From a virus, in IMG/VR virus record IMGVR_UViG_3300025872_000046, positions 1 to 64,000 of that record: a stretch of 64,000 nucleotides of DNA, one strand, 5' to 3'. Of the stretch, positions 1-64,000 are shown one piece after another. Below the pieces are notes generated by a model, which was not told the origin of the DNA, did not search any database, and saw only the letters and a program-made list of their open reading frames with translations. Each line of letters opens with the position of its first letter. Positions within the stretch are counted from its first letter, which is position 1. Made by a program: the position numbers and the translations under genes.

Positions 1-1302
1 AAGCTTCTTGGAAGGGCCCTCGGCGCCCTTAATGAAGGCAGGACCGGAAGGACAGCTGCTCTTCGAATCGTCGAGAACTTCAACAACATTCTTCGCAAGT
101 CACTTGGTTACCAGGGAGAGATCAACACTCTGCCCAAGGGGAAGTTGAGGGAGTCCTCTTCGAGAGAATTGAGCTTACTACTAAAGGAGATAAAGCAAAT
201 GTCTACAAGGTCACTACTTCGCACCCTTCTCGAGCGTGAGGAGAGGAGAGCGAGACTGCACGAAGCTGATGATGATGCCGCTGACATGGGCGGTGATGAG
301 GAAGGCGGTGATGAGGAAGCCGCTGATGAGGAAGCCGCTGACATGGGCGGTGATGAGGAAGGCGGTGAGGAAGCCGCTGGTGGAGACGTCGACGTTGACG
401 CGGTGAAGTCCGCCCTCGAGTCCCTTGCTTCTGCCGTTGGAATGGAGATCAAGTCTCCAGAAGAGGGTGGTGAAGAAATGGAAGAGAGCAGCGTCTATGA
501 GCTCGATAACGAGAGCGACATGGGCGAGTATGGCGAGGCCGACGACATGGGTGAGTATGGCGAGGGCGATCAGAATGAGATGAAGATGGAGTCACGTCGT
601 CGCAGGGCAGCTCGTGGTAACACTGTCTACACCATCGACGAGTCCATGCTTCGCCGTGAGCTTCGTCGCCTCCGTCGCCTCCGTGAGGAGGTTGAGCCCA
701 CGAGCTCATTCGGTGGAGACCCCGAGGAGGAGTTCGGTGCATACGATGACGTTGAGCTCAACGCCAACGTTTCTGAGACTGAGAAGCCCAAGACCGAGAG
801 GAAGGTCCGCGAGGCTGATAAGGTTGCAGCTGCTGAGGCAAAGGCCGAGGAAGCTGAGGGCAAGGCTAACGAGGCCGAAGAGAGGGCTGCGGGAGCCGAG
901 GAGAAGGCAGTAAAGGAGGCCCGCAAGAATCGGGCTCTCATGGGTCGCCTCAAGGAGGCGGCTGCGGCAATCAATGGGCTACGCCGCGAGCTCAACGAAC
1001 AGAAGCTCTTCAACGCCAAGCTTCTGTACGTCAACAAGCTTATGCAGAACACGGCGCTCCCACAGACCAAGCTAAAGGCCGTCGTGGAAGCTCTCGACTC
1101 TGCTAAGACACTCAGAGAGGCGAACCTCCTCTACAAGAGCCTGAACGAGTCCCTCTCAAGGACGACTTCTTCTCTGTCAGAGGGTGCAAACAGGACAGTG
1201 GGCAGCTCTTCAAGATCGACGAGGCCAGGTGGCATGATCAATGAATCCGTCGGTGAGACTGATCGCTGGGCTGTTCTGGCCGGCATCGGGGACAAGGCCT
1301 GA
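1..1302 (+). CDS. 5'-truncated reading frame running in frame into the scaffold gene
   Basis: The frame is open from the first base of the window, with no stop before 1302. The roughly 66 residues before the internal ATG at 199 (ending ...SRELSLLLKEIKQ) look like real protein, while the other two frames stop within the first 170 bases. So an upstream gene, of which only the C-terminus is visible, continues in frame into the scaffold. In T4 the prohead protease gp21 precedes the scaffold gp22, and in lambda the scaffold Nu3 is made from an internal start inside the protease gene C. A protease-scaffold nested gene is therefore plausible, but the N-terminal domain lies outside the window, so its identity is inference. 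Confidence 0.5.
   Translation, partial: KLLGRALGALNEGRTGRTAALRIVENFNNILRKSLGYQGEINTLPKGKLRESSSRELSLLLKEIKQMSTRSLLRTLLEREERRARLHEADDDAADMGGDEEGGDEEAADEEAADMGGDEEGGEEAAGGDVDVDAVKSALESLASAVGMEIKSPEEGGEEMEESSVYELDNESDMGEYGEADDMGEYGEGDQNEMKMESRRRRAARGNTVYTIDESMLRRELRRLRRLREEVEPTSSFGGDPEEEFGAYDDVELNANVSETEKPKTERKVREADKVAAAEAKAEEAEGKANEAEERAAGAEEKAVKEARKNRALMGRLKEAAAAINGLRRELNEQKLFNAKLLYVNKLMQNTALPQTKLKAVVEALDSAKTLREANLLYKSLNESLSRTTSSLSEGANRTVGSSSRSTRPGGMINESVGETDRWAVLAGIGDKA
199..1302 (+). CDS. Prohead core scaffold protein (gp22-like)
   Basis: Likely internal scaffold around which the capsid assembles, removed by the prohead protease. The start ATG at 199 has a good Shine-Dalgarno, AAGGAG at 184-189. 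The protein (367 aa) is highly charged, with acidic Gly-rich repeats near its N-terminus (AADMGGDEEGG, coded at 277 and again at 334), a second short repeat (DMGEYGE), and a long Ala/Glu/Lys coiled-coil region around 785-960. A possible protease site of the T4 type (L-x-E) lies at L20-H-E22 just before the acidic run. It sits directly before the capsid gene, as gp22 sits before gp23. The call rests on composition and position, not on a recognised domain. Confidence 0.7.
   Translation: MSTRSLLRTLLEREERRARLHEADDDAADMGGDEEGGDEEAADEEAADMGGDEEGGEEAAGGDVDVDAVKSALESLASAVGMEIKSPEEGGEEMEESSVYELDNESDMGEYGEADDMGEYGEGDQNEMKMESRRRRAARGNTVYTIDESMLRRELRRLRRLREEVEPTSSFGGDPEEEFGAYDDVELNANVSETEKPKTERKVREADKVAAAEAKAEEAEGKANEAEERAAGAEEKAVKEARKNRALMGRLKEAAAAINGLRRELNEQKLFNAKLLYVNKLMQNTALPQTKLKAVVEALDSAKTLREANLLYKSLNESLSRTTSSLSEGANRTVGSSSRSTRPGGMINESVGETDRWAVLAGIGDKA
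277..387 (+). repeat. In-frame acidic tandem repeat in the scaffold gene
   Basis: A 57-base spaced repeat coding AADMGGDEEGG starts at 277 and again at 334, with shorter GDEEAADEEAA units between. The acidic segment probably forms a flexible, negatively charged tail in the prohead core. Confidence 0.7.
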
Positions 1303-1353
1303 TAGGCCGGGACATTCAGTTAGTCAATCCAACCATTCAAGGAGAAATTTCAA

Positions 1354-3267
1354 ATGTCAAAGGCATTTACACTTGACCAGCTCGCCGAGGGAATCCGCGA
1401 GCGTCATCTCGGTACCGAGGGCCGCAGGCTCCTCGAGAAGTGGAACCGCACCGGTCTCCTCCGCGGCCTCGATGGGGTCCGCAAGGAGAACATGGCTCGC
1501 CTCCTGGAGAACCAGACCGCCCAGATCCTGAAGGAGGCTAACTCCGTCGGTGCTGGCGCTGGCTCATCCTCGTCCTCTGGCGACCTCCGCGGCTTCACCA
1601 ACATCGCGTTCCCCATCGTTCGCAGGGTGTTCGGCGGTCTCGTGGCCAACGACCTCGTGTCGATCCAGCCGATGAGCCTTCCCTCCGGTCTGCTCTTCTA
1701 CCTGGACTACACCTACGGCACCAACCGCGGTGGCAACACTGGCGTTGATGGCAGCGACACTGCTGGAGCCCGTTCGACCTACTCGGTCGGCCAGTCGATC
1801 TACAACAACCCTGCAGGCCGTGGCATCCAGTCAGGATCTCTCGGCACCGGTGGTCAGTACGACCTCGTTGGAGCTGCTTACTCGAAGGTGCACAGCGGAT
1901 CGAGCCTCAACAGCACTATCGGCTCCGCCCGCCTCGCCCAGGGCGCTTATGGCGCGGGAACGACCCTCACTGCCGGCACTCTCTCGAGCTCCGGTTCTGA
2001 TGGTCGCCTCCTACAGTTCGACCCCCAGATCTCGAACCTGATCGATAACAGCCAGGGTAAGTTCTTCGCTGCAGTCCTCAAGTTCGCGACCACCAACGGC
2101 TTCAGTGCACAGACTGATTCGACGATGGTGAAGGAGTACGGTCTGTTCCTCACTGGTTCTGCGAACGGCGACAAGGACGTTGCTGCTCTGCCCCAGTCGG
2201 TACAGGGTGGCACGAGCGTCCTCAACGTTCGTCGCCTCAACCAGCTCGGCACCTGGGACTCGACCACGAACACCTTCACTGCGAACGGCTTCGTCGCAGC
2301 TGACGACTCCAACGCTGCGGTGCTCATGATCGTCTCTGGTACGACATTCGGCACCAACAACTCCAGCGACTACCTCGTTAGCTTCCCGCTTGCTTCGACA
2401 CTCAACACGGCCGCTGATGGTTCGACCCTCGTCATTCCGACGTTTGAGTCGAACTTCAGCGCATCGAGCCCCTCACCGGTCATTCCTGAGATTGACATCA
2501 AGATTGAGAGCATCTCGGTCGTGGCGACAACCAGGAAGCTCCGCGCCAGGTGGTCTCCGGAGCTTGCCCAGGACCTCAACGCGTACCACTCACTGGACGC
2601 CGAGGTCGAGCTCACCCAGATCCTCTCCGAGCAGATCGCTCTCGAGCTCGATCGCGAGATCCTGAACGACCTCCTCACGACTGGAACTGGTGCGAACTTC
2701 TTCTGGTCACGCGCCCCTGGCAAGTTCGTCAACAAGCAGAACGGCGTTGAGGTCTCCCGCGCCACCTCACTCACCCCCGGCCCGGCCTTCACCGGAACGG
2801 TCCGTGAGTGGTACGAGACCCTCATCGAGACAGTCATCGACGTCGCCAATGAGATCCACCGCAAGACGCTTCGCGGCTCCGCGAACTTCATCGTGGTCTC
2901 CCCGGACGTTGCCACCATCCTCGAGGCCTCCGTGCTCTACAAGCCGGTCTACTCGATCGACGGCAGCGGCCAGGTCGGCTCCCCGATGACCATCGGTGCA
3001 GAGAAGATCGGTACCCTGAGCAACCGCTTCACGGTCTACAAGGATCCTTACTTCCCCAGGAACAAGATCCTCGTCGGCTTCAAGGGCGGCAGCTACCTCG
3101 AGACCGGATACGTCTACGCTCCGTACGTCCCGCTCATCGTCACCCCGACGATCTTTGCTCCGGAAGACTTCACGCCACGTAAGGGTGTCATGACCCGCTA
3201 CGGCAAGAAGATGGTCCGCTCCGACTTCTACGGAACGGTCACCTGCCTCGACATGAACATCATCTGA
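1354..3267 (+). CDS. Major capsid protein (gp23-like) with N-terminal propeptide
   Basis: Forms the hexameric capsid lattice. Residues 24-53 (LLEKW... to LLENQ) resemble the T4 gp23 propeptide in order and spacing, and the mature start resembles gp23: VRRVFGGL then IQPMSLPSG, against VRRAIPNL and VQPMNSPTG in T4. A T4-type maturation site, L-K-E61|A62, lies between them, so about 61 residues would be removed during head maturation. At 637 aa it is longer than T4 gp23 (521 aa); the extra length is mostly a Ser/Gly/Thr-rich insert around residues 125-215. ATG at 1354 is preceded by AAGGAG. The gene ends in a strong terminator. Confidence 0.93.
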   Translation: MSKAFTLDQLAEGIRERHLGTEGRRLLEKWNRTGLLRGLDGVRKENMARLLENQTAQILKEANSVGAGAGSSSSSGDLRGFTNIAFPIVRRVFGGLVANDLVSIQPMSLPSGLLFYLDYTYGTNRGGNTGVDGSDTAGARSTYSVGQSIYNNPAGRGIQSGSLGTGGQYDLVGAAYSKVHSGSSLNSTIGSARLAQGAYGAGTTLTAGTLSSSGSDGRLLQFDPQISNLIDNSQGKFFAAVLKFATTNGFSAQTDSTMVKEYGLFLTGSANGDKDVAALPQSVQGGTSVLNVRRLNQLGTWDSTTNTFTANGFVAADDSNAAVLMIVSGTTFGTNNSSDYLVSFPLASTLNTAADGSTLVIPTFESNFSASSPSPVIPEIDIKIESISVVATTRKLRARWSPELAQDLNAYHSLDAEVELTQILSEQIALELDREILNDLLTTGTGANFFWSRAPGKFVNKQNGVEVSRATSLTPGPAFTGTVREWYETLIETVIDVANEIHRKTLRGSANFIVVSPDVATILEASVLYKPVYSIDGSGQVGSPMTIGAEKIGTLSNRFTVYKDPYFPRNKILVGFKGGSYLETGYVYAPYVPLIVTPTIFAPEDFTPRKGVMTRYGKKMVRSDFYGTVTCLDMNII

Positions 3268-3290
3268 TGTTCTAGCCGTTAGGCGCTACG

Positions 3291-3323
3291 CGGCCACCCT
3301 TCGGGGTGGCCGTTGTAGTTTAA
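3291..3323 (+). terminator. Rho-independent terminator after the capsid gene
   Basis: A 9-bp stem, CGGCCACCC/GGGTGGCCG, with a TTCG tetraloop, is followed by a T-rich tract (TTGTAGTTT). It isolates the highly expressed capsid gene from the genes downstream. Confidence 0.85.
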
Positions 3324-3335
3324 TCTTGCAGAGGT

Positions 3336-3344
3336 GAATACATA
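3336..3344 (+). promoter_or_regulatory. Candidate promoter box GAATACATA
   Basis: GTGAATACATAAAGTCA follows the capsid terminator, and an almost identical string follows the next terminator at 3902. Two copies, each directly after a terminator and before a gene, suggest a variant phage promoter. Inference only. Confidence 0.4.
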
Positions 3345-3354
3345 AAGTCAAGCC

Positions 3355-3416
3355 CAGTCTAGTGATCATCTGACACCGACAGATGACTGGAAGCTTTCGG
3401 AGCATAGGAGGATCAC
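3355..3416 (+). promoter_or_regulatory. Structured leader of the 3417 gene
   Basis: A 7-bp hairpin, TCATCTG (3366-3372) with CAGATGA (3380-3386), can be extended by CCAGT/ACTGG. GTGATC (3362-3367) can instead pair with GATCAC (3411-3416), which touches the Shine-Dalgarno and the ATG. These alternatives suggest translational control, unproven. Confidence 0.4.
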
Positions 3417-3845
3417 ATGCCAAAGGTAACATACACGACAGGAAAAGGCCTTATTCAAGAGGCAGGCTCGGGAGTTCAGTTCAGTACTTTCCCATACACA
3501 ACTACTACTACAACAATCACGTCAGCCGCAAACAATACCGGCTCTCTTCCGGGACTTTACGTGGTGACTGCGGGAGCTGTTGCCACTGTTGAATTGCCGC
3601 GCGCGTCGACGTATCCAGGCGGTATGTTCATCTTTAGGAACGGCGACGCAAATGCCAACATCCTAACTGGTTCTGGGGAAGCTGCGGGGACTAAGGTCTT
3701 CGTGCTAGGAAACACGGCTGCCGGCTCAGTCAAGAATGGGGGCTCGCTGACTCTACAGGGAGTTGCTGGAGCTTCCGTTGCTCTCGTGTCAGACGGTGTC
3801 AACTACATTGTGATGCCCGGTTCTGGCTCTGTAACCATCGCGTAA
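3417..3845 (+). CDS. Small virion protein, possible head decoration
   Basis: A 142-residue Gly/Thr/Ala-rich protein with a beta-rich character (LYVVTAGAVATVELP, GGMFIFRNGDANAN, ASVALVSDGVNYIVMPG). I do not recognise the family. It is a single-gene unit between two strong terminators right after the major capsid gene, and it has its own Shine-Dalgarno (AGGAGG). This placement is typical of capsid decoration or other abundant head proteins, which is the inferred role. A small fibre or collar component is an alternative. Confidence 0.45.
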   Translation: MPKVTYTTGKGLIQEAGSGVQFSTFPYTTTTTTITSAANNTGSLPGLYVVTAGAVATVELPRASTYPGGMFIFRNGDANANILTGSGEAAGTKVFVLGNTAAGSVKNGGSLTLQGVAGASVALVSDGVNYIVMPGSGSVTIA

Positions 3846-3864
3846 CTCTTCAAAACAATGCTTC

Positions 3865-3897
3865 AGCGGGAGCCTTTGCGCTCCCGCTGTCGTTTTT
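3865..3897 (+). terminator. Rho-independent terminator
   Basis: A 9-bp stem, AGCGGGAGC/GCTCCCGCT, with loop CTTTGC is followed by GTCGTTTTT. Confidence 0.88.
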
Positions 3898-3901
3898 AAG
3901 T

Positions 3902-3910
3902 GAATACATA
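3902..3910 (+). promoter_or_regulatory. Candidate promoter box GAATACATA (second copy)
   Basis: GTGAATACATAGACTCA matches the string at 3336 and lies 22 bases before the next start codon, right after a terminator. Confidence 0.4.
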
Positions 3911-3932
3911 GACTCACAGGAGTTTGTAGCAA

Positions 3933-4976
3933 ATGAAGCTCGATCACTCAACTATCCGCAGGCTCGTTCTTGAGGAGATTGCAAAAAGCAGAGTGCCCAG
4001 AAGAAGGTCACTTTCCTCTTATCTCTTCGAAGATGTCGAAGACGAAATAAAGAAGGCCGCCGACTCAGGACCCGGGGCGGTGAGAAAACTTGCGAACTCC
4101 TATCCTGACAAGGAAGAGCTCAAGACAGCGCTGCAGGGAGCGCACGATAAACTTGGGAACGATGACAATGTCGACATCGGCGGAGGCACGACAGCCAGCG
4201 TCTCTGACTTCATACCCACACAGAATGAAATTGACCTCATGAAGTCTGTCGCTTACCCTCTGGGTGGGTTCAACGATCTCAAGAAGATGGTCACTTCCAA
4301 CACAAGCGGAGCACCAGGTTCGATCTCTGTCGCTGGCAATGAGGTGCTTGACGGACATCACCGCTGGTCAGGTGTTTGGGGCATCTCTGGTGGTGATAAG
4401 GGCAAGATTAGCGTGCAGGACATGGGTTTCAAGGGTAACACCGACCAGAAGCTCGCTGCAGCCCAGCTCGCAATTGCTGCCTACAAGCCTGCCTCTCTTC
4501 CGCAACCCTCTGCCGAAGACCCGATTCCCTACAACATCCTCGGAAAAGGCAAGGATGCCATTAAGACGATGATTCTCGACAACGTGGGAACGCAAACTGA
4601 CCCTGATGCTCCAGGACCCCTTCTCAATGATGAGATGCTCGCAGCATCAGCAAATGATCCTGTGATAGCAAAGTGGGCGGGTTTTGAGGTTGGAGATGAA
4701 AGGGAAAAAGTCTTGGACGCCATAGCAGACAAGGTCGCTGACAATCTTTCTACTCTTCCCAAGAACCCCAATGCACCTCCTCGAGCAGACATGCCGCAAT
4801 TCGATCACAAGTCGATGGGAGACAAGAAGAAGGTCAAGGGCGAAATTTACGTGGGTCTTCAATCCGGTGATTTCAATGTCAATGAGCCCTTTGCTCCGAA
4901 AAAGGAGTCAACCTCGAGAGATGATGAAGTCATTCTTGAACGTTGGCAGAAGCTCGCTGGTCTGATAAAGGGTTGA
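3933..4976 (+). CDS. ParB/Srx-like fold protein with capsid-targeting-like ends
   Basis: A 347-aa protein. The motif VLDGHHRWSG around residue 138 is the hallmark of ParB/sulfiredoxin-type nuclease domains (DGHHR). The N-terminus, MKLDHSTIRRLVLEE, shares the pattern 'R..(I/L)..xE' with several other proteins here and carries a T4-type L-E-E cleavage motif. The C-terminus, ERWQKLAGLIKG, resembles the capsid propeptide motif EKWNRTGLLRGL. It lies between capsid and neck genes. I infer a head-associated or head-packaged protein, possibly injected with DNA and able to bind or nick DNA. The enzymatic role is unproven. Confidence 0.6.
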   Translation: MKLDHSTIRRLVLEEIAKSRVPRRRSLSSYLFEDVEDEIKKAADSGPGAVRKLANSYPDKEELKTALQGAHDKLGNDDNVDIGGGTTASVSDFIPTQNEIDLMKSVAYPLGGFNDLKKMVTSNTSGAPGSISVAGNEVLDGHHRWSGVWGISGGDKGKISVQDMGFKGNTDQKLAAAQLAIAAYKPASLPQPSAEDPIPYNILGKGKDAIKTMILDNVGTQTDPDAPGPLLNDEMLAASANDPVIAKWAGFEVGDEREKVLDAIADKVADNLSTLPKNPNAPPRADMPQFDHKSMGDKKKVKGEIYVGLQSGDFNVNEPFAPKKESTSRDDEVILERWQKLAGLIKG

Positions 4977-5002
4977 TGTCTGGATTAAATCTCTCTCCCT
5001 GT

Positions 5003-5010
5003 CATAGTTA
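5003..5010 (+). promoter_or_regulatory. Late-promoter-like box CATAGTTA in a hairpin loop
   Basis: The box lies 15 bases before the neck gene. Flanking TCTCTCCC (4992-4999) and GGGAGAGA (5016-5023) can form an 8-bp stem that hides the Shine-Dalgarno on transcripts coming from upstream. Confidence 0.55.
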
Positions 5011-5025
5011 GGATGGGGAGAGAAG

Positions 5026-6195
5026 ATGGCGAGTTTCGCGAACACACAGGCTCCAACACCGTTCGGTTTCTTCGACACGGACTCCGAGTTCCAGTCAGAG
5101 GCCGATGCGATGATCACTTTTGTGAAGAGGAAGCTCGGCGACGATATTCTGTCAGTAGAGCTCACCTCTAAGCAAATATGGGCGTGCTTCGAAGAAGCCT
5201 TTTGCGAGTACGGTGCAGTTGTCAACCAGTACCAAGCAAAGTCTCAGCTGATGAACCTGATGGGCGCTGCAACGGGTTCACTCAGTGGGAAAGAGCAGAA
5301 GCTTCCAAGAGAAACGCTTGAGTTTGCGCTTCGTCTAGCAGAGCCATACATCTCTACTGCGGGACTCGGGGGCAGTTACAACACGGTCTCTGGATCGATT
5401 CAATTACAGCACAGCAGACAGGACTATGACCTGTACACGGATCTAGTTGACACCTCTGGAGTTCCGCTTGTTTCTTCTTCCCTGAACCCTTCACGCGGAA
5501 AGATGAGAATCTTTGAAGTCTCACACTTCAGCCCTGCAGCCGCTTACAGGTTCTTCGACACTACCTCTGCGATCAATTATCTCAACAATGAGTTTAGCTT
5601 CGAGTCATTCACTCCTGAGACTGTCTTCTACGTACTTCCGGTTTTTGAAGACATTCTTCGTGGCGGCCAGATGAAGATATCGAACAAGGTTCGTCGTTCA
5701 AATTACAGCTACATGATAGTCGGGACGAAGCTTCGCATCTTCCCGATGCCTGTTGCTGACAATCCTCCAAAGCTTTGGATCAGCGTCGGTTTTCAACAAG
5801 ACCCCTTCAACCCAGCGCTTGCCGACAATACGATCTATGGCGTGAGCAACCTATCGAACGTTCCGTTCGGTAACTTTGTGTACAGCAGAATTAACTCGAT
5901 TGGAAGGCAATGGACCAGACAATACACTCTGGCGCTGAGCAAAGAAGTCCTCGGTCTTGTGAGGTCAAAGTTCGGCAGCATACCCATACCGGGTGCAGAA
6001 CTACAGCTGAACGGGGGTGACCTCGTCTCACAGGGCAGAGAGGAGAAGGAAAAACTCATCACGCAGCTGAAGGAGATGCTCGACACTCTCACACACGATA
6101 AGCTCGTCGAGACCCAGGCGACAAAGGTCGACAATCTCCAGAAGATACTTCGCGCAGTTCCCATACCCCTGGGCCGCGCGATAAGCATCGGGTGA
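5026..6195 (+). CDS. Neck protein (gp13-like)
   Basis: A 389-aa structural protein followed by gp14-like and gp15-like genes, the order seen for T4 genes 13-14-15. No catalytic motif is visible. The sequence has an N-terminal segment with many acidic and aromatic residues (WACFEEAFCEYG), a central beta-rich region, and a helical C-terminus (EEKEKLITQLKEML). The family call rests mostly on gene order and is less certain than for gp15 or the sheath. In T4 the gp13-gp14 complex closes the packaged head and offers the docking site for the tail. Confidence 0.5.
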   Translation: MASFANTQAPTPFGFFDTDSEFQSEADAMITFVKRKLGDDILSVELTSKQIWACFEEAFCEYGAVVNQYQAKSQLMNLMGAATGSLSGKEQKLPRETLEFALRLAEPYISTAGLGGSYNTVSGSIQLQHSRQDYDLYTDLVDTSGVPLVSSSLNPSRGKMRIFEVSHFSPAAAYRFFDTTSAINYLNNEFSFESFTPETVFYVLPVFEDILRGGQMKISNKVRRSNYSYMIVGTKLRIFPMPVADNPPKLWISVGFQQDPFNPALADNTIYGVSNLSNVPFGNFVYSRINSIGRQWTRQYTLALSKEVLGLVRSKFGSIPIPGAELQLNGGDLVSQGREEKEKLITQLKEMLDTLTHDKLVETQATKVDNLQKILRAVPIPLGRAISIG

Positions 6196-6198
6196 TCC

Positions 6199-6852
6199 GT
6201 GGCAAGACTCTTCATCACGACGAGAGAGCTCGACCTCATCTCAGACCTCACAAAAGAGGTCATCAAGGACGTCATCGGACAGAAGATTTACTACTACCGC
6301 GTGAGAGAAGAGCTCACACAGGTCCACGATGTGTATGAAGAGGCGACGGAGAAGGTCTTCGATCCTCCCGTCGAGCTTGAAGCTCTCGTTGAGTGGACAT
6401 CTCCAGAGATCAACACAAACCAGTTCGGCTCTGAAACGAAGGGTACCGTCAACGTCATGATACACCAGAGAGACCTGCTGGACAAGAACGTCGTCATTAG
6501 AGAGGGTGATTACTTCTCATACGGTCCGACATTCTACGAGGCGACGTCTCTCATTCCCATCAGCAAAATCTTTGGACAGATAGAGCACGTCACAGGGTAC
6601 AAGATCACCGGCAAGCAGGCTCGTGAGGGACAAATTGGGAAGGCTCCTCTCGGTCCTCTTGGAGACAACTTCACGGATTCGAATGCTATCCAAGAAACAT
6701 TCGAGCAGCAGAGGGGCTATGAGAAGAATACAGTTGGAGAGACCAATGATGTTCGTACTCTACAGGACAAGGGTGTTCTTGACGCACCTCTATCGCAGCC
6801 TCGCCGAGTGACTGAGGATGCTACCGGTTCCTCATTCTACGGAGATGAATGA
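6199..6852 (+). CDS. Neck / head-closure protein (gp14-like)
   Basis: A 217-aa protein with a GTG start at 6199, four bases after the previous stop and with GGGTGA upstream. The first half is rich in charged beta segments (KIYYYRVREE, VFDPPVELEALVEW, REGDYFSYGPTFYEAT). The last 60 residues are Gln/Asp/Thr-rich and look flexible. Placement between gp13-like and gp15-like genes suggests the second neck protein, but I do not see a diagnostic motif. It overlaps the next gene by ATGA, indicating translational coupling. Confidence 0.5.
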   Translation: MARLFITTRELDLISDLTKEVIKDVIGQKIYYYRVREELTQVHDVYEEATEKVFDPPVELEALVEWTSPEINTNQFGSETKGTVNVMIHQRDLLDKNVVIREGDYFSYGPTFYEATSLIPISKIFGQIEHVTGYKITGKQAREGQIGKAPLGPLGDNFTDSNAIQETFEQQRGYEKNTVGETNDVRTLQDKGVLDAPLSQPRRVTEDATGSSFYGDE

Positions 6853-8105
6853 TGCAGACAAGGTACGATAAGAGGCTTGACATCCCAGGGGTGTTGCCGA
6901 GTGGGTACGAGGGGTCTAACGTACCAAAAGATTTCTCGCTTCCTCCTTGCGGCATCGAGGACGTTGACAGAGCTTTCTTCGAGCTCTTCGACAAGGTTCT
7001 ACCGTTCACCTACAAGGCTTCAAAGGACAACGATGAGATCAGAAAGATACCGGTTGTCTTTGCAACGGGAGAAAGATTTGCTCTCGCATCGAAAAAGTCC
7101 CCTCTGCGTGACAGGAATAATGCACTCATTCTCCCGATCATCTCGATATCTCGTTCTGGCGTAGAGCAGGATTCCACAAAGGGCTCAGGAATATCAGACC
7201 GCTTCAATGAGCTCGTCATCAAGAAGAGAATCTCTGCTGATGACCCGCTGTACCAGGCATTGCAGAACACACACGGCTTTAGGAACGCTCCTACAGAGGG
7301 AGCTGGAAATACTAACAATCTGGAGCGTGACTATTACGAGTCAACTGGGAGACAGCTCAACCCAAACCTGAAGCGTGGATTGTACGAAGTTCTCGTCATA
7401 CCCATGCCAAAATACTTCACGCTGAAGTATGAAATTACTTTTTGGGCGCAGTATGTCGGTCACCTCAATGAGATGATCACGACTCTCATGGGATCGTACA
7501 TCCAACCTGGCAATCGCTCCATAAAGATCACTACCAAAAAGGGCTACTGGTTTGTCGCTTACTTTGAGGCGTCCATCGGATCAGGAAACAATTTTGACGG
7601 TTTCAATGATGAAGAAAGGGTGGCGAAGGCGACGATCACTGCGGAAGTCCCGGGATACCTCATTCTCCCCGAGGTGAGAGGAATCCCTAGCGGAATCCGT
7701 TCTTACATTTCTGCGCCTACGATATCATTCGGAGCATACATCGGAGACTCTGAGAGATCACAGGAGACACCCGTACCCAGTGGAAAGGTGGATACCTATA
7801 TCCTGTCGGAAGTTGCAACTGATGACACTGAGAGACCCTCTGGGACCGTTGGCGAGAATGGGAAGTCACAGGCAGAGTCACAGGCAGGCGCCGACAGGGC
7901 AGACGCAAGCAGAGTTCTGCGCGACATCAAGCCCAACGGCTCAGCGGTGGGTAATACTGACACTGTCAAGACGAGGACGCGGAGAGTAGTCTACGATATT
8001 GATCCAGTGACTGGCAAGAGGGGTAGAGTCGTCGGTCACGTCGTCGATGCGAACCCACGCAAGGGTGAAGAAGTGATCGCCATCTCTGACTTCTCAAAGT
8101 TGTGA
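6849..8105 (+). CDS. Tail completion / sheath stabiliser (gp15-like)
   Basis: In T4, gp15 caps the finished tail and joins it to the head. Several blocks match T4 gp15 from memory: IPVVFATGERFAL against VPITYASKEHFMM; YEVLVIPMPKYFTLKYEITFWAQYV followed by a KITTKKGYWF strand; and AKATITAEVPGYLILP against WSLTFEVNGWMYPP. The protein is 418 aa against 272 in T4, the extra being a hydrophilic, Thr/Glu/Asp-rich C-terminal tail from about residue 290. Start is ATG at 6849, overlapping the previous stop. Confidence 0.75.
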   Translation: MMQTRYDKRLDIPGVLPSGYEGSNVPKDFSLPPCGIEDVDRAFFELFDKVLPFTYKASKDNDEIRKIPVVFATGERFALASKKSPLRDRNNALILPIISISRSGVEQDSTKGSGISDRFNELVIKKRISADDPLYQALQNTHGFRNAPTEGAGNTNNLERDYYESTGRQLNPNLKRGLYEVLVIPMPKYFTLKYEITFWAQYVGHLNEMITTLMGSYIQPGNRSIKITTKKGYWFVAYFEASIGSGNNFDGFNDEERVAKATITAEVPGYLILPEVRGIPSGIRSYISAPTISFGAYIGDSERSQETPVPSGKVDTYILSEVATDDTERPSGTVGENGKSQAESQAGADRADASRVLRDIKPNGSAVGNTDTVKTRTRRVVYDIDPVTGKRGRVVGHVVDANPRKGEEVIAISDFSKL

Positions 8106-8132
8106 AGCAGAATAGAAATCGCTTTCTCGCTG

Positions 8133-8140
8133 TATACTTA
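8133..8140 (+). promoter_or_regulatory. Late-promoter-like box TATACTTA in a hairpin loop
   Basis: It lies 32 bases before the first sheath gene. TCTC-g-CTG (8125-8132) can pair with CAGGAGA (8161-8167), which holds the Shine-Dalgarno, through a 7-bp stem with one bulge. Confidence 0.55.
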
Positions 8141-8172
8141 GTCCTGAGTTACTTCACTTCCAGGAGACAACA

Positions 8173-11100
8173 ATGGCCGAGCAGACATTCCGTTCCCCAG
8201 GCTTCTACGAGCAGGAGATTGAGCTCGTAGCCGGGGCTCAGCAGCCCGTCGGTGTCCCAGGTGGCATCATCGGAACCGCCCAGAAGGGGCCAGCGTTCGT
8301 GCCTGTCACCATTGCGAACATGACAGACTTCACGGCGCGCTTCGGAGATCTCGATCCCCAGCGCTTCGCCCCCTATGCAGTCAACGAGTTCCTTAAGCAC
8401 AAGCAGGCCCTCACCTTCTTGAGAGTTCTCGGTGCGGGTGCAAACACAACGCTTTCGCAGATCGGCACGACTAACACGCAGGGAACAGTGACAAACGCTG
8501 GCTTCAAGATTAGCTCTGCTACATCACTTGCAGAAAGCACGGTCACAGACAGCACTGTCCAGTTCATCGCTGCTCGTCACTACATCTCCTCATCGACTGC
8601 CGGACCGACAGAAAGTGAAGGGTTCCCAATCTTCACAGACAATCCGAGCTTCTCTGTATCACACGCTGGTGGAACGACTGTCAACCTCATCCGCGGCGTC
8701 ATCTTTCCAGCTTCAGGCACGAGAATCCAAGTCGCTCCCTATGACAAGACGTACTCACCCCTTGCCCTCTCTGCATCTCTTGGGCCAGACAGCCTCACTG
8801 ACGGTCTTGCGCGTAGGTTCAAGATCATCATCTCTTCTTCCGCAGGCTCTTCATTCGATAATGACGACGGATATGTTGGGGTGAAGATTCTAACTGCATC
8901 TCTCGATCCGACTGACAACGCTTACATCTCGAGAGTGCTCAACACCGATCCGGACCTCTTCGCAACGAAGAAGCACCTCCTCTATCTCGACTTTCCGATT
9001 GAGAAGGAGCTTGCTCCCGTCCAAACTGGAACGGCAGTCACAGACCCAACAGTTCTCATTCTTTCGGGCAACTCCACTTGGAGAAACTCTTTCGGTCGCT
9101 ATGATACGAGATTCACAACTCCAAAGACCCCCTCGTTCATCTCACAGCCCTTCGGTGCATATGAGTATGACCTCTTCCACTTTGAGACCATCTCTGACGG
9201 TGAATATGCGAATGACAAGCTGAAGGTCTCGATTTCGAACATTCAGGCGAGCACTGATCCAGACCAGCCTTATGGTACCTTCGATGTCACCCTCCGCCAG
9301 TTCAGTGATGACGATCTCAACCCACAGGGTCTCGAGTACTACCCAGCTGTAGGTCTCAACCCGAAGGCCGAGAACTACATCGCAAAGGCGATCGGTGACA
9401 AGAAGGTCAACTGGAACTTCGACACTGATGAGAGATCAGAACGCAGGCTCATCATCTCTGGTAAGTACCCGAACAGGAGCGTAAACTTCAGGGTTGTTAT
9501 GAACCCCCTACTCGAGGCCGGTCAGATTCCTGCTCCTGCTCTTCCGTTCGGATTCAGAGGAGTGCCTGTCCTGAAGACCGTCGATAATCTCACAGACAGC
9601 GATCTGGGGACTCTCAACTTTGAGGGCGCAACTTTCTCGGGAGGCACAAGGCTCGTGAACCCAGCGGTGAGCCCGCTGACAGCGTCCATCCTTCCTCCTC
9701 TTCCCTACCGCTTCAAGGTCACGCGAGGAACGATGACCGAGACAAACGGTTCGGCAAACATCGGAAGCCCTGGTGCCAATGAAAGAGCAGACTCAAGACT
9801 GTACTGGGGTGTTGTTGTTCAAGCAATGCCCACGACTGCATCAGTTGACAACGCGGTTCTTAACTACAATCTTGGAACACTGCAGAATTCTCTGGTGAAC
9901 AGCTACACGAAGTTCCAAGGAATCTTCAAGCAGGATGTTCTTGTTACGGGCTCGGCGGCAGATGCATTCAACGCGAACAAGTTCACGCTTGCGAGGGTTG
10001 CTCTTGCGAACCAATCTCTCTCCACCGTGACTGGCACCGCAGAGGTTCACATGAGAGAGGCTGCATACGTTCGTGATGGCGTACCATCTTCAGTCGATTA
10101 CAGAGTCAGCTATGGTTCAGCAAATCGTGTAACTCTTGCGACTCTGGTCGCATCATCGTCTGTAGTCTTCAACAGATTCGCATCGTTCAACAAGTTCACC
10201 TCGATCTTCTATGGTGGGTTTGATGGTCTAAACATTCTTGACCGTGACAACAGGCTTATGAACGACAAGGCGTCTTCAACAGAGACAGGAACTGGCGGTG
10301 ATGACGGCAAGGCAAACGGTGCTGTTGAATCGGGCCTGGTGAACAATGCTGCTGGTTCGGGAGCAAATAACAACGTCGTTTACGCGTATCGATCTGCAAT
10401 CGATATCCTGACTGATGAGGTTTCCTCGAACATCAACATTCTCGCAGTGCCGGGAATCAGAGAGCCGCTGGTCACGACATACGCCCAGGACGCTGTTAGA
10501 GACTACTCACTTGCCCTATATGTGAGAGACATTCCATCCTATGATGACAGCGGTTTCCGCATCTTTGACGATACTGAGAGCAGGCGCCCATCGGTAAGAC
10601 AGACATCAGAGACTTTCACAAGCCTCACGATTGACAACAACTACGCTGCAACGTACTTCCCAGACGTTTACATCAACGATGCCAATCTCAACAAGAAAGT
10701 AAAGGTTCCAGCGTCGGTGGCTGCCCTTGGAGCGATTGCCTATAACGACAAGGTTGCTTACCCGTGGTTTGCCCCGGCTGGTTTCAACCGCGCAGCGCTT
10801 GACTTCGTCACGAACGTCCAAGTGAGGCTCAACCAGGGAGACAGGGACACACTGTACGATGCGAGAATCAACCCGATCGCGACATTCCCGGCGGGTGGGT
10901 TCGTCATCTTCGGACAGAAAACCCTACAGCTGAAGAAGTCCGCGCTCGACAGAGTGAACGTCAGACGTCTTCTCCTCGAGGTCAAGAGAGTTGTAAGCGA
11001 CGTGGCAGGAAGACTGCTGTTCGAGCAGAACACTCCCGCTGTCCGCTCGAGGTTCATCGCATCTGTCAACCCTCTGCTTGGGCTCATCCAGGCACAGGCT

Positions 11101-11262
11101 GGCATCGAAAAGTTCAGGGTCATCATGGATGACACTAACAACACACCACAGGACGCCGAACAGAATAGACTGAATGGTAAGATCGTCCTCATTCCGACCA
11201 AGACGATCGAATTCATTGCTGTCGACTTCGTAATCACCCCATCAGGCGTCTCTTTCGAGTGA
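8173..11262 (+). CDS. Tail sheath protein, paralogue 1 (gp18-like)
   Basis: Contractile sheath subunit. The N-terminus, SPGFYEQEIEL followed by GVPGGIIGTAQKGPAFVPVT, and the C-terminal block, YPWFAPAGFNRA then VNVRRLLLEVKRVV, are the conserved parts of the phage sheath family. At 1029 aa it is much longer than T4 gp18 (659 aa); the extra length lies in the middle, which in gp18 proteins holds the surface-exposed domains. Start is ATG at 8173 with AGGAGA. It is the first of two adjacent sheath genes. Confidence 0.92.
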   Translation: MAEQTFRSPGFYEQEIELVAGAQQPVGVPGGIIGTAQKGPAFVPVTIANMTDFTARFGDLDPQRFAPYAVNEFLKHKQALTFLRVLGAGANTTLSQIGTTNTQGTVTNAGFKISSATSLAESTVTDSTVQFIAARHYISSSTAGPTESEGFPIFTDNPSFSVSHAGGTTVNLIRGVIFPASGTRIQVAPYDKTYSPLALSASLGPDSLTDGLARRFKIIISSSAGSSFDNDDGYVGVKILTASLDPTDNAYISRVLNTDPDLFATKKHLLYLDFPIEKELAPVQTGTAVTDPTVLILSGNSTWRNSFGRYDTRFTTPKTPSFISQPFGAYEYDLFHFETISDGEYANDKLKVSISNIQASTDPDQPYGTFDVTLRQFSDDDLNPQGLEYYPAVGLNPKAENYIAKAIGDKKVNWNFDTDERSERRLIISGKYPNRSVNFRVVMNPLLEAGQIPAPALPFGFRGVPVLKTVDNLTDSDLGTLNFEGATFSGGTRLVNPAVSPLTASILPPLPYRFKVTRGTMTETNGSANIGSPGANERADSRLYWGVVVQAMPTTASVDNAVLNYNLGTLQNSLVNSYTKFQGIFKQDVLVTGSAADAFNANKFTLARVALANQSLSTVTGTAEVHMREAAYVRDGVPSSVDYRVSYGSANRVTLATLVASSSVVFNRFASFNKFTSIFYGGFDGLNILDRDNRLMNDKASSTETGTGGDDGKANGAVESGLVNNAAGSGANNNVVYAYRSAIDILTDEVSSNINILAVPGIREPLVTTYAQDAVRDYSLALYVRDIPSYDDSGFRIFDDTESRRPSVRQTSETFTSLTIDNNYAATYFPDVYINDANLNKKVKVPASVAALGAIAYNDKVAYPWFAPAGFNRAALDFVTNVQVRLNQGDRDTLYDARINPIATFPAGGFVIFGQKTLQLKKSALDRVNVRRLLLEVKRVVSDVAGRLLFEQNTPAVRSRFIASVNPLLGLIQAQAGIEKFRVIMDDTNNTPQDAEQNRLNGKIVLIPTKTIEFIAVDFVITPSGVSFE

Positions 11263-11268
11263 TACTTA
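11261..11268 (+). promoter_or_regulatory. Late-promoter-like box GATACTTA
   Basis: It overlaps the stop of sheath 1 and lies 20 bases before sheath 2. CTCTTT (11250-11255) can pair with AAGGAG (11278-11283), the Shine-Dalgarno, with one G-U pair. Confidence 0.5.
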
Positions 11269-11288
11269 GAGAGAGATAAGGAGCACCC

Positions 11289-14207
11289 ATGGCAGAACTT
11301 ACTTTCAAGAGTCCCGGTGTAGGAACCAGAGAGATTGACCTCTCTGGTCCAACGCAGGCCGCGCCACAAGGCGTACCGGCGGGCGTAATCGGTACTTCAC
11401 TGCGAGGCCCCGCATTTGTGCCGGTCACCGTAGCAAGCTTCGCAGACTTCGTCAACAAGTTTGGTCCGACGGACGGAGAGAAGTTCGGTCCACTGGCGAT
11501 GAACGAGTGGTTCCGCACTGCGAGAGCGGGAACTTACGTGAAGGTCCTCGGTGTTGGTGATGCAAAGAAGAGGGCTGCTGACGCAGGTAACAATGCAGGT
11601 AAGGTTGAAAATGCAGGCTTCGTTGTTGGCTCGCAGCAAGTCCAAATTGGTGGAGACCTCGGAGATAACCCGTACGCATTTGTTGGTGACTTCAAGGGTC
11701 GTACGCACTTCCTCGGTTGCTATATGTCGGAGTCGAGCGGAGTGACCGTGTTCTCAGAGGCGGGAACGCAGACTACTTCAGCAGCTATTCCTGTTCTCCG
11801 TGCAGTTGTAATGGCTCCATCGGGAGTCCAGCTGGTTCTTTCTGGTAACTCAGGAGTCAATAACAGCCTACCTGCGACGACTCAGCCTACTACTTCATAC
11901 GGTTTCATGACTGGAACCGTGAAGCTTGTGGATTCATCTGCTAACGCGATTCAAGAGTTTGTTCTCCTCCTCAGCGGCCATAAGGCGACTTCAACTTATC
12001 CGAACATAGTGACAGCAAGCTTTGACCCGCAGGCTCCAAATTACTTTGCGGAAATCTTCAACACTGACCCAACGAAGATCGAACAAGCAGGTCACTATCT
12101 TTACACTGCATATGATGTGTATCGCGCATACGCTCCAGTGACCGGCACAGGAGTCGTTACAGCTGGAGCGGGTGGAAACGTTGCTGGTACTAACGAGGAA
12201 ATTGCTTTCATTCTCACAGGCTCACAGGCGTTCAACACTGGATCAACGACTGCTCCAAACTTCGAGGGATTCGAGGACAGATTCCAGACGGCGTTCTCAC
12301 CCTACGTAATCTCACAGGATTTCGGTGGTTCTCCTGTAAACCTCTTCAAGGTTCATGCTCTTGATGACGGTGCGTACGCAAACACGAAGTTCAAGATCTC
12401 GATCAGGAACATTACACCGTCGACCGACCCCACGTCAGAGTATGGCTCTTTTGACCTCTACGTGAGAGAGTTCAGCGACACTGACGACGTTCCACAGGTC
12501 CTCGAATCGTTCATCGGCCTCACAATCAATCCCGCTTCAGAGCGATACATCGGCAAGATGATCGGCGATATGAAGACCTACTACGACTTTGACAGAGTCG
12601 CAGGAGCTCAGAAGATTGTCGTTGAGGGCAACTATAGCAACATGTCATCCTACATTCGCCTTGAGATTCCTGATGACGTTGAGAATCAGGAAGTACCAGC
12701 GAATGCACTGCCCATGGGTTTCCGCGGAATCAACTACCTGAACATAGCGGGATCCAGCCAGTTGACAAGAGTGGATACTGTCAAACAGGTTCCTGTTCCA
12801 TTCAGACGCTCTCTCGCTCTCGGCACTGGAACTGCCGCATCAGCCTCCCCCTACTTCCACTGGGGAGTCCAGTTCGAGGTCAACAACTCAACGTCAGAGC
12901 CGAACAAGAACACGTACACTGACAACACAGTGTCATCGCTGACGAAGTACTTCAGCAACTACTTTACGGTCTCTGCGAACCCGTGGATCTCGACGAACGC
13001 TGATACTCACAATAACAACCTGTTCACTCTCACAAGAGTGCAGGTGACGGACACATCTTCTCTCACGGGCTATCCTGATCCGAACAAGTGGGCGAACGCT
13101 GGTTACTCAAGGAACGGAACGCTCGGTTCCGGTTTCACCAGATTCATTGACCCGACTTCTGACTTCGCGGACTTCACCACAAGGAAGTTCCTCAAGTTCA
13201 GCTTCTTCGTCCAGGGTGGGTTCGACGGTGTCAACATCTTCAACAGCGACAAGGCAAAGCTCCTTACGAATGCAGCTGCAAGAGAGATGGACTACACCAC
13301 CACGCAGTTCGGCCCTGCGGGTCCGACGGTGGCGGCATACAGGAAGGCCATCGACATCCTACAGGACAAGTCGTTCGCTGACATCCAGATCCTCGCAATC
13401 CCTGGCATCAGGGAGCCGGGAATCACGGATTACGCAATCGATGCTGTCACGAACCGCTTCGATGCCATCTACCTGATGGACATCGAGGAGAGGAACATCA
13501 ACGATGAGGTCATCACCGGTTCTGGTGACACGGTCTCTGTCTCACTCACTGCCAACGGCCTCAAGAACAGGCGTCTCGACACCTCATTCGCGGCAGCCTA
13601 CTTCCCTGACGTGGTGATGACAGACCCAACAACACAGACAAACCTCATCTGTCCTCCCACTGTCGCGGTTCTTGGAGCCTTCGGTCTCAACGACTCGCTG
13701 GCCTACCCATGGTTTGCTCCTGCGGGCTTCACTCGCGGCGCACTCTCGACAGTCGTTGAGACGCAGACGAAGCTCAATAGGGACAATCTCGACGTCCTGT
13801 ACAGCAACGACGTCAATCCGATCACAACGATTGCTGGATCTGCGACTCCGGTCGTCTACGGACAGAAGACACTCCTCGCAAGAGCCTCTGCTCTTGATCG
13901 TGTAAATGTCCGACGTCTGCTCATCGACCTCCGTCGCAGGGTGAGGACCGTTGCCAACACCATCCTGTTCGAGCCGAACAGGGCTGCAACGCTGGCGAGG
14001 TTCTCTGCTCTTGTCGACCCCATCCTCAAGCAGATCCAAGCCCAGCAGGGTGTTGATCGTTACAAGGTGAAGATTGACACAACTACCACGACACAGGCTG
14101 ACGTGGAAAATAACACCATTCGTGGCAAGATCTTCATCCAGCCCACGCGCTCGGTTGAGTTTATCTCTCTCGACTTCGTGGTTTCCAACCCCAACGTAGA
14201 GATTTGA
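11289..14207 (+). CDS. Tail sheath protein, paralogue 2 (gp18-like)
   Basis: A second, divergent sheath subunit of 972 aa. It shares with paralogue 1 the N-terminal pattern (SPGVGTREIDL, GVPAGVIGTSLRGPAFVPVT), the middle motif QGGFDGVNIF, the IREPGITDYA segment, AAYFPDV, YPWFAPAGFTRG and the C-terminal VNVRRLLIDLRRRV. The two differ strongly in the middle. ATG at 11289 follows ATAAGGAG. Whether both are built into one sheath or only one is assembled cannot be told from sequence. Confidence 0.92.
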   Translation: MAELTFKSPGVGTREIDLSGPTQAAPQGVPAGVIGTSLRGPAFVPVTVASFADFVNKFGPTDGEKFGPLAMNEWFRTARAGTYVKVLGVGDAKKRAADAGNNAGKVENAGFVVGSQQVQIGGDLGDNPYAFVGDFKGRTHFLGCYMSESSGVTVFSEAGTQTTSAAIPVLRAVVMAPSGVQLVLSGNSGVNNSLPATTQPTTSYGFMTGTVKLVDSSANAIQEFVLLLSGHKATSTYPNIVTASFDPQAPNYFAEIFNTDPTKIEQAGHYLYTAYDVYRAYAPVTGTGVVTAGAGGNVAGTNEEIAFILTGSQAFNTGSTTAPNFEGFEDRFQTAFSPYVISQDFGGSPVNLFKVHALDDGAYANTKFKISIRNITPSTDPTSEYGSFDLYVREFSDTDDVPQVLESFIGLTINPASERYIGKMIGDMKTYYDFDRVAGAQKIVVEGNYSNMSSYIRLEIPDDVENQEVPANALPMGFRGINYLNIAGSSQLTRVDTVKQVPVPFRRSLALGTGTAASASPYFHWGVQFEVNNSTSEPNKNTYTDNTVSSLTKYFSNYFTVSANPWISTNADTHNNNLFTLTRVQVTDTSSLTGYPDPNKWANAGYSRNGTLGSGFTRFIDPTSDFADFTTRKFLKFSFFVQGGFDGVNIFNSDKAKLLTNAAAREMDYTTTQFGPAGPTVAAYRKAIDILQDKSFADIQILAIPGIREPGITDYAIDAVTNRFDAIYLMDIEERNINDEVITGSGDTVSVSLTANGLKNRRLDTSFAAAYFPDVVMTDPTTQTNLICPPTVAVLGAFGLNDSLAYPWFAPAGFTRGALSTVVETQTKLNRDNLDVLYSNDVNPITTIAGSATPVVYGQKTLLARASALDRVNVRRLLIDLRRRVRTVANTILFEPNRAATLARFSALVDPILKQIQAQQGVDRYKVKIDTTTTTQADVENNTIRGKIFIQPTRSVEFISLDFVVSNPNVEI

Positions 14208-14246
14208 GTCTCGAATCGATATAGATAAAGCATAAGGAGTTCAACA

Positions 14247-14735
14247 ATGGCCGAGACACTGTCAGTTACCGACATGCTTCCCAATAGGTTCGAGCCCAAG
14301 CGCAAGTTCCGATGGGTTCTTGCCATTGAGGGCATCGACGCTTTCTTGGTGAAGACTACCGCAAGACCCCAGATCGACATGGCGGCAACGGAAATCCACT
14401 GGATTAACACGGTCCGCTACGTCGCCGGTAAGGCGAAGTTCAGCACGATGGCAGTCACCCTCTACGACCCGATTGCGCCCTCCGGTGCGCAGCAGGTGAT
14501 GGAGTGGGTGAGGACCCACTATGAGTCGGTCTCTGGCCGCGCAGGCTACGCCGACTTCTACAAGAGAGACATCCAGCTGAAGATGCTTGATCCTGTTGGA
14601 ACTGTGGTTGAACTCTGGGACATCAAGGGTGCCCAGATCGCGACTGCGCAGTTCAACGACCTCGATTACGGTGCTGAGGAGGCGATGGAAGTCGCTCTCA
14701 CACTGCAGTTCGATAACTGCGTCCTGCAGTACTGA
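14247..14735 (+). CDS. Tail tube protein (gp19-like)
   Basis: Subunit of the inner tail tube through which DNA passes. Length (162 aa) is that of T4 gp19 (163 aa). Characteristic features are the N-terminal FEPKRKFRWVL strand, the central region VTLYDPIAPSGAQQVMEWV, and the C-terminal DLDYGAEEAMEVALTLQFD. It follows the sheath as in T4 (18-19) and is followed by a terminator. ATG at 14247 is preceded by AAGGAG. Confidence 0.92.
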   Translation: MAETLSVTDMLPNRFEPKRKFRWVLAIEGIDAFLVKTTARPQIDMAATEIHWINTVRYVAGKAKFSTMAVTLYDPIAPSGAQQVMEWVRTHYESVSGRAGYADFYKRDIQLKMLDPVGTVVELWDIKGAQIATAQFNDLDYGAEEAMEVALTLQFDNCVLQY

Positions 14736-14750
14736 TTCTCTGCATCGCGC

Positions 14751-14785
14751 AACTTGTCCCGCGAAAGTGGGGCAAGTTTGTTTAA
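14751..14785 (+). terminator. Terminator after the tail tube gene
   Basis: A 10-bp stem, AACTTGTCCC/GGGGCAAGTT (one G-U), with an 8-base loop is followed by TGTTTAA. Confidence 0.75.
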
Positions 14786-14835
14786 CACCCTCTCAAAGTT
14801 TCTACAGTTGAAAGTACAAACTTTCCGGAGGCTAC

Positions 14836-15681
14836 TTGTCAGACAGAGGCGATCGTAATCAAGTGTTCGGTGGTGGTCATCCCATGGGAATCCCCACTCG
14901 CGATGTAATGAAGGATGATTTCGGCTTTGAGATTCCCGTGGAGTCGATTCCCCTTCCGTCAAGGGGTCTAGTGTATCCGACAGACTCTCCCTTGCACGGC
15001 AAGGAGACTGTCGAGGTGAGAGCGATGACTGCTCGTGAGGAGGACATTCTTACCTCAAGAGCTCTCATTAAGAAGGGGACTGTCATCACTGAGCTCATCA
15101 AGTCCTGCCTGGTTGACAAGAGGATTGATGTCTCGAAGATGGTTTCTGGTGACAGGAACGCACTGATGGTTGGCCTTCGTGTGACCGGCTATGGATCAGA
15201 TTACAACGTTGAGATCGAGTGTCCGCACTGCCAGAGCAAGTCAAAGCAGACTTTCAATCTCTCTGAGCTTGAGCTCAAGCCTCTAGATCTGCAGCCTGTT
15301 GAGATTGGACAGAATCTTTTCGAGGTCCAGCTTCCAGTCACCAAGAAGAACGTCAAGTTCAAGTTCCTCACGGGTGCGGATGAAGAGGAGATCCTCGTCA
15401 TCCAGGAGAGAAAGAAGAAGGCCGGCGGTCTCGCAGACAATCTCGTGACAACGAGGCTGCAGTTTAGCCTTGTAGAGGTCGATGGAAAGTCCGACAAGAA
15501 TCTCATCAATTCTTTCATCAGGAGCATTCCAGCGAAGGATTCTCTCTTTATGCGACAGATGATCGATCAGGCTGAGCCGGGAATCGACATGAAGTCTTAC
15601 ATGGACTGCCCTTCATGCTCTGAGAGCTCGGAGGTGCGGATCCCTTTGGGACCGTCCTTCTTTTGGCCTGACGCCGGGTGA
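14836..15681 (+). CDS. T4-type baseplate / tail-assembly protein with zinc ribbon
   Basis: A 281-aa protein of the T4 baseplate hub family (gp26-like). The signature region, ESIPLPSRGLVYP, then VRAMTAREEDILTSRALIKKG and GDRNALMVGLRVTGYG, matches what I recall of that family. Two Cys pairs (CPHC, CPSC) look like a zinc ribbon. Start is TTG at 14836 with GGAGGC upstream. It ends FFWPDAG at a TGA, right where another frame begins to code for conserved-looking sequence (see 15680). Its position between tail tube and tape measure is where tail assembly chaperones lie in most tailed phages, so a chaperone role is likely. Confidence 0.78.
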   Translation: MSDRGDRNQVFGGGHPMGIPTRDVMKDDFGFEIPVESIPLPSRGLVYPTDSPLHGKETVEVRAMTAREEDILTSRALIKKGTVITELIKSCLVDKRIDVSKMVSGDRNALMVGLRVTGYGSDYNVEIECPHCQSKSKQTFNLSELELKPLDLQPVEIGQNLFEVQLPVTKKNVKFKFLTGADEEEILVIQERKKKAGGLADNLVTTRLQFSLVEVDGKSDKNLINSFIRSIPAKDSLFMRQMIDQAEPGIDMKSYMDCPSCSESSEVRIPLGPSFFWPDAG

Positions 15682-15928
15682 TAAGGAGATCTTCCTCGAG
15701 CAGGCGTTCCTCTTGATGTACTATATGGGATTCAGTTATTGGGAGTGCTACAACATTCCCATATCGTACAGGATATGGTTCATCAGGAGAATCAACGAGG
15801 AGATCAAGAAGACGAATGAAAAGGGTGAAGGGCAGTCACGAGCTCTTCACCATAATACTCCTGACGTTCGATCCCTGCAAAGTAGAGCAAGGGAGCAGGT
15901 TCCTTCACGATTAAGACGTTTCACATGA
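15680..15928 (+). CDS. Probable +1 frameshift extension of the tail chaperone
   Basis: The frame +1 to the previous gene is open and codes DKEIFLEQAFLLMYYMGFSYW and on to RIWFIRRINEEIKK, which reads as real protein starting exactly where the upstream frame stops. No start codon is placed correctly for its AAGGAG (15683-15688): the first candidates, TTG 15713 and ATG 15716, are about 25 bases away. A +1 slip of GGG to GGT at the TGA (15676-15681) would join FFWPDAG to DKEIFLEQ. Frameshifted chaperone pairs just before the tape measure are a conserved feature of tailed phages. Independent translation from 15713 is the alternative. Confidence 0.6.
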   Translation, partial: DKEIFLEQAFLLMYYMGFSYWECYNIPISYRIWFIRRINEEIKKTNEKGEGQSRALHHNTPDVRSLQSRAREQVPSRLRRFT

Positions 15929-15942
15929 AGACGACATTGTGA

Positions 15943-15950
15943 ATAGTTAG
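15943..15950 (+). promoter_or_regulatory. Late-promoter-like box AATAGTTA abutting a start codon
   Basis: The box ends four bases before the ATG at 15955, which has no Shine-Dalgarno. If transcription starts as in T4 late promoters, the mRNA would be leaderless. Confidence 0.5.
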
Positions 15951-15954
15951 TTGC

Positions 15955-16194
15955 ATGGAACCTGAGCTTAGAAAGTCCATCCTTGAGTACATTCTCGGTA
16001 AGAGAAAGAGTCTTGAAATTTCTGGACCTCCAAGAGTCCTTGCGACTCTTCACGAGGCAATAGAATCATCGAGAAGCCTGCTCGCTACCCTTCGCAGGGG
16101 AGAATCTCCTGAGAGACTGAGAGAGTCACTCGATCGCAGGAAGAGAGCTGCAGAGCGTTTCAAGAATGTAACTGGCGAGGACTGGGACATTTGA
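15955..16194 (+). CDS. Small helical protein before the tape measure
   Basis: 79 aa, mostly helical and highly charged (MEPELRKSILEYILGKRKS at the N-terminus, RESLDRRKRAAERFKN near the end). I do not recognise the family. The N-terminus fits loosely the 'LR..(I/L)' pattern shared by other putative head-packaged proteins here, with an I-L-E motif at 9-11. It lacks a Shine-Dalgarno; a late box sits directly in front of the ATG. A role in tail or head assembly is inferred from position only. Confidence 0.55.
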   Translation: MEPELRKSILEYILGKRKSLEISGPPRVLATLHEAIESSRSLLATLRRGESPERLRESLDRRKRAAERFKNVTGEDWDI

Positions 16195-16209
16195 GTACAC
16201 TCGCTCTTT

Positions 16210-16217
16210 CATAGTTA
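16210..16217 (+). promoter_or_regulatory. Late-promoter-like box CATAGTTA in a hairpin loop
   Basis: It lies 16 bases before the tape measure gene. ATTTGAGT (16189-16196) can pair perfectly with ACTCAAAT (16228-16235), whose last two bases are the start of the ATG, closing the start codon on upstream transcripts. Confidence 0.55.
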
Positions 16218-16233
16218 GTAGTGAGGGACTCAA

Positions 16234-19200
16234 ATGGCAGACGCTGAAAACCTCAAAATCCAGCTACAGATTAACGCTGCGATCGCAGAGAGAAGTAAGC
16301 TTCTCAACGCACAGACGTCTCAAATTTCAACGCAGGTAGAGCTTGCAACACAGTTCTGCAAGGCGATGAAGTGTGAGGACATCGACAAGATCACTGAGCG
16401 CATCGCTGAGATTCGGGCCGGCCTCGGCGCTGCTAAGAAGGCCGCCGACAATGCAACGGGTGGAATCAACGACCTCGTAAACGGTCTTGATAAGGCAACG
16501 GGTTCCACGCAGAACATGAAAACTGCGGCCGAAGAGGCGCAGGAATCATTCAAGAAGTTTGCGAATGATTTCGGATCGGGCTTTGGCAAGGCCACTGCAA
16601 TTGCAAAGGGCTTCGTAAAGAGCATAACCGCTATTGGGCAGGGGATCTTCAGTCTCGGCCTCAGCTTACTCAAGCTACCCCTGACAGTCTTCGATAAGAT
16701 GGCTGAGGCTGCGGGTGAGATGGCGAGTGACACGTCAATCTTCGAAGCAAAGGAGAGAATTCGTGAAGAGTTCGGAGACCTCAACAGTGGCTTAGCGAAG
16801 CAGGTAATCAGTGCGCAGGCTTCGATCTCTCAAGCTCTCGCAAAATCTGGGAGATCCATCGCCAGCGTCTTTGGAACCGGCCCTCAAGGCATCGCTGCAA
16901 GCTTTGAAGCAGCCGCTGATCTTGCCAAGGGTCTCGGCGATGTCGTGAACATCCTCGGTGAAGATTTTGACAAGGCTGCTGGAGATCTCTACGTTTTCAA
17001 GACAGGGATGGGTCTCGCCAATGAGGACATAAAGGGTCTCGTTGTCGCTGCCACCGTCAGCGGTCAGAAGGTTGGAGATCTCGCTGGAACGATCCAAAAA
17101 CTTTCTCAAGACTTTGCGAAGATGGGATTCAGCACAAAGGGATTTGCCAGAGACATGACGTACATGCTCACCAATACAGTGAAGTACGGCAAGCTCTCAG
17201 CAGCCCAAGTCGCAGCGACAACTGCTTACGTGAAGAAGCTCGGCCTCGAGGTGAAGCAGATAGAGAGCCTCAACGCTGCATTCGACGACTTTGAGACTGC
17301 AGCAACGAACGCTTCAAAGCTCGCTCAAGCGTTCGGCATGCAAGTTGATGCGATGAAGATGATGAAGGAGCAGGATCCGGGCAAGCGATTGCAGATGCTC
17401 CGCGACTCGTTCAGAGCGACAGGCAAGTCAATCGACCAGATGACACGGCAAGAAAAGCAGCTCCTTGCCCAGACTGCGGGTCTTGATGAGTCAATCGTTG
17501 AGCAGGCTCTCTCAACGAAGAACATGGGCAAGTCCTACAAGCAGCTCAGCGATGAGTCTGAGAAGAGCGCGAAGAAGCAGAAGTCTCAACAAGAGATGTT
17601 CGAAGAGCTCGGTAATGCCATCAAGAAGATGACTGAGGCTCTTTCGTATAGCGGTGGGTTCTTCAACCAATTCTTGAGTGGGATGGGAGAGGGAATCAAG
17701 CGCTCAGGCCCCATGCGCCAAGTTCTTCGTGATATGGGCGGCGCGCTACGGAGCGTGCGCATGTTCGGTAGGGAAGTCGGTGACATGTTCGTCAAGATGT
17801 TCCCGGGCGTGAAGCAGATGCTCGATGCCTTGCACGAGTTCTTCAAGGGTGGAAATTTCAAAAAGACTCTCAACGACTTTAGAGAAGTCTTCAAGAAGTT
17901 TTTCTTGGACCTCGAGAAAGACCCAAAGAAGGCTCTCGATAACTTCTATCAGAATCTAAAGAAGAAGTTCACGGACATTTTTGATAGAAACAGCTCAGCA
18001 GGAAAGGGTTTCATAGAAGGGGCCAAAAAGTTTCTCGTGACTGTGGGCGCGATCATAGCTGGCGGGATAAAGATCGTTGGAGAGCACCTCGCTGATGGCA
18101 TCAAGAGGTTTGCAGACTTTATTAGAAACCCAGATCAGCTGGTGGGGAAAGCGAAGACCATGGGTCAGACTTTCTTCGACCCCATTCTTGCGTCGATGGC
18201 AGACGTCCTGCCGAAGATTGCTTCGGCGATGGGAGATCTCTTCAAGGCTCTGCTAATCAAGCTTGCCCCCACCATCATAAAGTACATGAGCATCTATCTC
18301 ACATTTGCGATAACGATGGGGCTCATGAGTGCCGTGACGGGCGGAGTGAAGGCAGCCATCGGCGAGGTCGTGAAGAACGCGATCTTGAAGAAGTTTGGAG
18401 CTGCAGTTTCGAAGGCGGCAGCTCCCACTGCACCACCCGGTATGGGAGCAGGAGCGGGTGGTGCAGTGGGTGGCTTCATTGACGGCTTTGCAAAGATCAG
18501 TCTCACAGGCATCGCAAAGGCCGGCGCAAAGATGCTCGCCATCGCTGCAATGCTCACTGTCGCCGCAGCTGCAATGGTTGGCGGCATGATTCTTATCGGC
18601 AAATTGATCGCAGCAGGCGGCGGCATGGGAGTATTCATCGAAGGTCTTGAAGCTCTGGCAGCTGGCATACTCGCAATCGTAGGGATAACCTTTGCCGCAA
18701 AATTCATCAGTCCTGGCGCTATCTTGAAAGCCTCGGCTGGAATGCTAGCTGCGACCCTGTTCCTCGTTCCGCTCGGACTATTCGTTTATGCGCTCAACCA
18801 AGCTGTCCAGATGGTCGGTCCAATAGACAGCAACGCAATACTCGCATTTTCTACCGCTGCCGCCATCGGCATCGGTGCAATTGCCATTGCCTTCGGGGCA
18901 GCAGCGCTCGCAGGCGCAGCGCTGATGACTCTCGGCGGTTGGGTCGCGGTGGGTGCTGCTCTTCTTGGCCTTGGTCTCATCGCCGCCTCTCTCTACGCGT
19001 TCGGCGAGTTCATGGGGATCATGAATCAGATCGTGAGCTCAATCGGACCGATCGATTCAAAGTCAATAATCGACTTCTCTTTAGCCACAGCAGCAGCACT
19101 GGGCTCAATGGCAATTGCATTTGCTGCTACTATAATCGCAGGCGGCGCCGTCGTGTTTGCCGCAGCCGCCGCCGGGCTGCTGGGGCTTTTCGGCCCAGCT

Positions 19201-21615
19201 ACTCTCTGGGGCATCGGCAAATTGATGCAAGCTCTGGACGACACCGTCTCTAAAATGCCAATCGATGCGACTGCGGTGAGTGATTACTCTAAGGCTGTCG
19301 CCGAGTCTCTCGGCTGGCTAGCAATCGCATTTGGAGCTGTCATACTCGCGGGAGCTGCAGCAGTCATTGCAGCAGCAGGTGCAGCGCTACTCGCTATATT
19401 CGGCATAGCTACGATGGGGTACTTGGGACTCTTTTTCGAAACTCTCAGCTCTATCACCAGTCAGATAAAGATAGATCCTGCGGCGGTCACGGCCTTCACT
19501 GATGCATTGAATAGCGCTCTTGGAGACGTGATAATAGCGTTCGGTTACACCACCGCAGCTGGAGCTGCGGCGGTGGTCGCGATGGTGGGGGCTGCCCTTC
19601 TTGCAAGCACTGGCGTCGCTGCCCTCAACATGATCATGACGTTCTTTGAAGTCGGTCTCTTCACTACCATCAATGAGATGAAGAGTAAGATCAAGCCCGA
19701 TGAGGTTGCAACTTTCACAAAGAGCGCCACGTCAGCCCTGGGTGATGTGATCAATCTGTTCGGCTACGCAACGCTAGCCGGATTAGCTTCGGTGGGTGCT
19801 CTCCTCGGAGCTTGGACCTTGTCAGAGGCTGGCGTTAGCGCTATGAAAAACATAGGCAAGTTCTTCCAAGAAGGACTAACTCCGCTGTTCAAGATGGACG
19901 GGGCACAAATCTCGTCTGCGGGTGAAATCATGGCAGGAGTTTCTTCCACTCTCAGACAGATCATCGATTCGATGGTGCTGTTGACAACTGCGGGAGAAAT
20001 CCTCATTGCCAATGACATCGCAGGTTTGTTCGGTCTCGTCGATTCACCAATGCAGGTTGGATTCAGGGCGATAGGAGGATTTCTCAAGAGCATCGAAAAA
20101 GACCTTGTCCCTTCATTGAAGGGAATAGCTGGCGTGAATGTTCCCACCGGTGTCGATCAGGTGGTCGGTCTCATTGCCAACCTAATGTCAGGCATGGCAC
20201 CTGCACTTGAGATGTTCATGAAAGTGCATGACAGTGCTGGCGGCTGGTTCACAAGCTCTGCTACGAAGGCAGAGAACACTAAGAAGATGATAGACTCACT
20301 TGGAACGTTCATACAAACGATTAGCAAGTCAGCATCAAGCACATTCGCGATAATCATAGTGGCCGCAAATTCTCTTACCGTCGATGAGGGCCTTCAAAAG
20401 AGATTCGAGATGGTCGCGAAGGCCGTCGATATGACGACGAAGTTGATCTCTTCATTCACTGGGATCCTGTCCGCTCTCCCTAAAATAGAAAAAGGCAAGG
20501 CTGACACCGCTGCGAGTGTCGCGAGGGCTTTCATTGATGCTCTCAACGCAATGAGGAGCGTCATCTTTGGACCGAACGGAATGATCAAGTCGATCACCAG
20601 TGAGATACCTCGAGTCATTGACATGATGAGGGGCGCAGCAGAAAAGCTTCCGAAGGATCCCAAGGAGCTAGCAAAACTCTCCAAGAGAGTGGAAGTGATC
20701 GGAAAGATCGTGGAAGCAATCGCTACGATGGGATCAACGCTCTCTGAACTCTCTGGAGCAATACCGCAATATGACGTAGTTGTCGGAAGCGGTAAGGATG
20801 CTAAAGTCATAAAGCGACAGATGACAAACATAAAGGGATACTTCGCGACAATCACAGAAGCCATCGGTCCACAGCTCCAGGTTCTCGCCAACAAGTTCAT
20901 GGCCGTGCAGTTCACGATGGATCTCAAGAGCATGAGAGAGCAAGCGAAGAAGATCTACATCGTCATGAACACTTTCAAAGATCTAAGCCAATTTGTGTCT
21001 GGCATGCAGTTGAAGGACGTTACAACTAACGCAAAGAAGGACGTCCCAAGGAAGGAAACAATCGAAGAGGCAGTCACAAGAATATCGAACGCTGGCATGT
21101 GGGTTCTATCGGGAATGAGAGACATGTCAAACTGGATAAATCGCGGCGGAGGCGCAGAACAATTTGCAATTGACTCTTCCAACGTGCAAGCGGCACTAGC
21201 TGGAGTACCAGAAGCGTATGAAAAGATGACTACAACCTTTGACAAGATCAAGCCTGCATCGCAAGCTATTGGGAGTTTCACAAAAGCAGCACAAGCTGAG
21301 ATTGTCGAGCAGGTGAGAGACGCTGTTGTGAGTATGAATGAGCTTGACGAGATTCTAAAAGATCTTCACATCGGTCCAATTGATGCAACAATCGACAGAC
21401 TGGCGAAGAACATGGAAATCTCCAAGGAGAGCATCAGCATTAATCACAAGCCCATCAACATCAACCTGCAGATGCACGTCTCCTTCAAGGCTGAAGAGTT
21501 TACAAAGGACGTGTTCAAGGTCGCTGGTAAGCTGACTAAGGAAGGAAATTTCAACCTCAGCACATTCGCGAAGAAGCAATATGAAGAGGCAGAGAAGTCG
21601 AGGAGCGGAAGATGA
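16234..21615 (+). CDS. Tail tape measure protein
   Basis: Sets tail length and is ejected ahead of the DNA. It is the longest gene (1793 aa), directly after the tail tube and chaperone genes. The N-terminal part is helical and Lys/Ala/Glu-rich. The middle (residues about 690-1220) is very hydrophobic, with many Ala/Gly/Ile segments that could span a membrane and five tandem units of 70-76 residues. The C-terminal part returns to charged helices. At the usual 1.5 angstrom per residue this predicts a tail near 270 nm, about 2.5 times that of T4. It overlaps the next gene by ATGA. Confidence 0.9.
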   Translation: MADAENLKIQLQINAAIAERSKLLNAQTSQISTQVELATQFCKAMKCEDIDKITERIAEIRAGLGAAKKAADNATGGINDLVNGLDKATGSTQNMKTAAEEAQESFKKFANDFGSGFGKATAIAKGFVKSITAIGQGIFSLGLSLLKLPLTVFDKMAEAAGEMASDTSIFEAKERIREEFGDLNSGLAKQVISAQASISQALAKSGRSIASVFGTGPQGIAASFEAAADLAKGLGDVVNILGEDFDKAAGDLYVFKTGMGLANEDIKGLVVAATVSGQKVGDLAGTIQKLSQDFAKMGFSTKGFARDMTYMLTNTVKYGKLSAAQVAATTAYVKKLGLEVKQIESLNAAFDDFETAATNASKLAQAFGMQVDAMKMMKEQDPGKRLQMLRDSFRATGKSIDQMTRQEKQLLAQTAGLDESIVEQALSTKNMGKSYKQLSDESEKSAKKQKSQQEMFEELGNAIKKMTEALSYSGGFFNQFLSGMGEGIKRSGPMRQVLRDMGGALRSVRMFGREVGDMFVKMFPGVKQMLDALHEFFKGGNFKKTLNDFREVFKKFFLDLEKDPKKALDNFYQNLKKKFTDIFDRNSSAGKGFIEGAKKFLVTVGAIIAGGIKIVGEHLADGIKRFADFIRNPDQLVGKAKTMGQTFFDPILASMADVLPKIASAMGDLFKALLIKLAPTIIKYMSIYLTFAITMGLMSAVTGGVKAAIGEVVKNAILKKFGAAVSKAAAPTAPPGMGAGAGGAVGGFIDGFAKISLTGIAKAGAKMLAIAAMLTVAAAAMVGGMILIGKLIAAGGGMGVFIEGLEALAAGILAIVGITFAAKFISPGAILKASAGMLAATLFLVPLGLFVYALNQAVQMVGPIDSNAILAFSTAAAIGIGAIAIAFGAAALAGAALMTLGGWVAVGAALLGLGLIAASLYAFGEFMGIMNQIVSSIGPIDSKSIIDFSLATAAALGSMAIAFAATIIAGGAVVFAAAAAGLLGLFGPATLWGIGKLMQALDDTVSKMPIDATAVSDYSKAVAESLGWLAIAFGAVILAGAAAVIAAAGAALLAIFGIATMGYLGLFFETLSSITSQIKIDPAAVTAFTDALNSALGDVIIAFGYTTAAGAAAVVAMVGAALLASTGVAALNMIMTFFEVGLFTTINEMKSKIKPDEVATFTKSATSALGDVINLFGYATLAGLASVGALLGAWTLSEAGVSAMKNIGKFFQEGLTPLFKMDGAQISSAGEIMAGVSSTLRQIIDSMVLLTTAGEILIANDIAGLFGLVDSPMQVGFRAIGGFLKSIEKDLVPSLKGIAGVNVPTGVDQVVGLIANLMSGMAPALEMFMKVHDSAGGWFTSSATKAENTKKMIDSLGTFIQTISKSASSTFAIIIVAANSLTVDEGLQKRFEMVAKAVDMTTKLISSFTGILSALPKIEKGKADTAASVARAFIDALNAMRSVIFGPNGMIKSITSEIPRVIDMMRGAAEKLPKDPKELAKLSKRVEVIGKIVEAIATMGSTLSELSGAIPQYDVVVGSGKDAKVIKRQMTNIKGYFATITEAIGPQLQVLANKFMAVQFTMDLKSMREQAKKIYIVMNTFKDLSQFVSGMQLKDVTTNAKKDVPRKETIEEAVTRISNAGMWVLSGMRDMSNWINRGGGAEQFAIDSSNVQAALAGVPEAYEKMTTTFDKIKPASQAIGSFTKAAQAEIVEQVRDAVVSMNELDEILKDLHIGPIDATIDRLAKNMEISKESISINHKPININLQMHVSFKAEEFTKDVFKVAGKLTKEGNFNLSTFAKKQYEEAEKSRSGR
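18823..19890 (+). repeat. Tandem 70-76 residue hydrophobic repeats in the tape measure
   Basis: Units begin at about 18823, 19051, 19261, 19471 and 19690. Each opens with an Ile-Asp or similar pair and a short polar helix (xxFSxAxxxALG), followed by AIAFG-like and Ala/Gly-rich segments. DNA identity between units is low, so the repeat is old and kept at protein level. Confidence 0.75.
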
Positions 21616-21839
21616 AGTACGACGAGAAGATTCGCAAAGAGCTTGCGAATGATAAGTTCTTCAAGGCCATCTACGATTCGATAAAGCCTGAAGAGCGTAA
21701 AGAGGTTGATGGAGCTGTCGACGAACTCATCAAGCTCGCTTCGTATGCACTGTCAAGCTTTCAAATGAAAGCCTCTGAATCTGACATCACTATGGAACAG
21801 ATAGAATCAGCGATCAAGGATCGCACTGGGAGGAAGTGA
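21612..21839 (+). CDS. Small tail-associated protein
   Basis: 75 aa, acidic and helical (EIRKEL-type N-terminus, EERKEVDGAVDELIKLASYAL). Start ATG at 21612 overlaps the tape measure stop, and its own stop overlaps the next start (TGATG), so it is translated between tape measure and baseplate genes in a coupled way. I do not recognise it. A role in tape measure handling or baseplate assembly would fit the position. Confidence 0.6.
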   Translation: MKYDEKIRKELANDKFFKAIYDSIKPEERKEVDGAVDELIKLASYALSSFQMKASESDITMEQIESAIKDRTGRK

Positions 21840-24800
21840 TGTCTAGCAAAGTCGATTCTAGCGATTACATCGTTGATGAGATCACAAAGGACATCAAGGC
21901 GACTTCCAAAAAGACTCTCGCCGACTATCTCTCTTCGAGGACTCTTGGCGGAGCAGAGACATACGTCCAGCCCGGGCATGATGGCACTTACACCTACATG
22001 CCTCCGCGGCCCAACGAATTTAACATAGATTCGAGCACGGGTCCGACGGAGATTCACGCGTCAGCAGACCATCACTCCCCCTCAGAGTCCACGCAACCAG
22101 CTTTTGCCGCTGACCTCACAGCGCACGCTGGAAATCCTACACTAGCCTCAGTCGTGAGTCTTGAGCCATCTGCAAGAACAGGAATGTCTGCGGGTGCGAC
22201 AGGTGGTCACCGTCTTCTGGAGACTGTTGCTGATGAAACGTCAGTGGCAAACTCAGAAATCTACAACTCTGCTGACAGCGGCGTATTTTCGCAGAACTAT
22301 AACTCACCAGAGAACGGAGCAGAGTACGGTCGCTCAGGAGAGAGTGGTTCACCCTACGACTCAGTGAAGACTGTCAGCGGCTTGGGAGACGGCTACACCG
22401 GATCGCCTGGAGTGCTCGGTCGAAATGGCGTCAATCTAAGATCAAGCGACACTGTTGCGAAACTTGGCGATTATCTCTCTAACCGCACTAGCAACGTCGT
22501 TCCTGAGCCGATTGTTGATGAATCGCAGGCTGACGGACTGTATCGGAGCAACACAACAAGAGCGAACAACTACCCAATAGATCCGGGCAGCAATTATCCG
22601 GGCTCACCCATCGGAGCAGACGTCAAGCTGCAGGGTAAGTTTGCTGACGATGAAGCTCTGTCACGCGGTCGCTCGTATGAGCCTGGTCTTCGCAATACTG
22701 TCAAAGTTGTCCCATCTGCCGATCGATCAACGACTGTCGATGCTCCGAATGGAAATGATGTCCTAAACTCAGAACCCATTGTCAAGCCCGCTGTCAGTAG
22801 CGTTCTCATGAGCAATCGCTTCAACTCTGATAATAAGTTCGCCAACATCGGTTACAAGAAGGCGATGCCGAGGGCACCGACGGGCAACACTCCGACTGAC
22901 GGCGATGAGGACGTGTACACTGCGATGCGAAAGAAAGCCATCGCTGCGATGGAGTACGCTGCGTGGGGGGAGACGGGCGATAAGATAAACACTTCTCGTC
23001 TCGGTTTCGCATTCACTTCCTTGGCTCTCCCATTTGGTGCAATAGAAGAGAAGGAAGCGAAAATTGCGGATGTCGACAAGCTAAGAGTGGGAGCAGATAG
23101 AGCGAAGTACATTGCTCCGGGTGGAGGGCTCGTTGACCTCAACAACCCTGACACTGTCAGCATTGATCCTCCCAATTTCGGTGGAGATGACACGGACATC
23201 GACAGGACAAGCGGATTGCAAGATTCATTTCTAGCCGCTGAGGTTGTTTACAACAACAGGTCATTCGGTCAGTTGAACAACTACCTCAGTCAATTCTCTG
23301 GCAGAGGGACTCTTGCGACAATACCACTCGCTCTTTTAGCCTATGCTGCGATCTTCATCGGTACAGTTGTACTTTCTCTCATTATCTCAATAGTCGTCAA
23401 CAGGCTGCCACGTCCCGATGCACAGATCTCAGAGCTTCCGCGAGGTTCTGAGAGGGGAGCAGACTTCGGTAAGTTCCTGTTTGACGCAGACTCTGGTAGC
23501 GGAATCCTCGACGTTCTTAGAGTTTTAGGAAGTCTCATAGCGAAAGTGATGGGTCTCATGCAACCCTACGAGAGTCCTTTCGACTCGGTCGCTGCAGACT
23601 TCATCGCGTACTTCTTCTCAGCCCTAGAGGGAGCCCTGTCAATCATCGGCATCAACACTGACAGTTTCACCGCCGGAAACATTGGCGGAGCGCTCCTGTC
23701 ATCTGCTGCAAATATCGCGATAAATTTCGGAACAGCGCCGAGTTTCTATCTCATTCTAGTAAGGGAGATCGCCAGGGACTTCTACTATATTGGACAGAAG
23801 CTCGGTCCAAAAACTGAGTCGAGCATACTGGGAATCCTGCAGGGCCTCGGCGGAATGAAGCTGACAAGATTTGTTGATACCTGTGCAAGGTTGGGGATCG
23901 TAAACTCTTATGCGAAGAACATCGACCCAGCTATCCAACCTGATGACCCTATAAGCACAAATCTAATGTACATAGCGGGAGGAGATTCCAGCTCTCCCGC
24001 AACTCTTAGAACGAGTGCTTACAAAGCGGGTCAGGCAAGAGTTTCTAGATCACGTGAAGTTAAGGGTAGCAAGCGATTGGCATGGGCACACTCTTCCATC
24101 GGTTACACAAGAGCTGAGCTTGTGACCGATCAGGTTCTAAGAGCCTATGCGAATTACCCGATCAATGTGGGAAGCCAGGTCACTGGAACGGGAGCTCTTC
24201 GAAAGCTGAAGGCGAGGAAGGTCTTCAGTAGCGTGGGTAGGATTAGCGCTGAGGAACGAGAGTATCATGAAAAGCTCTTAGACGGCGAGTACATGCCCTT
24301 TTACTTTCACGACCTTCGCACCAACGAGATTCTTTCATTCCATGCATTCCTGTCATCCATATCCGACAGCTTCAGCGCTAACTACAACTCGACAGAGGGC
24401 TTCGGGAGAATGGATCCCGTCCAGACGTATAAGAATACGACGCGTAGCATTAGCTTCACCTTCACGGTTGTGGCCACGTCGAAGGACGATCACGACAACA
24501 TGTGGTATTCTGTGAATAAGCTAGTCAACATGGTCTACCCGCAGTGGAGTGAGGGTGAGCAAATCAGCGGACTTTCGGGTGGTAAGAACCAGACTTTCAC
24601 GCAGCCCTTCAGCCAGACGATTGCAGCGTCGCCGATGCTGCGGGTGAGAATAGGAGATGTGATCCACAGCAACTATTCAAGATTCGCTTTGAGCAGAATC
24701 TTTGGGTTGGACAAGGCTGACTCAAAATTGCAGGATGTGTCGCTGGAAGTTCCTACCGCAGCAGTTGATGCTGACATCACGAGTTTTGAGAAGAGCACAT

Positions 24801-25657
24801 CAGGCGACCTCAAGGGCGTTAGCGATGTTGCGAAGACCGGCGTCGCAGCTGAAGCGGGCAGCACGGTTATAGTCGCCTCCAATGATCTCAACACTCCGCT
24901 AGACGGAGGAGTTCTCAACAACATCATCTACACACTCGCTGGAACTATTTCACTGCTGGTTAGTCCAGTCAGCGTTCTAGTCGAAGAGAACAAATACACG
25001 CTCTACAAGTCTGCTACTGATGCTGCCTTCCGACAAAATGGCAAGAAAGGCCTTGTAAGAATCATCGAAGGTAAGGTGGTCGCTTACTCAGTGGCGGAAA
25101 GCAACGAAACTAAGACTCCGGGCTCTAACATCATAGTGCAGCTTGACATGCCGTTGAAATTAGGAATATTGCAAGAAGAGTATGCGTATATCTCTTGCAC
25201 GAAAGATCAAATCACCATCAGCACTGACTCAGTAGATCCGTCTGCAGGTCTCCCTCCGGGTCTTGCTGCTTTGCTCGGTCTTTCTTCACCGCCTGACGAT
25301 GCCACGCAAGTTCTTGTGCAAAAGTTTCTCGATCCTACTACGAACGCCGTGGTTAGATCGTTCGAGCAAGGCTCAGGCGGCCGGGGTCTCGCGGGATTTA
25401 TCACGCAGCTCGGAATGGAATACGGTTCAACGGACATAACTTGGACGACAGATGCCGGATCCAGGGCTCCTAACATGGTCACTGTATCAGTCTCGTTCAC
25501 GCCGGTTCACGACATTCCGATGGGTCTCGCCGCGGACGGAACCGCAAGAGCAGTCGCATACCCTGTCGGCGACCTAACACGAAGAATGCATTTCCCAGAC
25601 AGGGTCCAAGCAGACTACAGCCTACAACAACTGCGCAAGGTCGCTGAAACTAAATGA
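21839..25657 (+). CDS. Large baseplate/tail structural protein with membrane-like segments
   Basis: 1272 aa. The first 300 residues are Ser/Asp/Asn-rich and look disordered. Residues about 490-530 include a long hydrophobic stretch (TIPLALLAYAAIFIGTVVLS), unusual for a virion protein, with further hydrophobic helices to about residue 640. The C-terminal half is beta-rich, with YMPFYFHDLRTNEILSFHAF and TRSISFTFTVVATSKDDHDN, of a type I associate with baseplate or tube-cap proteins of T4-like phages, though I cannot name the gene. Start is ATG at 21839 with GGGAGG; GTG at 21836 is in frame and also possible. Confidence 0.65.
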   Translation: MSSKVDSSDYIVDEITKDIKATSKKTLADYLSSRTLGGAETYVQPGHDGTYTYMPPRPNEFNIDSSTGPTEIHASADHHSPSESTQPAFAADLTAHAGNPTLASVVSLEPSARTGMSAGATGGHRLLETVADETSVANSEIYNSADSGVFSQNYNSPENGAEYGRSGESGSPYDSVKTVSGLGDGYTGSPGVLGRNGVNLRSSDTVAKLGDYLSNRTSNVVPEPIVDESQADGLYRSNTTRANNYPIDPGSNYPGSPIGADVKLQGKFADDEALSRGRSYEPGLRNTVKVVPSADRSTTVDAPNGNDVLNSEPIVKPAVSSVLMSNRFNSDNKFANIGYKKAMPRAPTGNTPTDGDEDVYTAMRKKAIAAMEYAAWGETGDKINTSRLGFAFTSLALPFGAIEEKEAKIADVDKLRVGADRAKYIAPGGGLVDLNNPDTVSIDPPNFGGDDTDIDRTSGLQDSFLAAEVVYNNRSFGQLNNYLSQFSGRGTLATIPLALLAYAAIFIGTVVLSLIISIVVNRLPRPDAQISELPRGSERGADFGKFLFDADSGSGILDVLRVLGSLIAKVMGLMQPYESPFDSVAADFIAYFFSALEGALSIIGINTDSFTAGNIGGALLSSAANIAINFGTAPSFYLILVREIARDFYYIGQKLGPKTESSILGILQGLGGMKLTRFVDTCARLGIVNSYAKNIDPAIQPDDPISTNLMYIAGGDSSSPATLRTSAYKAGQARVSRSREVKGSKRLAWAHSSIGYTRAELVTDQVLRAYANYPINVGSQVTGTGALRKLKARKVFSSVGRISAEEREYHEKLLDGEYMPFYFHDLRTNEILSFHAFLSSISDSFSANYNSTEGFGRMDPVQTYKNTTRSISFTFTVVATSKDDHDNMWYSVNKLVNMVYPQWSEGEQISGLSGGKNQTFTQPFSQTIAASPMLRVRIGDVIHSNYSRFALSRIFGLDKADSKLQDVSLEVPTAAVDADITSFEKSTSGDLKGVSDVAKTGVAAEAGSTVIVASNDLNTPLDGGVLNNIIYTLAGTISLLVSPVSVLVEENKYTLYKSATDAAFRQNGKKGLVRIIEGKVVAYSVAESNETKTPGSNIIVQLDMPLKLGILQEEYAYISCTKDQITISTDSVDPSAGLPPGLAALLGLSSPPDDATQVLVQKFLDPTTNAVVRSFEQGSGGRGLAGFITQLGMEYGSTDITWTTDAGSRAPNMVTVSVSFTPVHDIPMGLAADGTARAVAYPVGDLTRRMHFPDRVQADYSLQQLRKVAETK

Positions 25658-25938
25658 GAAGATACACGAGCTCAACTGTTTACAACCTCGGCAAGGCTCG
25701 CGGCGCTGCCAGATCACCTGGCGCGGTGTACGACGCAGTCCGCCTCGGCATCGTCCCAGCGTCCGTGAGAGTCACGCAGGAAGGCGAGAGAATTGACACT
25801 ATCGCTGGAGAGGAATATGGCGACTCGACTCTCTGGTGGATCATCGCAGCCGCATCAGGCATAGGCTGGGGTCTGCAAATGCCGCCTGGGACTCGGCTGC
25901 TTGTACCAAATTTAGAGCAAGTGAGTAGGGTGATCTGA
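25654..25938 (+). CDS. LysM baseplate wedge protein (gp53-like)
   Basis: 94 aa. The second half is a LysM-type module: RIDTIAGEEYGDSTLWWIIA followed by GIGWGLQMPPGTRLLVP. This arrangement is shared by T4 gp53 and by small LysM tail proteins (gpX) of contractile tails, where the module helps build the baseplate rather than bind peptidoglycan. It overlaps the genes on both sides (ATGA and TGATG), so it is coupled to the large baseplate proteins. Confidence 0.78.
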   Translation: MRRYTSSTVYNLGKARGAARSPGAVYDAVRLGIVPASVRVTQEGERIDTIAGEEYGDSTLWWIIAAASGIGWGLQMPPGTRLLVPNLEQVSRVI

Positions 25939-28900
25939 TGGCTTTCACTACAAGACGTGATGTCTATCTCGACGCAGTTGCAAAGTTGAAACCCTATCTG
26001 AACTCAACAAGCAAAGAAGATTTTGTAGCCGCGATTCTCACGGGACAAGATCTCATTGCGGCTAACACTTCAACGGACATCGAATATAATCAAAGGACTG
26101 AATTTTTACAACGACTGCTCGGTCCGATAGTCGACGTTATCAACGGAGGCTATTATACTACCGAAATATTGGAACGTCTTGAAGAGGCGCTCAAGGGAAC
26201 TGCGGACGGAGGCAAAAATCAAAGCGCTCAAAGAATCGCTGAGTTTATTCGTTTTACTCTCTCTACGAATGTAAACTCGCTTTACTCATCATCTGCTGAG
26301 GGCACGGTGGCCTTGGGGGCGCAACGTTTCCCTGAGTGCTTTAAAGCTAAAATCATAAACAGTGCTGGGGATTTGGCGCTTGCTCCTGAAATTGTTCTGG
26401 AATCCATAGCTACCCCGCAGGCTGGGTTTTGGGTCCCTATCGGTAACCCTTCACCCTCGAAGACGTCGACGCATGTCTCTGTGATCGAGGTTCTCAACTC
26501 GAATCTTGGGACTTCTGTGAGGGACACAACTGGTTTGAGCATCTTTGCCAGCCTCATTCCTACGCATGTGATCTCAAGGGCTGTGCCCTATGTCTCTTTG
26601 AGAATTCACGGTGCGCCGACAACAGCTCAAGGTGAAGACGGTCGGATCTCCGCAAAGAGCATGAATCTCCTTCGCTACTTGAAGGGTGAGGTGCCGTGGA
26701 ACTCTTCCAATCCCTCTGATGGAATCTTGGGATTTGAAGGTGAGACGGTTGCGGATGAAACAGGCATCTATCCAACTCCGGGTGGGATGGAGCTCTTCAC
26801 AGCCCCCCAAACGATGGTGTCCGATGAGTTGTGGACCGCGGGGTTCTCAAAATCCAAGCCCATCGATAGATTTAGACCCCTGATGACGCTCACTAGTCTG
26901 TCTATTGACGTGGCCAGCGCCGCGGCAGGATTCATGTCTTTCAAGACTGCGAAGGCTGAGATCGTTCTTCATGACAGGGGTCGTCTTGCAGAGGTGGCAC
27001 CATTTGTCAAGGCGGGTCTCTACGGCAGCACAGAGATTGAGATAGAGTACGGGTGGTCGATAGATGCTTCTGCGGGAAGGAAGGCGAGCCCCGCCGACGC
27101 CACCGCGGCGGCCGTGAGGGGCGAAGAGATGAGTGTAGGAGATGCAATTTACGGTGCAAGGCTCAAAGACGATACTCTTGCACAATTTGTTGACTCACTA
27201 AGAGTGACTGAGAAGTACATCGTTGTGAACTCGACCTTCAATTTTGATGATACCGGACAGGTCAACATTTCGCTCGATCTTTCGATGAAGGGGGCTGCCG
27301 ATGCCAGAAGTCTCGATATTACTGCTTCCACTCCAAGCACTGCGAAGGAGAGACTCAGGGCGATAATAGAAGATCTTAATAGCACGCTTACGGGAACTTC
27401 AGAACAGCTGAAGTCGGTCATTCCTGAGAATCTTCTCGGAGCTGTCGCGAGCGAAGACGCCGTCTACGCCCTAGATGAAAAACAGCTAAAGGAAGTTGCA
27501 GCTGACGTTAAAAAGTTCCAGAAGTCACGTTCGTCAGAAGCAAGCCTCTCTAGCATTGCTGCTAAAATGAACGCTGCGCTTGCTGCGAACGAGGAAGCAA
27601 AGACCGCCGCTGTCAGAGCGGTGGATCAGATGTTCTCTAACATGGTCGTAGGTGCATCCGCGACCTTTCCAAGCTGTGAAGAAGAACTCGCTAGGAACTT
27701 CGGCGGAGGCACCGGCGCCGGCGGCGTGGTGCTCAACGACGCCGGTAATCTATGGCATTACAAAACCGCCAAGGGTGCGCTAGAATACTCGGGACTAAAG
27801 CCTCTTTCATCCGATGCGTACGAGGGCGGCGCAGTTTCTCTTGGAGCCGCCCTAGTCACTCTGGCAGGCAACCCACTACAAGCCTCTGGCAAATTTGACG
27901 AGATTCAATTCATCTTCAACAAGTTCAACGATAGAGCTGGTTTCATGAGAAGTCTGTCAACAGCTGCATTCCCACTCGACTACAACAAGCTAAAGGACAG
28001 CGTTACAAAGCTCTATAAAGAAAATGTTAGAGTCTCAATTTCTCAGTTAATATCGGTAATCGCCGACCAACACGTCGGAGACATCGCGCACCCAGCATAC
28101 GGGTTCAGTACAGCGTATGACAAAGACGGCAAGCTCATAGAGCAGAAGCAGGGTGAGCCCAGTATAATAGATCAGGCTCTAAAGAATGCCGGAATCCTGG
28201 ACTCGCAATTTCAAAAACCACAGCTTTCTGTGCAGTTCGAGTGTGTGCCGCACTGGCAAAGAAAGGAAGAGACAATACTTCGAGTTTACGTCCGCGATGA
28301 GTCCTGCAGCGCATACCAAGAATATGCTGAAGCCATTACGGCTGGTAGATCTGATGTGACGAGATTCGTAGACATGGGAAGTATCTCTCCCAAGCATCCT
28401 CTGTTCACAAGAGGTTTCGTGACTAACGATTTGAGTAGTGCCGTGATTCTCAAAACACGCACAGATGTCTTCACAAAAATGCAATCCGAAGGAGTTCTCA
28501 CCGCGGTGGCGACGACATCTGCAGCTCCTGATACGAGTGAGTGGAAAATAGATCTGAACGCGTTATTTAGGGCAGGTGATCCTCGCAAGCTGAAGTCCTT
28601 CATGCAGCGGGGACTGCCAGTCATACGCTACGGAAGCTCTGCAGGACTAGTCACTAACATCTCAGTGAGCAGCATCTCCGATCCGAGAATGAACACCGTG
28701 TCCATGTTGAGGAATAACGAAACTTCGGGTCAGGCTGAGAGTTCTGCTCGTGAAAGGGGTCTTCCTCTGCTCGTGAACGGAACCGAGGTCAACGTAGACA
28801 TGGTGGGCTGTCCTATATTGAACTTTGGGCAGTCTTTCTACATTGACTTCGGCACGAACACTTCGATAGACAACATTTACGTCTGCACTGGCCTCTCACA

Positions 28901-29531
28901 CAAGATCACTCCGGGAGAGTTCACGACCACAGGAAAGTTTACCTTGAACGTTGGAGCCTTCGGCATATACTCTTCTGCGGCGAGAGAGTTTAAGGTTGCG
29001 GCCTCACTTGCCCAACTCCTCGGCCGCGGCCCAGCCCCGGTCTCCGGGTCAGCGACGTCTTCAACTGCGACAACTCCGAAACCGACACCGATTGAAAGCC
29101 TCATGGGCACGGTCTCGCTAGATGACTTGTACACGCAGATTGAAGTAGTGAAGACCATCAACAGAGCGATCAGCGGGTTGAGGTTCTGGATGAGCACTGA
29201 CGGGCAACCGGCTTCTAGCCTCTCGAAGTATTTCAAGCTCAACCTTGTGGGAGACTCACACATCGAGGTCGTCACTCCTGTCTCGACCTCTCCGCAGGGC
29301 CTCGCTTCACTTACACCTGAGCAAGAAAAGTACAGGTGTTATGAAATTGCGATTCCAACCACAAAATCTGTGAACATACAACAAAAGGGATACTTGTACG
29401 ATTTTTCGCCAAGGGGCGCGCCTCCTATCAAGCGAAATGTTCTCTACGTGAACATGGACGGCTTTGACGCAGTGATCTCTGGTAAGAAAGAGGAAGTCGC
29501 TTCCATGAAAAGAGAAAGAAAGAGCCAGTGA
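25938..29531 (+). CDS. Large baseplate hub-like protein
   Basis: 1197 aa, beta-rich, following the LysM protein. Features: an early helical domain, then SRAVPYVSLRIHG, a segment with EIEIEYGWSID, and NSTFNFDDTGQVNISLDLSMKG. Near the end, FYIDFGTNTSIDNIYV and GLSHKITPGEFTTTGKFTLN resemble the beta-strands of hub proteins (gp27/late-control D type). A Pro/Thr/Ala linker around residue 1040 leads to a smaller C-terminal domain. I infer a baseplate hub or inner wedge protein; exact family not recognised. Confidence 0.6.
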   Translation: MAFTTRRDVYLDAVAKLKPYLNSTSKEDFVAAILTGQDLIAANTSTDIEYNQRTEFLQRLLGPIVDVINGGYYTTEILERLEEALKGTADGGKNQSAQRIAEFIRFTLSTNVNSLYSSSAEGTVALGAQRFPECFKAKIINSAGDLALAPEIVLESIATPQAGFWVPIGNPSPSKTSTHVSVIEVLNSNLGTSVRDTTGLSIFASLIPTHVISRAVPYVSLRIHGAPTTAQGEDGRISAKSMNLLRYLKGEVPWNSSNPSDGILGFEGETVADETGIYPTPGGMELFTAPQTMVSDELWTAGFSKSKPIDRFRPLMTLTSLSIDVASAAAGFMSFKTAKAEIVLHDRGRLAEVAPFVKAGLYGSTEIEIEYGWSIDASAGRKASPADATAAAVRGEEMSVGDAIYGARLKDDTLAQFVDSLRVTEKYIVVNSTFNFDDTGQVNISLDLSMKGAADARSLDITASTPSTAKERLRAIIEDLNSTLTGTSEQLKSVIPENLLGAVASEDAVYALDEKQLKEVAADVKKFQKSRSSEASLSSIAAKMNAALAANEEAKTAAVRAVDQMFSNMVVGASATFPSCEEELARNFGGGTGAGGVVLNDAGNLWHYKTAKGALEYSGLKPLSSDAYEGGAVSLGAALVTLAGNPLQASGKFDEIQFIFNKFNDRAGFMRSLSTAAFPLDYNKLKDSVTKLYKENVRVSISQLISVIADQHVGDIAHPAYGFSTAYDKDGKLIEQKQGEPSIIDQALKNAGILDSQFQKPQLSVQFECVPHWQRKEETILRVYVRDESCSAYQEYAEAITAGRSDVTRFVDMGSISPKHPLFTRGFVTNDLSSAVILKTRTDVFTKMQSEGVLTAVATTSAAPDTSEWKIDLNALFRAGDPRKLKSFMQRGLPVIRYGSSAGLVTNISVSSISDPRMNTVSMLRNNETSGQAESSARERGLPLLVNGTEVNVDMVGCPILNFGQSFYIDFGTNTSIDNIYVCTGLSHKITPGEFTTTGKFTLNVGAFGIYSSAAREFKVAASLAQLLGRGPAPVSGSATSSTATTPKPTPIESLMGTVSLDDLYTQIEVVKTINRAISGLRFWMSTDGQPASSLSKYFKLNLVGDSHIEVVTPVSTSPQGLASLTPEQEKYRCYEIAIPTTKSVNIQQKGYLYDFSPRGAPPIKRNVLYVNMDGFDAVISGKKEEVASMKRERKSQ

Positions 29532-29561
29532 AAACATTTCGACTTGAGACTATAGTCAAGC

Positions 29562-30689
29562 GTGAGAGAAATAACTTTACTTCCGCAAGTGACAGGTTCG
29601 GGAAAGACAATCTCAATCAGGGAACGTCTGCAGACCCTCAAGAGTCCCCCAGAGGGCTCTTACTTAGTCGGGTCGACTTCTCCGGCCTCGACCTCACTCG
29701 AGGACCTTGTCACGGGTTTCTCGCTTGAGCTCCCACAGCTAGTCTCAAAAGAGATGCGAGCTGCTTACGAGAAATATCTTGGTAGCAACGAGATCGATTG
29801 GAACCTCGCGCTTGGAGCGAGGGGTCTCGCTGCAGAGTTGAAGAGATATCGATCCGATGTGCTCGAGATTGTTGAGGAAATGGAGTCTACGGGTTACGCA
29901 GAAGTCCTCATCAGGGGTCGCAGGATATTTGAGAACCTCCAACCGATCAGGGTTGATCCAGTGAGAGTGAGGTCTCTTGTCGATTCTGGTGAGCCTCTCG
30001 AGTCCTTCATTCCACCATCTGGCAATGAGTGCGAAAGGGTACGGTACACACACGGTACAAAGACGGGTCGGTTGAGGGTTGAGTCTGGTCCCCGCGTCCT
30101 CACCATGTCAAAGCAGCACAGGAATGTTCTCACGTCAAGGTATCCTGGTGGGAAAATTCTGAGCATTGACTTTGTCTCTCTTGAGCCCCGTCTCGCTCTC
30201 TTCGCAGTGGGCAAGAAGTCTGCTGGTGACGTTTATGACGAGATGTCGAGGCTGTCAGGCGAGTCTCGGGCAAAGACAAAGATAGCGACTCTCTCTTTCT
30301 TGTATGGCGCTGCCGCGACGGACGGAGTCGGCGACAGGCTCAAGCGACACGTCCGAGATTTCTTCAACGTGAACGAGTTGCGCAGAAAGATTGAGGACTG
30401 TCAAGGTCGCAACGGCTACGGTAGGCCGCTTCAGGTCGAAGAGGAGCGTCTGCTAATACCTCACTGGGTGCAGTCAACTGCAGTGGACGTCTGCCTCCTC
30501 GGGTTCAGTGATCTTGCGCAGCGCCTCAGCGGTTTCGCTGACCCGCTTTTCCTCGTCCACGACGCGATGTTCATTGACGTTCCCTCTGAGAACACTGGGA
30601 TAATCTCAGAGATCGCATCTGAGGGAATAAAGGTTTCCCCTTACGGAAGGTTTCCCGTTTCTCTGAATGGACTGGAGTTCACGGAATAG
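29562..30689 (+). CDS. Minimal family A DNA polymerase-like protein
   Basis: 375 aa with only the palm/fingers part of PolA and no exonuclease domain. Visible: TGRLRVESGPRVLTM before motif A; motif A, SIDFVSLEPRLALFA, with D203; motif B with R236, K240 and Y248-G249 at the usual spacing (R-x3-K-x7-YG); the Gln-containing HWVQSTAVDV; motif C VHDAMF with D334. The last motif is normally HDE; here Glu is Ala. Start GTG at 29562 lacks a clear Shine-Dalgarno; a stop lies in frame upstream, so the protein cannot be much longer. DnaE is the likely replicase, so this is accessory or degenerate. Confidence 0.78.
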   Translation: MREITLLPQVTGSGKTISIRERLQTLKSPPEGSYLVGSTSPASTSLEDLVTGFSLELPQLVSKEMRAAYEKYLGSNEIDWNLALGARGLAAELKRYRSDVLEIVEEMESTGYAEVLIRGRRIFENLQPIRVDPVRVRSLVDSGEPLESFIPPSGNECERVRYTHGTKTGRLRVESGPRVLTMSKQHRNVLTSRYPGGKILSIDFVSLEPRLALFAVGKKSAGDVYDEMSRLSGESRAKTKIATLSFLYGAAATDGVGDRLKRHVRDFFNVNELRRKIEDCQGRNGYGRPLQVEEERLLIPHWVQSTAVDVCLLGFSDLAQRLSGFADPLFLVHDAMFIDVPSENTGIISEIASEGIKVSPYGRFPVSLNGLEFTE

Positions 30690-30692
30690 TTA
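30685..30692 (+). promoter_or_regulatory. Late-promoter-like box AATAGTTA abutting a start codon
   Basis: The box overlaps the stop codon of the polymerase gene and ends five bases before the ATG at 30698, which has no Shine-Dalgarno. A leaderless late mRNA is predicted. Confidence 0.5.
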
Positions 30693-30697
30693 TCGCC

Positions 30698-31198
30698 ATG
30701 GACACCTTGCAATTCATCAGACACCACACTCGTAAGATCCTCAGTGAGGAAGGGCCGAAGTACTCAACGAGAAAAGGTCTTGGCGCAGGCAGAATCTCTG
30801 CGAAGGCGAGGCAATCACTCGGTCTTGCAGCCACGAATCCGACTGAGCTTCTTCGTCGGCTGAAGGTCGACAACTACAAGACAAAGGGAAACACCAAGCT
30901 CGATGAGGTCCTAAACTTCCTCATCGAGGTATTCACGAAGTCTGAGCTGGGCATCGCGTTTGAGAGGCCGCAGAAGGCAGACAAGGGAATCTCAATCCCA
31001 ATAACAATGATCGCCGGTAAAACTCCAGCAGTGCCAAAGTCACAGGCACCTCGCTACGTGCAAGCGACTCTTCTTGCCGCCACTTCAAATGGGCTGATAG
31101 ATTTTGATTTTGTGAGAGACGACATCCAGCTCGGTGGCACGGGCAAAGAGCAGAAGGGAAGCGAGAAATTTGCTGTCATAATCACCTACAAGGGTTGA
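30698..31198 (+). CDS. Putative head-packaged protein of unknown function
   Basis: 166 aa. The N-terminus, MDTLQFIRHHTRKILSEEGP, is an amphipathic helix ending in L-S-E, matching the T4 prohead-protease consensus (L/I-x-E), like the capsid-targeting sequences of T4 internal proteins. The body contains basic segments (STRKGLGAGRISAKARQSLG) and a compact C-terminal part. No domain recognised. The start lacks a Shine-Dalgarno and is preceded immediately by a late box. Role as an injected protein is inference. Confidence 0.6.
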   Translation: MDTLQFIRHHTRKILSEEGPKYSTRKGLGAGRISAKARQSLGLAATNPTELLRRLKVDNYKTKGNTKLDEVLNFLIEVFTKSELGIAFERPQKADKGISIPITMIAGKTPAVPKSQAPRYVQATLLAATSNGLIDFDFVRDDIQLGGTGKEQKGSEKFAVIITYKG

Positions 31199-31228
31199 AC
31201 TTCGACGGCAAGCTCTTAGAATCTTCTC

Positions 31229-31819
31229 ATGGAAGATCAACTCACTCAGCTCCAGGCCCGATACGAAAAGTTCTGCAAGCTCTCTCACTCTGCAGGTGAG
31301 GGGAGATCTTCACAAGTAAAGGAGATGGTAGAGTCTCTCGGTGAGAGGCTTCTCATGTGCCCAGGCTCTCTCAACGAGGGACAGCCCTGGAGCCGACCGG
31401 GCGGACTCATTGACCAGTCGATCGGCGTCACCATGAAGATGCGTTCCATCGCGAAAGCCCTGGAAATCCAGGTCCCAACGGAGTCCCTCATCCTCGTGGG
31501 GCTCTTCCACAACATCGGCATGGTGGGCGGACCCCTCGAGGGTGAGGACTATCTCGTTGAGCAGGACTCTGATTGGCATCGAAAGCAGGGCCGGCTCTAC
31601 CGCTACAATGAGCATCTCCCGAAGATGCCGATCGCTCACAGGTCCCTCCACGTGCTACAGCACTTCGGTGTGTGCCTCTCAATGGACGAGTGGGTGGCAA
31701 TTGCGACCTCGACGGGTCCCTCGAGGGAGGAGAATAGGTTCTACATCGGCTCTGAGCCGGACATTAGTGTACTTCTCACCCAGGCACGCCAGTGGATTCT
31801 CAAGGGGCATAATACTTAA
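31229..31819 (+). CDS. HD-family phosphohydrolase-like protein with lost metal ligands
   Basis: 196 aa, resembling phage HD-domain hydrolases in the order of motifs: GGLIDQSIGV (normally GGLxDHS), ILVGLFHNIGMVG (normally LxHDxGKxG), WHRKQGRLYRYNEHLP, and RSLHVLQHFGVCLSMDEW. The first metal-binding His is Gln63, and the HD pair is H94-N95, so two ligands are missing. The fold is likely kept but hydrolysis as in normal HD proteins is doubtful. It may be a binding or regulatory protein. Start is ATG at 31229; the upstream spacing shows only a weak Shine-Dalgarno. Confidence 0.7.
   Translation: MEDQLTQLQARYEKFCKLSHSAGEGRSSQVKEMVESLGERLLMCPGSLNEGQPWSRPGGLIDQSIGVTMKMRSIAKALEIQVPTESLILVGLFHNIGMVGGPLEGEDYLVEQDSDWHRKQGRLYRYNEHLPKMPIAHRSLHVLQHFGVCLSMDEWVAIATSTGPSREENRFYIGSEPDISVLLTQARQWILKGHNT
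31811..31818 (+). promoter_or_regulatory. Late-promoter-like box AATACTTA abutting a start codon
   Basis: The box overlaps the previous stop and ends four bases before the ATG at 31823, which has no well-placed Shine-Dalgarno. A weak GCAT/ATGC pairing (31807-31810 with 31823-31826) frames it. Confidence 0.5.
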
Positions 31820-31822
31820 AGC

Positions 31823-32206
31823 ATGCACAGAGAACTACGGGCCATCATTCGAGAGATGATCGAGGAGATCGAGGAGGAAGAGGGCCTCGACGAATTCTCT
31901 GGTGTCGCAGCTCTTGGCGGCGGTCCCGCCATGCCGCTCGGAACGGACGCTCACTATCCTGACTCAGAAATCGGGAAGAAGCGAAAGATCAAGGAGGCGA
32001 GCACAGTCTATTCTGCTGGCTCTGTCATAGTTTCTGGTGATTACGACGGAGACGGGAAACCTGATTCAACATTTGGGAAGGTCCCACGCACCCGTGAGCA
32101 GATGTACTATGACTCAGTCGAGAGACTCGCACGTTCATTCGGTGGGTCTGAAAGTCCTTTCGACTCTCATCACCACGTCAAGAAACATTTGACTCCGCGC
32201 TACTGA
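31823..32206 (+). CDS. Putative head-packaged acidic protein with a calcium-loop motif
   Basis: 127 aa. The N-terminal helix MHRELRAIIREMIEEIEEEEG fits the shared capsid-targeting-like pattern, with I-E-E as a possible protease site. It is followed by a Gly/Pro segment (ALGGGPAMPLGTD). Residues about 73-81 (DYDGDGKPD) match the DxDxDGxxxD calcium-binding loop of dockerin/EF-hand type. The C-terminus is His-rich (DSHHHVKKH). Unknown function; the late box and N-terminus suggest a virion protein. Confidence 0.6.
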   Translation: MHRELRAIIREMIEEIEEEEGLDEFSGVAALGGGPAMPLGTDAHYPDSEIGKKRKIKEASTVYSAGSVIVSGDYDGDGKPDSTFGKVPRTREQMYYDSVERLARSFGGSESPFDSHHHVKKHLTPRY

Positions 32207-32257
32207 ACAACTCTACTACACTTTCTACAATCTCAATGTGGATGGTTCCACAAAGAG

Positions 32258-32288
32258 GCATCCGGTAAGGGGCGACGCTTCCGGATGC
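32258..32288 (+). promoter_or_regulatory. Leader hairpin of the gp32-like gene
   Basis: GCATCCGG (32258-32265) pairs with CCGGATGC (32281-32288), and AAG/CTT extends the stem inside. No T-run follows, so it is unlikely to be a terminator. T4 gene 32 is translationally autoregulated through a structured leader, so an operator role is possible. Confidence 0.5.
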
Positions 32289-32319
32289 TAAACTCCCAAC
32301 AATCAAGGACAAAAACAAC

Positions 32320-33147
32320 ATGGCAATCGATTTTGACGCAATCCGCAAGAAGCTCGGCCAGCTCTCCGGCCAGAACAAGAAGTCCGCAGTGACGTGGCGC
32401 CCCGAGGAGGGCAAGGACTACCAGGTCCGCATCATCGCCTTCCCGGACAACGACGGCCAGCCCTTCAAGGACCGCTGGTACTACTACGGCATCGGTGGTG
32501 ACAAGGCTGGCGCTATCCTTGCTCCGTACCAGTTCGGTAAGAAGGATCCGATCCAAGACCTCATCACGAAGCTCCGTGAGGACAACTCCGATGCTTCCCG
32601 CGAGCTCGCCAAGAAGCTCTACCCGAAGCTCCGCACCACTGCGGCGGTGGTTGTCCGCGGCGAGGAGGACAAGGGTGTCCGCCTCTGGTCCTTCGGCAAG
32701 ATGATTTACCAGGACCTCCTGAAGCTCATGCTCGATGAGGATTACGGTGACATCACGGATCCCGAGGCCGGCCGCGATGTGAAGGTCTCCGTCAGCCGCG
32801 CTCCGGGCAAGGCGTTCGCGGATACGAAGGTGACTCCCCGCGCCACGCCGACTCCCCTCTCGAAGGACTCGGCGCAGATGAAGCAGTGGCTCTCGGCGAT
32901 CCCCCGCATGGAGGACTACGATGAGCTCCTCGGTGTGGAGGAGATCGAGAAGCGAGTGAATGACTGGCTCACGGGCGGTTCCTCCGAGACTCCTGCCGTG
33001 AAGGTCGAGACGAAGACCTCCTCGGCGGAAACCATCGATGATGACATCGCGGCGATGCGCTCCGGTGGCGGGGGCGGTGGGTCGAAGCCGAAGCCCAAGT
33101 CGAAGGCATTCGATGACCTCGATGACGCATTCGCAGAGCTCGAGTAG
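32320..33147 (+). CDS. Single-stranded DNA-binding protein (gp32-like)
   Basis: 275 aa. Coats single-stranded DNA during replication and recombination. It has a short basic N-terminal segment (RKKLGQLSGQNKKSAV), then VTWRPEEGKDYQVRIIAFPDN as in gp32 cores, the aromatic WYYYGIG, and a strongly acidic tail ending AFDDLDDAFAELE that in gp32 binds partner proteins. The zinc-binding Cys/His of T4 gp32 are not seen. Codon choice is strongly GC-biased compared with tail genes, fitting high expression. It is followed by a terminator and then uvsX. Confidence 0.85.
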   Translation: MAIDFDAIRKKLGQLSGQNKKSAVTWRPEEGKDYQVRIIAFPDNDGQPFKDRWYYYGIGGDKAGAILAPYQFGKKDPIQDLITKLREDNSDASRELAKKLYPKLRTTAAVVVRGEEDKGVRLWSFGKMIYQDLLKLMLDEDYGDITDPEAGRDVKVSVSRAPGKAFADTKVTPRATPTPLSKDSAQMKQWLSAIPRMEDYDELLGVEEIEKRVNDWLTGGSSETPAVKVETKTSSAETIDDDIAAMRSGGGGGGSKPKPKSKAFDDLDDAFAELE

Positions 33148-33169
33148 CTCAAACCGGCTCTAACGAGCC

Positions 33170-33203
33170 TTCACCCCGGGTTTCGGCCCGGGGTGAACAC
33201 TTT
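33170..33203 (+). terminator. Terminator between gp32-like and uvsX genes
   Basis: An 11-bp stem, TTCACCCCGGG/CCCGGGGTGAA, with a 6-base loop is followed by CACTTTAA. The T tract is weak. Confidence 0.7.
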
Positions 33204-33238
33204 AAGGCGCCGATTAGAATCAGTAAGCAGGAGGACAA

Positions 33239-34450
33239 ATGTCAAGAAGGAAGCTGCCCCTCACTGAGGGCACCACGAATCCCACCGATGACTTCACTTC
33301 GGATCTCATCGACTCTCTCAACCGGGACCTCGGCCACCGGGTCGCGTACAATCTCGCATCGGACCAGTCGCCCACCCACGTGAAGCGGTGGATCTCTACG
33401 GGTTCGAAGCAGCTCGATTACATTGTGGCGAATCGACGCGATGGTGGACTCCCCGAGGGTCGAATCGTCGAGATCTTTGGCCCGCCCTCGATCGGTAAGA
33501 GCCACATCGCGACTCACATTGCCCGCTCCACCCAGAAGATGGGCGGGATCGTGGTCTACATCGACACCGAGAATGCCACGAACCCAGAGAACCTGCAGGC
33601 GCTCGGTGTCGACATCTCGAAGCGTTTCGTGTACGTCGATACTCACTGCACCGAAGAGGTCTTCGACATTGCCGAGAAGACGGTCCTGAAGGCGAAGGCG
33701 CTCAACAAGGACGTCCCCATCACCATCATCTGGGACTCGGTCGCTGCCTCCTCCCCGAAGGCTGAGCTCGAGGGTGCCTACGACAAGGACACCATCGGTC
33801 TCCAGGCCCGCGTGATCTCGAAGGCGATGCGCAAGATCACTGGCGTCATCGGTGACCAGTCCGTCCTCTTCGTCTGTCTCAATCAGATCCGCACGAAGAT
33901 CGGTGTGATGTACGGAGACCCGACTGCGGTGCCGGGTGGCAACGCGATCCCGTTCCACTCCTCTGTCCGCATCAAGCTCGGTGCTGGACAGCAGATCAAG
34001 GGACCGAACGACTCTGTCATCGGCATCAACGTCTCCGCGAAGACGATCAAGAACAAGGTCGGGCCGCCCTTCCGCGCAGCGAGCTTCCGAATCATCTTCG
34101 GCAAGGGGATCGAGGAGCACGAGGAGATCTTTGACATCCTGCGTCAGCACGGTCCCGATATGGTCGACAACCACCAGGTGACAGTCGAGGGCACGGGTGC
34201 CTGGAAGACTCTCAGCGTCGTCAATGAGAAGAACGAGAATGTCATCACGAAGAAGTTCCACAAGCCCGATTTCCTCGAGCTCATGAACGATCCGAAGTAC
34301 AAGCCGTGGATCGACGGACTCCTCGAGCGTGCCATGACTCGAACTGCGCTGAAGGCTGAGGATGTCGACATCGATCCTGAGTCCTACGAGGAAGTTCGCT
34401 CTCTCGCTGATCAACTCACCGAGTCTGGATACGATATCTCACCGGAATGA
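33239..34450 (+). CDS. uvsX: UvsX/RecA-like recombinase
   Basis: 403 aa. Promotes strand exchange in recombination-dependent replication and repair. Walker A is at residues 81-88 (GPPSIGKS), followed by VVYIDTENA. The Walker B strand is ITIIWDSVAA. The L2-adjacent VPGGNAIPFHSSVRIKL corresponds to the TGGNALKFYASVR region of RecA. It lies between gp32-like and exonuclease genes, as expected of a replication/recombination block. ATG at 33239 has AGGAGGA. It overlaps the next gene by ATGA. RadA or RecA labels are possible, but context favours UvsX. Confidence 0.9.
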   Translation: MSRRKLPLTEGTTNPTDDFTSDLIDSLNRDLGHRVAYNLASDQSPTHVKRWISTGSKQLDYIVANRRDGGLPEGRIVEIFGPPSIGKSHIATHIARSTQKMGGIVVYIDTENATNPENLQALGVDISKRFVYVDTHCTEEVFDIAEKTVLKAKALNKDVPITIIWDSVAASSPKAELEGAYDKDTIGLQARVISKAMRKITGVIGDQSVLFVCLNQIRTKIGVMYGDPTAVPGGNAIPFHSSVRIKLGAGQQIKGPNDSVIGINVSAKTIKNKVGPPFRAASFRIIFGKGIEEHEEIFDILRQHGPDMVDNHQVTVEGTGAWKTLSVVNEKNENVITKKFHKPDFLELMNDPKYKPWIDGLLERAMTRTALKAEDVDIDPESYEEVRSLADQLTESGYDISPE

Positions 34451-35421
34451 AAATGCAGGACGAACGCCCAGTCCTACTCATCGACGCCTACAACCTGTTC
34501 ATTCGCAATTTCTGCGCTAACCCGCTGATGGCGGATGGACAGCACGTGGGCGGAGTTGTGGGGTTCCTACAGTCACTGAATTCTCTCATAGCTGCTCACA
34601 GGCCGAAGGAGTGCGTCGTCGTCTGGGAGGGTGGAGGTTCGACCCGGAGGCGGGACATCTATCCTGACTACAAGGCAAAGCGTCGTCCCGTAAAGCTCAA
34701 CAGGTTCCACGAGGGTGACATTCCAGACACTCTCGAGAACAGGAACTGGCAGGTGAAACTGCTCATCCACGTCATGAGGAACCTCCCGGTCAGGCAGGTC
34801 TACGTCTCTGACTGCGAGGCGGATGACGTCATCGGCTACCTCGCAAAATACTCATACTCACGATCACGGGTGCTGATCGTCTCCTCAGATCATGATTACT
34901 TACAGCTGGTGGACGATCGGATCACGATATGGTCTCCTACACTGAGATCGATTGTGACGAGAGAGTCTGTCAAGGAGAAGACCGGGATATGGCCGCACAA
35001 CCTTCTCGTCGCCCGCTGTTTCTGTGGCGACACATCAGACGCACTGCCGGGAGTGAAAGGTCTCGGTTTGAGGACGATGGTCAAGCGTTTCCCAGAGCTC
35101 GCTGGGGACGAAGAGGTAAAGCTCGAACAGATAATCGAGAAGGCGAGCTCCATGCCCGACAAGTCTCCCAAGGTTTACGCACAGGTGAAAAACAGCGCAG
35201 ACCTGGGTAGAATGAACTGGAAATTGATGAAGTTGGATGTCTCGAACCTCAGCTGGAACCAAGTCTCGAAAGTGAACGGTGCAGTCGAAAACTCCCTTCC
35301 CGAAGGGAACAAGATTGAGCTCATACGTTCCTTAATCAAGGCTGGGATCAAGACATTCGACGTCGATCGACTCTATCTCAACGCAACAGTAAACCTCAAG
35401 GCGGCAAAGCAGAATGTCTGA
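34447..35421 (+). CDS. 5'-3' exonuclease / flap endonuclease (T4 RNase H-like)
   Basis: 324 aa. Removes RNA primers and flaps during lagging-strand synthesis. Family features: LLIDAYNLFIR at the N-terminus, DYKAKRRP, the acidic cluster SDCEADDVIGYLA, SSDHDYLQLV, and the helix-hairpin-helix GDTSDALPGVKGLGLRT. Start ATG at 34447 overlaps the uvsX stop; ATG 34453 is an in-frame alternative. It overlaps the helicase gene by 8 bases, so the block is translationally coupled. Confidence 0.88.
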   Translation: MKMQDERPVLLIDAYNLFIRNFCANPLMADGQHVGGVVGFLQSLNSLIAAHRPKECVVVWEGGGSTRRRDIYPDYKAKRRPVKLNRFHEGDIPDTLENRNWQVKLLIHVMRNLPVRQVYVSDCEADDVIGYLAKYSYSRSRVLIVSSDHDYLQLVDDRITIWSPTLRSIVTRESVKEKTGIWPHNLLVARCFCGDTSDALPGVKGLGLRTMVKRFPELAGDEEVKLEQIIEKASSMPDKSPKVYAQVKNSADLGRMNWKLMKLDVSNLSWNQVSKVNGAVENSLPEGNKIELIRSLIKAGIKTFDVDRLYLNATVNLKAAKQNV

Positions 35422-36799
35422 GTTCAATCCGGGTGAAGCCCTGTTCAAGCAATACGGGAAGGCTTTCCAAGAGAAAATCTTCCAAGGTCTCTTGACTGAC
35501 CACACGTGGGCAGCACAGATGACCGAGGTGATGAAGCCTGTCTACTTCGATCTCAAGTACCTCGCGTTTCTCAGCGACAAGTACTTCAAGTACCACACGA
35601 AGTACAAGGCTTTCCCGACGATGTCTCTCCTCATCTCGATCATCAAGGACGAGCTAAAGGAGCAGAACAACGCTGTCCTCAAGGAACAGATCGTTGAGTA
35701 CCTCGGTCGCATGCGGACTTCTCCCGACATGGGCGACATTGCCTATGTGAAGGACAAGTCACTCGACTTCTGCAGAAAGCAGGCACTTCGTGAGGCGCTT
35801 GAGAAGTCCGTTGAGCTCATCTCAGGTGACAAGTACGATGCCGTTGTCGATCTCATGCGCAAGGCGGTTTCCGTCGGTCTACCCACTTCTGTCGGTCATG
35901 ACTTCTTCGAGGATGCAGAGGCCCGCTTTGTGAAGATCAATCGTCTCGCTTGCCCGACTGGTCTCGAGCAGCTCGACCAGAAGACCGTTCTCAACGGTGG
36001 ACTCGGTCGAGGTGAGCTCGGTGTCATTGTGGCGAACACTGGCGTCGGCAAGAGCCACATGCTGGTTGGACTCGGCGCGCAGGCTCTCAAGCTCGGCAAG
36101 AACGTCGTCCACTACACCTTTGAGCTCACAGAGACCGCGGTCGGAATCAGGTACGACTCTCACTTGACTGGTATTGCTTCCAACGAAATCCAGGACTCGA
36201 AGCAGGAGGTCCTTGACAAGTACAAGGAGATGGATCTCGGAAAGCTCATCATCAAGGAATACCCGACAGGCGCAGCGACGGTGAACACGATCCGCAATCA
36301 CCTTGAGAAGCTCTCGCTCCGTGGCTTCACTCCCAGCATGCTGCTCATCGACTATGCAGACATCATGCGTTCGAGCCGTGAGTATGATGCCCTCCGCCTT
36401 GAGCTGAAGCTCATCTACGAGGAGCTTCGCAACCTTGCGATGGAGAGGAACATTCCGATCTGGACTGCCTCTCAGGCGAACAGGGATTCGTCGAACGCAG
36501 ATGTTGTCGGTCTCGAGAATATGTCAGAATCTTACGGAAAGGCGATGGTCGCCGATGTGGTTCTCTCACTCTCTCGAAAGCCGACCGAGAAGGCGACCGG
36601 AGCTGGCCGACTCTTCGTGGCTAAGAATCGAGCGGGTCGGGACGGAATTCTCTTCCCAGTTCACATTGACACAGCGCGATCCACAATCAAGATCTTGGAA
36701 GAGAGCGAACTTACTCTTCAGGAAGCGTTGAACCAAGATGACAACGACCGGAAGAAGCTGATCAAGGAAAAGTGGACCCAGGTGATGGGAGCGAAGTAA
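35414..36799 (+). CDS. Replicative DNA helicase (DnaB/gp41-like)
   Basis: 461 aa. Ring helicase that unwinds the fork. The N-terminal helical domain is followed by GGLGRGELGVIVANTGVGKS (Walker A around residues 207-214), the H1a-like VVHYTFELTE, Walker B MLLIDYADIM, and the Gln motif IWTASQANRDS. The C-terminal FVAKNRAGRDG is typical of DnaB-family helicases. No primase domain is fused, and no separate primase gene is visible in the window. Its stop overlaps the nrdJ start (TAATG). Confidence 0.9.
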   Translation: MSEFNPGEALFKQYGKAFQEKIFQGLLTDHTWAAQMTEVMKPVYFDLKYLAFLSDKYFKYHTKYKAFPTMSLLISIIKDELKEQNNAVLKEQIVEYLGRMRTSPDMGDIAYVKDKSLDFCRKQALREALEKSVELISGDKYDAVVDLMRKAVSVGLPTSVGHDFFEDAEARFVKINRLACPTGLEQLDQKTVLNGGLGRGELGVIVANTGVGKSHMLVGLGAQALKLGKNVVHYTFELTETAVGIRYDSHLTGIASNEIQDSKQEVLDKYKEMDLGKLIIKEYPTGAATVNTIRNHLEKLSLRGFTPSMLLIDYADIMRSSREYDALRLELKLIYEELRNLAMERNIPIWTASQANRDSSNADVVGLENMSESYGKAMVADVVLSLSRKPTEKATGAGRLFVAKNRAGRDGILFPVHIDTARSTIKILEESELTLQEALNQDDNDRKKLIKEKWTQVMGAK

Positions 36800-39288
36800 T
36801 GAACGAGACAACGAGGCAAACTGCACTTAGGGAGACATCCGCTTACTTCGAGGGTGATGAGCTCGCTCCAGACGTCTTCATGAAGTATGCGCTTCGCGAC
36901 GCAGACGACGACCTAATCGAGACCAATCCGGACCAGATGCATCGTCGACTCGCGAAGGAGTTTGCCCGTATTGAGGCAAAGTATCCGAACCCGATGAGCG
37001 AAGACGAGATCTACGAGCTCCTGAAGGACTTCAAGGACGTCATCCCACAGGGTTCTCCGATGTCGGGCATCGGGAATTACTACCAACTGCAGAGCCTGTC
37101 AAACTGCTTCGTTATTGAGCAGCCACAGGACTCTTACGGTGGCATTCTCTTCACTGACCAGGAGCAGGTCCAGATCATGAAGCGCCGCGGCGGAGTCGGA
37201 TTCGATGTCTCCACCATTCGCCCAAAGGGTCAGCCCACCACGAATGCTGCTCGGACGACTGATGGCATCGGTGTCTTCATGGAGAGATTCTCTAACTCTA
37301 CACGCGAGGTGGCGCAGGGCGGCCGACGTGGCGCTCTGATGCTCACGATTGACTGTCGCCACCCGGAGATCGAGACATTCATTGACATCAAGCGTGACCT
37401 GAAGAAGGTGACGGGCGCGAATATCTCTATCCGTTTCACGGACGAGTTCATGCAGGCGGTCGAGGGCAACACCGGTTTCTGCCTTCGCTGGCCGGTTGAG
37501 GCTCATCCCGAGGACGCAGAGATCGTCAAGATGGTCGACGCGAAGCAGATCTGGGATAAGTTCGTTGATGCAGCCTGGGCTTCCGCGGAGCCTGGCGCTC
37601 TCTTCTGGGACACCATCGTCAACCAAGGAATCGTTGACTGCTATCGTGACGTCGGTTACAAGACGATCTCTACCAATCCATGCGGTGAGATTCCTCTCAG
37701 TCCTTATGACTCGTGTCGTTTGATGGTCATTAATCTCACGTCCTTTGTAACCGATCCTTTCGGCGACAGTCCTACGTTTGACTTCAATCGATTCAACACT
37801 GTGGTGATGAAGGCCCAGCGTCTCATGGACGACCTTGTCGATCTTGAGATTGAGTGCGTGGATCGAATCCTCGAGAAGATCGAGAAGGACCCGCAGCCAG
37901 ATCACGTGAAGCGGATTGAATGGGATCTCTGGCACAAGATCCGCGCGGCTGGTAAGAATGGTCGACGGACGGGTCTCGGCGTCACTGGACTCGGTGACGC
38001 TCTTGCAGCAATGAACATTCGCTACGGTGACGGTTGTTCGATCGACGCTACTCGTGAGATCTACAGAGCTCTCGCAATCGGAGCTCACCGTTCTTCACTC
38101 ATCATGGCGAAGGAGCGCGGCGCTTTCCCAGCCTTCGACTATGAGAAGGAGAAGGACCATCTCTACCTGTGCAGGGTGATGTCAGCCTGCAATGGTGACA
38201 GCTATAATATGTGGAAGACCACTGGCCGCCGCAACATTGCCCTAACGACTACGGCGCCGGTTGGCTCAGTCTCCTGTCTTACCAGGACGACATCGGGTAT
38301 CGAACCTGCATTCCTGCTCTCATACAAGCGTCGTCGTAAGATCACGCAGGGAGATCTCACGTCAAGGGTCGACTTTGTGGATCCGATGGGTGACAAGTGG
38401 CAGGAGTACACGGTCTACCACCACTGGTTCAAGAAGTGGATGGATCGTACGGGAAAGACCGACCCAAAGGAGAGCCCATACTGGGGAGCAACTGCGAACG
38501 ACATCGATTGGGAAAAGTCGGTCGACATCCAGGCTGCGGCTCAGCAGTGGATCGATCACTCCATCTCTAAAACTTGCAACCTCCCGAACTCTGCTACACG
38601 TGAGATTGTGAATGACGTCTATATGAAGGCGTGGAAGTTCGGTTGTAAGGGTTTCACAGTCTACCGTGACGGATGTAGGACAGGCGTTCTGGTGCAGAAT
38701 GATGAGCCCAAGAAGGAGAAGAAGTCAGAGGATGGGAGACTCACTCCCAGGAGGCCGAAGTCTCTTCACTGCGACATTCACCGGGCCAACATCAGGAACG
38801 GTGAGAACACTGAGTCGTGGATGGTCCTCATAGGTCTCAACGATGGCAAGCCCTACGAAGTCTTCTGCGGCATTCCTGAGAATATCGAGATCCCGAAGCG
38901 ATACAAATCAGGTTCCTTGATTAAAAATGGTAAGCGTGATGGTGTTGCCACATACAACCTCTCTGTCCCGGTCGGTGACGATGAGAATCTCGTCTTCAAG
39001 GACGTTGTCAACCTCTTCGACAATCCGACTCAAGGAGCGTTCACGAGGACTATATCACTGGCTCTCCGTCACGATGTCCCACTCCAGTACATCGTGGAAC
39101 AACTACAGAAGGACAAGAACAGTGACATGTTCTCATACGCAAGAGTAATCGCAAGAGTTCTCAAGGGGTACATCAAGGATGGTACAAAGTCAAGCGAAAA
39201 GGGGTGCCCTGAGTGTGGTAACTCAGAGCTCGTCTATCAAGAGGGGTGCCTCTCTTGCAAGGCGTGTGGCTTCTCCAAGTGCAAGTGA
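36799..39288 (+). CDS. nrdJ: Class II (B12-dependent) ribonucleotide reductase
   Basis: 829 aa. Converts ribonucleotides to deoxyribonucleotides using adenosylcobalamin. Visible: SLSNCFVIEQ with the first redox Cys; NPCGEIPL with the radical-site Cys and Glu; TAPVGSVSCLTRTTSGIEPAF; a TSCPD-like region (ESWMVLIGLNDGKPYEVFCG); and a C-terminal Cys-rich zinc ribbon (CPECGNSELV...CKACG). No small subunit gene is nearby, as expected for class II. The start is ATG at 36799 overlapping the helicase stop. Class II enzymes occur in cyanophages and in Sinorhizobium phage PhiM12. Confidence 0.92.
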   Translation: MNETTRQTALRETSAYFEGDELAPDVFMKYALRDADDDLIETNPDQMHRRLAKEFARIEAKYPNPMSEDEIYELLKDFKDVIPQGSPMSGIGNYYQLQSLSNCFVIEQPQDSYGGILFTDQEQVQIMKRRGGVGFDVSTIRPKGQPTTNAARTTDGIGVFMERFSNSTREVAQGGRRGALMLTIDCRHPEIETFIDIKRDLKKVTGANISIRFTDEFMQAVEGNTGFCLRWPVEAHPEDAEIVKMVDAKQIWDKFVDAAWASAEPGALFWDTIVNQGIVDCYRDVGYKTISTNPCGEIPLSPYDSCRLMVINLTSFVTDPFGDSPTFDFNRFNTVVMKAQRLMDDLVDLEIECVDRILEKIEKDPQPDHVKRIEWDLWHKIRAAGKNGRRTGLGVTGLGDALAAMNIRYGDGCSIDATREIYRALAIGAHRSSLIMAKERGAFPAFDYEKEKDHLYLCRVMSACNGDSYNMWKTTGRRNIALTTTAPVGSVSCLTRTTSGIEPAFLLSYKRRRKITQGDLTSRVDFVDPMGDKWQEYTVYHHWFKKWMDRTGKTDPKESPYWGATANDIDWEKSVDIQAAAQQWIDHSISKTCNLPNSATREIVNDVYMKAWKFGCKGFTVYRDGCRTGVLVQNDEPKKEKKSEDGRLTPRRPKSLHCDIHRANIRNGENTESWMVLIGLNDGKPYEVFCGIPENIEIPKRYKSGSLIKNGKRDGVATYNLSVPVGDDENLVFKDVVNLFDNPTQGAFTRTISLALRHDVPLQYIVEQLQKDKNSDMFSYARVIARVLKGYIKDGTKSSEKGCPECGNSELVYQEGCLSCKACGFSKCK

Positions 39289-39943
39289 AGAAGACGAAAT
39301 CGAACAGGCTATTCGCAACCTAACACAACCGGGGTACGCAGTGAACTTCATCGCAGACGTTTCTAATCACATCAAGGCAGTCGAGCTCAAGGTCGATCCG
39401 ATCATCATCCGAGTGAACAAGTTCGACGAGGATTCGGCGAAGGAGTTTACCTCCCAGATGAGCATGGCACAGAACACGGGCCAGTCGGTGATCCCCATCG
39501 TCATCGACTCCTACGGCGGTCAGGTCTACTCCCTCATGGCAATGATCTCGGCGATCAAGGCCTCCCGAGTTCCGGTGGCCACCATCATCGAGGGCAAGGC
39601 AATGAGCTGCGGAGCGATCCTCTTCAGCTTCGGAGCTGAGGGGAAGCGTTACATGGACCCGGACGCGACCCTCATGATCCACGACGTCTCCAGCGGCGCA
39701 TGGGGCAAGGTCGAGGAGATCAAGGCCGACGCGAAGGAAGTCGAGCGCCTCAACAAGAAGGTCTACGAGATGATGGCTCGCAACTGCGGCAAGCCATCGG
39801 ACTATTTCCTGAAGATGGTCCACGAGAGGGGTCACGCAGATTGGTACCTCGATGCAAATGAGGCGAAGGGTCACAACCTCGCCAACGAGCTTCGAATCCC
39901 GACTCTCACTTGTAAGATCAACCTCGATTACATCTTGGACTAA
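39266..39943 (+). CDS. ClpP-like serine protease
   Basis: About 225 aa. ClpP-family fold with a full Ser-His-Asp triad: IDSYGGQVYSLMAM (oxyanion strand), AMSCGAILFSFG with the nucleophile Ser, LMIHDVSSG with His, and HADWYLDANEAKGHNLA with Asp aligned to the ClpP Asp. The start is uncertain: GTG at 39266 lies within the end of nrdJ and its Shine-Dalgarno is weak; GTG at about 39340 is the next candidate. No phage ATPase partner is seen here, so it may work with a host Clp ATPase or alone. A maturation protease role is possible but less likely, being far from the head genes. Confidence 0.82.
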   Translation: MASPSASEEDEIEQAIRNLTQPGYAVNFIADVSNHIKAVELKVDPIIIRVNKFDEDSAKEFTSQMSMAQNTGQSVIPIVIDSYGGQVYSLMAMISAIKASRVPVATIIEGKAMSCGAILFSFGAEGKRYMDPDATLMIHDVSSGAWGKVEEIKADAKEVERLNKKVYEMMARNCGKPSDYFLKMVHERGHADWYLDANEAKGHNLANELRIPTLTCKINLDYILD

Positions 39944-39945
39944 GC

Positions 39946-40980
39946 ATGAATATCGTAGCCGAGTACATCTGGCAGGACGGAAGCCATCCGACCCACAAAC
40001 TTCGAAGCAAGACAAAAATCCTGCAATACAGCGATGCAAACAAGCCTTTCGGAATAGAGGACATTCCTCGGTGGACCTTTGATGGCTCTTCCACCGGACA
40101 GGCTTCTGGTGACAGAAGTGACTGTCTTCTGATTCCCGCAAGATTTACTCTTGATCCCACTCGAGAGAAGAATCACGAGAGAGTCCACATTCTCGTCATC
40201 TGCGAGGTCTTCACCGCGGACATGAAGCCCCACGAGTCAAACACTCGCAGCAAGCTTCGTGAAGTTGTTGAGAAGACCCTTGACCACGAGCCCCTGTTCG
40301 GTATCGAGCAGGAGTACACGATGTTCAAGGACGGTCGGCCCCTCGGTTGGCCCACGGGTGGCTACCCTCCCCAGCAGGGTCCTTTCTACTGCGGTGTTGG
40401 ATCCGATGAGGTCTTCGGTCGGGAGCTTGTCGAGGAGCACATGGCAGCATGTCTCGACTCCCGCATCGCCCTTTGCGGTATCAACGCCGAGGTGATGCCT
40501 GGCCAGTGGGAGTTCCAGATCGGAACTGCTGACGCTCTCACTGTCTCTGACCACCTCATCTTTGCACGTTGGCTTCTCTACCGAATCGGCGAGAAGCACG
40601 GGATCACTGTGAAGCTTGATCCCAAGCCAGTCGCAGAGCTTAACGGTGCAGGAGCCCACACCAATTTCTCAACAAAGCGTATGCGTGAACCTGAGGGAAT
40701 CTATGCTATCAAGGAAGCTTGCGAGCTGCTTCGCGTTCGTCACGAGCATCACATTGCTCACTACGGCCACGGTATTGAGCTTCGTCTCACGGGTCACCAC
40801 GAGACATGCTCCTACAGAGAGTTCCGATACGGTGTGAGTGACAGAGGAGCCTCTATTCGGATACCTCTCCATGTGGCGCAAGAGGGCTGTGGATACCTCG
40901 AGGATCGTCGACCGTGCGCTAACGTTGATCCATACGTCGTGACCCGTCTGCTTCTTGAGGCGGTCTGCGGGGTGGAGTGA
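39946..40980 (+). CDS. Glutamine synthetase, type II (eukaryote-like)
   Basis: 344 aa. Makes glutamine from glutamate, ammonia and ATP. It carries all GSII signatures: RWTFDGSSTGQA; FGIEQEYTMF; GWPTGGYPPQQGPFYCGVG; GINAEVMPGQWEFQIG; NGAGAHTNFSTKRMR; RLTGHHET; RGASIRIP; and EDRRPCANVDPYVVTRLL. Metal- and glutamate-binding Glu, His and Arg residues in these motifs are present, so it is likely active. The length is slightly short of the usual 355-375. GSII is common in eukaryotes and some bacteria (rhizobia, actinomycetes) but very unusual in a phage. It may boost amide nitrogen for nucleotide synthesis. Three bases follow the protease gene. Confidence 0.93.
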   Translation: MNIVAEYIWQDGSHPTHKLRSKTKILQYSDANKPFGIEDIPRWTFDGSSTGQASGDRSDCLLIPARFTLDPTREKNHERVHILVICEVFTADMKPHESNTRSKLREVVEKTLDHEPLFGIEQEYTMFKDGRPLGWPTGGYPPQQGPFYCGVGSDEVFGRELVEEHMAACLDSRIALCGINAEVMPGQWEFQIGTADALTVSDHLIFARWLLYRIGEKHGITVKLDPKPVAELNGAGAHTNFSTKRMREPEGIYAIKEACELLRVRHEHHIAHYGHGIELRLTGHHETCSYREFRYGVSDRGASIRIPLHVAQEGCGYLEDRRPCANVDPYVVTRLLLEAVCGVE

Positions 40981-41351
40981 AGCCAGCAAAGATAGAGCTG
41001 CTGACAAAAGTTGTAGCATGGAGATTCTTTTCCATGCTCTACGGATTCACGATAACCTACATCTTCACCCACAGCGTGGGAGAGTCCGCAGGAATAGTCT
41101 TTCTGACGGGCTCAACACTCACCCTCCTTCAGTGGGTGTTTGAGATCATTTGGGACAGACACATTAGAGAGAGAATTAGGAATGCCCTTTCAAGAGAACA
41201 AGGTAGAGCTCATTGGTTGGTACGGTGGAGACGAGGCTCACGCACTTTCGGCTTGGACGAGCACGAGCAGGGACATCAGCCCAGAGAAGAGAAAGAGAGT
41301 TCCAGAGCTTTTGAAGATGCTCGCGGAGAACGGGCACGAGACGCCGTTTGA
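40977..41351 (+). CDS. Small membrane protein overlapping thyX
   Basis: 124 aa from a GTG that overlaps the GS stop. The first 70 residues contain a hydrophobic hairpin (FFSMLYGFTITYIFTHSVG, AGIVFLTGSTLTLLQWVFEIIW), similar to DUF2061-type membrane proteins, with a typical conserved Trp and Arg after it. The frame stays open for another 56 residues through the start of thyX; that Arg-rich tail may be real or simply untrimmed. A holin-like or membrane-modifying role is possible, since the endolysin follows thyX. Confidence 0.5.
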   Translation: MKPAKIELLTKVVAWRFFSMLYGFTITYIFTHSVGESAGIVFLTGSTLTLLQWVFEIIWDRHIRERIRNALSREQGRAHWLVRWRRGSRTFGLDEHEQGHQPREEKESSRAFEDARGERARDAV

Positions 41352-41850
41352 GAAGAGCTCGATTCACTTCCTCGTGACAGTGGACACTGCGACTCACATT
41401 CATCTCCTCAAGCATCGCATAGGCGTCTCAATCAATGCAGAGTCTGCTCGTTACAAGGAGCTCAAGGACGACAAGTACGTGGTGCCGGATGACTGGCCCA
41501 CTGTCGAGAAAGCGAAGTATATCGCATTCATGGAAGACGCGATAATGCGCTACCATGATACCCTTGAGCGTCTTGTGAAGGACGGGATGGATCGAAAGCG
41601 AGCCAAGGAGTCTGCCCGATTCTATCTGCCCTATGGCAACCAGGTGACGATGGACGTCATGTTCAACTGGCGTTCCTTCAATCACTTTCTCAACCTGCGG
41701 ATGAAGAGTGACGCTCAGAGGGAAGTGAGAGAGATCGCAGAGCAGATGCTCCAGCTCGTTGCCGGCATCCCAACAAATCCGTTCAAGCACACGATCGAGG
41801 CGTTCGGTCTCGCTGACAGAGTCGAGGAAACTTTCCACCCACCTTACTGA
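41182..41850 (+). CDS. thyX: Flavin-dependent thymidylate synthase
   Basis: 222 aa. Makes dTMP from dUMP using FAD and methylene-THF. The ThyX motif is KHRIGVSINAESARYKEL, with His-Arg and the Ser that binds dUMP. Also present are HETPFEKSSIHFLV at the N-terminus and a conserved C-terminal block with ARFYLPYGNQ and NWRSFNHFLNLR. The start ATG at 41182 follows ATTAGGA and lies within the preceding membrane ORF by 170 bases. Because dTMP supply is covered here, the separate ThyA-family gene at 59742 is free for another substrate. Confidence 0.92.
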   Translation: MPFQENKVELIGWYGGDEAHALSAWTSTSRDISPEKRKRVPELLKMLAENGHETPFEKSSIHFLVTVDTATHIHLLKHRIGVSINAESARYKELKDDKYVVPDDWPTVEKAKYIAFMEDAIMRYHDTLERLVKDGMDRKRAKESARFYLPYGNQVTMDVMFNWRSFNHFLNLRMKSDAQREVREIAEQMLQLVAGIPTNPFKHTIEAFGLADRVEETFHPPY

Positions 41851-41856
41851 CTGCAG

Positions 41857-41864
41857 TATAGTTA
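41857..41864 (+). promoter_or_regulatory. Late-promoter-like box TATAGTTA before the endolysin
   Basis: The GTTATC at its 3' side (41861-41866) can pair with GATAAC (41893-41898), which overlaps the Shine-Dalgarno AAAGGA; ACGGG/CCCGT forms an inner stem. Transcripts starting at this box would lose the 5' arm. Confidence 0.55.
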
Positions 41865-41901
41865 TCGATGGACGGGTAAACAGCCCGTAAAGGATAACAG
41901 C

Positions 41902-42702
41902 ATGCCGCCAGTTAAGCTCGTTCCAGTTGATCTCTCGATCGCATCGTCATACAACAAGTCAGGTGGGACAGGTGGTCCCAGAGCAAATCTCACGCCCCTT
42001 GCCAAGCTGGGTAAGGCAGGAATTGCCCACCCCGAGATGGCACCGGCTCTCAAGGCACTCTCTGATGCAGTTGCTGCTGCAGGTGGTGATCTCCGAATCA
42101 CTGAGTGCCACAGAGATGTTGCAGTCCAACAGGCTGCAAGGACAAAGTATGACAACTGGGTAAAGGCTGGCAAGCCGTCGCCCGGATCTGCAACCTGGAA
42201 CGCCGCCACCATGAAGAACGCTTTCGTGGCTCTTCCGGGTCGCTCCGGTCACAATGCAGGCAGAAGCATCGACGTTCACCTCTCAGAGCTCAAGTTCCCG
42301 GGTGTCCCTGCAGATAAGCAGCTTGACAAGCTCTGGGACCTCGCAATTCCTCTTGGCTGGAAGCCGATCATCAAGACTGCGGACGAGGGAGCGAAGGAAG
42401 CCTGGCACTTTGACTTCTGGGGCGAGCTCACTGGCGTTCTCAACCGGCTCGGCTATGAGCAGGCCGCACTCTGCGGCGCTCTCCTCGTTGGTCACGGCGA
42501 TCTCCAGGGTTTCCCCGCGGTCACACAGGCCCTTCTTTGTCGTGCTGGATTCGATATTGGCAAGATCGACGGTGCTCTCGGTCCCAAGAGCATTGCCGCA
42601 CTTTGTCTAGCCCTTGGGCTCGCAGAGGCTGTCGTGAAAGCGAAGATTACTGCAGGCGATGAGTCTATCTGGGCTGCTCTCCTCGCTCTCCCAGTGAAGT
42701 AG
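41902..42702 (+). CDS. Endolysin: M15 peptidase with peptidoglycan-binding domain
   Basis: 266 aa. The N-terminal domain has VanY/D-Ala-D-Ala carboxypeptidase motifs of family M15: RITECHRDVAVQQAA, SGHNAGRSIDVHL (zinc His and Asp), and AWHFDFWG (third zinc His). The C-terminal third, around AGFDIGKIDGALGPKSIAAL, is a PG_binding_1-like module. No signal peptide is seen, so it needs a holin. It probably cleaves peptide stems at the end of infection. The catalytic-then-binding-domain order is typical of phage endolysins. The AAAGGA before ATG 41902 is partly hidden in a leader hairpin. Confidence 0.87.
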   Translation: MPPVKLVPVDLSIASSYNKSGGTGGPRANLTPLAKLGKAGIAHPEMAPALKALSDAVAAAGGDLRITECHRDVAVQQAARTKYDNWVKAGKPSPGSATWNAATMKNAFVALPGRSGHNAGRSIDVHLSELKFPGVPADKQLDKLWDLAIPLGWKPIIKTADEGAKEAWHFDFWGELTGVLNRLGYEQAALCGALLVGHGDLQGFPAVTQALLCRAGFDIGKIDGALGPKSIAALCLALGLAEAVVKAKITAGDESIWAALLALPVK

Positions 42703-42707
42703 TCAAA

Positions 42708-42780
42708 GGGAGTCCACAAGTTTGTAAAGTCTCCGTCAGGATGTATTATCTTGATACGGAGGTGAAGCTTGTGGACTCCC
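42708..42780 (+). promoter_or_regulatory. Nested inverted repeat enclosing a promoter, Shine-Dalgarno and start codon
   Basis: GGGAGTCCACAAG (42708-42720) is the exact reverse complement of CTTGTGGACTCCC (42768-42780). Inside it CTCCGT (42731-42736) pairs with ACGGAG (42756-42761). The TTG start (42769) lies in the outer stem and the GGAGG in the inner one. A sigma70-like promoter sits in the loop (TTGTAA 42722, 16-base spacer, TATTAT 42744). Read-through transcripts would hide the start; transcripts from the inner promoter would lack the 5' arms. Confidence 0.7.
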
Positions 42781-43221
42781 CCAAAGTACGGACTAATCCA
42801 AGAGAAGTACTGGCCTGATCCCTGGAAGATCCTTGTCTGCTGCCTCTGTCTCAACCTCACTACGAGGAAGCAGATGGAACCAGTTGTTGAAAGGATGTTC
42901 CAGCGATGGCCTGATGCAAAGTCTCTGTCAGAAGCTGATGACGCAGAGCTCACGGATGTCATCCGAACTCTTGGCATGTGGAAGAAGCGCGTCAATACTC
43001 TGAAGAAGATGTCGGCCCAGTATCACGAGGGCAAGTGGAATGACGTCCTCCAGCTTCACGGAGTTGGGAAGTATGCCTCGGACGCGTACCGAATCTTCGT
43101 CCTCGGTGACTGGCGCAGCGTCCAGCCGCAGGACCACGCTCTCAATGACTACCACGACTTCCTGAAGAAGCACTACGGCGAGTCAGAACATCCGTCTGCC
43201 AACCACAACTTCACCTGTTGA
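42769..43221 (+). CDS. MBD4-like mismatch DNA glycosylase (HhH-GPD)
   Basis: 150 aa with a TTG start and GGAGG six bases upstream. Its closest relative I can recall is the glycosylase domain of vertebrate MBD4: WTPPKYGLIQEKYWPDPWKI at the start, LHGVGKYASDAYRIF as the helix-hairpin-helix, then QPQDHALNDYHDFL, with D122 aligned to the catalytic Asp560 of human MBD4. MBD4 removes T, U and 5-hydroxymethyluracil opposite G, the products of deaminated 5-substituted cytosines. No iron-sulfur Cys cluster is present, as in MBD4 and unlike EndoIII. It is close to an Fpg/Nei gene. Confidence 0.85.
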   Translation: MWTPPKYGLIQEKYWPDPWKILVCCLCLNLTTRKQMEPVVERMFQRWPDAKSLSEADDAELTDVIRTLGMWKKRVNTLKKMSAQYHEGKWNDVLQLHGVGKYASDAYRIFVLGDWRSVQPQDHALNDYHDFLKKHYGESEHPSANHNFTC

Positions 43222-43295
43222 CGGGAAGACACAAAAGTTTCACAAAATTGTGTTCTCTGTTCATCCGATGAATTAAAAAGAACAAGGAGGCTGGA

Positions 43296-43505
43296 ATGAC
43301 CAATATCGAGCTTGCAGCAGTTCATACGGCTCTTCGGCTTGCACGTGAGCGTTGTGACAGCGAGGCAGGGTCGACGCCTCGTGATTGGGAGATCACCGCG
43401 CTGGCCAACATTGAGAATATGCTCGCTGAGGTCAACAGGACACCTCACGATGAACGACCCGCTCTCATGGGATCTTTCAACGCTCGAAAGTGGCATTCGA
43501 GCTAG
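43296..43505 (+). CDS. Small hypothetical protein
   Basis: 69 aa with a strong Shine-Dalgarno (AAGGAGG) before ATG 43296. Sequence is helical (IELAAVHTALRLARERCD, WEITALANIENMLAEVN). No family recognised. It overlaps the next gene by 56 bases, so the two may be coupled. Confidence 0.55.
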   Translation: MTNIELAAVHTALRLARERCDSEAGSTPRDWEITALANIENMLAEVNRTPHDERPALMGSFNARKWHSS

Positions 43506-43788
43506 AGGAAGAGAAGACGTGCTACCGCTCTATCTCTTGCTCAACTTTTCTTTCGCTGACACTCTCATCGGTACCTGTCAATTCTGGGGTGATGAGCCCC
43601 ACTACATCTCAGCGGTGGGAAATTTCTCTGCCCACCACCAGGGAGACCTCCGCAGGACGGGCTTTGTCGGAACCACCGAGGTGTGGGAGGGAACGGGCCC
43701 AGTGTGGGTCATCTACACCGCAGAGAGTGCAAAGTCGAAGTACCAGTTCCGAGTCAACGGAAGCCTGCAAACCTGTGATCGATTCTAA
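43450..43788 (+). CDS. Hypothetical protein between two glycosylase genes
   Basis: 112 aa from ATG 43450, inside the end of the previous gene. It contains aromatic-rich segments (FWGDEPHYISAVGNF, TEVWEGTGPVWVIYTAE) typical of a small beta-fold. No family recognised. The stop is 9 bases before the Fpg/Nei start, with AAGGAGG between, so it is likely co-transcribed with the repair genes. Confidence 0.55.
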   Translation: MNDPLSWDLSTLESGIRARGREDVLPLYLLLNFSFADTLIGTCQFWGDEPHYISAVGNFSAHHQGDLRRTGFVGTTEVWEGTGPVWVIYTAESAKSKYQFRVNGSLQTCDRF

Positions 43789-43797
43789 GGAGGCGTT

Positions 43798-44589
43798 GTG
43801 CCCGAGGGTCCCGAAGTCGCAAACTTTGTCCGCTCCATCAACAGCTTCCTCGGTGAGGGTGACAGGCTTCTCTCAGTTACGCCACTATCAGGTCGCTACA
43901 CGAAGAAGCCCATCGAGGGACTCGCCAACGTCCAGTTTCCTCTCACAATCGAGAGTGTGGGTTGCAAGGGCAAGTTCATCTACTGGACCTTCCAGGACAC
44001 TGAAACAGTCATCTTCAACACTCTCGGGATGTCAGGTGCATGGTCAAACGCCCCTCGTCACGCAAGGGTGAAGTTCGAGACATCCGAGGGTGAACTGTAC
44101 TTCAATGATCCGCGAAACTTCGGCACCCTAAAGTTCTGCAGCCGCAAGGACTTGAAGGTGAAGCTTGATTCACTCGGCCCCGACATGCTCAACGAGATAG
44201 TGAAGCCTGCCACTTTCATCGAGAGGCTTCGAAAGCATCCTGAAGCGACCCTGGCTGAAGTCCTCATGAGTCAGGGAATCGTCTCAGGAGTCGGAAACTA
44301 CCTGAAGGCGGACTCTCTCTGGATGGCGAAACTCAGCCCATGGCGAAAGGTGAACCAGACGACAGATGAGCAGCTCACAATTCTCTGTGAATCCGTGAAG
44401 GATGTCATCAAGACGGCGTACCTCAACGGTGGCTCCACCATCCTCACCTACAAGGGGTTCGACGGTGAGGAAGGGAAACACTCTATGCTTGTCTATGGCC
44501 GAAAGACGGACCCCAACGGCGAGACTGTGGTGTGCCAGGAGACCAAGGACGGTCGCACAACGTGGTGGGTTCCGCGAGTTCAGAGTTAA
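43798..44589 (+). CDS. Fpg/Nei-family DNA glycosylase lacking the zinc finger
   Basis: 263 aa with a GTG start and AAGGAGG. After Met removal the N-terminus is PEGPEV, with the catalytic Pro and Glu. KGKFIYW holds the conserved Lys; VSGVGNYLKADSLW is the H2TH region with Asn. At the C-terminus the usual CxxC...CxxC zinc finger is missing: VYGRKTDPNGETVV... then DGRTTWWVPRVQ keeps the Arg-containing turn but only one Cys. This resembles the zincless fingers of NEIL1 and of the Mimivirus Nei protein. It removes oxidised bases and cuts by beta/delta elimination. Confidence 0.9.
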   Translation: MPEGPEVANFVRSINSFLGEGDRLLSVTPLSGRYTKKPIEGLANVQFPLTIESVGCKGKFIYWTFQDTETVIFNTLGMSGAWSNAPRHARVKFETSEGELYFNDPRNFGTLKFCSRKDLKVKLDSLGPDMLNEIVKPATFIERLRKHPEATLAEVLMSQGIVSGVGNYLKADSLWMAKLSPWRKVNQTTDEQLTILCESVKDVIKTAYLNGGSTILTYKGFDGEEGKHSMLVYGRKTDPNGETVVCQETKDGRTTWWVPRVQS

Positions 44590-44631
44590 ACAACTCTCCT
44601 CGGCTCATTACACTATTTTGCAAGGAGCAAA

Positions 44632-45366
44632 ATGTTTGTGAAACCCACGCAAACTGTCAAGCAGTTTGACGGCAAGATCGTAACCTTCTTCACAGAGAAC
44701 AAGCTGTGGGTGAAGGCGTATGAAAACGGAAAGAACGCGTGGGAGAAGCGCAACTGGGCATACGCACAGAAGATCGTCCAGAAGCCCGACGTCGTTCTAG
44801 ACATCGGTGCGAACATCGGTCAGGAGATGCTCTACTACACCGGTTGGGCGAATCGAATCATCTCATTTGAGCCCAATCCCGCGACCTTCGAGGTCCTCAA
44901 GCAGAACGTTGACCAGAACAACATCAAGAATGTGAGGCTCGAACAGTTGGGGGTCGGATCAGGTCCCGCGAAGGCTTTCATCAATCTCATCAGGGGCAAC
45001 GAGGGAAGGTCCTTTGTGACCGCCGTTCCGACAAAAGTCTCACACGAGATCACGATTGTCGCCATCGATGATGTTGACATTGGTGAGGGAAGTGTTGACT
45101 TCGTGAAGATGGACGTCGAGGGATTTGAACTCAGAGCCCTCCACGGAATGAAGAATCTCATCGACAAGCACAACCCAGTCTTTCAAATTGAGGCTCAGGA
45201 CGAGAACCTGTCTCGTTGCGGAGTCACTTCTGTTGATATCTGGGACTTTTTCATTGATCGTGGCTACGTGGCTACGATCAATACGGGCAGGACGATCAAT
45301 AGGGAGCACGCTCTCACGAAGGACCGTCCTCGAGTAGACCTCTTCTTCAAGAAGCCAAAGGAGTGA
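44632..45366 (+). CDS. FkbM-family methyltransferase
   Basis: 244 aa. SAM-binding motif VLDIGANIGQEMLYY, acidic end of strand 2 in ISFEPNP, and the FkbM pattern DFVKMDVEGFELRALHGM. Such enzymes O-methylate sugars or small molecules. In a phage, possible targets are glycans, including a sugar on modified DNA, but the cognate substrate cannot be told. ATG at 44632 follows CAAGGAGC; CTCCT (44596-44600) could pair with its AGGAG. It ends where the next gene begins. Confidence 0.85.
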   Translation: MFVKPTQTVKQFDGKIVTFFTENKLWVKAYENGKNAWEKRNWAYAQKIVQKPDVVLDIGANIGQEMLYYTGWANRIISFEPNPATFEVLKQNVDQNNIKNVRLEQLGVGSGPAKAFINLIRGNEGRSFVTAVPTKVSHEITIVAIDDVDIGEGSVDFVKMDVEGFELRALHGMKNLIDKHNPVFQIEAQDENLSRCGVTSVDIWDFFIDRGYVATINTGRTINREHALTKDRPRVDLFFKKPKE

Positions 45367-45368
45367 AT

Positions 45369-45587
45369 ATGCAGTACAGACTCTCTGATGAGACCATTTC
45401 TTCCATCGCAAAGCTCGTCCAGCTCGCCATCCTGACGGGCACGGACGTCGTTGACAATCTTCGCACTCTGCGTCTTGAAGCCCAGGGAGAGGAGCTCACC
45501 CCCACTTCCGAGTTCAACGAGAACTTCCAGAAGAATCTCGATGACCTTGCGCAGAAGGCTCTGGATCTCCAGAATGACGTCAACTGA
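45369..45587 (+). CDS. Small helical hypothetical protein
   Basis: 72 aa from ATG 45369 with AAGGAG; GTG 45363 is an in-frame alternative. Fully helical and acidic (SIAKLVQLAILTGTDVVDNL, NFQKNLDDLAQKALDLQND). No family recognised. It overlaps the dCTPase/dUTPase-like gene by 14 bases. Confidence 0.55.
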   Translation: MQYRLSDETISSIAKLVQLAILTGTDVVDNLRTLRLEAQGEELTPTSEFNENFQKNLDDLAQKALDLQNDVN

Positions 45588-45957
45588 TGACAGGCTGACA
45601 GAGATCTTTCGCCTGCGTGAAGAGTTCATGCAGGCAATCTCAGAGAAGATGCCGGGCTATTATCCTGACTGGCCGATAGACGTTTCCAAGAAGCAGAGCC
45701 AGGTCATCCTTCGCGATTCCGTCCTTCGAGGAGTCGAGGAGATGTTCGAAGCTCTTCAGCACCTGAAGAACTCGAAGCCCCATCGACAGACTGAGGTGGC
45801 TCATTTTGAGAGGGAGGAGTTCCTCGAGGAGATTGTCGACGCTTACAATTACTTCTTGACGACTCTGGTGCTGATTGGAATCAGTCCCGATGAGCTTCAC
45901 GATGCTTACCGCAAAAAGCACGAAAAGATCTTAGAGCGTCTAAAAAACGGTTACTGA
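45574..45957 (+). CDS. All-alpha NTP pyrophosphatase (dCTPase/dUTPase, gp56-like)
   Basis: 127 aa from ATG 45574. The C-terminal half, EFLEEIVDAYNYFLTTLVLIG then SPDELHDAYRKKHEKILERL and a final GY, follows T4 gp56 (ELVDIFHFVLNMFVGLG...EEIF.LYYLKNAENFARQDRGY) and dimeric dUTPases. E-x3-D supplies metal ligands. T4 gp56 destroys dCTP and dUTP so that only modified cytosine enters phage DNA. Here it would complete a cytosine-modification pathway, or simply act as dUTPase beside ThyX. The two cannot be separated from sequence. Confidence 0.75.
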   Translation: MTSTDDRLTEIFRLREEFMQAISEKMPGYYPDWPIDVSKKQSQVILRDSVLRGVEEMFEALQHLKNSKPHRQTEVAHFEREEFLEEIVDAYNYFLTTLVLIGISPDELHDAYRKKHEKILERLKNGY

Positions 45958-45972
45958 GCTCGGGCTCTCAGG

Positions 45973-45980
45973 GATAATTA
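45973..45980 (+). promoter_or_regulatory. Late-promoter-like box GATAATTA in a hairpin loop
   Basis: GCTCTCAG (45964-45971) pairs with CTGGGAGC (45983-45990), one G-U, closing an 11-base loop that holds the box. The 3' arm is the Shine-Dalgarno of the fibre gene. Confidence 0.55.
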
Positions 45981-45995
45981 CTCTGGGAGCTTGAG

Positions 45996-47171
45996 TTGTC
46001 TGCAAAGATTGCAAGAACTGAAGTAGAGAATCAGCTCTTCACCATCGTCAGAGACCCAAAGACGAAGTCGGTGAGGAGCATAACCACGCTCTACGACATG
46101 AAGATCGGCGTCGTAGAGAAGAAAGCGAACGTTCTCACGTCAGGAGACCTAACGGTCTATGGTAGCGCGTACTTTAAGGACGGTGTCGAGGGAGCGCTGA
46201 CTCTCCCAAGCGGTGCGCCGACTGTTAGATCGGGCAACAACGTTACCATTGCGAATAACACTGACGGCAGCATCGTGATCAACGCGGAGGCAGACACGAG
46301 CTCCCTGACGGAGGAGTTTGCCCAAGTTCCGGGCCTCGTGGACTCCCTCTCAGCCCAAGTGTCATCCCTCGCGGCGACTGTGAGCTCATTCGCTTCGAGT
46401 CTCGGTTCGATCACGAACAATGTGACGACTCTACAGTCATCAGTCACGAACCTTCAGTCCACGACGAACTTGATCGCAGGAAACGTCACCACACTCAACA
46501 CATTCATAACGAGCACGTCTTCCTCTCTCGACACCAGGGTCACGGAAGTCTCGAGCTCCCTGTCAAATTCGGTCACTGCGCTCTCTAGCTCTCTGTCTGG
46601 CAGCGTCTCAGCAATCTCTGGTTCACTGACGAGCCTGTCTGGTTCGCTCAGCGCGCTTGAGCTGAAGGTCTCTAACCTGAAGGGCGGCCTGGGGGTCGGT
46701 CTAGCCATGAATGAGCAGGTGGCGGGTGTGAGGGACGGAGTCAACAAGACGTTCAGCCTCTCACACGTCCCGTCTCCCCCTTCCTCTCTCATGCTGTTCC
46801 TCAACGGTCAGCTCCTCGCAGGGGGCAACGGATCTGATTTTCTTTCTATCGGTGACGAAGTAGTCCTATCAGAGTTCATTCCCGCCCCCAATCTCGACGA
46901 CGTCATACTGGCGATGTACTCCTACGAGGTCCCAGTGAAGTCGTACTCCATCAACGAGCCCATAACCAGCCTGACGATGGGAAATTCGGGATATGAGATC
47001 GAGCTCGCCAACGTTCCGTCACCACCAGATTCTCTCATGTTATTCATGAACGGCCAGCTCCTCACTGCAGGAGAAACAAATGATTACATTCTTTCGGGCA
47101 AGAATGTCGTTCTCGCAGTCTCACTAGTTGACATTCAAGAATCGAGATTTTTTGCGACGTACTCGTATTAG
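45996..47171 (+). CDS. Tail fibre protein with coiled coil and repeated tip domain
   Basis: 391 aa with a TTG start six bases after GGGAG. After an N-terminal domain (about 90 residues) comes a long Ser/Leu/Val coiled coil with heptads (SSLSNSVTALSSSLSGSVSA). The C-terminus has two related domains of about 70 residues, both with VPSPPxSLMLFxNGQLL and ending in TYSY or MYSY. A similar motif closes the 47578 gene. A trimeric fibre with small beta-tips is the likely fold; a chaperone or neck whisker is less likely. Confidence 0.75.
   Translation: MSAKIARTEVENQLFTIVRDPKTKSVRSITTLYDMKIGVVEKKANVLTSGDLTVYGSAYFKDGVEGALTLPSGAPTVRSGNNVTIANNTDGSIVINAEADTSSLTEEFAQVPGLVDSLSAQVSSLAATVSSFASSLGSITNNVTTLQSSVTNLQSTTNLIAGNVTTLNTFITSTSSSLDTRVTEVSSSLSNSVTALSSSLSGSVSAISGSLTSLSGSLSALELKVSNLKGGLGVGLAMNEQVAGVRDGVNKTFSLSHVPSPPSSLMLFLNGQLLAGGNGSDFLSIGDEVVLSEFIPAPNLDDVILAMYSYEVPVKSYSINEPITSLTMGNSGYEIELANVPSPPDSLMLFMNGQLLTAGETNDYILSGKNVVLAVSLVDIQESRFFATYSY
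46720..47168 (+). repeat. Duplicated fibre tip domain
   Basis: Two copies of about 70 residues (46720-46940, 46955-47168) share VPSPP.SLMLF.NGQLL..G....D and end in Y-S-Y. The DNA has diverged, so the duplication is old. Confidence 0.75.
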
Positions 47172-47207
47172 TGTGCATGTAGTTTCGCGTGGTGCCTAAT
47201 TGATAAC

Positions 47208-47435
47208 GTGGAAACAAAAACGCACTACACTACTGCTGACATCTCTCTCGCCGCCTTTCTGCTTATGAGAGGTGTGAGAATCATCTCAGCTACCAGGGAA
47301 AAAGGGAAATTCGTTTTTGAGTTTGATGATGCAGAAAATAGAGCTTTAGAACTTTCTCAAGAATACATACTCTCAGAGTATCCACGCTATGACGCTTCAT
47401 TGCGTCAGGTGAAGAGAATGCTCTACGGGCCATGA
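47208..47435 (+). CDS. DUF5659-like small protein
   Basis: 75 aa with a GTG start at 47208. The pattern YTTADISLAAFLLMRGVRII, then GKFVFEFDDAE and a C-terminal YDASLRQVKRMLYG, is what I recall for DUF5659, a small domain common in phages with no known role. The Shine-Dalgarno is not evident. It lies between two fibre genes. Confidence 0.6.
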   Translation: METKTHYTTADISLAAFLLMRGVRIISATREKGKFVFEFDDAENRALELSQEYILSEYPRYDASLRQVKRMLYGP

Positions 47436-47577
47436 GCCCAGTCCATGTTGAGTCGAGTCGCGAACCGCTAAGGGCTACGAGCCTGGACGACGGAAAGATT
47501 TTGGACCACGCGTCCAGTCAACGTACTCAGTGACTCGGTAGTCACTGGGATCACTCCAACCGACAGGGAAGGGAATC
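47436..47577 (+). promoter_or_regulatory. Leader of the second fibre gene with a hairpin
   Basis: No gene seen. CAGTGACT (47528-47535) and AGTCACTG (47540-47547) form a perfect 8-bp stem with loop CGGT, 30 bases before the ATG. AGGGAAGGGAA before the start is a plausible Shine-Dalgarno. Confidence 0.5.
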
Positions 47578-49251
47578 ATGGCACGTACACAACTCAGACT
47601 AGACTCTATTACAGGGTCGCTTTCAAGCATCGAGGCTGCCGCCTCTGGTACCATCGCGGCGGCGCCGAGCGCTATTGCCGCGGGCGACCTTGAGGCAGTT
47701 CTCGGACAATTTGCTGGCGCCATCAAGCGCATCCACGGTGCAGGCGCGTTCACCAATCAGGTGGCGGGACTCTTCACCCAGGCGACCACCATCAAGGGTG
47801 GCGACTTCAAGGTTCAGGACGGCTCGGCGAACGACAAGTTCACTGTGGGCAACGCTACTGGCTCCGTGACCGGTTCTGCTGGCGCGAAGTTCAATGCTGA
47901 TCTCGACGTCGGCGCCACCGCGAAGATTGTGGGTGACGTCACCGTTTCTTCTGGCGACGTGATCCTCAACAAGGCTGTCGAAGCGAAGGTCTCTACTGCT
48001 AACGATCTCAAGTTCTCACCCGCTGGTGGCAAGAAGATCGTTGCGGACCTCGGAAGCCTCGGTGGTGAGAAGCTCTCCATCCAGTTCGGCGGTGCAGAGA
48101 AGGCGAAGTTCGAGTCTGCGGGCACGACTCTCGCTGGTCCTCTCACGGTCAACGATCTCTCGAACACTGCTGGTGCGATCGTCTTCCACGATAGCACGAA
48201 GAAGCTTATCGACAACGCTGGGCTGAAGTACGACGCCCCGAACAGCGTCTTCGTTGCTCCCAAGCTCCAGGGCACCAACCTCACTGCTACGCAGGTCACT
48301 TACGTTGACACCGACAAGAGCATCATTTCTGACGCTGGCATGACCTACGCGGCAGGGACAGGTCTCACTCTCAGCAAGGACCTCAGCGCTCGCAGCGGCT
48401 CCTTCTTGGGTGACCTCACTGTTACCGGTGACCTGAACATCATGGGTTCGACGACTTACGTCAACACCCAGGACCTTCTGGTGAAGGACGCGAAGATCGT
48501 CATCTCCTCGGGCTCGATCGTTAACGGAGCAGGTATCTACCTCGGTTCCGATTCGAACGTCGATGAGAGCATCCGCTGGACGACGGCTGATGGTGGCAAG
48601 TGGATCGCCTCTGACAAGTTTGCCGCGGATACCATCCAGGCTCTGGACCTCAGTTCGGCTCCGGTCGCTGTTGACCCTTCTGGTAACCTCGTCGAGATGG
48701 ACTTCGCCGACTGGGTTCTCGGCACCGCCAATCAGGTGATCGTCACTGGCAGCGGAACCGATCTCCACGGCATCACCCTCAGCCTGCCCCAGAGCATCAA
48801 TACCTCCGCGACTGTCCAGTTCGGCAAGGTGTTCATCGACGGTGCTACCGCATCTGACGCCTACATCGACGGTGGAAGCCAGTACCTCCAGCTCGGCTAC
48901 AACGGTGGTTCGATCACCGTTGCTCAGTCTGGCCAGACGTCACTCGTTGGCTTCACCTCGACTTCGATCATCGGCGCTCTCAATGAGCTCGCTGCCGGTG
49001 GCGGCGGTGGCAAGGGCAAGTGGTCCAAGGCGATACTCGGCGCCGTGCCCTCCCCCGATGCCTCGATCGTGGATATGTCTGCAGCGATGGGATCTAACGT
49101 CTTCCCGTCGGACCTCACACGCGTTGACATCTACCTGAACGGCCAGATGATGACTTCGACAGCAGACTACTCGATCTCTGCTGGAGGTGCCTCCGTCGAC
49201 TTCACGTTCGACGTGGCCATCGACGACGTGGTTGTGGTTGTCATCCGCTGA
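47578..49251 (+). CDS. Tail fibre / appendage protein
   Basis: 557 aa of low-complexity, beta-rich sequence with many short G-D-V-T-V type turns (GDLTVTGDLNIMGS, GDVTVSSGDVILN), as in beta-helical fibres. The N-terminus (MARTQLRLDSITGS) probably attaches to the virion. A GGGGG linker near residue 479 leads to a C-terminal domain with DIYLNGQMMTSTADYSI, related to the tips of the 45996 fibre. GC-rich codon use, unlike its neighbours, suggests high expression. A double hairpin terminator follows. Confidence 0.78.
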   Translation: MARTQLRLDSITGSLSSIEAAASGTIAAAPSAIAAGDLEAVLGQFAGAIKRIHGAGAFTNQVAGLFTQATTIKGGDFKVQDGSANDKFTVGNATGSVTGSAGAKFNADLDVGATAKIVGDVTVSSGDVILNKAVEAKVSTANDLKFSPAGGKKIVADLGSLGGEKLSIQFGGAEKAKFESAGTTLAGPLTVNDLSNTAGAIVFHDSTKKLIDNAGLKYDAPNSVFVAPKLQGTNLTATQVTYVDTDKSIISDAGMTYAAGTGLTLSKDLSARSGSFLGDLTVTGDLNIMGSTTYVNTQDLLVKDAKIVISSGSIVNGAGIYLGSDSNVDESIRWTTADGGKWIASDKFAADTIQALDLSSAPVAVDPSGNLVEMDFADWVLGTANQVIVTGSGTDLHGITLSLPQSINTSATVQFGKVFIDGATASDAYIDGGSQYLQLGYNGGSITVAQSGQTSLVGFTSTSIIGALNELAAGGGGGKGKWSKAILGAVPSPDASIVDMSAAMGSNVFPSDLTRVDIYLNGQMMTSTADYSISAGGASVDFTFDVAIDDVVVVVIR

Positions 49252-49259
49252 TGACATGA

Positions 49260-49313
49260 CCCTCGGTTGACGAGGGGGCGGCGGGGGACTTCGGTCCCCC
49301 GCCGTTTACTTTT
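49260..49313 (+). terminator. Tandem hairpin terminator
   Basis: CCCTCG/CGAGGG (49260-49276) is followed by an 11-bp stem, CGGCGGGGGAC/GTCCCCCGCCG (49279-49304), with a TTCG loop, then GTTTACTTTT. Confidence 0.9.
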
Positions 49314-49337
49314 AACATCAATTTTTAGATTCAAGAA

Positions 49338-49814
49338 ATGAAGTACGAAGAGATAGAAACCAGAGTCAGCGAGATCGAAGAGATCTCAACAATGCTGAGG
49401 AACACTCTGGAAAGAGCAAGGTCTGAATTCGTTGAGTCTCAAGTCGAGATGCGGTTCATCAGGCAATTAGGAGAGATTGAGAGATTCGCTGTCGGTCTGC
49501 TAGAGTCCGCAAAGAAATCGACCTCACAAGAAGAGCTCAATTCCATTTTCGTCACAGGCATCGAAAAGATGATAGAGCATGCAAGGGTTGAGTCAACCAA
49601 GATCAAGGAGAAGCTGCCAGCTATGAGAGAGAGAGTTGCTGTCCTCGAATCATTCTCTAGCTTTCTCGATGACAAGAAAGTGACTCTCATCGGGAAGAAA
49701 GAAGCTATTGAGAGAGTTATCAACGAAGAAGGCGATCCACGACACCCCGAGAAGATTTCGACTCTCAGAGAAGCCGAACGAGTTAGAAAGAACAGAAAGC
49801 AAAACGATAGTTAG
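49338..49814 (+). CDS. Coiled-coil hypothetical protein
   Basis: 158 aa, almost all helical with heptad character (EIETRVSEIEEISTMLRNTL; KIKEKLPAMRERVAVLESF), ending in a basic tail (RVRKNRKQND). No enzymatic motif. The next gene follows after a late-like box that overlaps the stop. It could be a virion or chaperone protein; unknown. Confidence 0.6.
   Translation: MKYEEIETRVSEIEEISTMLRNTLERARSEFVESQVEMRFIRQLGEIERFAVGLLESAKKSTSQEELNSIFVTGIEKMIEHARVESTKIKEKLPAMRERVAVLESFSSFLDDKKVTLIGKKEAIERVINEEGDPRHPEKISTLREAERVRKNRKQNDS
49806..49813 (+). promoter_or_regulatory. Late-promoter-like box GATAGTTA
   Basis: It overlaps the stop of the coiled-coil gene and ends 15 bases before the TTG of the next. 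GATAG/CTATC flank the Shine-Dalgarno. Confidence 0.4.
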
Positions 49815-49828
49815 CAAGGGAGGCTATC

Positions 49829-50077
49829 TTGTCAGAAAATCTTCAAATTGTCCTTTGCGCTCTAGCGATCATCTCGGCAGAGTATACTGTCATCGCAGTC
49901 TCTTCTCTTGTCTCCAAGATCGTGATCGCTAATTTCGTGCGTGATCTCGGCGAGCTCACGAGGTCAAGAGAGACAAAGCGTGAGTGTCAAGCGGTGGAGG
50001 AGAAGATCGTTGCTCGCTACCGGCAGTCATTCCTCTGGCCACTTGAGATCTGGAAAGAGTATAAGCGGAGAAAATGA
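49829..50077 (+). CDS. Small protein with one membrane segment
   Basis: 82 aa with a TTG start and AGGGAGG upstream. The N-terminus contains a hydrophobic helix (LQIVLCALAIISAEYTVIAV), then charged helices and a basic end (WKEYKRRK). A single-span membrane protein; an antiholin/holin-like role is possible but not shown. It overlaps the J-domain gene by ATGA. Confidence 0.55.
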   Translation: MSENLQIVLCALAIISAEYTVIAVSSLVSKIVIANFVRDLGELTRSRETKRECQAVEEKIVARYRQSFLWPLEIWKEYKRRK

Positions 50078-50862
50078 TGTCAAGGGCCTCGTCCCTCGCA
50101 AAAGCCCTCAGAGATCTCAAGGATGAGAGGGATGAAGTTTCTGAGAGAAAGGCGGCCTACGATCACGATGTGAACAGGGCGATTGTGGCCCTCTCTCGTT
50201 TCACGAAGATAGTCGAAAGGGAAAGCTCGCCTGACATTAGACGGCCTGTCGGTGAGCAAAATCCCCCAGAGTCTTCACACCCACCGCCTCCACCACCTCC
50301 ACTAGAAGAGGATGAAGCGACTGGTGAGATTCCTGCTGATTCGACGCCTGGGTGGGCAAAGAAAGCCTACAGGATGATCGCGCTCAAGACGCATCCAGAC
50401 AGGATAGGCAACGATGAAAGGCTCACTGACAATCAGCGCGAAAGGCTCATCTCTCTATATAGAGAAGCAACTTCAGCGTATCACGAGAAGAAATATGAGT
50501 CTCTTGCTGAGGTCGCTGCAGAACTTGAGATTGAAGTGGAGATCCCCACTGCAGAGCTGGAGAGGGCTCTGGAGTCAAAGATAAGATCGATCAGGGATGA
50601 GATCGAGGGATCTCAGAAGACGATTAGCTGGCACTGGGGTATCTCTTTCGGTGACACGCAAAAGCGAATTCAAGTTTTGCATGCTTGTTGCAGGGTAATG
50701 CAGATACCTACACCAGATGATGATGTCCTCAAAGACATCATTGTGAAGCTCGAGTCTGAGCCCGAGTTCGACATCGTCGATAGACTCGGAAGAGTTCGCA
50801 GGATAAAGTCTGGCGCTGAGCGGAGGAAACTCGGCACACGCCCTGAGAAAAGGATACGATAA
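50074..50862 (+). CDS. J-domain (DnaJ-like) protein
   Basis: 262 aa. The middle (residues about 95-150) is a J domain: WAKKAYRMIALKTHPDRIGND with the HPD tripeptide, followed by a helix LISLYREATSAYHEKKY. HPD stimulates the ATPase of DnaK. Before it lies a Pro-rich linker (HPPPPPPP). The C-terminal part has a helical region and a basic end. It likely recruits host DnaK, perhaps for fibre folding or assembly given its place among fibre genes. Start is ATG 50074 or 50077. Confidence 0.8.
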   Translation: MMSRASSLAKALRDLKDERDEVSERKAAYDHDVNRAIVALSRFTKIVERESSPDIRRPVGEQNPPESSHPPPPPPPLEEDEATGEIPADSTPGWAKKAYRMIALKTHPDRIGNDERLTDNQRERLISLYREATSAYHEKKYESLAEVAAELEIEVEIPTAELERALESKIRSIRDEIEGSQKTISWHWGISFGDTQKRIQVLHACCRVMQIPTPDDDVLKDIIVKLESEPEFDIVDRLGRVRRIKSGAERRKLGTRPEKRIR

Positions 50863-50871
50863 GGAGCTAAA

Positions 50872-51957
50872 ATGCCACCCACAAGGATCAGAGGTCTGCA
50901 GGTTGCCGACAACAGTCTCGGGCCCGCTGACATTGTCTACTCACTCGATGATGCTTACGATAACGGCGGGGTGGGAACGGGTCGAACGATCACTGCAGAC
51001 TCAGGGGCTGTCACCATTAACGCTGGCACGGGCGTAGCCCTCATCATAACGGGAAGTATCAGCGCCCAGAATTTCAACATACCCTCATCTTTCCTTGGTG
51101 ATGCGTCAGACGGTTCGGCGACTCTCGATGGTTCTGCTTCTGTAAGTTGGGCGTCGAGAGTGGGCTCCGTCTATACGATGACCCGCGATGCCTACCTTCG
51201 CGATCTCACGATCAACTCGGGGGTGACACTTCGGGTTGCTGGGTTTCTCCCTTTTGTGAAAGGGACCCTGACGAACAACGGAACCTACGAGGCGAAGGGT
51301 AACGATGCGACAAACGCCACGGCAGGTGGAGCAATCTCCAACCAGGGGTCCTGGAACTACTCAACCGGCGGGGGAGGAAACGGCGGCGGTCCGACGACCG
51401 GAAACGCTGCGGGTTCGAATGCGTCAGGAGCTGGCTCGAACTCCATCGGCGGAAGCGGCGGCGGGGGCGGCGGCGCGGGCGCTCAAGCGGGTGGAACTGG
51501 TAACACCACTGTTGCCCCTGTTGCAGTGGTGACAGGCTGGCGTGACATCGGTTTCTTTGTTCGACGTAGAGTTTTCAACGTCGCAACCGTGCAATCAATA
51601 AACGGTTCGGGCGGCGGCGGTGGTGGGGCTGTCAACGGCGACGGTGTCAATTCTGGGACGGGCGGCGGCGGTGGCGGAGGGGCGGCGAACTGCTACGTTT
51701 TCTGTGACTCCCTTAATAACGCTGGAACAATTCGTGCAATCGGTGGGAACGGTGCAAATGGAACATCAGCAGGTGGTACTACAAAAGCCGGCGGCGGCGG
51801 TGGCGGCGCAGGCGGCGGAGTCATCGTTGCAGCAAACACGGTCATCAATCTTGGAACAGTTTCATCAGTGGGGGGCGCCTTCGGAAATGGCGCAAATGGC
51901 GGCACCACCGGCGCCGCAGGCACTGCTGGGACAGTTCTCATTCTAACGGGGTCATAG
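50872..51957 (+). CDS. Polyglycine-rich tail adhesin
   Basis: 361 aa. The N-terminal 100 residues resemble fibre attachment domains (GLQVADNSLGPADIVYS). From about residue 150, Gly runs (GGGGNGGGP, GGSGGGGGGAGA, GTGGGGGGG, GGGGGGAGGG) alternate with short variable, hydrophobic or aromatic stretches (WRDIGFFVRRRVF, NCYVFCDSL). This pattern is known from polyglycine type II sandwich adhesins such as phage S16 gp38. Host recognition at the fibre tip is the likely role. Immediately followed by a small gene. Confidence 0.75.
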   Translation: MPPTRIRGLQVADNSLGPADIVYSLDDAYDNGGVGTGRTITADSGAVTINAGTGVALIITGSISAQNFNIPSSFLGDASDGSATLDGSASVSWASRVGSVYTMTRDAYLRDLTINSGVTLRVAGFLPFVKGTLTNNGTYEAKGNDATNATAGGAISNQGSWNYSTGGGGNGGGPTTGNAAGSNASGAGSNSIGGSGGGGGGAGAQAGGTGNTTVAPVAVVTGWRDIGFFVRRRVFNVATVQSINGSGGGGGGAVNGDGVNSGTGGGGGGGAANCYVFCDSLNNAGTIRAIGGNGANGTSAGGTTKAGGGGGGAGGGVIVAANTVINLGTVSSVGGAFGNGANGGTTGAAGTAGTVLILTGS

Positions 51958-51958
51958 T

Positions 51959-52156
51959 ATGGAAACAACAGTCACACTCAATCAGACAGTCCAGAATCCT
52001 GAGAATCGGACTCTCAGCTTTAACAGCGAGATAGTCTGCGGAGTCACTCTTACTTCTCAGCCTGACGGTACGGCTAGCGTAACGTTCAAGGTGACACCGG
52101 AGATTGAGGAAGCTCTCATCAGGACTCTCAGGTCTTCACTCGGTCAGAGCTCTTAG
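51959..52156 (+). CDS. Small hypothetical protein after the adhesin
   Basis: 65 aa, beta-rich (TVTLNQTVQNPENRTLSFN, GTASVTFKVTPEIEEALI). Starts one base after the adhesin stop. No family recognised; possibly a partner or chaperone of the adhesin, by position only. Confidence 0.5.
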   Translation: METTVTLNQTVQNPENRTLSFNSEIVCGVTLTSQPDGTASVTFKVTPEIEEALIRTLRSSLGQSS

Positions 52157-52187
52157 AATTTTACATTCTGATTCATGAGGCCATTAA

Positions 52188-53216
52188 ATGAACTCAATTA
52201 AAGAACTTCGTCAGTTGGTAAGGGCCTACCTCAGTGAGGGTGGTCTAAAACTTCCTCCTGAGCACCGTAGAGATCTCACACCGTCATTAGTGAGAGAAGC
52301 GGGCGGAGTCTACAGAGAATTTTTAAAAGGGTTCAATGAATGGCTCAAGTCGAGAGGCAAGGCTCCGCTCGATCCCATTCGTCCGACAGGCTCTGCAACT
52401 CACGCTGAGAGAGACATTGTCGATCGTCCGAGCGCGACTTACGGTGACATCGACTACCTTGTCTCCTTCCCGGTCGACTACACTGGAAAGGATCTGACAG
52501 AGAGGAGGAAAGAGGAGGCTCTCACAGTCAGAGAATACACCGATCTCCTCACCGAGTACCTCACGACGGTCAGGCCCCCAATGGTCGACGTCGATCTCAC
52601 TGTGGGCGGTCACCCACTCATGATCATTGTCAAAGTCCCTTCAGGCGGTCTGGCGCAAGTTGATACAGTCGTTACGCATCCAAGCTATTCAGAGTGGATG
52701 AAGGGTCGCTACACTCCCGAGCGCGGTATCAAGGGCTATGTCACCGGTAACCTCTACAAGGCTCTCGGTGACTACCTCGTCCTCACTATCGGCACTGAGG
52801 GTGTGATGGCTCGTCTAAAGGACGGTGAGAGGGTCCCCTCCAAGTTCAGGGCCGGCATCACCTACCACTCCGTCTCTACAGACTTCAGGAGCTTCTTCAG
52901 GGACATCGCGGACTACGTCATCGAGGGAGCCTACGTCGCTGACCCTCTCCTCGAACAATATCCGGGATTGAACCCAGACGATGTAAACATATCAGAACTT
53001 GCTTATGGTATTGTAGGACTGGCAAGGACAATGGAGAAAGCCGGTGATGTTGATTCGAGGGAGATGCTGACGACAATCTACGATTCCTTCGTAGAGGGAA
53101 TGGACGAGAATGTTGGAAGGAAGCTCTCCAAGGACATCACTCCTGAACAGGAGGCAAAGATGAGGAAGCTCAACGTCACGCAGGGTGAGAGGGTCCGCCA
53201 GATCTTCGGAGTCTAA
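52188..53216 (+). CDS. Nucleotidyltransferase-like protein with capsid-targeting-like N-terminus
   Basis: 342 aa. PTGSATHAERD and then ATYGDIDYLVSFP match the GS...DxDxxV pattern of polymerase-beta-type nucleotidyltransferases, and a third acidic strand could be VDVDLTVGG. The N-terminus, MNSIKELRQLVRAYLSEGG, has the helix plus L-S-E|G motif shared with other putative head-packaged proteins. I infer an injected enzyme that modifies a host nucleic acid or protein; substrate unknown. Start ATG at 52188 has no strong Shine-Dalgarno (ATGAGG). Confidence 0.65.
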   Translation: MNSIKELRQLVRAYLSEGGLKLPPEHRRDLTPSLVREAGGVYREFLKGFNEWLKSRGKAPLDPIRPTGSATHAERDIVDRPSATYGDIDYLVSFPVDYTGKDLTERRKEEALTVREYTDLLTEYLTTVRPPMVDVDLTVGGHPLMIIVKVPSGGLAQVDTVVTHPSYSEWMKGRYTPERGIKGYVTGNLYKALGDYLVLTIGTEGVMARLKDGERVPSKFRAGITYHSVSTDFRSFFRDIADYVIEGAYVADPLLEQYPGLNPDDVNISELAYGIVGLARTMEKAGDVDSREMLTTIYDSFVEGMDENVGRKLSKDITPEQEAKMRKLNVTQGERVRQIFGV

Positions 53217-53217
53217 C

Positions 53218-53859
53218 TTGAACTGGTTCACCAGCGACCTCCACCTGAACCATGAGAACATTCTGAAATACTGCTCCCGCCCCTTCGAGTCTCTGGGAGC
53301 CATGAATGCCGCGCTAATCGAGCGCTGGAATGAGACGGTCAAAGAGGAAGACACTGTGTACGTCGTCGGTGACGTATTTCTCGGAGATGCAGGGGCGGGA
53401 GCGGGACTAGTGAGGAAGCTTCGGGGCAAGAAGATCCTCATCAGGGGAAACCACGACAGGTCTCATCGGACTATGCTCGATTCGGGCTTTGACGAGGTCT
53501 GGCAACGGAAGACCATCAGTCTCCTCGATGGAAGGAGCGCTCTCCTCTGTCACAAGCCACTGCCAGAGTCTGTCCTCGACCACGTTGCTCTACAGATTCA
53601 CGGTCATCGACACGAAGGTCCCGTCGTCAGCGGCAAGAGAGTGAACGTCTGCGTGGATCTCTGGGGCTATCGACCAATCTCAGAGAGTGAAATCTGCTCC
53701 CTTCGTCTCGGACCGAAGGGTCCCGGGAGCGTGACCGCCGAGGTCGTGGGCGACATGATAGAGATAAAAGCCTCAGTGAAAAAGGAGGACATGGATGGTC
53801 TCCTCGACCATCTCCAGTGTTTCTCCCGTACAATCTGGGATAACAAGAGGAAGGAGTAA
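53218..53859 (+). CDS. Calcineurin-like metallophosphoesterase
   Basis: 213 aa with TTG start right after the previous stop and GGAG upstream. Motifs in order: TSDLHLNHENIL (DxH), VGDVFLGD (GDxx), RGNHDRSH (GNHD), LCHKPLP, and IHGHRHEG (GHxH). All metal ligands are present. Small phage members of this family hydrolyse phosphodiesters or nucleotides; the substrate is unknown. Adjacent to a nucleotidyltransferase-like gene, so opposing reactions on one target are conceivable. Confidence 0.88.
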   Translation: MNWFTSDLHLNHENILKYCSRPFESLGAMNAALIERWNETVKEEDTVYVVGDVFLGDAGAGAGLVRKLRGKKILIRGNHDRSHRTMLDSGFDEVWQRKTISLLDGRSALLCHKPLPESVLDHVALQIHGHRHEGPVVSGKRVNVCVDLWGYRPISESEICSLRLGPKGPGSVTAEVVGDMIEIKASVKKEDMDGLLDHLQCFSRTIWDNKRKE

Positions 53860-53868
53860 AGGATATCC

Positions 53869-54099
53869 ATGGCTCTCTCACCCGAGAACATCCAGATCAT
53901 CAGAGAGAAGGCCCGCGAGGCGGGTGATCACCTGAAGGGCAGGCTGCCGCCATGCAAGTTTTTGAAGGTTCGGAACTCATATGCGCACATTTACGAGCGC
54001 CTGAAGTCGCGCCTCGGTCGAAGCTATAAGGACTGCGACGATTCTGAGGTCCCCCGTATACTCGAGATGATCGAGTGGTATCGTAATAACCCCTGCTGA
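53869..54099 (+). CDS. Small hypothetical protein
   Basis: 76 aa, basic, helical (NIQIIREKAREAGDHLKGR, YERLKSRLGRSYKDCD). No motif recognised. Shine-Dalgarno is AAGGA. Located in a run of small genes before DnaE that often holds host-takeover proteins. Confidence 0.5.
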   Translation: MALSPENIQIIREKAREAGDHLKGRLPPCKFLKVRNSYAHIYERLKSRLGRSYKDCDDSEVPRILEMIEWYRNNPC

Positions 54100-54108
54100 G
54101 GAAAAATC

Positions 54109-54315
54109 ATGGAAGCCGGAAAGACCAGAGTTCGAGTGATTGATGAGTACGGCAATAAGTGCGCCGTTGGTACCTACTACGGGCAGGGAGTGCCCGCTGC
54201 TGAGGTGAAGGCCGAGCGACCGCACCTCATCCACTACGCCGTCCTCGTTGGGAATGAGCTTCGCTACTATGCGACGGGTTTCCACACCCTGCAGCTCGCT
54301 CCCAGCGGCGAATGA
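54109..54315 (+). CDS. Small hypothetical protein
   Basis: 68 aa, beta-like (TRVRVIDEYGNKCAVGTYYG, HYAVLVGNELRYYATGFHTL). Start ATG 54109 with GAGGAAA. It overlaps the next gene by ATGA. No family recognised. Confidence 0.5.
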   Translation: MEAGKTRVRVIDEYGNKCAVGTYYGQGVPAAEVKAERPHLIHYAVLVGNELRYYATGFHTLQLAPSGE

Positions 54316-54512
54316 AGCCGGGGGACGTTGTCCGCTTCATAGCAGGCAGCCCAGAGGTTCTCTACGTGGTCCTGAAGGGTCCGTACGAACACTCTGAACT
54401 GTCTCAGTTTCGCATCACTGAGGTGAGCGTCGTCTACGACGTCTACTCAGCGGGCGGAGGCGTGTTCACTGCCGTGAAGCGTGAGCTGTTGGAAATTGTC
54501 AAGCGCTGCTGA
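54312..54512 (+). CDS. Small hypothetical protein
   Basis: 66 aa, beta-rich (GDVVRFIAGSPEVLYVVLKG, FRITEVSVVYDVYSAGGGVF), perhaps an SH3- or KOW-like barrel. Start overlaps the stop of the previous gene. No family recognised. Confidence 0.5.
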   Translation: MKPGDVVRFIAGSPEVLYVVLKGPYEHSELSQFRITEVSVVYDVYSAGGGVFTAVKRELLEIVKRC

Positions 54513-54555
54513 ACACATCACACCTCAATTCTACAGTATCTCTCAAGGAGAAAGA

Positions 54556-57500
54556 ATGGTGAATCCGCCCTCTCGATTCGTGGGTCTACACTCTCACGAC
54601 GGTGCGAGTACTTTTGACGGTCTAAGCTTGCCGCAAGAGCACATCGACTTCTGTCGTGAGAACGGACTAGACGCTTGGTCGATGACGAACCACGGTCACA
54701 TGAACTCCTTCGGCCACGCCTGGCTTCATACTGATAAGCTGCGGAAGGCTGGCGGCAACTTCAAGCTCATTCCGGGCTGCGAGATGTACCTCCACCCAGA
54801 CCTTGATGAGTGGAGACGAGATCTCGACCGCTCGAAGGGAATCGTGAATGAGGACGTCATCACTCCCCTCTCTGCTGAGAAGGACGAGAATGATGAGACG
54901 ACTGCGGTGACTGTCGAGGAGGTCGCCTCTCTCACGATGGAGAATGAGGAGGAGACTAAGTCAACGAAGTTCTACAACCCTGTGACACGTCGACACCACC
55001 TTGTTGTCATTCCGAAGACCTCTGCAGCGCTGGAGAGGTTGTTCGGTCTCGTGTCGAAGTCGTACTCCGATGGTTTCTACCGTTTCCCACGCATCGATTA
55101 CAAGATGCTGAAGGAAGCTGCGAAGGGCGACTTCTTCGTCTCGACTGCCTGCATCGGCGGGCCTCTCGCCTGGGAAGTCTTCCAGGAGATGCAGGGTGTA
55201 GAATTTGACCAGCTCAGCTGGCGTCTTCTCGATGACAAGAGTCTAATGAACAGGACCATGTCCCGAATCGGTTCAACCTGGGACCGGATCGTCGATGCCG
55301 TCGGTCGCGAGAATGCTCACCTCGAGCTCCAGTTCAACAAGCTTCCGGCCCAGCACTTGGCGAATCGAGCCCTCATCGAATTTGCCCGACGTGAGGGGAT
55401 CACCGACAAGCTCGTGGTCACCTGTGACTCTCACTACGCACGTCCTGAGCACTGGCGTGAACGTGAGATCTACAAGAAGCTCGGCCGGCTCAACTTCGAG
55501 GCGTTCAATCCTGACTCTCTTCCAAAGTCGAAGGACGAGCTCAAGTGCGAACTCTACCCGAAGAATGCGAAGCAGGTCTGGGAGACCTACATGGAGACCC
55601 GCGGCGAGGCGGATTTCTATGATGACGTGATGGTGAAGGACGCCGTGGAGCGGACCTGGGACATCGCTCACAATTCGATTGGAGACGTCCAGCCCGATAA
55701 GTCTGTCAAGCTTCCGACCTACATCATCCCCGAGGGGAAGACGGCGATCGAGGCTCTCACGGAATCCGTGAAGGAGGGGCTGAAGAAGAAAGGGCTCCAC
55801 ACGAACAAGGAGTATGTCCAACGCGCAGTTTACGAGCTGAAGGTCATCAAGGACAAGGACTTCGCCTCGTACTTCCTCACGATGAAGGAGATCATCGGCC
55901 TCGCAAAGACAAAGATGTTCGTCGGTCCCGGTCGAGGTTCGGCTGCCGGTTCGGTTGTCTGCTACGTTCTCGGCATCACTGACGTGGATCCGATCAAGTA
56001 CGATCTCCTCTTCGAGCGGTTCCTCTCTCCTGACCGTGAGGGCTTGCCTGACATCGATACCGACATCGAGAACCGAGACCAGCTCCTCGATCTGCTCAGG
56101 ACCAACTTCGGCACTGAGAACATCATTCCGATCTCGAACTACAACACCTTCAAGCTCAAGTCTCTCATTCGAGACATCTCGAGGTTCTACGGTCTTCCCC
56201 TCGATGAGGTGAACGAGGCGTTGAAGACGGTCGACGTGGATGTCGTCAATGCGACGAAGAAGGTCGGTGACGATAAGAACCTCTTCGTCCTCACCTACGA
56301 AGACTCTTATGAGCACTCGAAGCCGTTCAAGGACTTCATCGATCGGTATCCTCACATTGGCGAGAGCGTCAAGGTCCTCTTCAGGCAGAACAAGTCGCTC
56401 GGTCGTCATGCGGGTGGCGTAATCGTTTCCGAGAGGATCTCTGAGCGGATGCCCCTCATCGCCGCCAGAGGCGAGCAGCAGACCCCTTGGGTCGAGGGCA
56501 TGAACTACAAGCACCTCGAAATGCTTGGGTGGGTGAAGTTCGACCTCCTCGGTCTTGAAACTCTGCGAATCATTCGACGTTCGATCGAGCTCATCCTCCG
56601 TCGTCACAAGGGAATTGAGAACCCGACGTTCGATCAGGTTCGAGCCTGGTTCGATGAGAACATGGCGAACGAGGTGATCGACTTCAACGACCAGAAGGTG
56701 TATGAGAACGTCTACCACCAGGCGACGAAGCGCACTCCAGGAGTCTTCCAGCTCACTTCCGGTGGAGCCCAACGACTCTTCCAGAAGGCGAAGCCGAGGT
56801 CTCTCGTTGACATCGCTACACTAACTTCGATCTATCGTCCCGGTCCCCTCGCAGCACACGTTGACAAGCTCTACCTCGAGGCGAAGGCGAATCCCTACGC
56901 GATCGACTACAAGCACCCTCTCATCAAGCAGGTACTCGAACCGACATTCGGCTGCATCATCTTCCAGGAACAGCTGATGGCCCTCTGTAACGTGGTGGCC
57001 GGGTTCCCGAAGTCAGAGTGCGACAAGGTCCGAAAGAACATCCTGAAGCGTCAGGGCGGCAATCCTGAAGAGTCGATGAAGAAGGCGAAGGCGATGAAGG
57101 ATTCCTTCGTCCAGGGCGCAGTGAAGAACGGAGTGAAGGAGGACATCGCCTCGAAGCTCTGGGATGATATTCTCTTCTTCGCAGGTTACGGGTTCAACGC
57201 ATCTCACGCAATCTCCTACGCGATGGACTCCTACTACTGCGCCTGGCTGCTCACCTACTACGAGGCTGAGTGGCTCTGCGCATACATGGAGTCCATGATC
57301 GGCAGCCCAGAGGCGAGGGCAAAGGCGATCGCTGACATCAAGTCCTTCGGGTATGAGATCGGCAAGGTCGACATCAACGAATCTGGAATGGACTGGGAGA
57401 TCTCAAAGACGAGGAAGTCATTCATCCCCTCATTCTCCACTCTGAAGTCTGTCGGTCGAGCGGCGATTGAGGAGATCCTTGAGTTCCGACCCTACACTGA

Positions 57501-58125
57501 CGTGAAGAGCCTCCTCTATGATGATCGAGGAATCTGGAAGAACTCGAAGTTCAACCGACGGGCCCTCGAGGCGCTGATCAAGATGGGAGCCTTCGAGTCT
57601 CTGCCCTTCGTCGGCCCCGGTTGCTTCTTCAGCTCCTACAAGCACATGTACCACTGCATCATTGAGAACCAGCACCTCATCAGGAAGGCGACGAAGAAGG
57701 ACCCGCAGATGGGTTGGAAGAAGCTGCAGGAAATTGCGGTGGAGACGTGGGGCATGGAAGAATGGACAAGGCGAGAGCTTGCCCTCTTCCAGAAGGAGAT
57801 CGTTGGCTCTGTCGATGCGGTGAGCCTCATCCCTAATGATGTGAGAGAGCGCCTCGAGAAGAACGACGTGAGGTCCACTGATCACTGGACAGCGCTCGAC
57901 CTCTACTGGTTCGTGGTGAAGGCAACGACAATGAAGAAGACAAAGAAGGGCAAGCCCTATCTCCTCCTCGATGTCGTCGGTGAGTCTGGCATCTCGAAGC
58001 GGATGTACATGTGGGACTGGGACGGTCGGGCAGAGTTCGAACCTTACACTGCGTGCCTCGGTGAGGTTGACAGCTCTGACTTTGGGCTTAGTGTTCGATT
58101 GCGCAAGATGAAAATCTTGGGGTGA
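54556..58125 (+). CDS. dnaE: DNA polymerase III alpha subunit (family C)
   Basis: 1189 aa, full length. The likely replicase of the phage. The N-terminal PHP domain has LHSHDGASTFDGLSLPQEH and MTNHGHMNSF. The palm has GPGRGSAAGSVVCYVLGITD and the catalytic LPDIDTDIE. The fingers region includes KRTPGVFQLTSGGAQ and TSIYRPGPL; FAGYGFNASHAISYA follows. ATG at 54556 has AAGGAGAAAGA; the frame is open further upstream without a better start. No proofreading subunit is visible in the window. A PHP exonuclease could serve. Confidence 0.93.
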   Translation: MVNPPSRFVGLHSHDGASTFDGLSLPQEHIDFCRENGLDAWSMTNHGHMNSFGHAWLHTDKLRKAGGNFKLIPGCEMYLHPDLDEWRRDLDRSKGIVNEDVITPLSAEKDENDETTAVTVEEVASLTMENEEETKSTKFYNPVTRRHHLVVIPKTSAALERLFGLVSKSYSDGFYRFPRIDYKMLKEAAKGDFFVSTACIGGPLAWEVFQEMQGVEFDQLSWRLLDDKSLMNRTMSRIGSTWDRIVDAVGRENAHLELQFNKLPAQHLANRALIEFARREGITDKLVVTCDSHYARPEHWREREIYKKLGRLNFEAFNPDSLPKSKDELKCELYPKNAKQVWETYMETRGEADFYDDVMVKDAVERTWDIAHNSIGDVQPDKSVKLPTYIIPEGKTAIEALTESVKEGLKKKGLHTNKEYVQRAVYELKVIKDKDFASYFLTMKEIIGLAKTKMFVGPGRGSAAGSVVCYVLGITDVDPIKYDLLFERFLSPDREGLPDIDTDIENRDQLLDLLRTNFGTENIIPISNYNTFKLKSLIRDISRFYGLPLDEVNEALKTVDVDVVNATKKVGDDKNLFVLTYEDSYEHSKPFKDFIDRYPHIGESVKVLFRQNKSLGRHAGGVIVSERISERMPLIAARGEQQTPWVEGMNYKHLEMLGWVKFDLLGLETLRIIRRSIELILRRHKGIENPTFDQVRAWFDENMANEVIDFNDQKVYENVYHQATKRTPGVFQLTSGGAQRLFQKAKPRSLVDIATLTSIYRPGPLAAHVDKLYLEAKANPYAIDYKHPLIKQVLEPTFGCIIFQEQLMALCNVVAGFPKSECDKVRKNILKRQGGNPEESMKKAKAMKDSFVQGAVKNGVKEDIASKLWDDILFFAGYGFNASHAISYAMDSYYCAWLLTYYEAEWLCAYMESMIGSPEARAKAIADIKSFGYEIGKVDINESGMDWEISKTRKSFIPSFSTLKSVGRAAIEEILEFRPYTDVKSLLYDDRGIWKNSKFNRRALEALIKMGAFESLPFVGPGCFFSSYKHMYHCIIENQHLIRKATKKDPQMGWKKLQEIAVETWGMEEWTRRELALFQKEIVGSVDAVSLIPNDVRERLEKNDVRSTDHWTALDLYWFVVKATTMKKTKKGKPYLLLDVVGESGISKRMYMWDWDGRAEFEPYTACLGEVDSSDFGLSVRLRKMKILG

Positions 58126-58153
58126 TTGATAGAATGAATCTGAAGGAGAAAGT

Positions 58154-59221
58154 ATGAAGATCGGTTACAGCTTCTGGGGTTACCTCACGCCGTTTGAGGA
58201 GAACAACATCGTTGCGACACCTGACGGCGAACGTGGCAACCGGGTTGACTTCGTTGATGAGATGTTGAAGCGTGGCCACAAGGTCACAAGGCTCCAAATC
58301 CAAAGAGATGAGAAGCCATACAAGGGCGTTGAGCTCCACGCCGACGGCGGGTTTCCTGATGTCGATGTCGCTTACTTTGAGTGGCGTTGGCCAACTTGGA
58401 AGAATGATGTCTCAATCGGTGGAGACAAGGCAACCGAGCCAGACTATCGACGGCAGATGGCTTGCCTCGAGCACTATCACAGCAGGGGCGTGCCCATCAT
58501 CATCCACGACGGCGACCTCAAGATGACTCCCGAAGAGGAGCTCATGTTTCCCAACGCAGTCCTCACCGATGCTTGCGTCAATTCCAGAGTGCAGACTCGA
58601 AAGAGATTGACGCTTCCGTGGTGCAATTATCTCAATCGTCGACTGAAGACAGTCCCTTACTCGTACAACTACACTTATGTGGGCAACAACTACGAGCGCG
58701 ACAAGCAGTTCAAGAAGTACTACGGCATGCCCGCTCGGGGCCTCCGCGACCGGGGCGTCCAGACGATGGTCCACGGCAACTGGCTCGAACGCAGTCCAGA
58801 GCGCAGGGATCCTGCTGAGCTCCTCACGGAAAATCCCTACGTCTCGTTCGGTGGACGTCTCGCATACAACGAGATCTTCGATGCCTTCAACCGTTCCATC
58901 GCGGTGACTCACATCACGAAGGATGAGTACACTCCATACGGCAACATCACTGGTCGCTTCATGGAGTCCGTCATGGCTGGCACCGTGGCTCTCATCCCGA
59001 GCGAGTACATCCACGCTCGTCCGGTGGGTCTCGGTGAGTTCGTCGTTGACAGTCCAGAAGACATCATCCGCTGCGTCAACATCCTCAACAACATGTCTGC
59101 CAATGACCGGCACCAGATTGTGCAGGAACAGGAACGCGCTCTACGTAAGGTTGTAGACATTCGACCTGAGCATAGAGTTGATATCATCGAGGCAGTTGCC
59201 AAGGGAGAGATCAAGGCATGA
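58154..59221 (+). CDS. Beta-glucosyltransferase-like (GT63-type) enzyme
   Basis: 355 aa, against 351 for T4 beta-glucosyltransferase. From memory the architecture matches: MKIGYSFWG at the N-terminus; IIIHDGDL with D119 where T4 has its catalytic Asp100; then YNYTYVGNNYERD; and GNITGRFMESVMAGTVALI with R268 and E271 spaced as T4 R269 and E272 that bind UDP-glucose. In T4 this enzyme glucosylates 5-hydroxymethylcytosine in DNA. It begins a tight cluster with kinase, dCMP hydroxymethylase-like, epimerase and cupin genes. A different sugar or a surface-glycan role remains possible. Confidence 0.68.
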   Translation: MKIGYSFWGYLTPFEENNIVATPDGERGNRVDFVDEMLKRGHKVTRLQIQRDEKPYKGVELHADGGFPDVDVAYFEWRWPTWKNDVSIGGDKATEPDYRRQMACLEHYHSRGVPIIIHDGDLKMTPEEELMFPNAVLTDACVNSRVQTRKRLTLPWCNYLNRRLKTVPYSYNYTYVGNNYERDKQFKKYYGMPARGLRDRGVQTMVHGNWLERSPERRDPAELLTENPYVSFGGRLAYNEIFDAFNRSIAVTHITKDEYTPYGNITGRFMESVMAGTVALIPSEYIHARPVGLGEFVVDSPEDIIRCVNILNNMSANDRHQIVQEQERALRKVVDIRPEHRVDIIEAVAKGEIKA

Positions 59222-59745
59222 AAAGAAATGTTCTATGCAGTTTCGAGGGTGTGGACCGAACGGGAAAGTCGGAGATTGCTCAAGAGCTCTCTCGACAGCT
59301 CGGAGTCCCATACTTCAAGAATACGGGTGAGTGGTCAACAGACCTCAAGGACCCATCATATTTCAAGAATCTTCTCGTCTATGGCGGCACGTTCCTCATC
59401 GACTTCATCCACCAGACGCAGCCTGATGCGATCCTTGATCGGCACTATCCGTCAGAGTGGGTCTACTCTCGCTTCTTCAATCGTGAGACGAACGAGGAAG
59501 TTGTCCGTAAGATTGACGAGAAGTTTGCTGAAGCGGGCGGCAAGATTATCCTTTGCCGCCGCAAGAGCTACAATGGGATCCAGGATGACCTTCATACCTA
59601 CGTTGACAGTAACGTTCTCGAGGGGCTCGATCGGCTTTACGATGAGTTCACGAAGTGGACAAAGTGCCCGGTCCTCACGGTCTGGGTCGATGATGAAGAC
59701 CTCAGCCGTGAAGTGAAGGAAATTCGGGAGTGGTTGAGCGCATGA
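59218..59745 (+). CDS. Deoxynucleoside monophosphate kinase-like protein
   Basis: 175 aa of the thymidylate-kinase type: FEGVDRTGKSEIAQELSRQL (P-loop), ILDRHYPSEWVYSRF (DR motif), ILCRRKSY in the lid region, and a C-terminal LTVWVDDED. It would phosphorylate a dNMP; lying between a GT and a ThyA-family gene, the substrate could be hydroxymethyl-dCMP, the job of T4 gp1, or dTMP. Overlaps both neighbours by ATGA, so all three are translated together. Confidence 0.75.
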   Translation: MKRNVLCSFEGVDRTGKSEIAQELSRQLGVPYFKNTGEWSTDLKDPSYFKNLLVYGGTFLIDFIHQTQPDAILDRHYPSEWVYSRFFNRETNEEVVRKIDEKFAEAGGKIILCRRKSYNGIQDDLHTYVDSNVLEGLDRLYDEFTKWTKCPVLTVWVDDEDLSREVKEIREWLSA

Positions 59746-60698
59746 AGTCGTATGAAAGTTTCACTCGAGCCTACGTGGACCTCTGTCGTCTCATCAGAGA
59801 TGAACATGAGTTTGAGTCGGCCCCTCGGGGGATGAAGATAAAGGAGAGCCTCGGTGTCCAGTTTCGTATCAAGAATCCTCGCGACCGTCTCCCTCTGGTT
59901 GCGGCTCGAAACTTCTCGGCCGCGTACTTCGTTGCGGAAACGCTCTGGTACCTGTCAGGATCCGATTCCACTGCATGGATCTCCCGGTACGCTTCCTTCT
60001 GGAAGAACATCACAGACGACGGTGTGACGGCGAACTCCGCCTACGGTGCTCGAATCTTCCGTCCGCATGACAGGATTGCTAACAGAGGAATTGTGCAGTG
60101 GGATTACGTGAAGGAGGAGCTCCGAAAGGACCCTGACTCCCGTCGAGCGGTCATCCACATCAGGACCCCGGACGACTCCCTCCACGCAGTGAAGGATGTC
60201 CCATGCACTCTCGCCCTCCAGTTCTTCATCCGTGAGGGCAAGCTTCATCTCCACGTCAACATGCGATCCAGCGACATCATCCTCGGGATCGCTTATGATG
60301 TCCCTGCTTTCACGATGATGCAGGAGATCATGGCAAACGAGCTGGGCGTCGGTCTTGGTGAGTACGTCCACACTTCAAACTCTCTTCACTGTTATGAAAG
60401 AGACTTTGAGATGCTGGACGCAATCGCTAATGACGAGGATGCGAAAGGTTGTCCCATGATGCCCCTGCCTGAAGTCTTCCCAACAGAGAAGCTTCTTGCC
60501 TATGAAGGGATGGTCTGGGGTTTGGGCGAGGCTGAGCTTAGGGACGGAGTCCACGAGATGGGAAGAGAAGAACAGCTCGTGAGAGACTGGACGCTGGTTC
60601 TTGGAAGTTTCAGAGCGAGGAAGCTGAAGGATGATCGACTCGCAAAGATCCAGCTTCTTTCTACTTCTGACAGAGTTTACCACTTCTACAATAGGTGA
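59742..60698 (+). CDS. ThyA-family dCMP hydroxymethylase-like enzyme
   Basis: 318 aa. Aligns without gaps to E. coli thymidylate synthase in the active site: C155 (VPCTLALQF) for C146, R175-S176 and D178 (RSSD) for R166/S167/D169, H216 and Y218 for H207/Y209. The residue at the base-selecting Asn177 position is Asp186 (LGIAYD). That Asp is found in T4 dCMP hydroxymethylase and switches thymidylate synthase toward dCMP. So hydroxymethyl- or methyl-dCMP synthesis is likelier than dTMP synthesis, which ThyX covers. GTG at 59730 is an alternative start. Confidence 0.8.
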   Translation: MKSYESFTRAYVDLCRLIRDEHEFESAPRGMKIKESLGVQFRIKNPRDRLPLVAARNFSAAYFVAETLWYLSGSDSTAWISRYASFWKNITDDGVTANSAYGARIFRPHDRIANRGIVQWDYVKEELRKDPDSRRAVIHIRTPDDSLHAVKDVPCTLALQFFIREGKLHLHVNMRSSDIILGIAYDVPAFTMMQEIMANELGVGLGEYVHTSNSLHCYERDFEMLDAIANDEDAKGCPMMPLPEVFPTEKLLAYEGMVWGLGEAELRDGVHEMGREEQLVRDWTLVLGSFRARKLKDDRLAKIQLLSTSDRVYHFYNR

Positions 60699-60701
60699 GA
60701 T

Positions 60702-61697
60702 ATGAAAGCGCTAGTTACTGGTGGGGCAGGTTTTATCGGGTCCAATCTAGTTCACAGTCTTGTGCAACTTGGCTGGACTGTCGATGTTGTCGATGACATG
60801 TCAAACGGCAGGATTGAATTTCTCGAAGGTGTCAATTTTCGAGTAGTCCCTGGGTTCCTGCTGGATCAATATGAAGAAAAGTATGAGCCCAATCGAGAAG
60901 GGCAGGTTCTTGTTGTCGAGGCTGACATGGAGATTCCCGGGATCCTCAAGAGAATCAGCGCGGGCAAGTATGACACTGTTTTTCATCTCGCGGCAAACCC
61001 ACGAGTAGAGTACACTGTACAGCATCCGGCTGCGACGACTGACGTGAACTGCACACGGACGCTCTCGCTTCTTGAGGCAGTGCAAACTTCTCCAACTCCT
61101 GTCCGCTTTGTCTTCTCTTCGACCTGCGCAGTGTACGGCGATGCGAAGATCATCCCCACGAGCGAGAGCGCTGAGAAGCTGCCACTCTCCCCATACGGTC
61201 TGCAGAAGTCCTACGTTGAGGACTACATTCACATCGCAAATCGCCTGCACGGTCTCGACGCTGTCTGCCTGCGTTACTTCAATGTCTACGGTCCTCGACA
61301 GGTTGCCGACTCGGCTTACGCAACAGCGATTACGGCATGGTGCAATCGAGTGAAGGAGGGTAAGCCTCTCCGTTCTGATGGCGACGGTGAACAGTCACGT
61401 GACATGGTGTTTGTTGGTGACATTGTAGGGGCGAACATTCTCGCCGCGACAAGGGTCGAGAAGTTCAACGGTGAGCGCATCAACATCGGAGCTGGTGAGA
61501 GATTCACGAACAATAAGATCCTCAACATGTTTCGTGAGCGCTTCAAGGACATTGAGATCGTTCACGCTCCCCCTCGACCGGGTGACGTTCGACACACTCT
61601 GAGTGACATTCGATACGCTGGAGAGCAGCTCGGATACACACCGCAGACCAAGTTCGAAGACGGACTCAGGCTCACCTGGGAATGGTGGGGTCTCTAA
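60702..61697 (+). CDS. NAD-dependent nucleotide-sugar epimerase/dehydratase
   Basis: 331 aa, extended SDR. VTGGAGFIGSNLV binds NAD; FSSTCAVYGD and SPYGLQKSYVEDY give the Ser/Thr and YxxxK catalytic residues; RYFNVYGPRQ binds the sugar nucleotide. Closest in pattern to UDP-glucose 4-epimerase. It probably interconverts a UDP-sugar. Starts three bases after the hydroxymethylase-like gene and overlaps the cupin gene (TAATG), so it belongs to the same operon and may supply the sugar donor. Confidence 0.88.
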   Translation: MKALVTGGAGFIGSNLVHSLVQLGWTVDVVDDMSNGRIEFLEGVNFRVVPGFLLDQYEEKYEPNREGQVLVVEADMEIPGILKRISAGKYDTVFHLAANPRVEYTVQHPAATTDVNCTRTLSLLEAVQTSPTPVRFVFSSTCAVYGDAKIIPTSESAEKLPLSPYGLQKSYVEDYIHIANRLHGLDAVCLRYFNVYGPRQVADSAYATAITAWCNRVKEGKPLRSDGDGEQSRDMVFVGDIVGANILAATRVEKFNGERINIGAGERFTNNKILNMFRERFKDIEIVHAPPRPGDVRHTLSDIRYAGEQLGYTPQTKFEDGLRLTWEWWGL

Positions 61698-62104
61698 TGG
61701 CAGCCCCAAAGGAAGCGTGGACGAGCAGGTCTACCCGAGAATCAAAGCCCTGGGGCGATACAATCGTCTGGCACGCTCTACAATCGATACATGGCAAGGT
61801 GATCACGATACACGAGGGCTGCAGGACGAGCCTGAAGTATCACAACATCAAATCAGAAGTTTTCTTTGTCCTCAGCGGGACCGTGAGGGTCACTTACGGA
61901 AATTCGAGGACTCTGAAGGACAGCGAAAAGCATCCATACAAGACGAACTTACTGAAGACGGGCGATACTTTCATCGTCCAATCAGAGTGTCCCTATCGCT
62001 TTGAGGCTCTCGAAGACTCCCGTCTCATCGAGGTCGGAGACAGAGTAGACGATACACCCATCAGAGTCGAGGACGACTATGGCCGTGCGAAGAAAGAGTC
62101 ATGA
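61697..62104 (+). CDS. Cupin of mannose-6-phosphate isomerase type
   Basis: 135 aa from ATG 61697. It matches the C-terminal cupin of bifunctional mannose-1-P guanylyltransferase/phosphomannose isomerase: SKPWGDTIVW, SLKYHNIKSEVFFVLSGTV (metal His/Glu), LKTGDTFIV, and RVEDDYGR at the end. It interconverts hexose phosphates, or acts on a nucleotide sugar. The upstream epimerase and GT suggest production of a particular sugar for transfer. The nucleotidyltransferase half is absent. Confidence 0.8.
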   Translation: MAAPKEAWTSRSTRESKPWGDTIVWHALQSIHGKVITIHEGCRTSLKYHNIKSEVFFVLSGTVRVTYGNSRTLKDSEKHPYKTNLLKTGDTFIVQSECPYRFEALEDSRLIEVGDRVDDTPIRVEDDYGRAKKES

Positions 62105-62144
62105 ATCTTCTTTAGCGCATTACCTGCTTTCACTTCGAGGTCTG

Positions 62145-62564
62145 TTACCCTGACAAGTCTGAGAGAATGAGACGCGAACCACTCATCCTGCTTCCTGTCT
62201 TGCTCCCACTTTCCAACTCTACCAATGTCTCTCGGTTTGCTCGACTCTCTACTCCGTACCTGTCAAGAAGAGTCTTCTTGATCTTGTCCCTTGTCTCCTT
62301 GAGCTGCATCGGGTTTTCTACTCCGTGAAGCTCAAGCATCTTCTTCTTGGCGAGGTTGTACCCCTCCCTTCCGACCCTGATGGACTCACCCCTGCATCGC
62401 CTACTGCAGAAAGTCAATCCGCTGGAGGAGTGACTGGCGTTAGCGGGTCTCTTGTCATAGGTGGTCTTGCAAAAATCGCATAGATATCGAAGGACGACGT
62501 TGATCTGCTTTGACTGCTCACCGTTCTTCTTGACCCTTGGGATCTCGATCCTCTCTATGAACAT
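62145..62564 (-). CDS. Homing-endonuclease-like fragment, only minus-strand gene
   Basis: 139 aa on the minus strand with a perfect AGGAGG seven bases before its ATG. Cys pairs (CDFC, then CSRRC) suggest a zinc finger, followed by HGVENPMQLKETRDKIKKTL and DRYGVESRANRETL, the repeated (Y/H)GVENPxQ...IKKT segments found in phage homing endonucleases. No HNH or GIY-YIG catalytic motif is seen, so it is a truncated or DNA-binding-only form. It lies alone between two plus-strand operons, a usual site for a mobile gene. Confidence 0.65.
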   Translation of the reverse strand: MFIERIEIPRVKKNGEQSKQINVVLRYLCDFCKTTYDKRPANASHSSSGLTFCSRRCRGESIRVGREGYNLAKKKMLELHGVENPMQLKETRDKIKKTLLDRYGVESRANRETLVELESGSKTGSRMSGSRLILSDLSG

Positions 62565-62642
62565 TTTGCCTCCTGTTATTAGATGTTCTCAACATTGATG
62601 TGGAGTGGAAAGACTATGATAAAGAAGTCACGGAAGTCACGG

Positions 62643-63191
62643 ATGAACAAAGAGTTTGTAATTTATTGCGGTCCCATGTGGTCGGGGAAGACCACAAGGT
62701 TGACTGCCGCAGTCGAGCGGCACCGCATCAGGCAGACTGAGGTTCTCTGTTTCAAGCCCGACATCGACGGTAGGTACGCGGCAAGCTCCATCGTCACCCA
62801 CTCAGGCTCGAGGATGGATGCTCTTTCAGTGAGCAAGGGAGAGCAGATAGTCCAACACGTCGCAGATCGAAGACCCGAGGTCGTTGCCGTTGACGAGGCG
62901 TTCATGATCGAAGGATGCGCCGATGCGTTGATAGAGATTTTCAAGAGGGGCGTCTCGGTCTACGTATCGTCCATCGAGTTGTCGGCCAACTTGAAGTCAT
63001 TTAGCGAGATAGAAAGGATGATGCCTTTTGCGACGAGGGTCGAGAAGTGCACGGCAGTATGTGTCTCCTGCGGAGATGACGCTGCTCTCACTCATCGAAG
63101 GGTTCCGTCTCTCGAAGAGATCTTGGTGGGTGGAGCAGATAGTTATGAACCGATGTGCTGGACTTGTCACCCACTTGCTAGCATCACCTAA
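62643..63191 (+). CDS. tdk: Thymidine kinase (TK1 type)
   Basis: 182 aa. P-loop YCGPMWSGKTTRL, then VLCFKPDIDGRY, a Walker B-like VVAVDEAFMI, and a C-terminal Cys zinc site (CVSCGDDA, CWTCH). Salvages thymidine to dTMP. ATG 62643 gives the usual short N-terminus; ATG 62616 is an in-frame alternative with GGAG upstream. The sequence before it codes a second MWSGKT (62598-62615), which looks like a partial duplication of the P-loop region. Confidence 0.88.
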   Translation: MNKEFVIYCGPMWSGKTTRLTAAVERHRIRQTEVLCFKPDIDGRYAASSIVTHSGSRMDALSVSKGEQIVQHVADRRPEVVAVDEAFMIEGCADALIEIFKRGVSVYVSSIELSANLKSFSEIERMMPFATRVEKCTAVCVSCGDDAALTHRRVPSLEEILVGGADSYEPMCWTCHPLASIT

Positions 63192-63197
63192 ATGATG

Positions 63198-63226
63198 TTG
63201 TTCAACTAGCAAGAGTGGCTTACAGT
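63198..63226 (+). promoter_or_regulatory. Possible sigma70-like promoter
   Basis: TTGTTC (63198) and TACAGT (63221) are spaced by 17 bases, just upstream of the DHH gene. Similar TACA(C/G)T boxes occur at 32217, 44609 and 54532. Confidence 0.35.
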
Positions 63227-63237
63227 ATACAGGACGG

Positions 63238-64000
63238 ATGGACATGATACTTGAGCCAACTTCGGTCGACCTCGTCATCTACCACGCAAATTGCACCGAC
63301 GGTTTCGGAGCGGCATACGCAGCGTGGAAGCTCCTCGGTGACAGGGCCGAGTATCACGCTGCAAAGTATGGGGAATCACCTCCCGATGTGAAGGGGAAGA
63401 ATGTCGTGGTTCTCGACTTCTCCTATGACAACCAGACGACAAAGCTCCTCATGAAGGAAGCAAAGGGATTCCTCATCATCGACCACCACAAGTCGGCGAT
63501 GGTCGAGCTCCACGACGTCTCCTGCACCCGCTTTGACATGACGCACAGCGGAGCGATGCTCGCCTGGAACTTCTTCCACCCGGGTAAGGAGGCTCCCCGG
63601 ATGATCAAGTTCATCGAGGACCGTGACCTCTGGAAGTGGGAGATTCCCTACTCGAAGGAGTTCTCCGCAGCCTTCGACATGGTGCCATTCGATTTCGAGG
63701 AGTTCGACAAGTACCTCGACGACTCGGCTGTCGACTCTGCACAGGAGCGCGGAGCCTACATCCTCGCCTACTCGAAGACGGTGATCTCCAAGATCTCGAA
63801 GAACGCCCACTCACGGAAGCTCGGCGGCAAGGACGTCCTCGTGGTGAACTCACCCCACTGGATGTCGGAGATCGGAGCGGCCCTCTCCCCCAAGTGCGAC
63901 TTTGCGGTGATCTGGTACTACGATCACGAGACGAGACAGGTGAAGGTGAGCCTCCGAGCCCACCACGACGACTCGGACGTGAGTGAGGTCGCAAAGAAGT
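63238..64000 (+). CDS. DHH-family phosphoesterase, cut by window end
   Basis: Visible 254 aa, still open at 64000. N-terminal IYHANCTDGFGAAYAAW (DxD-type motif with a Cys-Thr-Asp), VVVLDFSYD, and FLIIDHHKSAMVEL with the DHH triad; FIEDRDLWKW follows. A DHHA1-like C-terminal part begins near 63830. Members degrade oligoribonucleotides, cyclic dinucleotides or polyphosphate. Which one this phage protein hydrolyses is not evident; breaking down nanoRNA or second messengers would both fit infection. Start ATG 63238 with AGGA. Confidence 0.85.
   Translation, partial: MDMILEPTSVDLVIYHANCTDGFGAAYAAWKLLGDRAEYHAAKYGESPPDVKGKNVVVLDFSYDNQTTKLLMKEAKGFLIIDHHKSAMVELHDVSCTRFDMTHSGAMLAWNFFHPGKEAPRMIKFIEDRDLWKWEIPYSKEFSAAFDMVPFDFEEFDKYLDDSAVDSAQERGAYILAYSKTVISKISKNAHSRKLGGKDVLVVNSPHWMSEIGAALSPKCDFAVIWYYDHETRQVKVSLRAHHDDSDVSEVAKK

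What the first reader, a model, noticed from the sequence alone, without database searches (positions are those of the whole stretch)
15640..15928. Candidate +1 frameshift at GGG_TGA in the tail chaperone
The upstream product ends FFWPDAG at TGA. The +1 frame is open across the stop and gives DKEIFLEQAFLLMYYMGF without a usable start codon. Sliding of the last tRNA from GGG to GGT would fuse both, reminiscent of RF2-type +1 shifting at a UGA. Frameshifts between tube and tape measure genes are conserved, but usually -1.
Basis: partly seen in the sequence, partly recalled or inferred. Interest (0 to 1): 0.55.

Follow-up and report, generated by a model that had tools for sequence, protein, structure and literature searches.

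The report
Conserved +1 frameshift in phage tail gene
The virus very probably makes a longer version of a tail-building protein by having some ribosomes skip one base near the gene's end, at a short conserved sequence shared by hundreds of related viruses, a few of which shift one base backwards at the same place instead.

Summary
The upstream ORF (14836-15681) is a T4 gp26-like protein (PF12322) lying between tail tube and tape-measure genes. The +1 frame after it (to 15928) encodes a conserved C-terminal domain with no proper start. Of 306 loci examined (252 unique), the domain is in the +1 frame in 234, the -1 frame in 16, undetermined in 2; none is an in-frame fusion. GGG_TGA occurs in only 3 of 234. 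The conserved site is five codons upstream: UUU_UGG at 15661-15666. All 234 have a Phe UUU (or CUU) codon there able to slip +1, 233 of them followed by a pyrimidine; UUU_Y is a known +1-prone motif in bacteria. Family-wide, the shift must fall within about 17 nt around it. The 16 minus-1 loci have U_UUU_UUC or a variant at the same Phe pair; two such groups nest inside +1 clades, so direction has flipped. An SD-like GGAGGU 22-41 nt upstream is strongly enriched and unexplained. Best reading: a lambda G/GT-type tail assembly chaperone gene expressed through +1 programmed frameshifting, in the family whose T4 members use two genes instead. New variant of a known kind; no protein evidence yet.

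The parts
14836..15681 (+). frame-0 ORF (281 aa, TTG start as called): short form, T4 gp26-like tail assembly chaperone N-part with two CxxC pairs
   Evidence: PF12322 E 1.8e-18 over cut-off; PHROG 150 'baseplate hub' E 1.8e-22
15658..15666 (+). shift site TTC TTT TGG: E-site UUC, P-site UUU (15661-15663), A-site UGG; +1 slip UUU to UUU, reading resumes at GGC 15665-15667
   Evidence: YTT_TGG_CCT in 83 of 83 window-clade loci; slip-prone UUU/CUU in 234 of 234 unique +1 loci (rows L084 and L219 re-read by eye)
15630..15635 (+). SD-like GGAGGT, 25 nt before the P-site codon; conserved, role unexplained
   Evidence: anti-SD match of 5 nt or more at -40..-23 in 70 of 74 window-clade loci against 3.1% of control windows; position classes
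15665..15928 (+). +1-frame C-terminal domain (87 aa) that makes the long form; ends RRFT, TGA
   Evidence: third-position substitution bias in this frame
15679..15681 (+). frame-0 stop TGA; ends the short form GPSFFWPDAG
15676..15681 (+).
   Evidence: 3 of 234 +1 loci
14247..14735 (+). tail tube gene (context)
   Evidence: PHROG 4542 E 6.7e-30; PF06841 E 2.4e-4, below cut-off
16234..21615 (+). tape-measure gene, 1793 aa (context)
   Evidence: PHROG 167 E 6.2e-8 and PHROG 10613 E 2.7e-6 with its first 500 residues

Best explanation
The gene is a tail assembly chaperone of the T4 gp26 family, expressed as two proteins by programmed +1 ribosomal frameshifting. Most ribosomes read frame 0 to TGA 15679 and make the 281-residue short form. 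When tRNA-Phe sits on UUU (15661-15663) with UGG in the A site, some ribosomes slip forward one base, the tRNA re-pairs with the overlapping UUU, GGC is read next, and a 363-residue long form with an extra small domain is made. By analogy with lambda G/GT, many short and few long forms would coat the tape measure and recruit the tube protein. Shown by sequence: the conserved +1 domain, the shift window, the site and its codon choice. Inferred: that the ribosome shifts, at which of the two Phe codons, how often, and the chaperone function. The role of the SD-like element is unknown.
For: Of 252 unique loci the domain is in +1 in 234, in -1 in 16, undetermined in 2, in frame 0 in 0. In the +1 stretch substitutions against the window fall 787/505/1535 on codon positions 1/2/3 over 57 loci, as in the upstream frame-0 part, 894/589/1746. 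Residue conservation passes from frame 0 to +1 at the site; stops interrupt the +1 frame upstream (at codon -10 in 51 and codon -6 in 53 of 208 UGG loci); the nearest +1 boundary is 8 nt before UGG and the nearest frame-0 stop 9 nt after it, so one family-wide mechanism must act between. Site codons: UUU_U 197, CUU_U 21, UUU_C 15, UUU_A 1 of 234 (L084 and L219 re-read by eye). The second Phe/Leu codon ends in U in 83 of 83, while Phe is TTT in only 32% of the same genes; the first Phe is UUU in 78 of 83. UUU_Ynn is stated to be especially prone to +1 shifting in bacteria without an adjacent stop, and UUU_U replaces CUU_U in some RF2 genes (PMC5009743, passages). The fused +1 clade and the fused -1 clade align through the junction (hhalign E 3.9e-26). 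Only 2 of 234 loci have a +1-frame ATG at or before 28 nt past the site with a 4-nt SD match.
Against: No protein, profiling or reporter data. The loci share ancestry, so counts are not independent, and the domain HMM was built from members of the set. No strong downstream structure: mean z -0.2 to -0.9 in 40 sampled window-clade and 40 sampled other loci. The SD-like element is too far for the 3-nt spacing known for +1 stimulation (PMC5009743, passages). In Yersinia, changing a UUU-UGG proposed as a +1 site did not abolish the hybrid (PMC3789692, passages). In UUU_UUU_UGG and UUU_CUU_UGG loci the first codon could also be the slip codon, so the exact P site is not fixed. Of loci scored +1, 125 of 234 have some ATG/GTG/TTG in the +1 frame at or before 28 nt past the site (47 with ATG; the script passed over the few loci whose +1 frame is open more than 120 nt upstream, so these start counts are slight undercounts).
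Confidence: 0.87

Rival explanations
1. +1 shift at GGG_UGA: tRNA-Gly slides from GGG to GGU when the stop is slow to be read.
For: The sequence allows it here; P-site slides before a stop are known (CCC_UGA; PMC5009743, passages).
Against: GGG before the stop in 3 of 234 +1 loci; stop type and distance vary, while the upstream site does not.
Confidence: 0.04
2. Separate translation: the C-part is its own gene, started by reinitiation or at an internal ATG/TTG such as 15713/15716.
For: Public records often annotate a short separate ORF there, e.g. L082, L083, L088, L092; 9 of 234 loci have a +1-frame ATG within 10 nt of the stop.
Against: ATG with a 4-nt SD match at or before 28 nt past the site in 2 of 234; the commonest first ATG is 52 nt downstream (60 of 234), inside the conserved part, and 17 of 234 have none within 240 nt. 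+1-frame residues are conserved from the first codon after the site.
Confidence: 0.05
3. Transcriptional slippage on the run of T drops one U and puts the parts in frame.
For: 187 of 234 +1 loci have a run of 7 T.
Against: 43 of 234 have a longest run of 4 or fewer, the window among them with TTCTTTTGG; all keep a slip-prone UUU or CUU codon.
Confidence: 0.04
4. Neither product matters: decayed gene or assembly error.
For: None found.
Against: 234 unique loci from many samples with coding-type substitution.
Confidence: 0.005

Closest known systems
Lambda G/GT-type tail assembly chaperone frameshift (-1; review PMC5009743, passages)
   Same: Gene between tube and tape measure; short form plus rarer C-terminally extended form made by frameshifting near the gene's end
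   Different: +1 rather than -1; different protein family (PF12322); site UUU_U/UUU_C or CUU_U instead of a -1 heptamer; in lambda the two proteins are proven
T4 gp26/gp51 (Vladimirov, Gautam and Davidson 2022, not held; known here only from citing passages in PMC10885494, and PMC12846349)
   Same: Same gp26 family; short and long form; our profiles confirm gp26/gp51 paralogy (E 6.2e-17)
   Different: T4-like phages are reported to carry a short gene and a separate long fused gene; here one gene and a frame change. That the two genes are gp26 and gp51 is my reading; the passages do not name them
-1 frameshift in tail chaperones of Vandenendeviridae and of some T4-like phages (PMC12846349, passages)
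   Same: Poly-U site at the end of the short form, domain read through in another frame
   Different: -1; homology to this family was not tested here. Jumbo phages PBECO4, XbC2, PA5oct and others, which are homologous here, also show -1
RF2 (prfB) +1 frameshift
   Same: P-site CUU_U or UUU_U slip to UUU; SD-like element upstream
   Different: Sense codon UGG, not UGA, in the A site; SD-like element 25 nt away instead of 3; no autoregulation implied
HSTV-2 tail chaperone and Listeria phage PSA (+1; PMC5009743, passages)
   Same: +1 frameshifting in phage tail genes; HSTV-2 is a myovirus
   Different: PSA acts at proline CCC in major capsid and tail genes; the HSTV-2 site was not seen in the passages read

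Membership tests
T4_baseplate / gp26 family (PF12322) | Profile match above curated cut-off | tested here: met
   67.5 bits against 24.5
G/GT-type frameshifted tail assembly chaperone | Gene between tail tube and tape measure | tested here: met
   same order in L082, L083, L087, L089 (the annotations name the tape measure only in L082 and L087)
G/GT-type frameshifted tail assembly chaperone | C-terminal extension in another frame, conserved, lacking its own start | tested here: met
G/GT-type frameshifted tail assembly chaperone | Both proteins made in a set ratio and needed for tail assembly | not testable with these tools
   needs expression data
RF2-type +1 frameshift | Slip-prone P-site codon CUU_U or UUU_U | tested here: met
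RF2-type +1 frameshift | Stop codon UGA in the A site | tested here: not met
   A-site codon UGG in 208 of 234, never a stop
RF2-type +1 frameshift | SD-like element about 3 nt before the P-site codon | tested here: not met
   element lies 25 nt away in the window; matches of 5 nt or more at -22..-5 in 2 of 74 and 3 of 160 loci
-1 heptamer frameshift (X_XXY_YYZ) | Extension in the -1 frame | tested here: not met
   In the window no -1 frame stays open more than 60 nt past the stop; met in 16 other loci
DUF6760 (PF20546) | Profile match above cut-off | tested here: not met
   15.3 bits against 27 for the window; 8 of 26 members match at E up to 0.1, best 8.6e-5

The most novel reading that the evidence does not exclude
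A Phe-Phe site in one phage chaperone family works as a two-way switch for reading frame. U before the pair and UUC as second codon (U_UUU_UUC) goes with -1; G, C or A before it and UUU_Y goes with +1. Direction has flipped several times within the family, and the +1 form uses a new, distant SD-like stimulator about 25 nt upstream that no known spacing rule covers.
Probability: 0.3. Interest if true: 0.75.

Novelty: new variant of a known kind. Interest (0 to 1): 0.58.

Why it matters
G/GT frameshifting was held to be conserved in long-tailed phages except T4, and T4-like phages are reported to use two genes instead. Here a large group of viruses carrying the T4 gp26 family makes the long form by frameshifting, mostly +1, and homologous relatives do it by -1. 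This gives a ready comparative set for asking what sets shift direction at one homologous site, a set of +1 sites without a stop codon, and a way to correct the annotation of many phage genomes in which the long form is missing.

Tried and rejected
Rejected: GGG_TGA as the family's site, separate initiation, and transcriptional slippage (see rivals). A -2 shift was not pursued: the window's UUC UUU and the UUU CUU variants give no good -2 re-pairing (by inspection).

Downstream RNA structure: z-scores weak; no covariation analysis was made. Pairing of the GGAGGU element with nearby sequence: only slightly above shuffles. GGAGGU as an internal start signal: an ATG 10 nt after its first base in 22 of 76 loci of the -34 class but 0 of 25 of the -28 class, so not consistent.

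T4 gp51's C-terminus looks like the shifted domain by eye, but the profile test of the domain against gp51 was not significant; only gp26/gp51 paralogy was. A first profile run used a wrong global setting and was replaced. The Streptomyces-type C-parts do not match the window clade's C-part on their own (E 0.051); their tie rests on the whole protein (E 2.3e-16).

DUF6760 in bacterial genomes: nothing found in 3 genomes nor in the 14 controls, which shows nothing. Plasmids: no relative. Solved structures: no relative (best E 0.36). The +1 part alone found nothing in phage records.

Dropped before counts: one search left out L084-L088 and L001 (83 of 89 sequences then held, window included); one search left out 50 duplicates and 4 loci whose frame 0 ran off the contig, and never included L001, L097, L118-L127. 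The tree used 157 representatives of 249 rows.

Full report
What is there. The window is part of an 83,467-base virus record. Tail genes run sheath-like, sheath, tube (14247-14735), the upstream ORF (14836-15681), the +1 stretch (to 15928), a 79-residue ORF (15955-16194), tape measure (16234-21615). The upstream ORF is a member of PF12322, T4 gp26-like (67.5 bits against a cut-off of 24.5).

Relatives. [quoted passage not shown]). Loci were chosen by the N-part, not by the frame of what follows. The C-terminal domain follows in +1 in 234, in -1 in 16; 2 contigs end too soon (L035, L278); none is an in-frame fusion. The frame was called by an HMM made from part of the same set and by openness; 4 of the 250 called loci (L105, L110, L114, L221) rest on openness alone.

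The site. In 83 of 83 window-clade loci the frame-0 codons are [UUU or UUC] [UUU or CUU] UGG CCU: 64 UUU UUU, 14 UUU CUU, 5 UUC UUU (the window is of the last type). In all 234 +1 loci the site is UUU_U 197, CUU_U 21, UUU_C 15, UUU_A 1 (L084 and L219, where the script took one codon too far, were re-read by eye). The A-site codon is UGG in 208. GGG_TGA occurs in 3 of 234. Wobble choice is not codon bias: Phe is TTT in 32% and Pro is CCT in 17% of the same genes, while the site has U at the wobble of the P-site codon in 83 of 83 and CCT in 83 of 83; for CCT, double coding (Leu in +1) is enough to explain it.

The shift window. Across 208 UGG loci residues are conserved in frame 0 up to the second Phe and in +1 from Gly onward, and the +1 frame upstream holds stops in many loci. 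The nearest +1 boundary is 8 nt before UGG and the nearest frame-0 stop 9 nt after. If the family shares one mechanism it acts in about 17 nt, where the Phe/Leu codons are the only good re-pairing place. Downstream, substitutions concentrate at +1-frame third positions (787/505/1535 over 57 loci).

Direction. The 16 minus-1 loci all have U before the codon pair: U_UUU_UUC in 10 (L085 re-read by eye), U_UUC_UUC in 5, U_UUU_UUU in 1; U precedes the pair in 6 of 234 +1 loci by the script's register. Profiles of the fused +1 and fused -1 proteins align through the junction (E 3.9e-26). On a tree of 157 representatives with the site left out, direction changes 4 times, at least 2 forced by well-supported branches; L157 (L224 is its near copy, 88% identical) and the L186 group lie inside +1 clades (quick method, deep nodes weak). 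The -1 site in the L186 group (U_UUC_UUC) is a poorer heptamer and only a candidate.

The SD-like element. An anti-SD match of 5 nt or more lies 23-40 nt before UGG in 70 of 74 window-clade and 101 of 160 other +1 loci, against 3.1% and 2.3% in control windows of the same genes; six-nt matches in 51 of 74 and 66 of 160 against 0.2-0.3%. Its Glu codon is GAG in 69 of 71 against 743 of 1423 in the window clade. GGAGGT starts at -34 in 74 loci and at -28 in 25, so the encoded position moves while the sequence stays. In the -1 loci it is present in 2 of 16. Known spacings are 3 nt for +1 and 9-14 nt for -1 (PMC5009743, passages); 25 nt fits neither. I leave its role open.

Meaning. Position, family, short plus long form and the T4 precedent point to a tail assembly chaperone pair. 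The review read here says G/GT frameshifting is widely conserved except in T4 (PMC5009743, passages). A 2022 paper (not held) is cited as showing that T4-like phages have a short gene and a long fused gene (PMC10885494, passages) and as a source for poly-T -1 signals in T4-like chaperone genes (PMC12846349, passages). So gp26-type chaperones and -1 shifting are known; a +1 shift at UUU_Y in this family, its breadth, and its flips to -1 were not found in my searches, which cover open-licence papers only. UUU_Ynn as a +1-prone site in bacteria is known (PMC5009743, passages; original work by Schwartz and Curran 1997 recalled, seen only as a reference entry).

Annotation. In the annotated phage records fetched around this gene (L082, L083, L086-L096) the gp26-like CDS is never joined to the shifted part; the shifted part is a short separate ORF or absent.

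Limits. Everything rests on sequence comparison. The loci are related; metagenomic contigs dominate; hosts are mostly unknown.

Noticed in passing
window 15955-16194: 79-residue ORF between the shifted domain and the tape measure with no family match in Pfam or PHROGs beyond chance.
   Followed up: no
window 8173-11262 and 11289-14207: Two adjacent large ORFs (1029 and 972 aa) that begin alike; the second matches tail sheath families. Possibly a duplicated sheath gene.
   Followed up: no
window 15665-15925 and 25 related C-parts: Weak likeness of the shifted domain to DUF6760 (8 of 26 members, best E 8.6e-5, below cut-off), recalled as a small protein of extracellular contractile injection systems; these may shift frame too.
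   Followed up: partly
window 15630-15635: Conserved GGAGGT about 25 nt before the shift codon in most +1 relatives, outside known stimulator spacings; function unexplained.
   Followed up: partly
L157:2250-2275 and L186:2223-2245: Viruses inside +1 clades whose extension is in the -1 frame, with UUC instead of UUU at the site: natural direction flips.
   Followed up: yes
L085 (595-kb uncultured phage), about 3690-3775: -1 frame open 115 nt before the frame-0 stop, GGT TTT TTC well upstream, and a TAATG overlap at the stop: either -1 frameshift or coupled start.
   Followed up: partly
L092 and L090 (PBECO4, XbC2): Annotated separate ORF starts at a TAATG overlap, but the same frame is open back to T_TTT_TTC; probably a -1 frameshift product mis-annotated.
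   Followed up: partly
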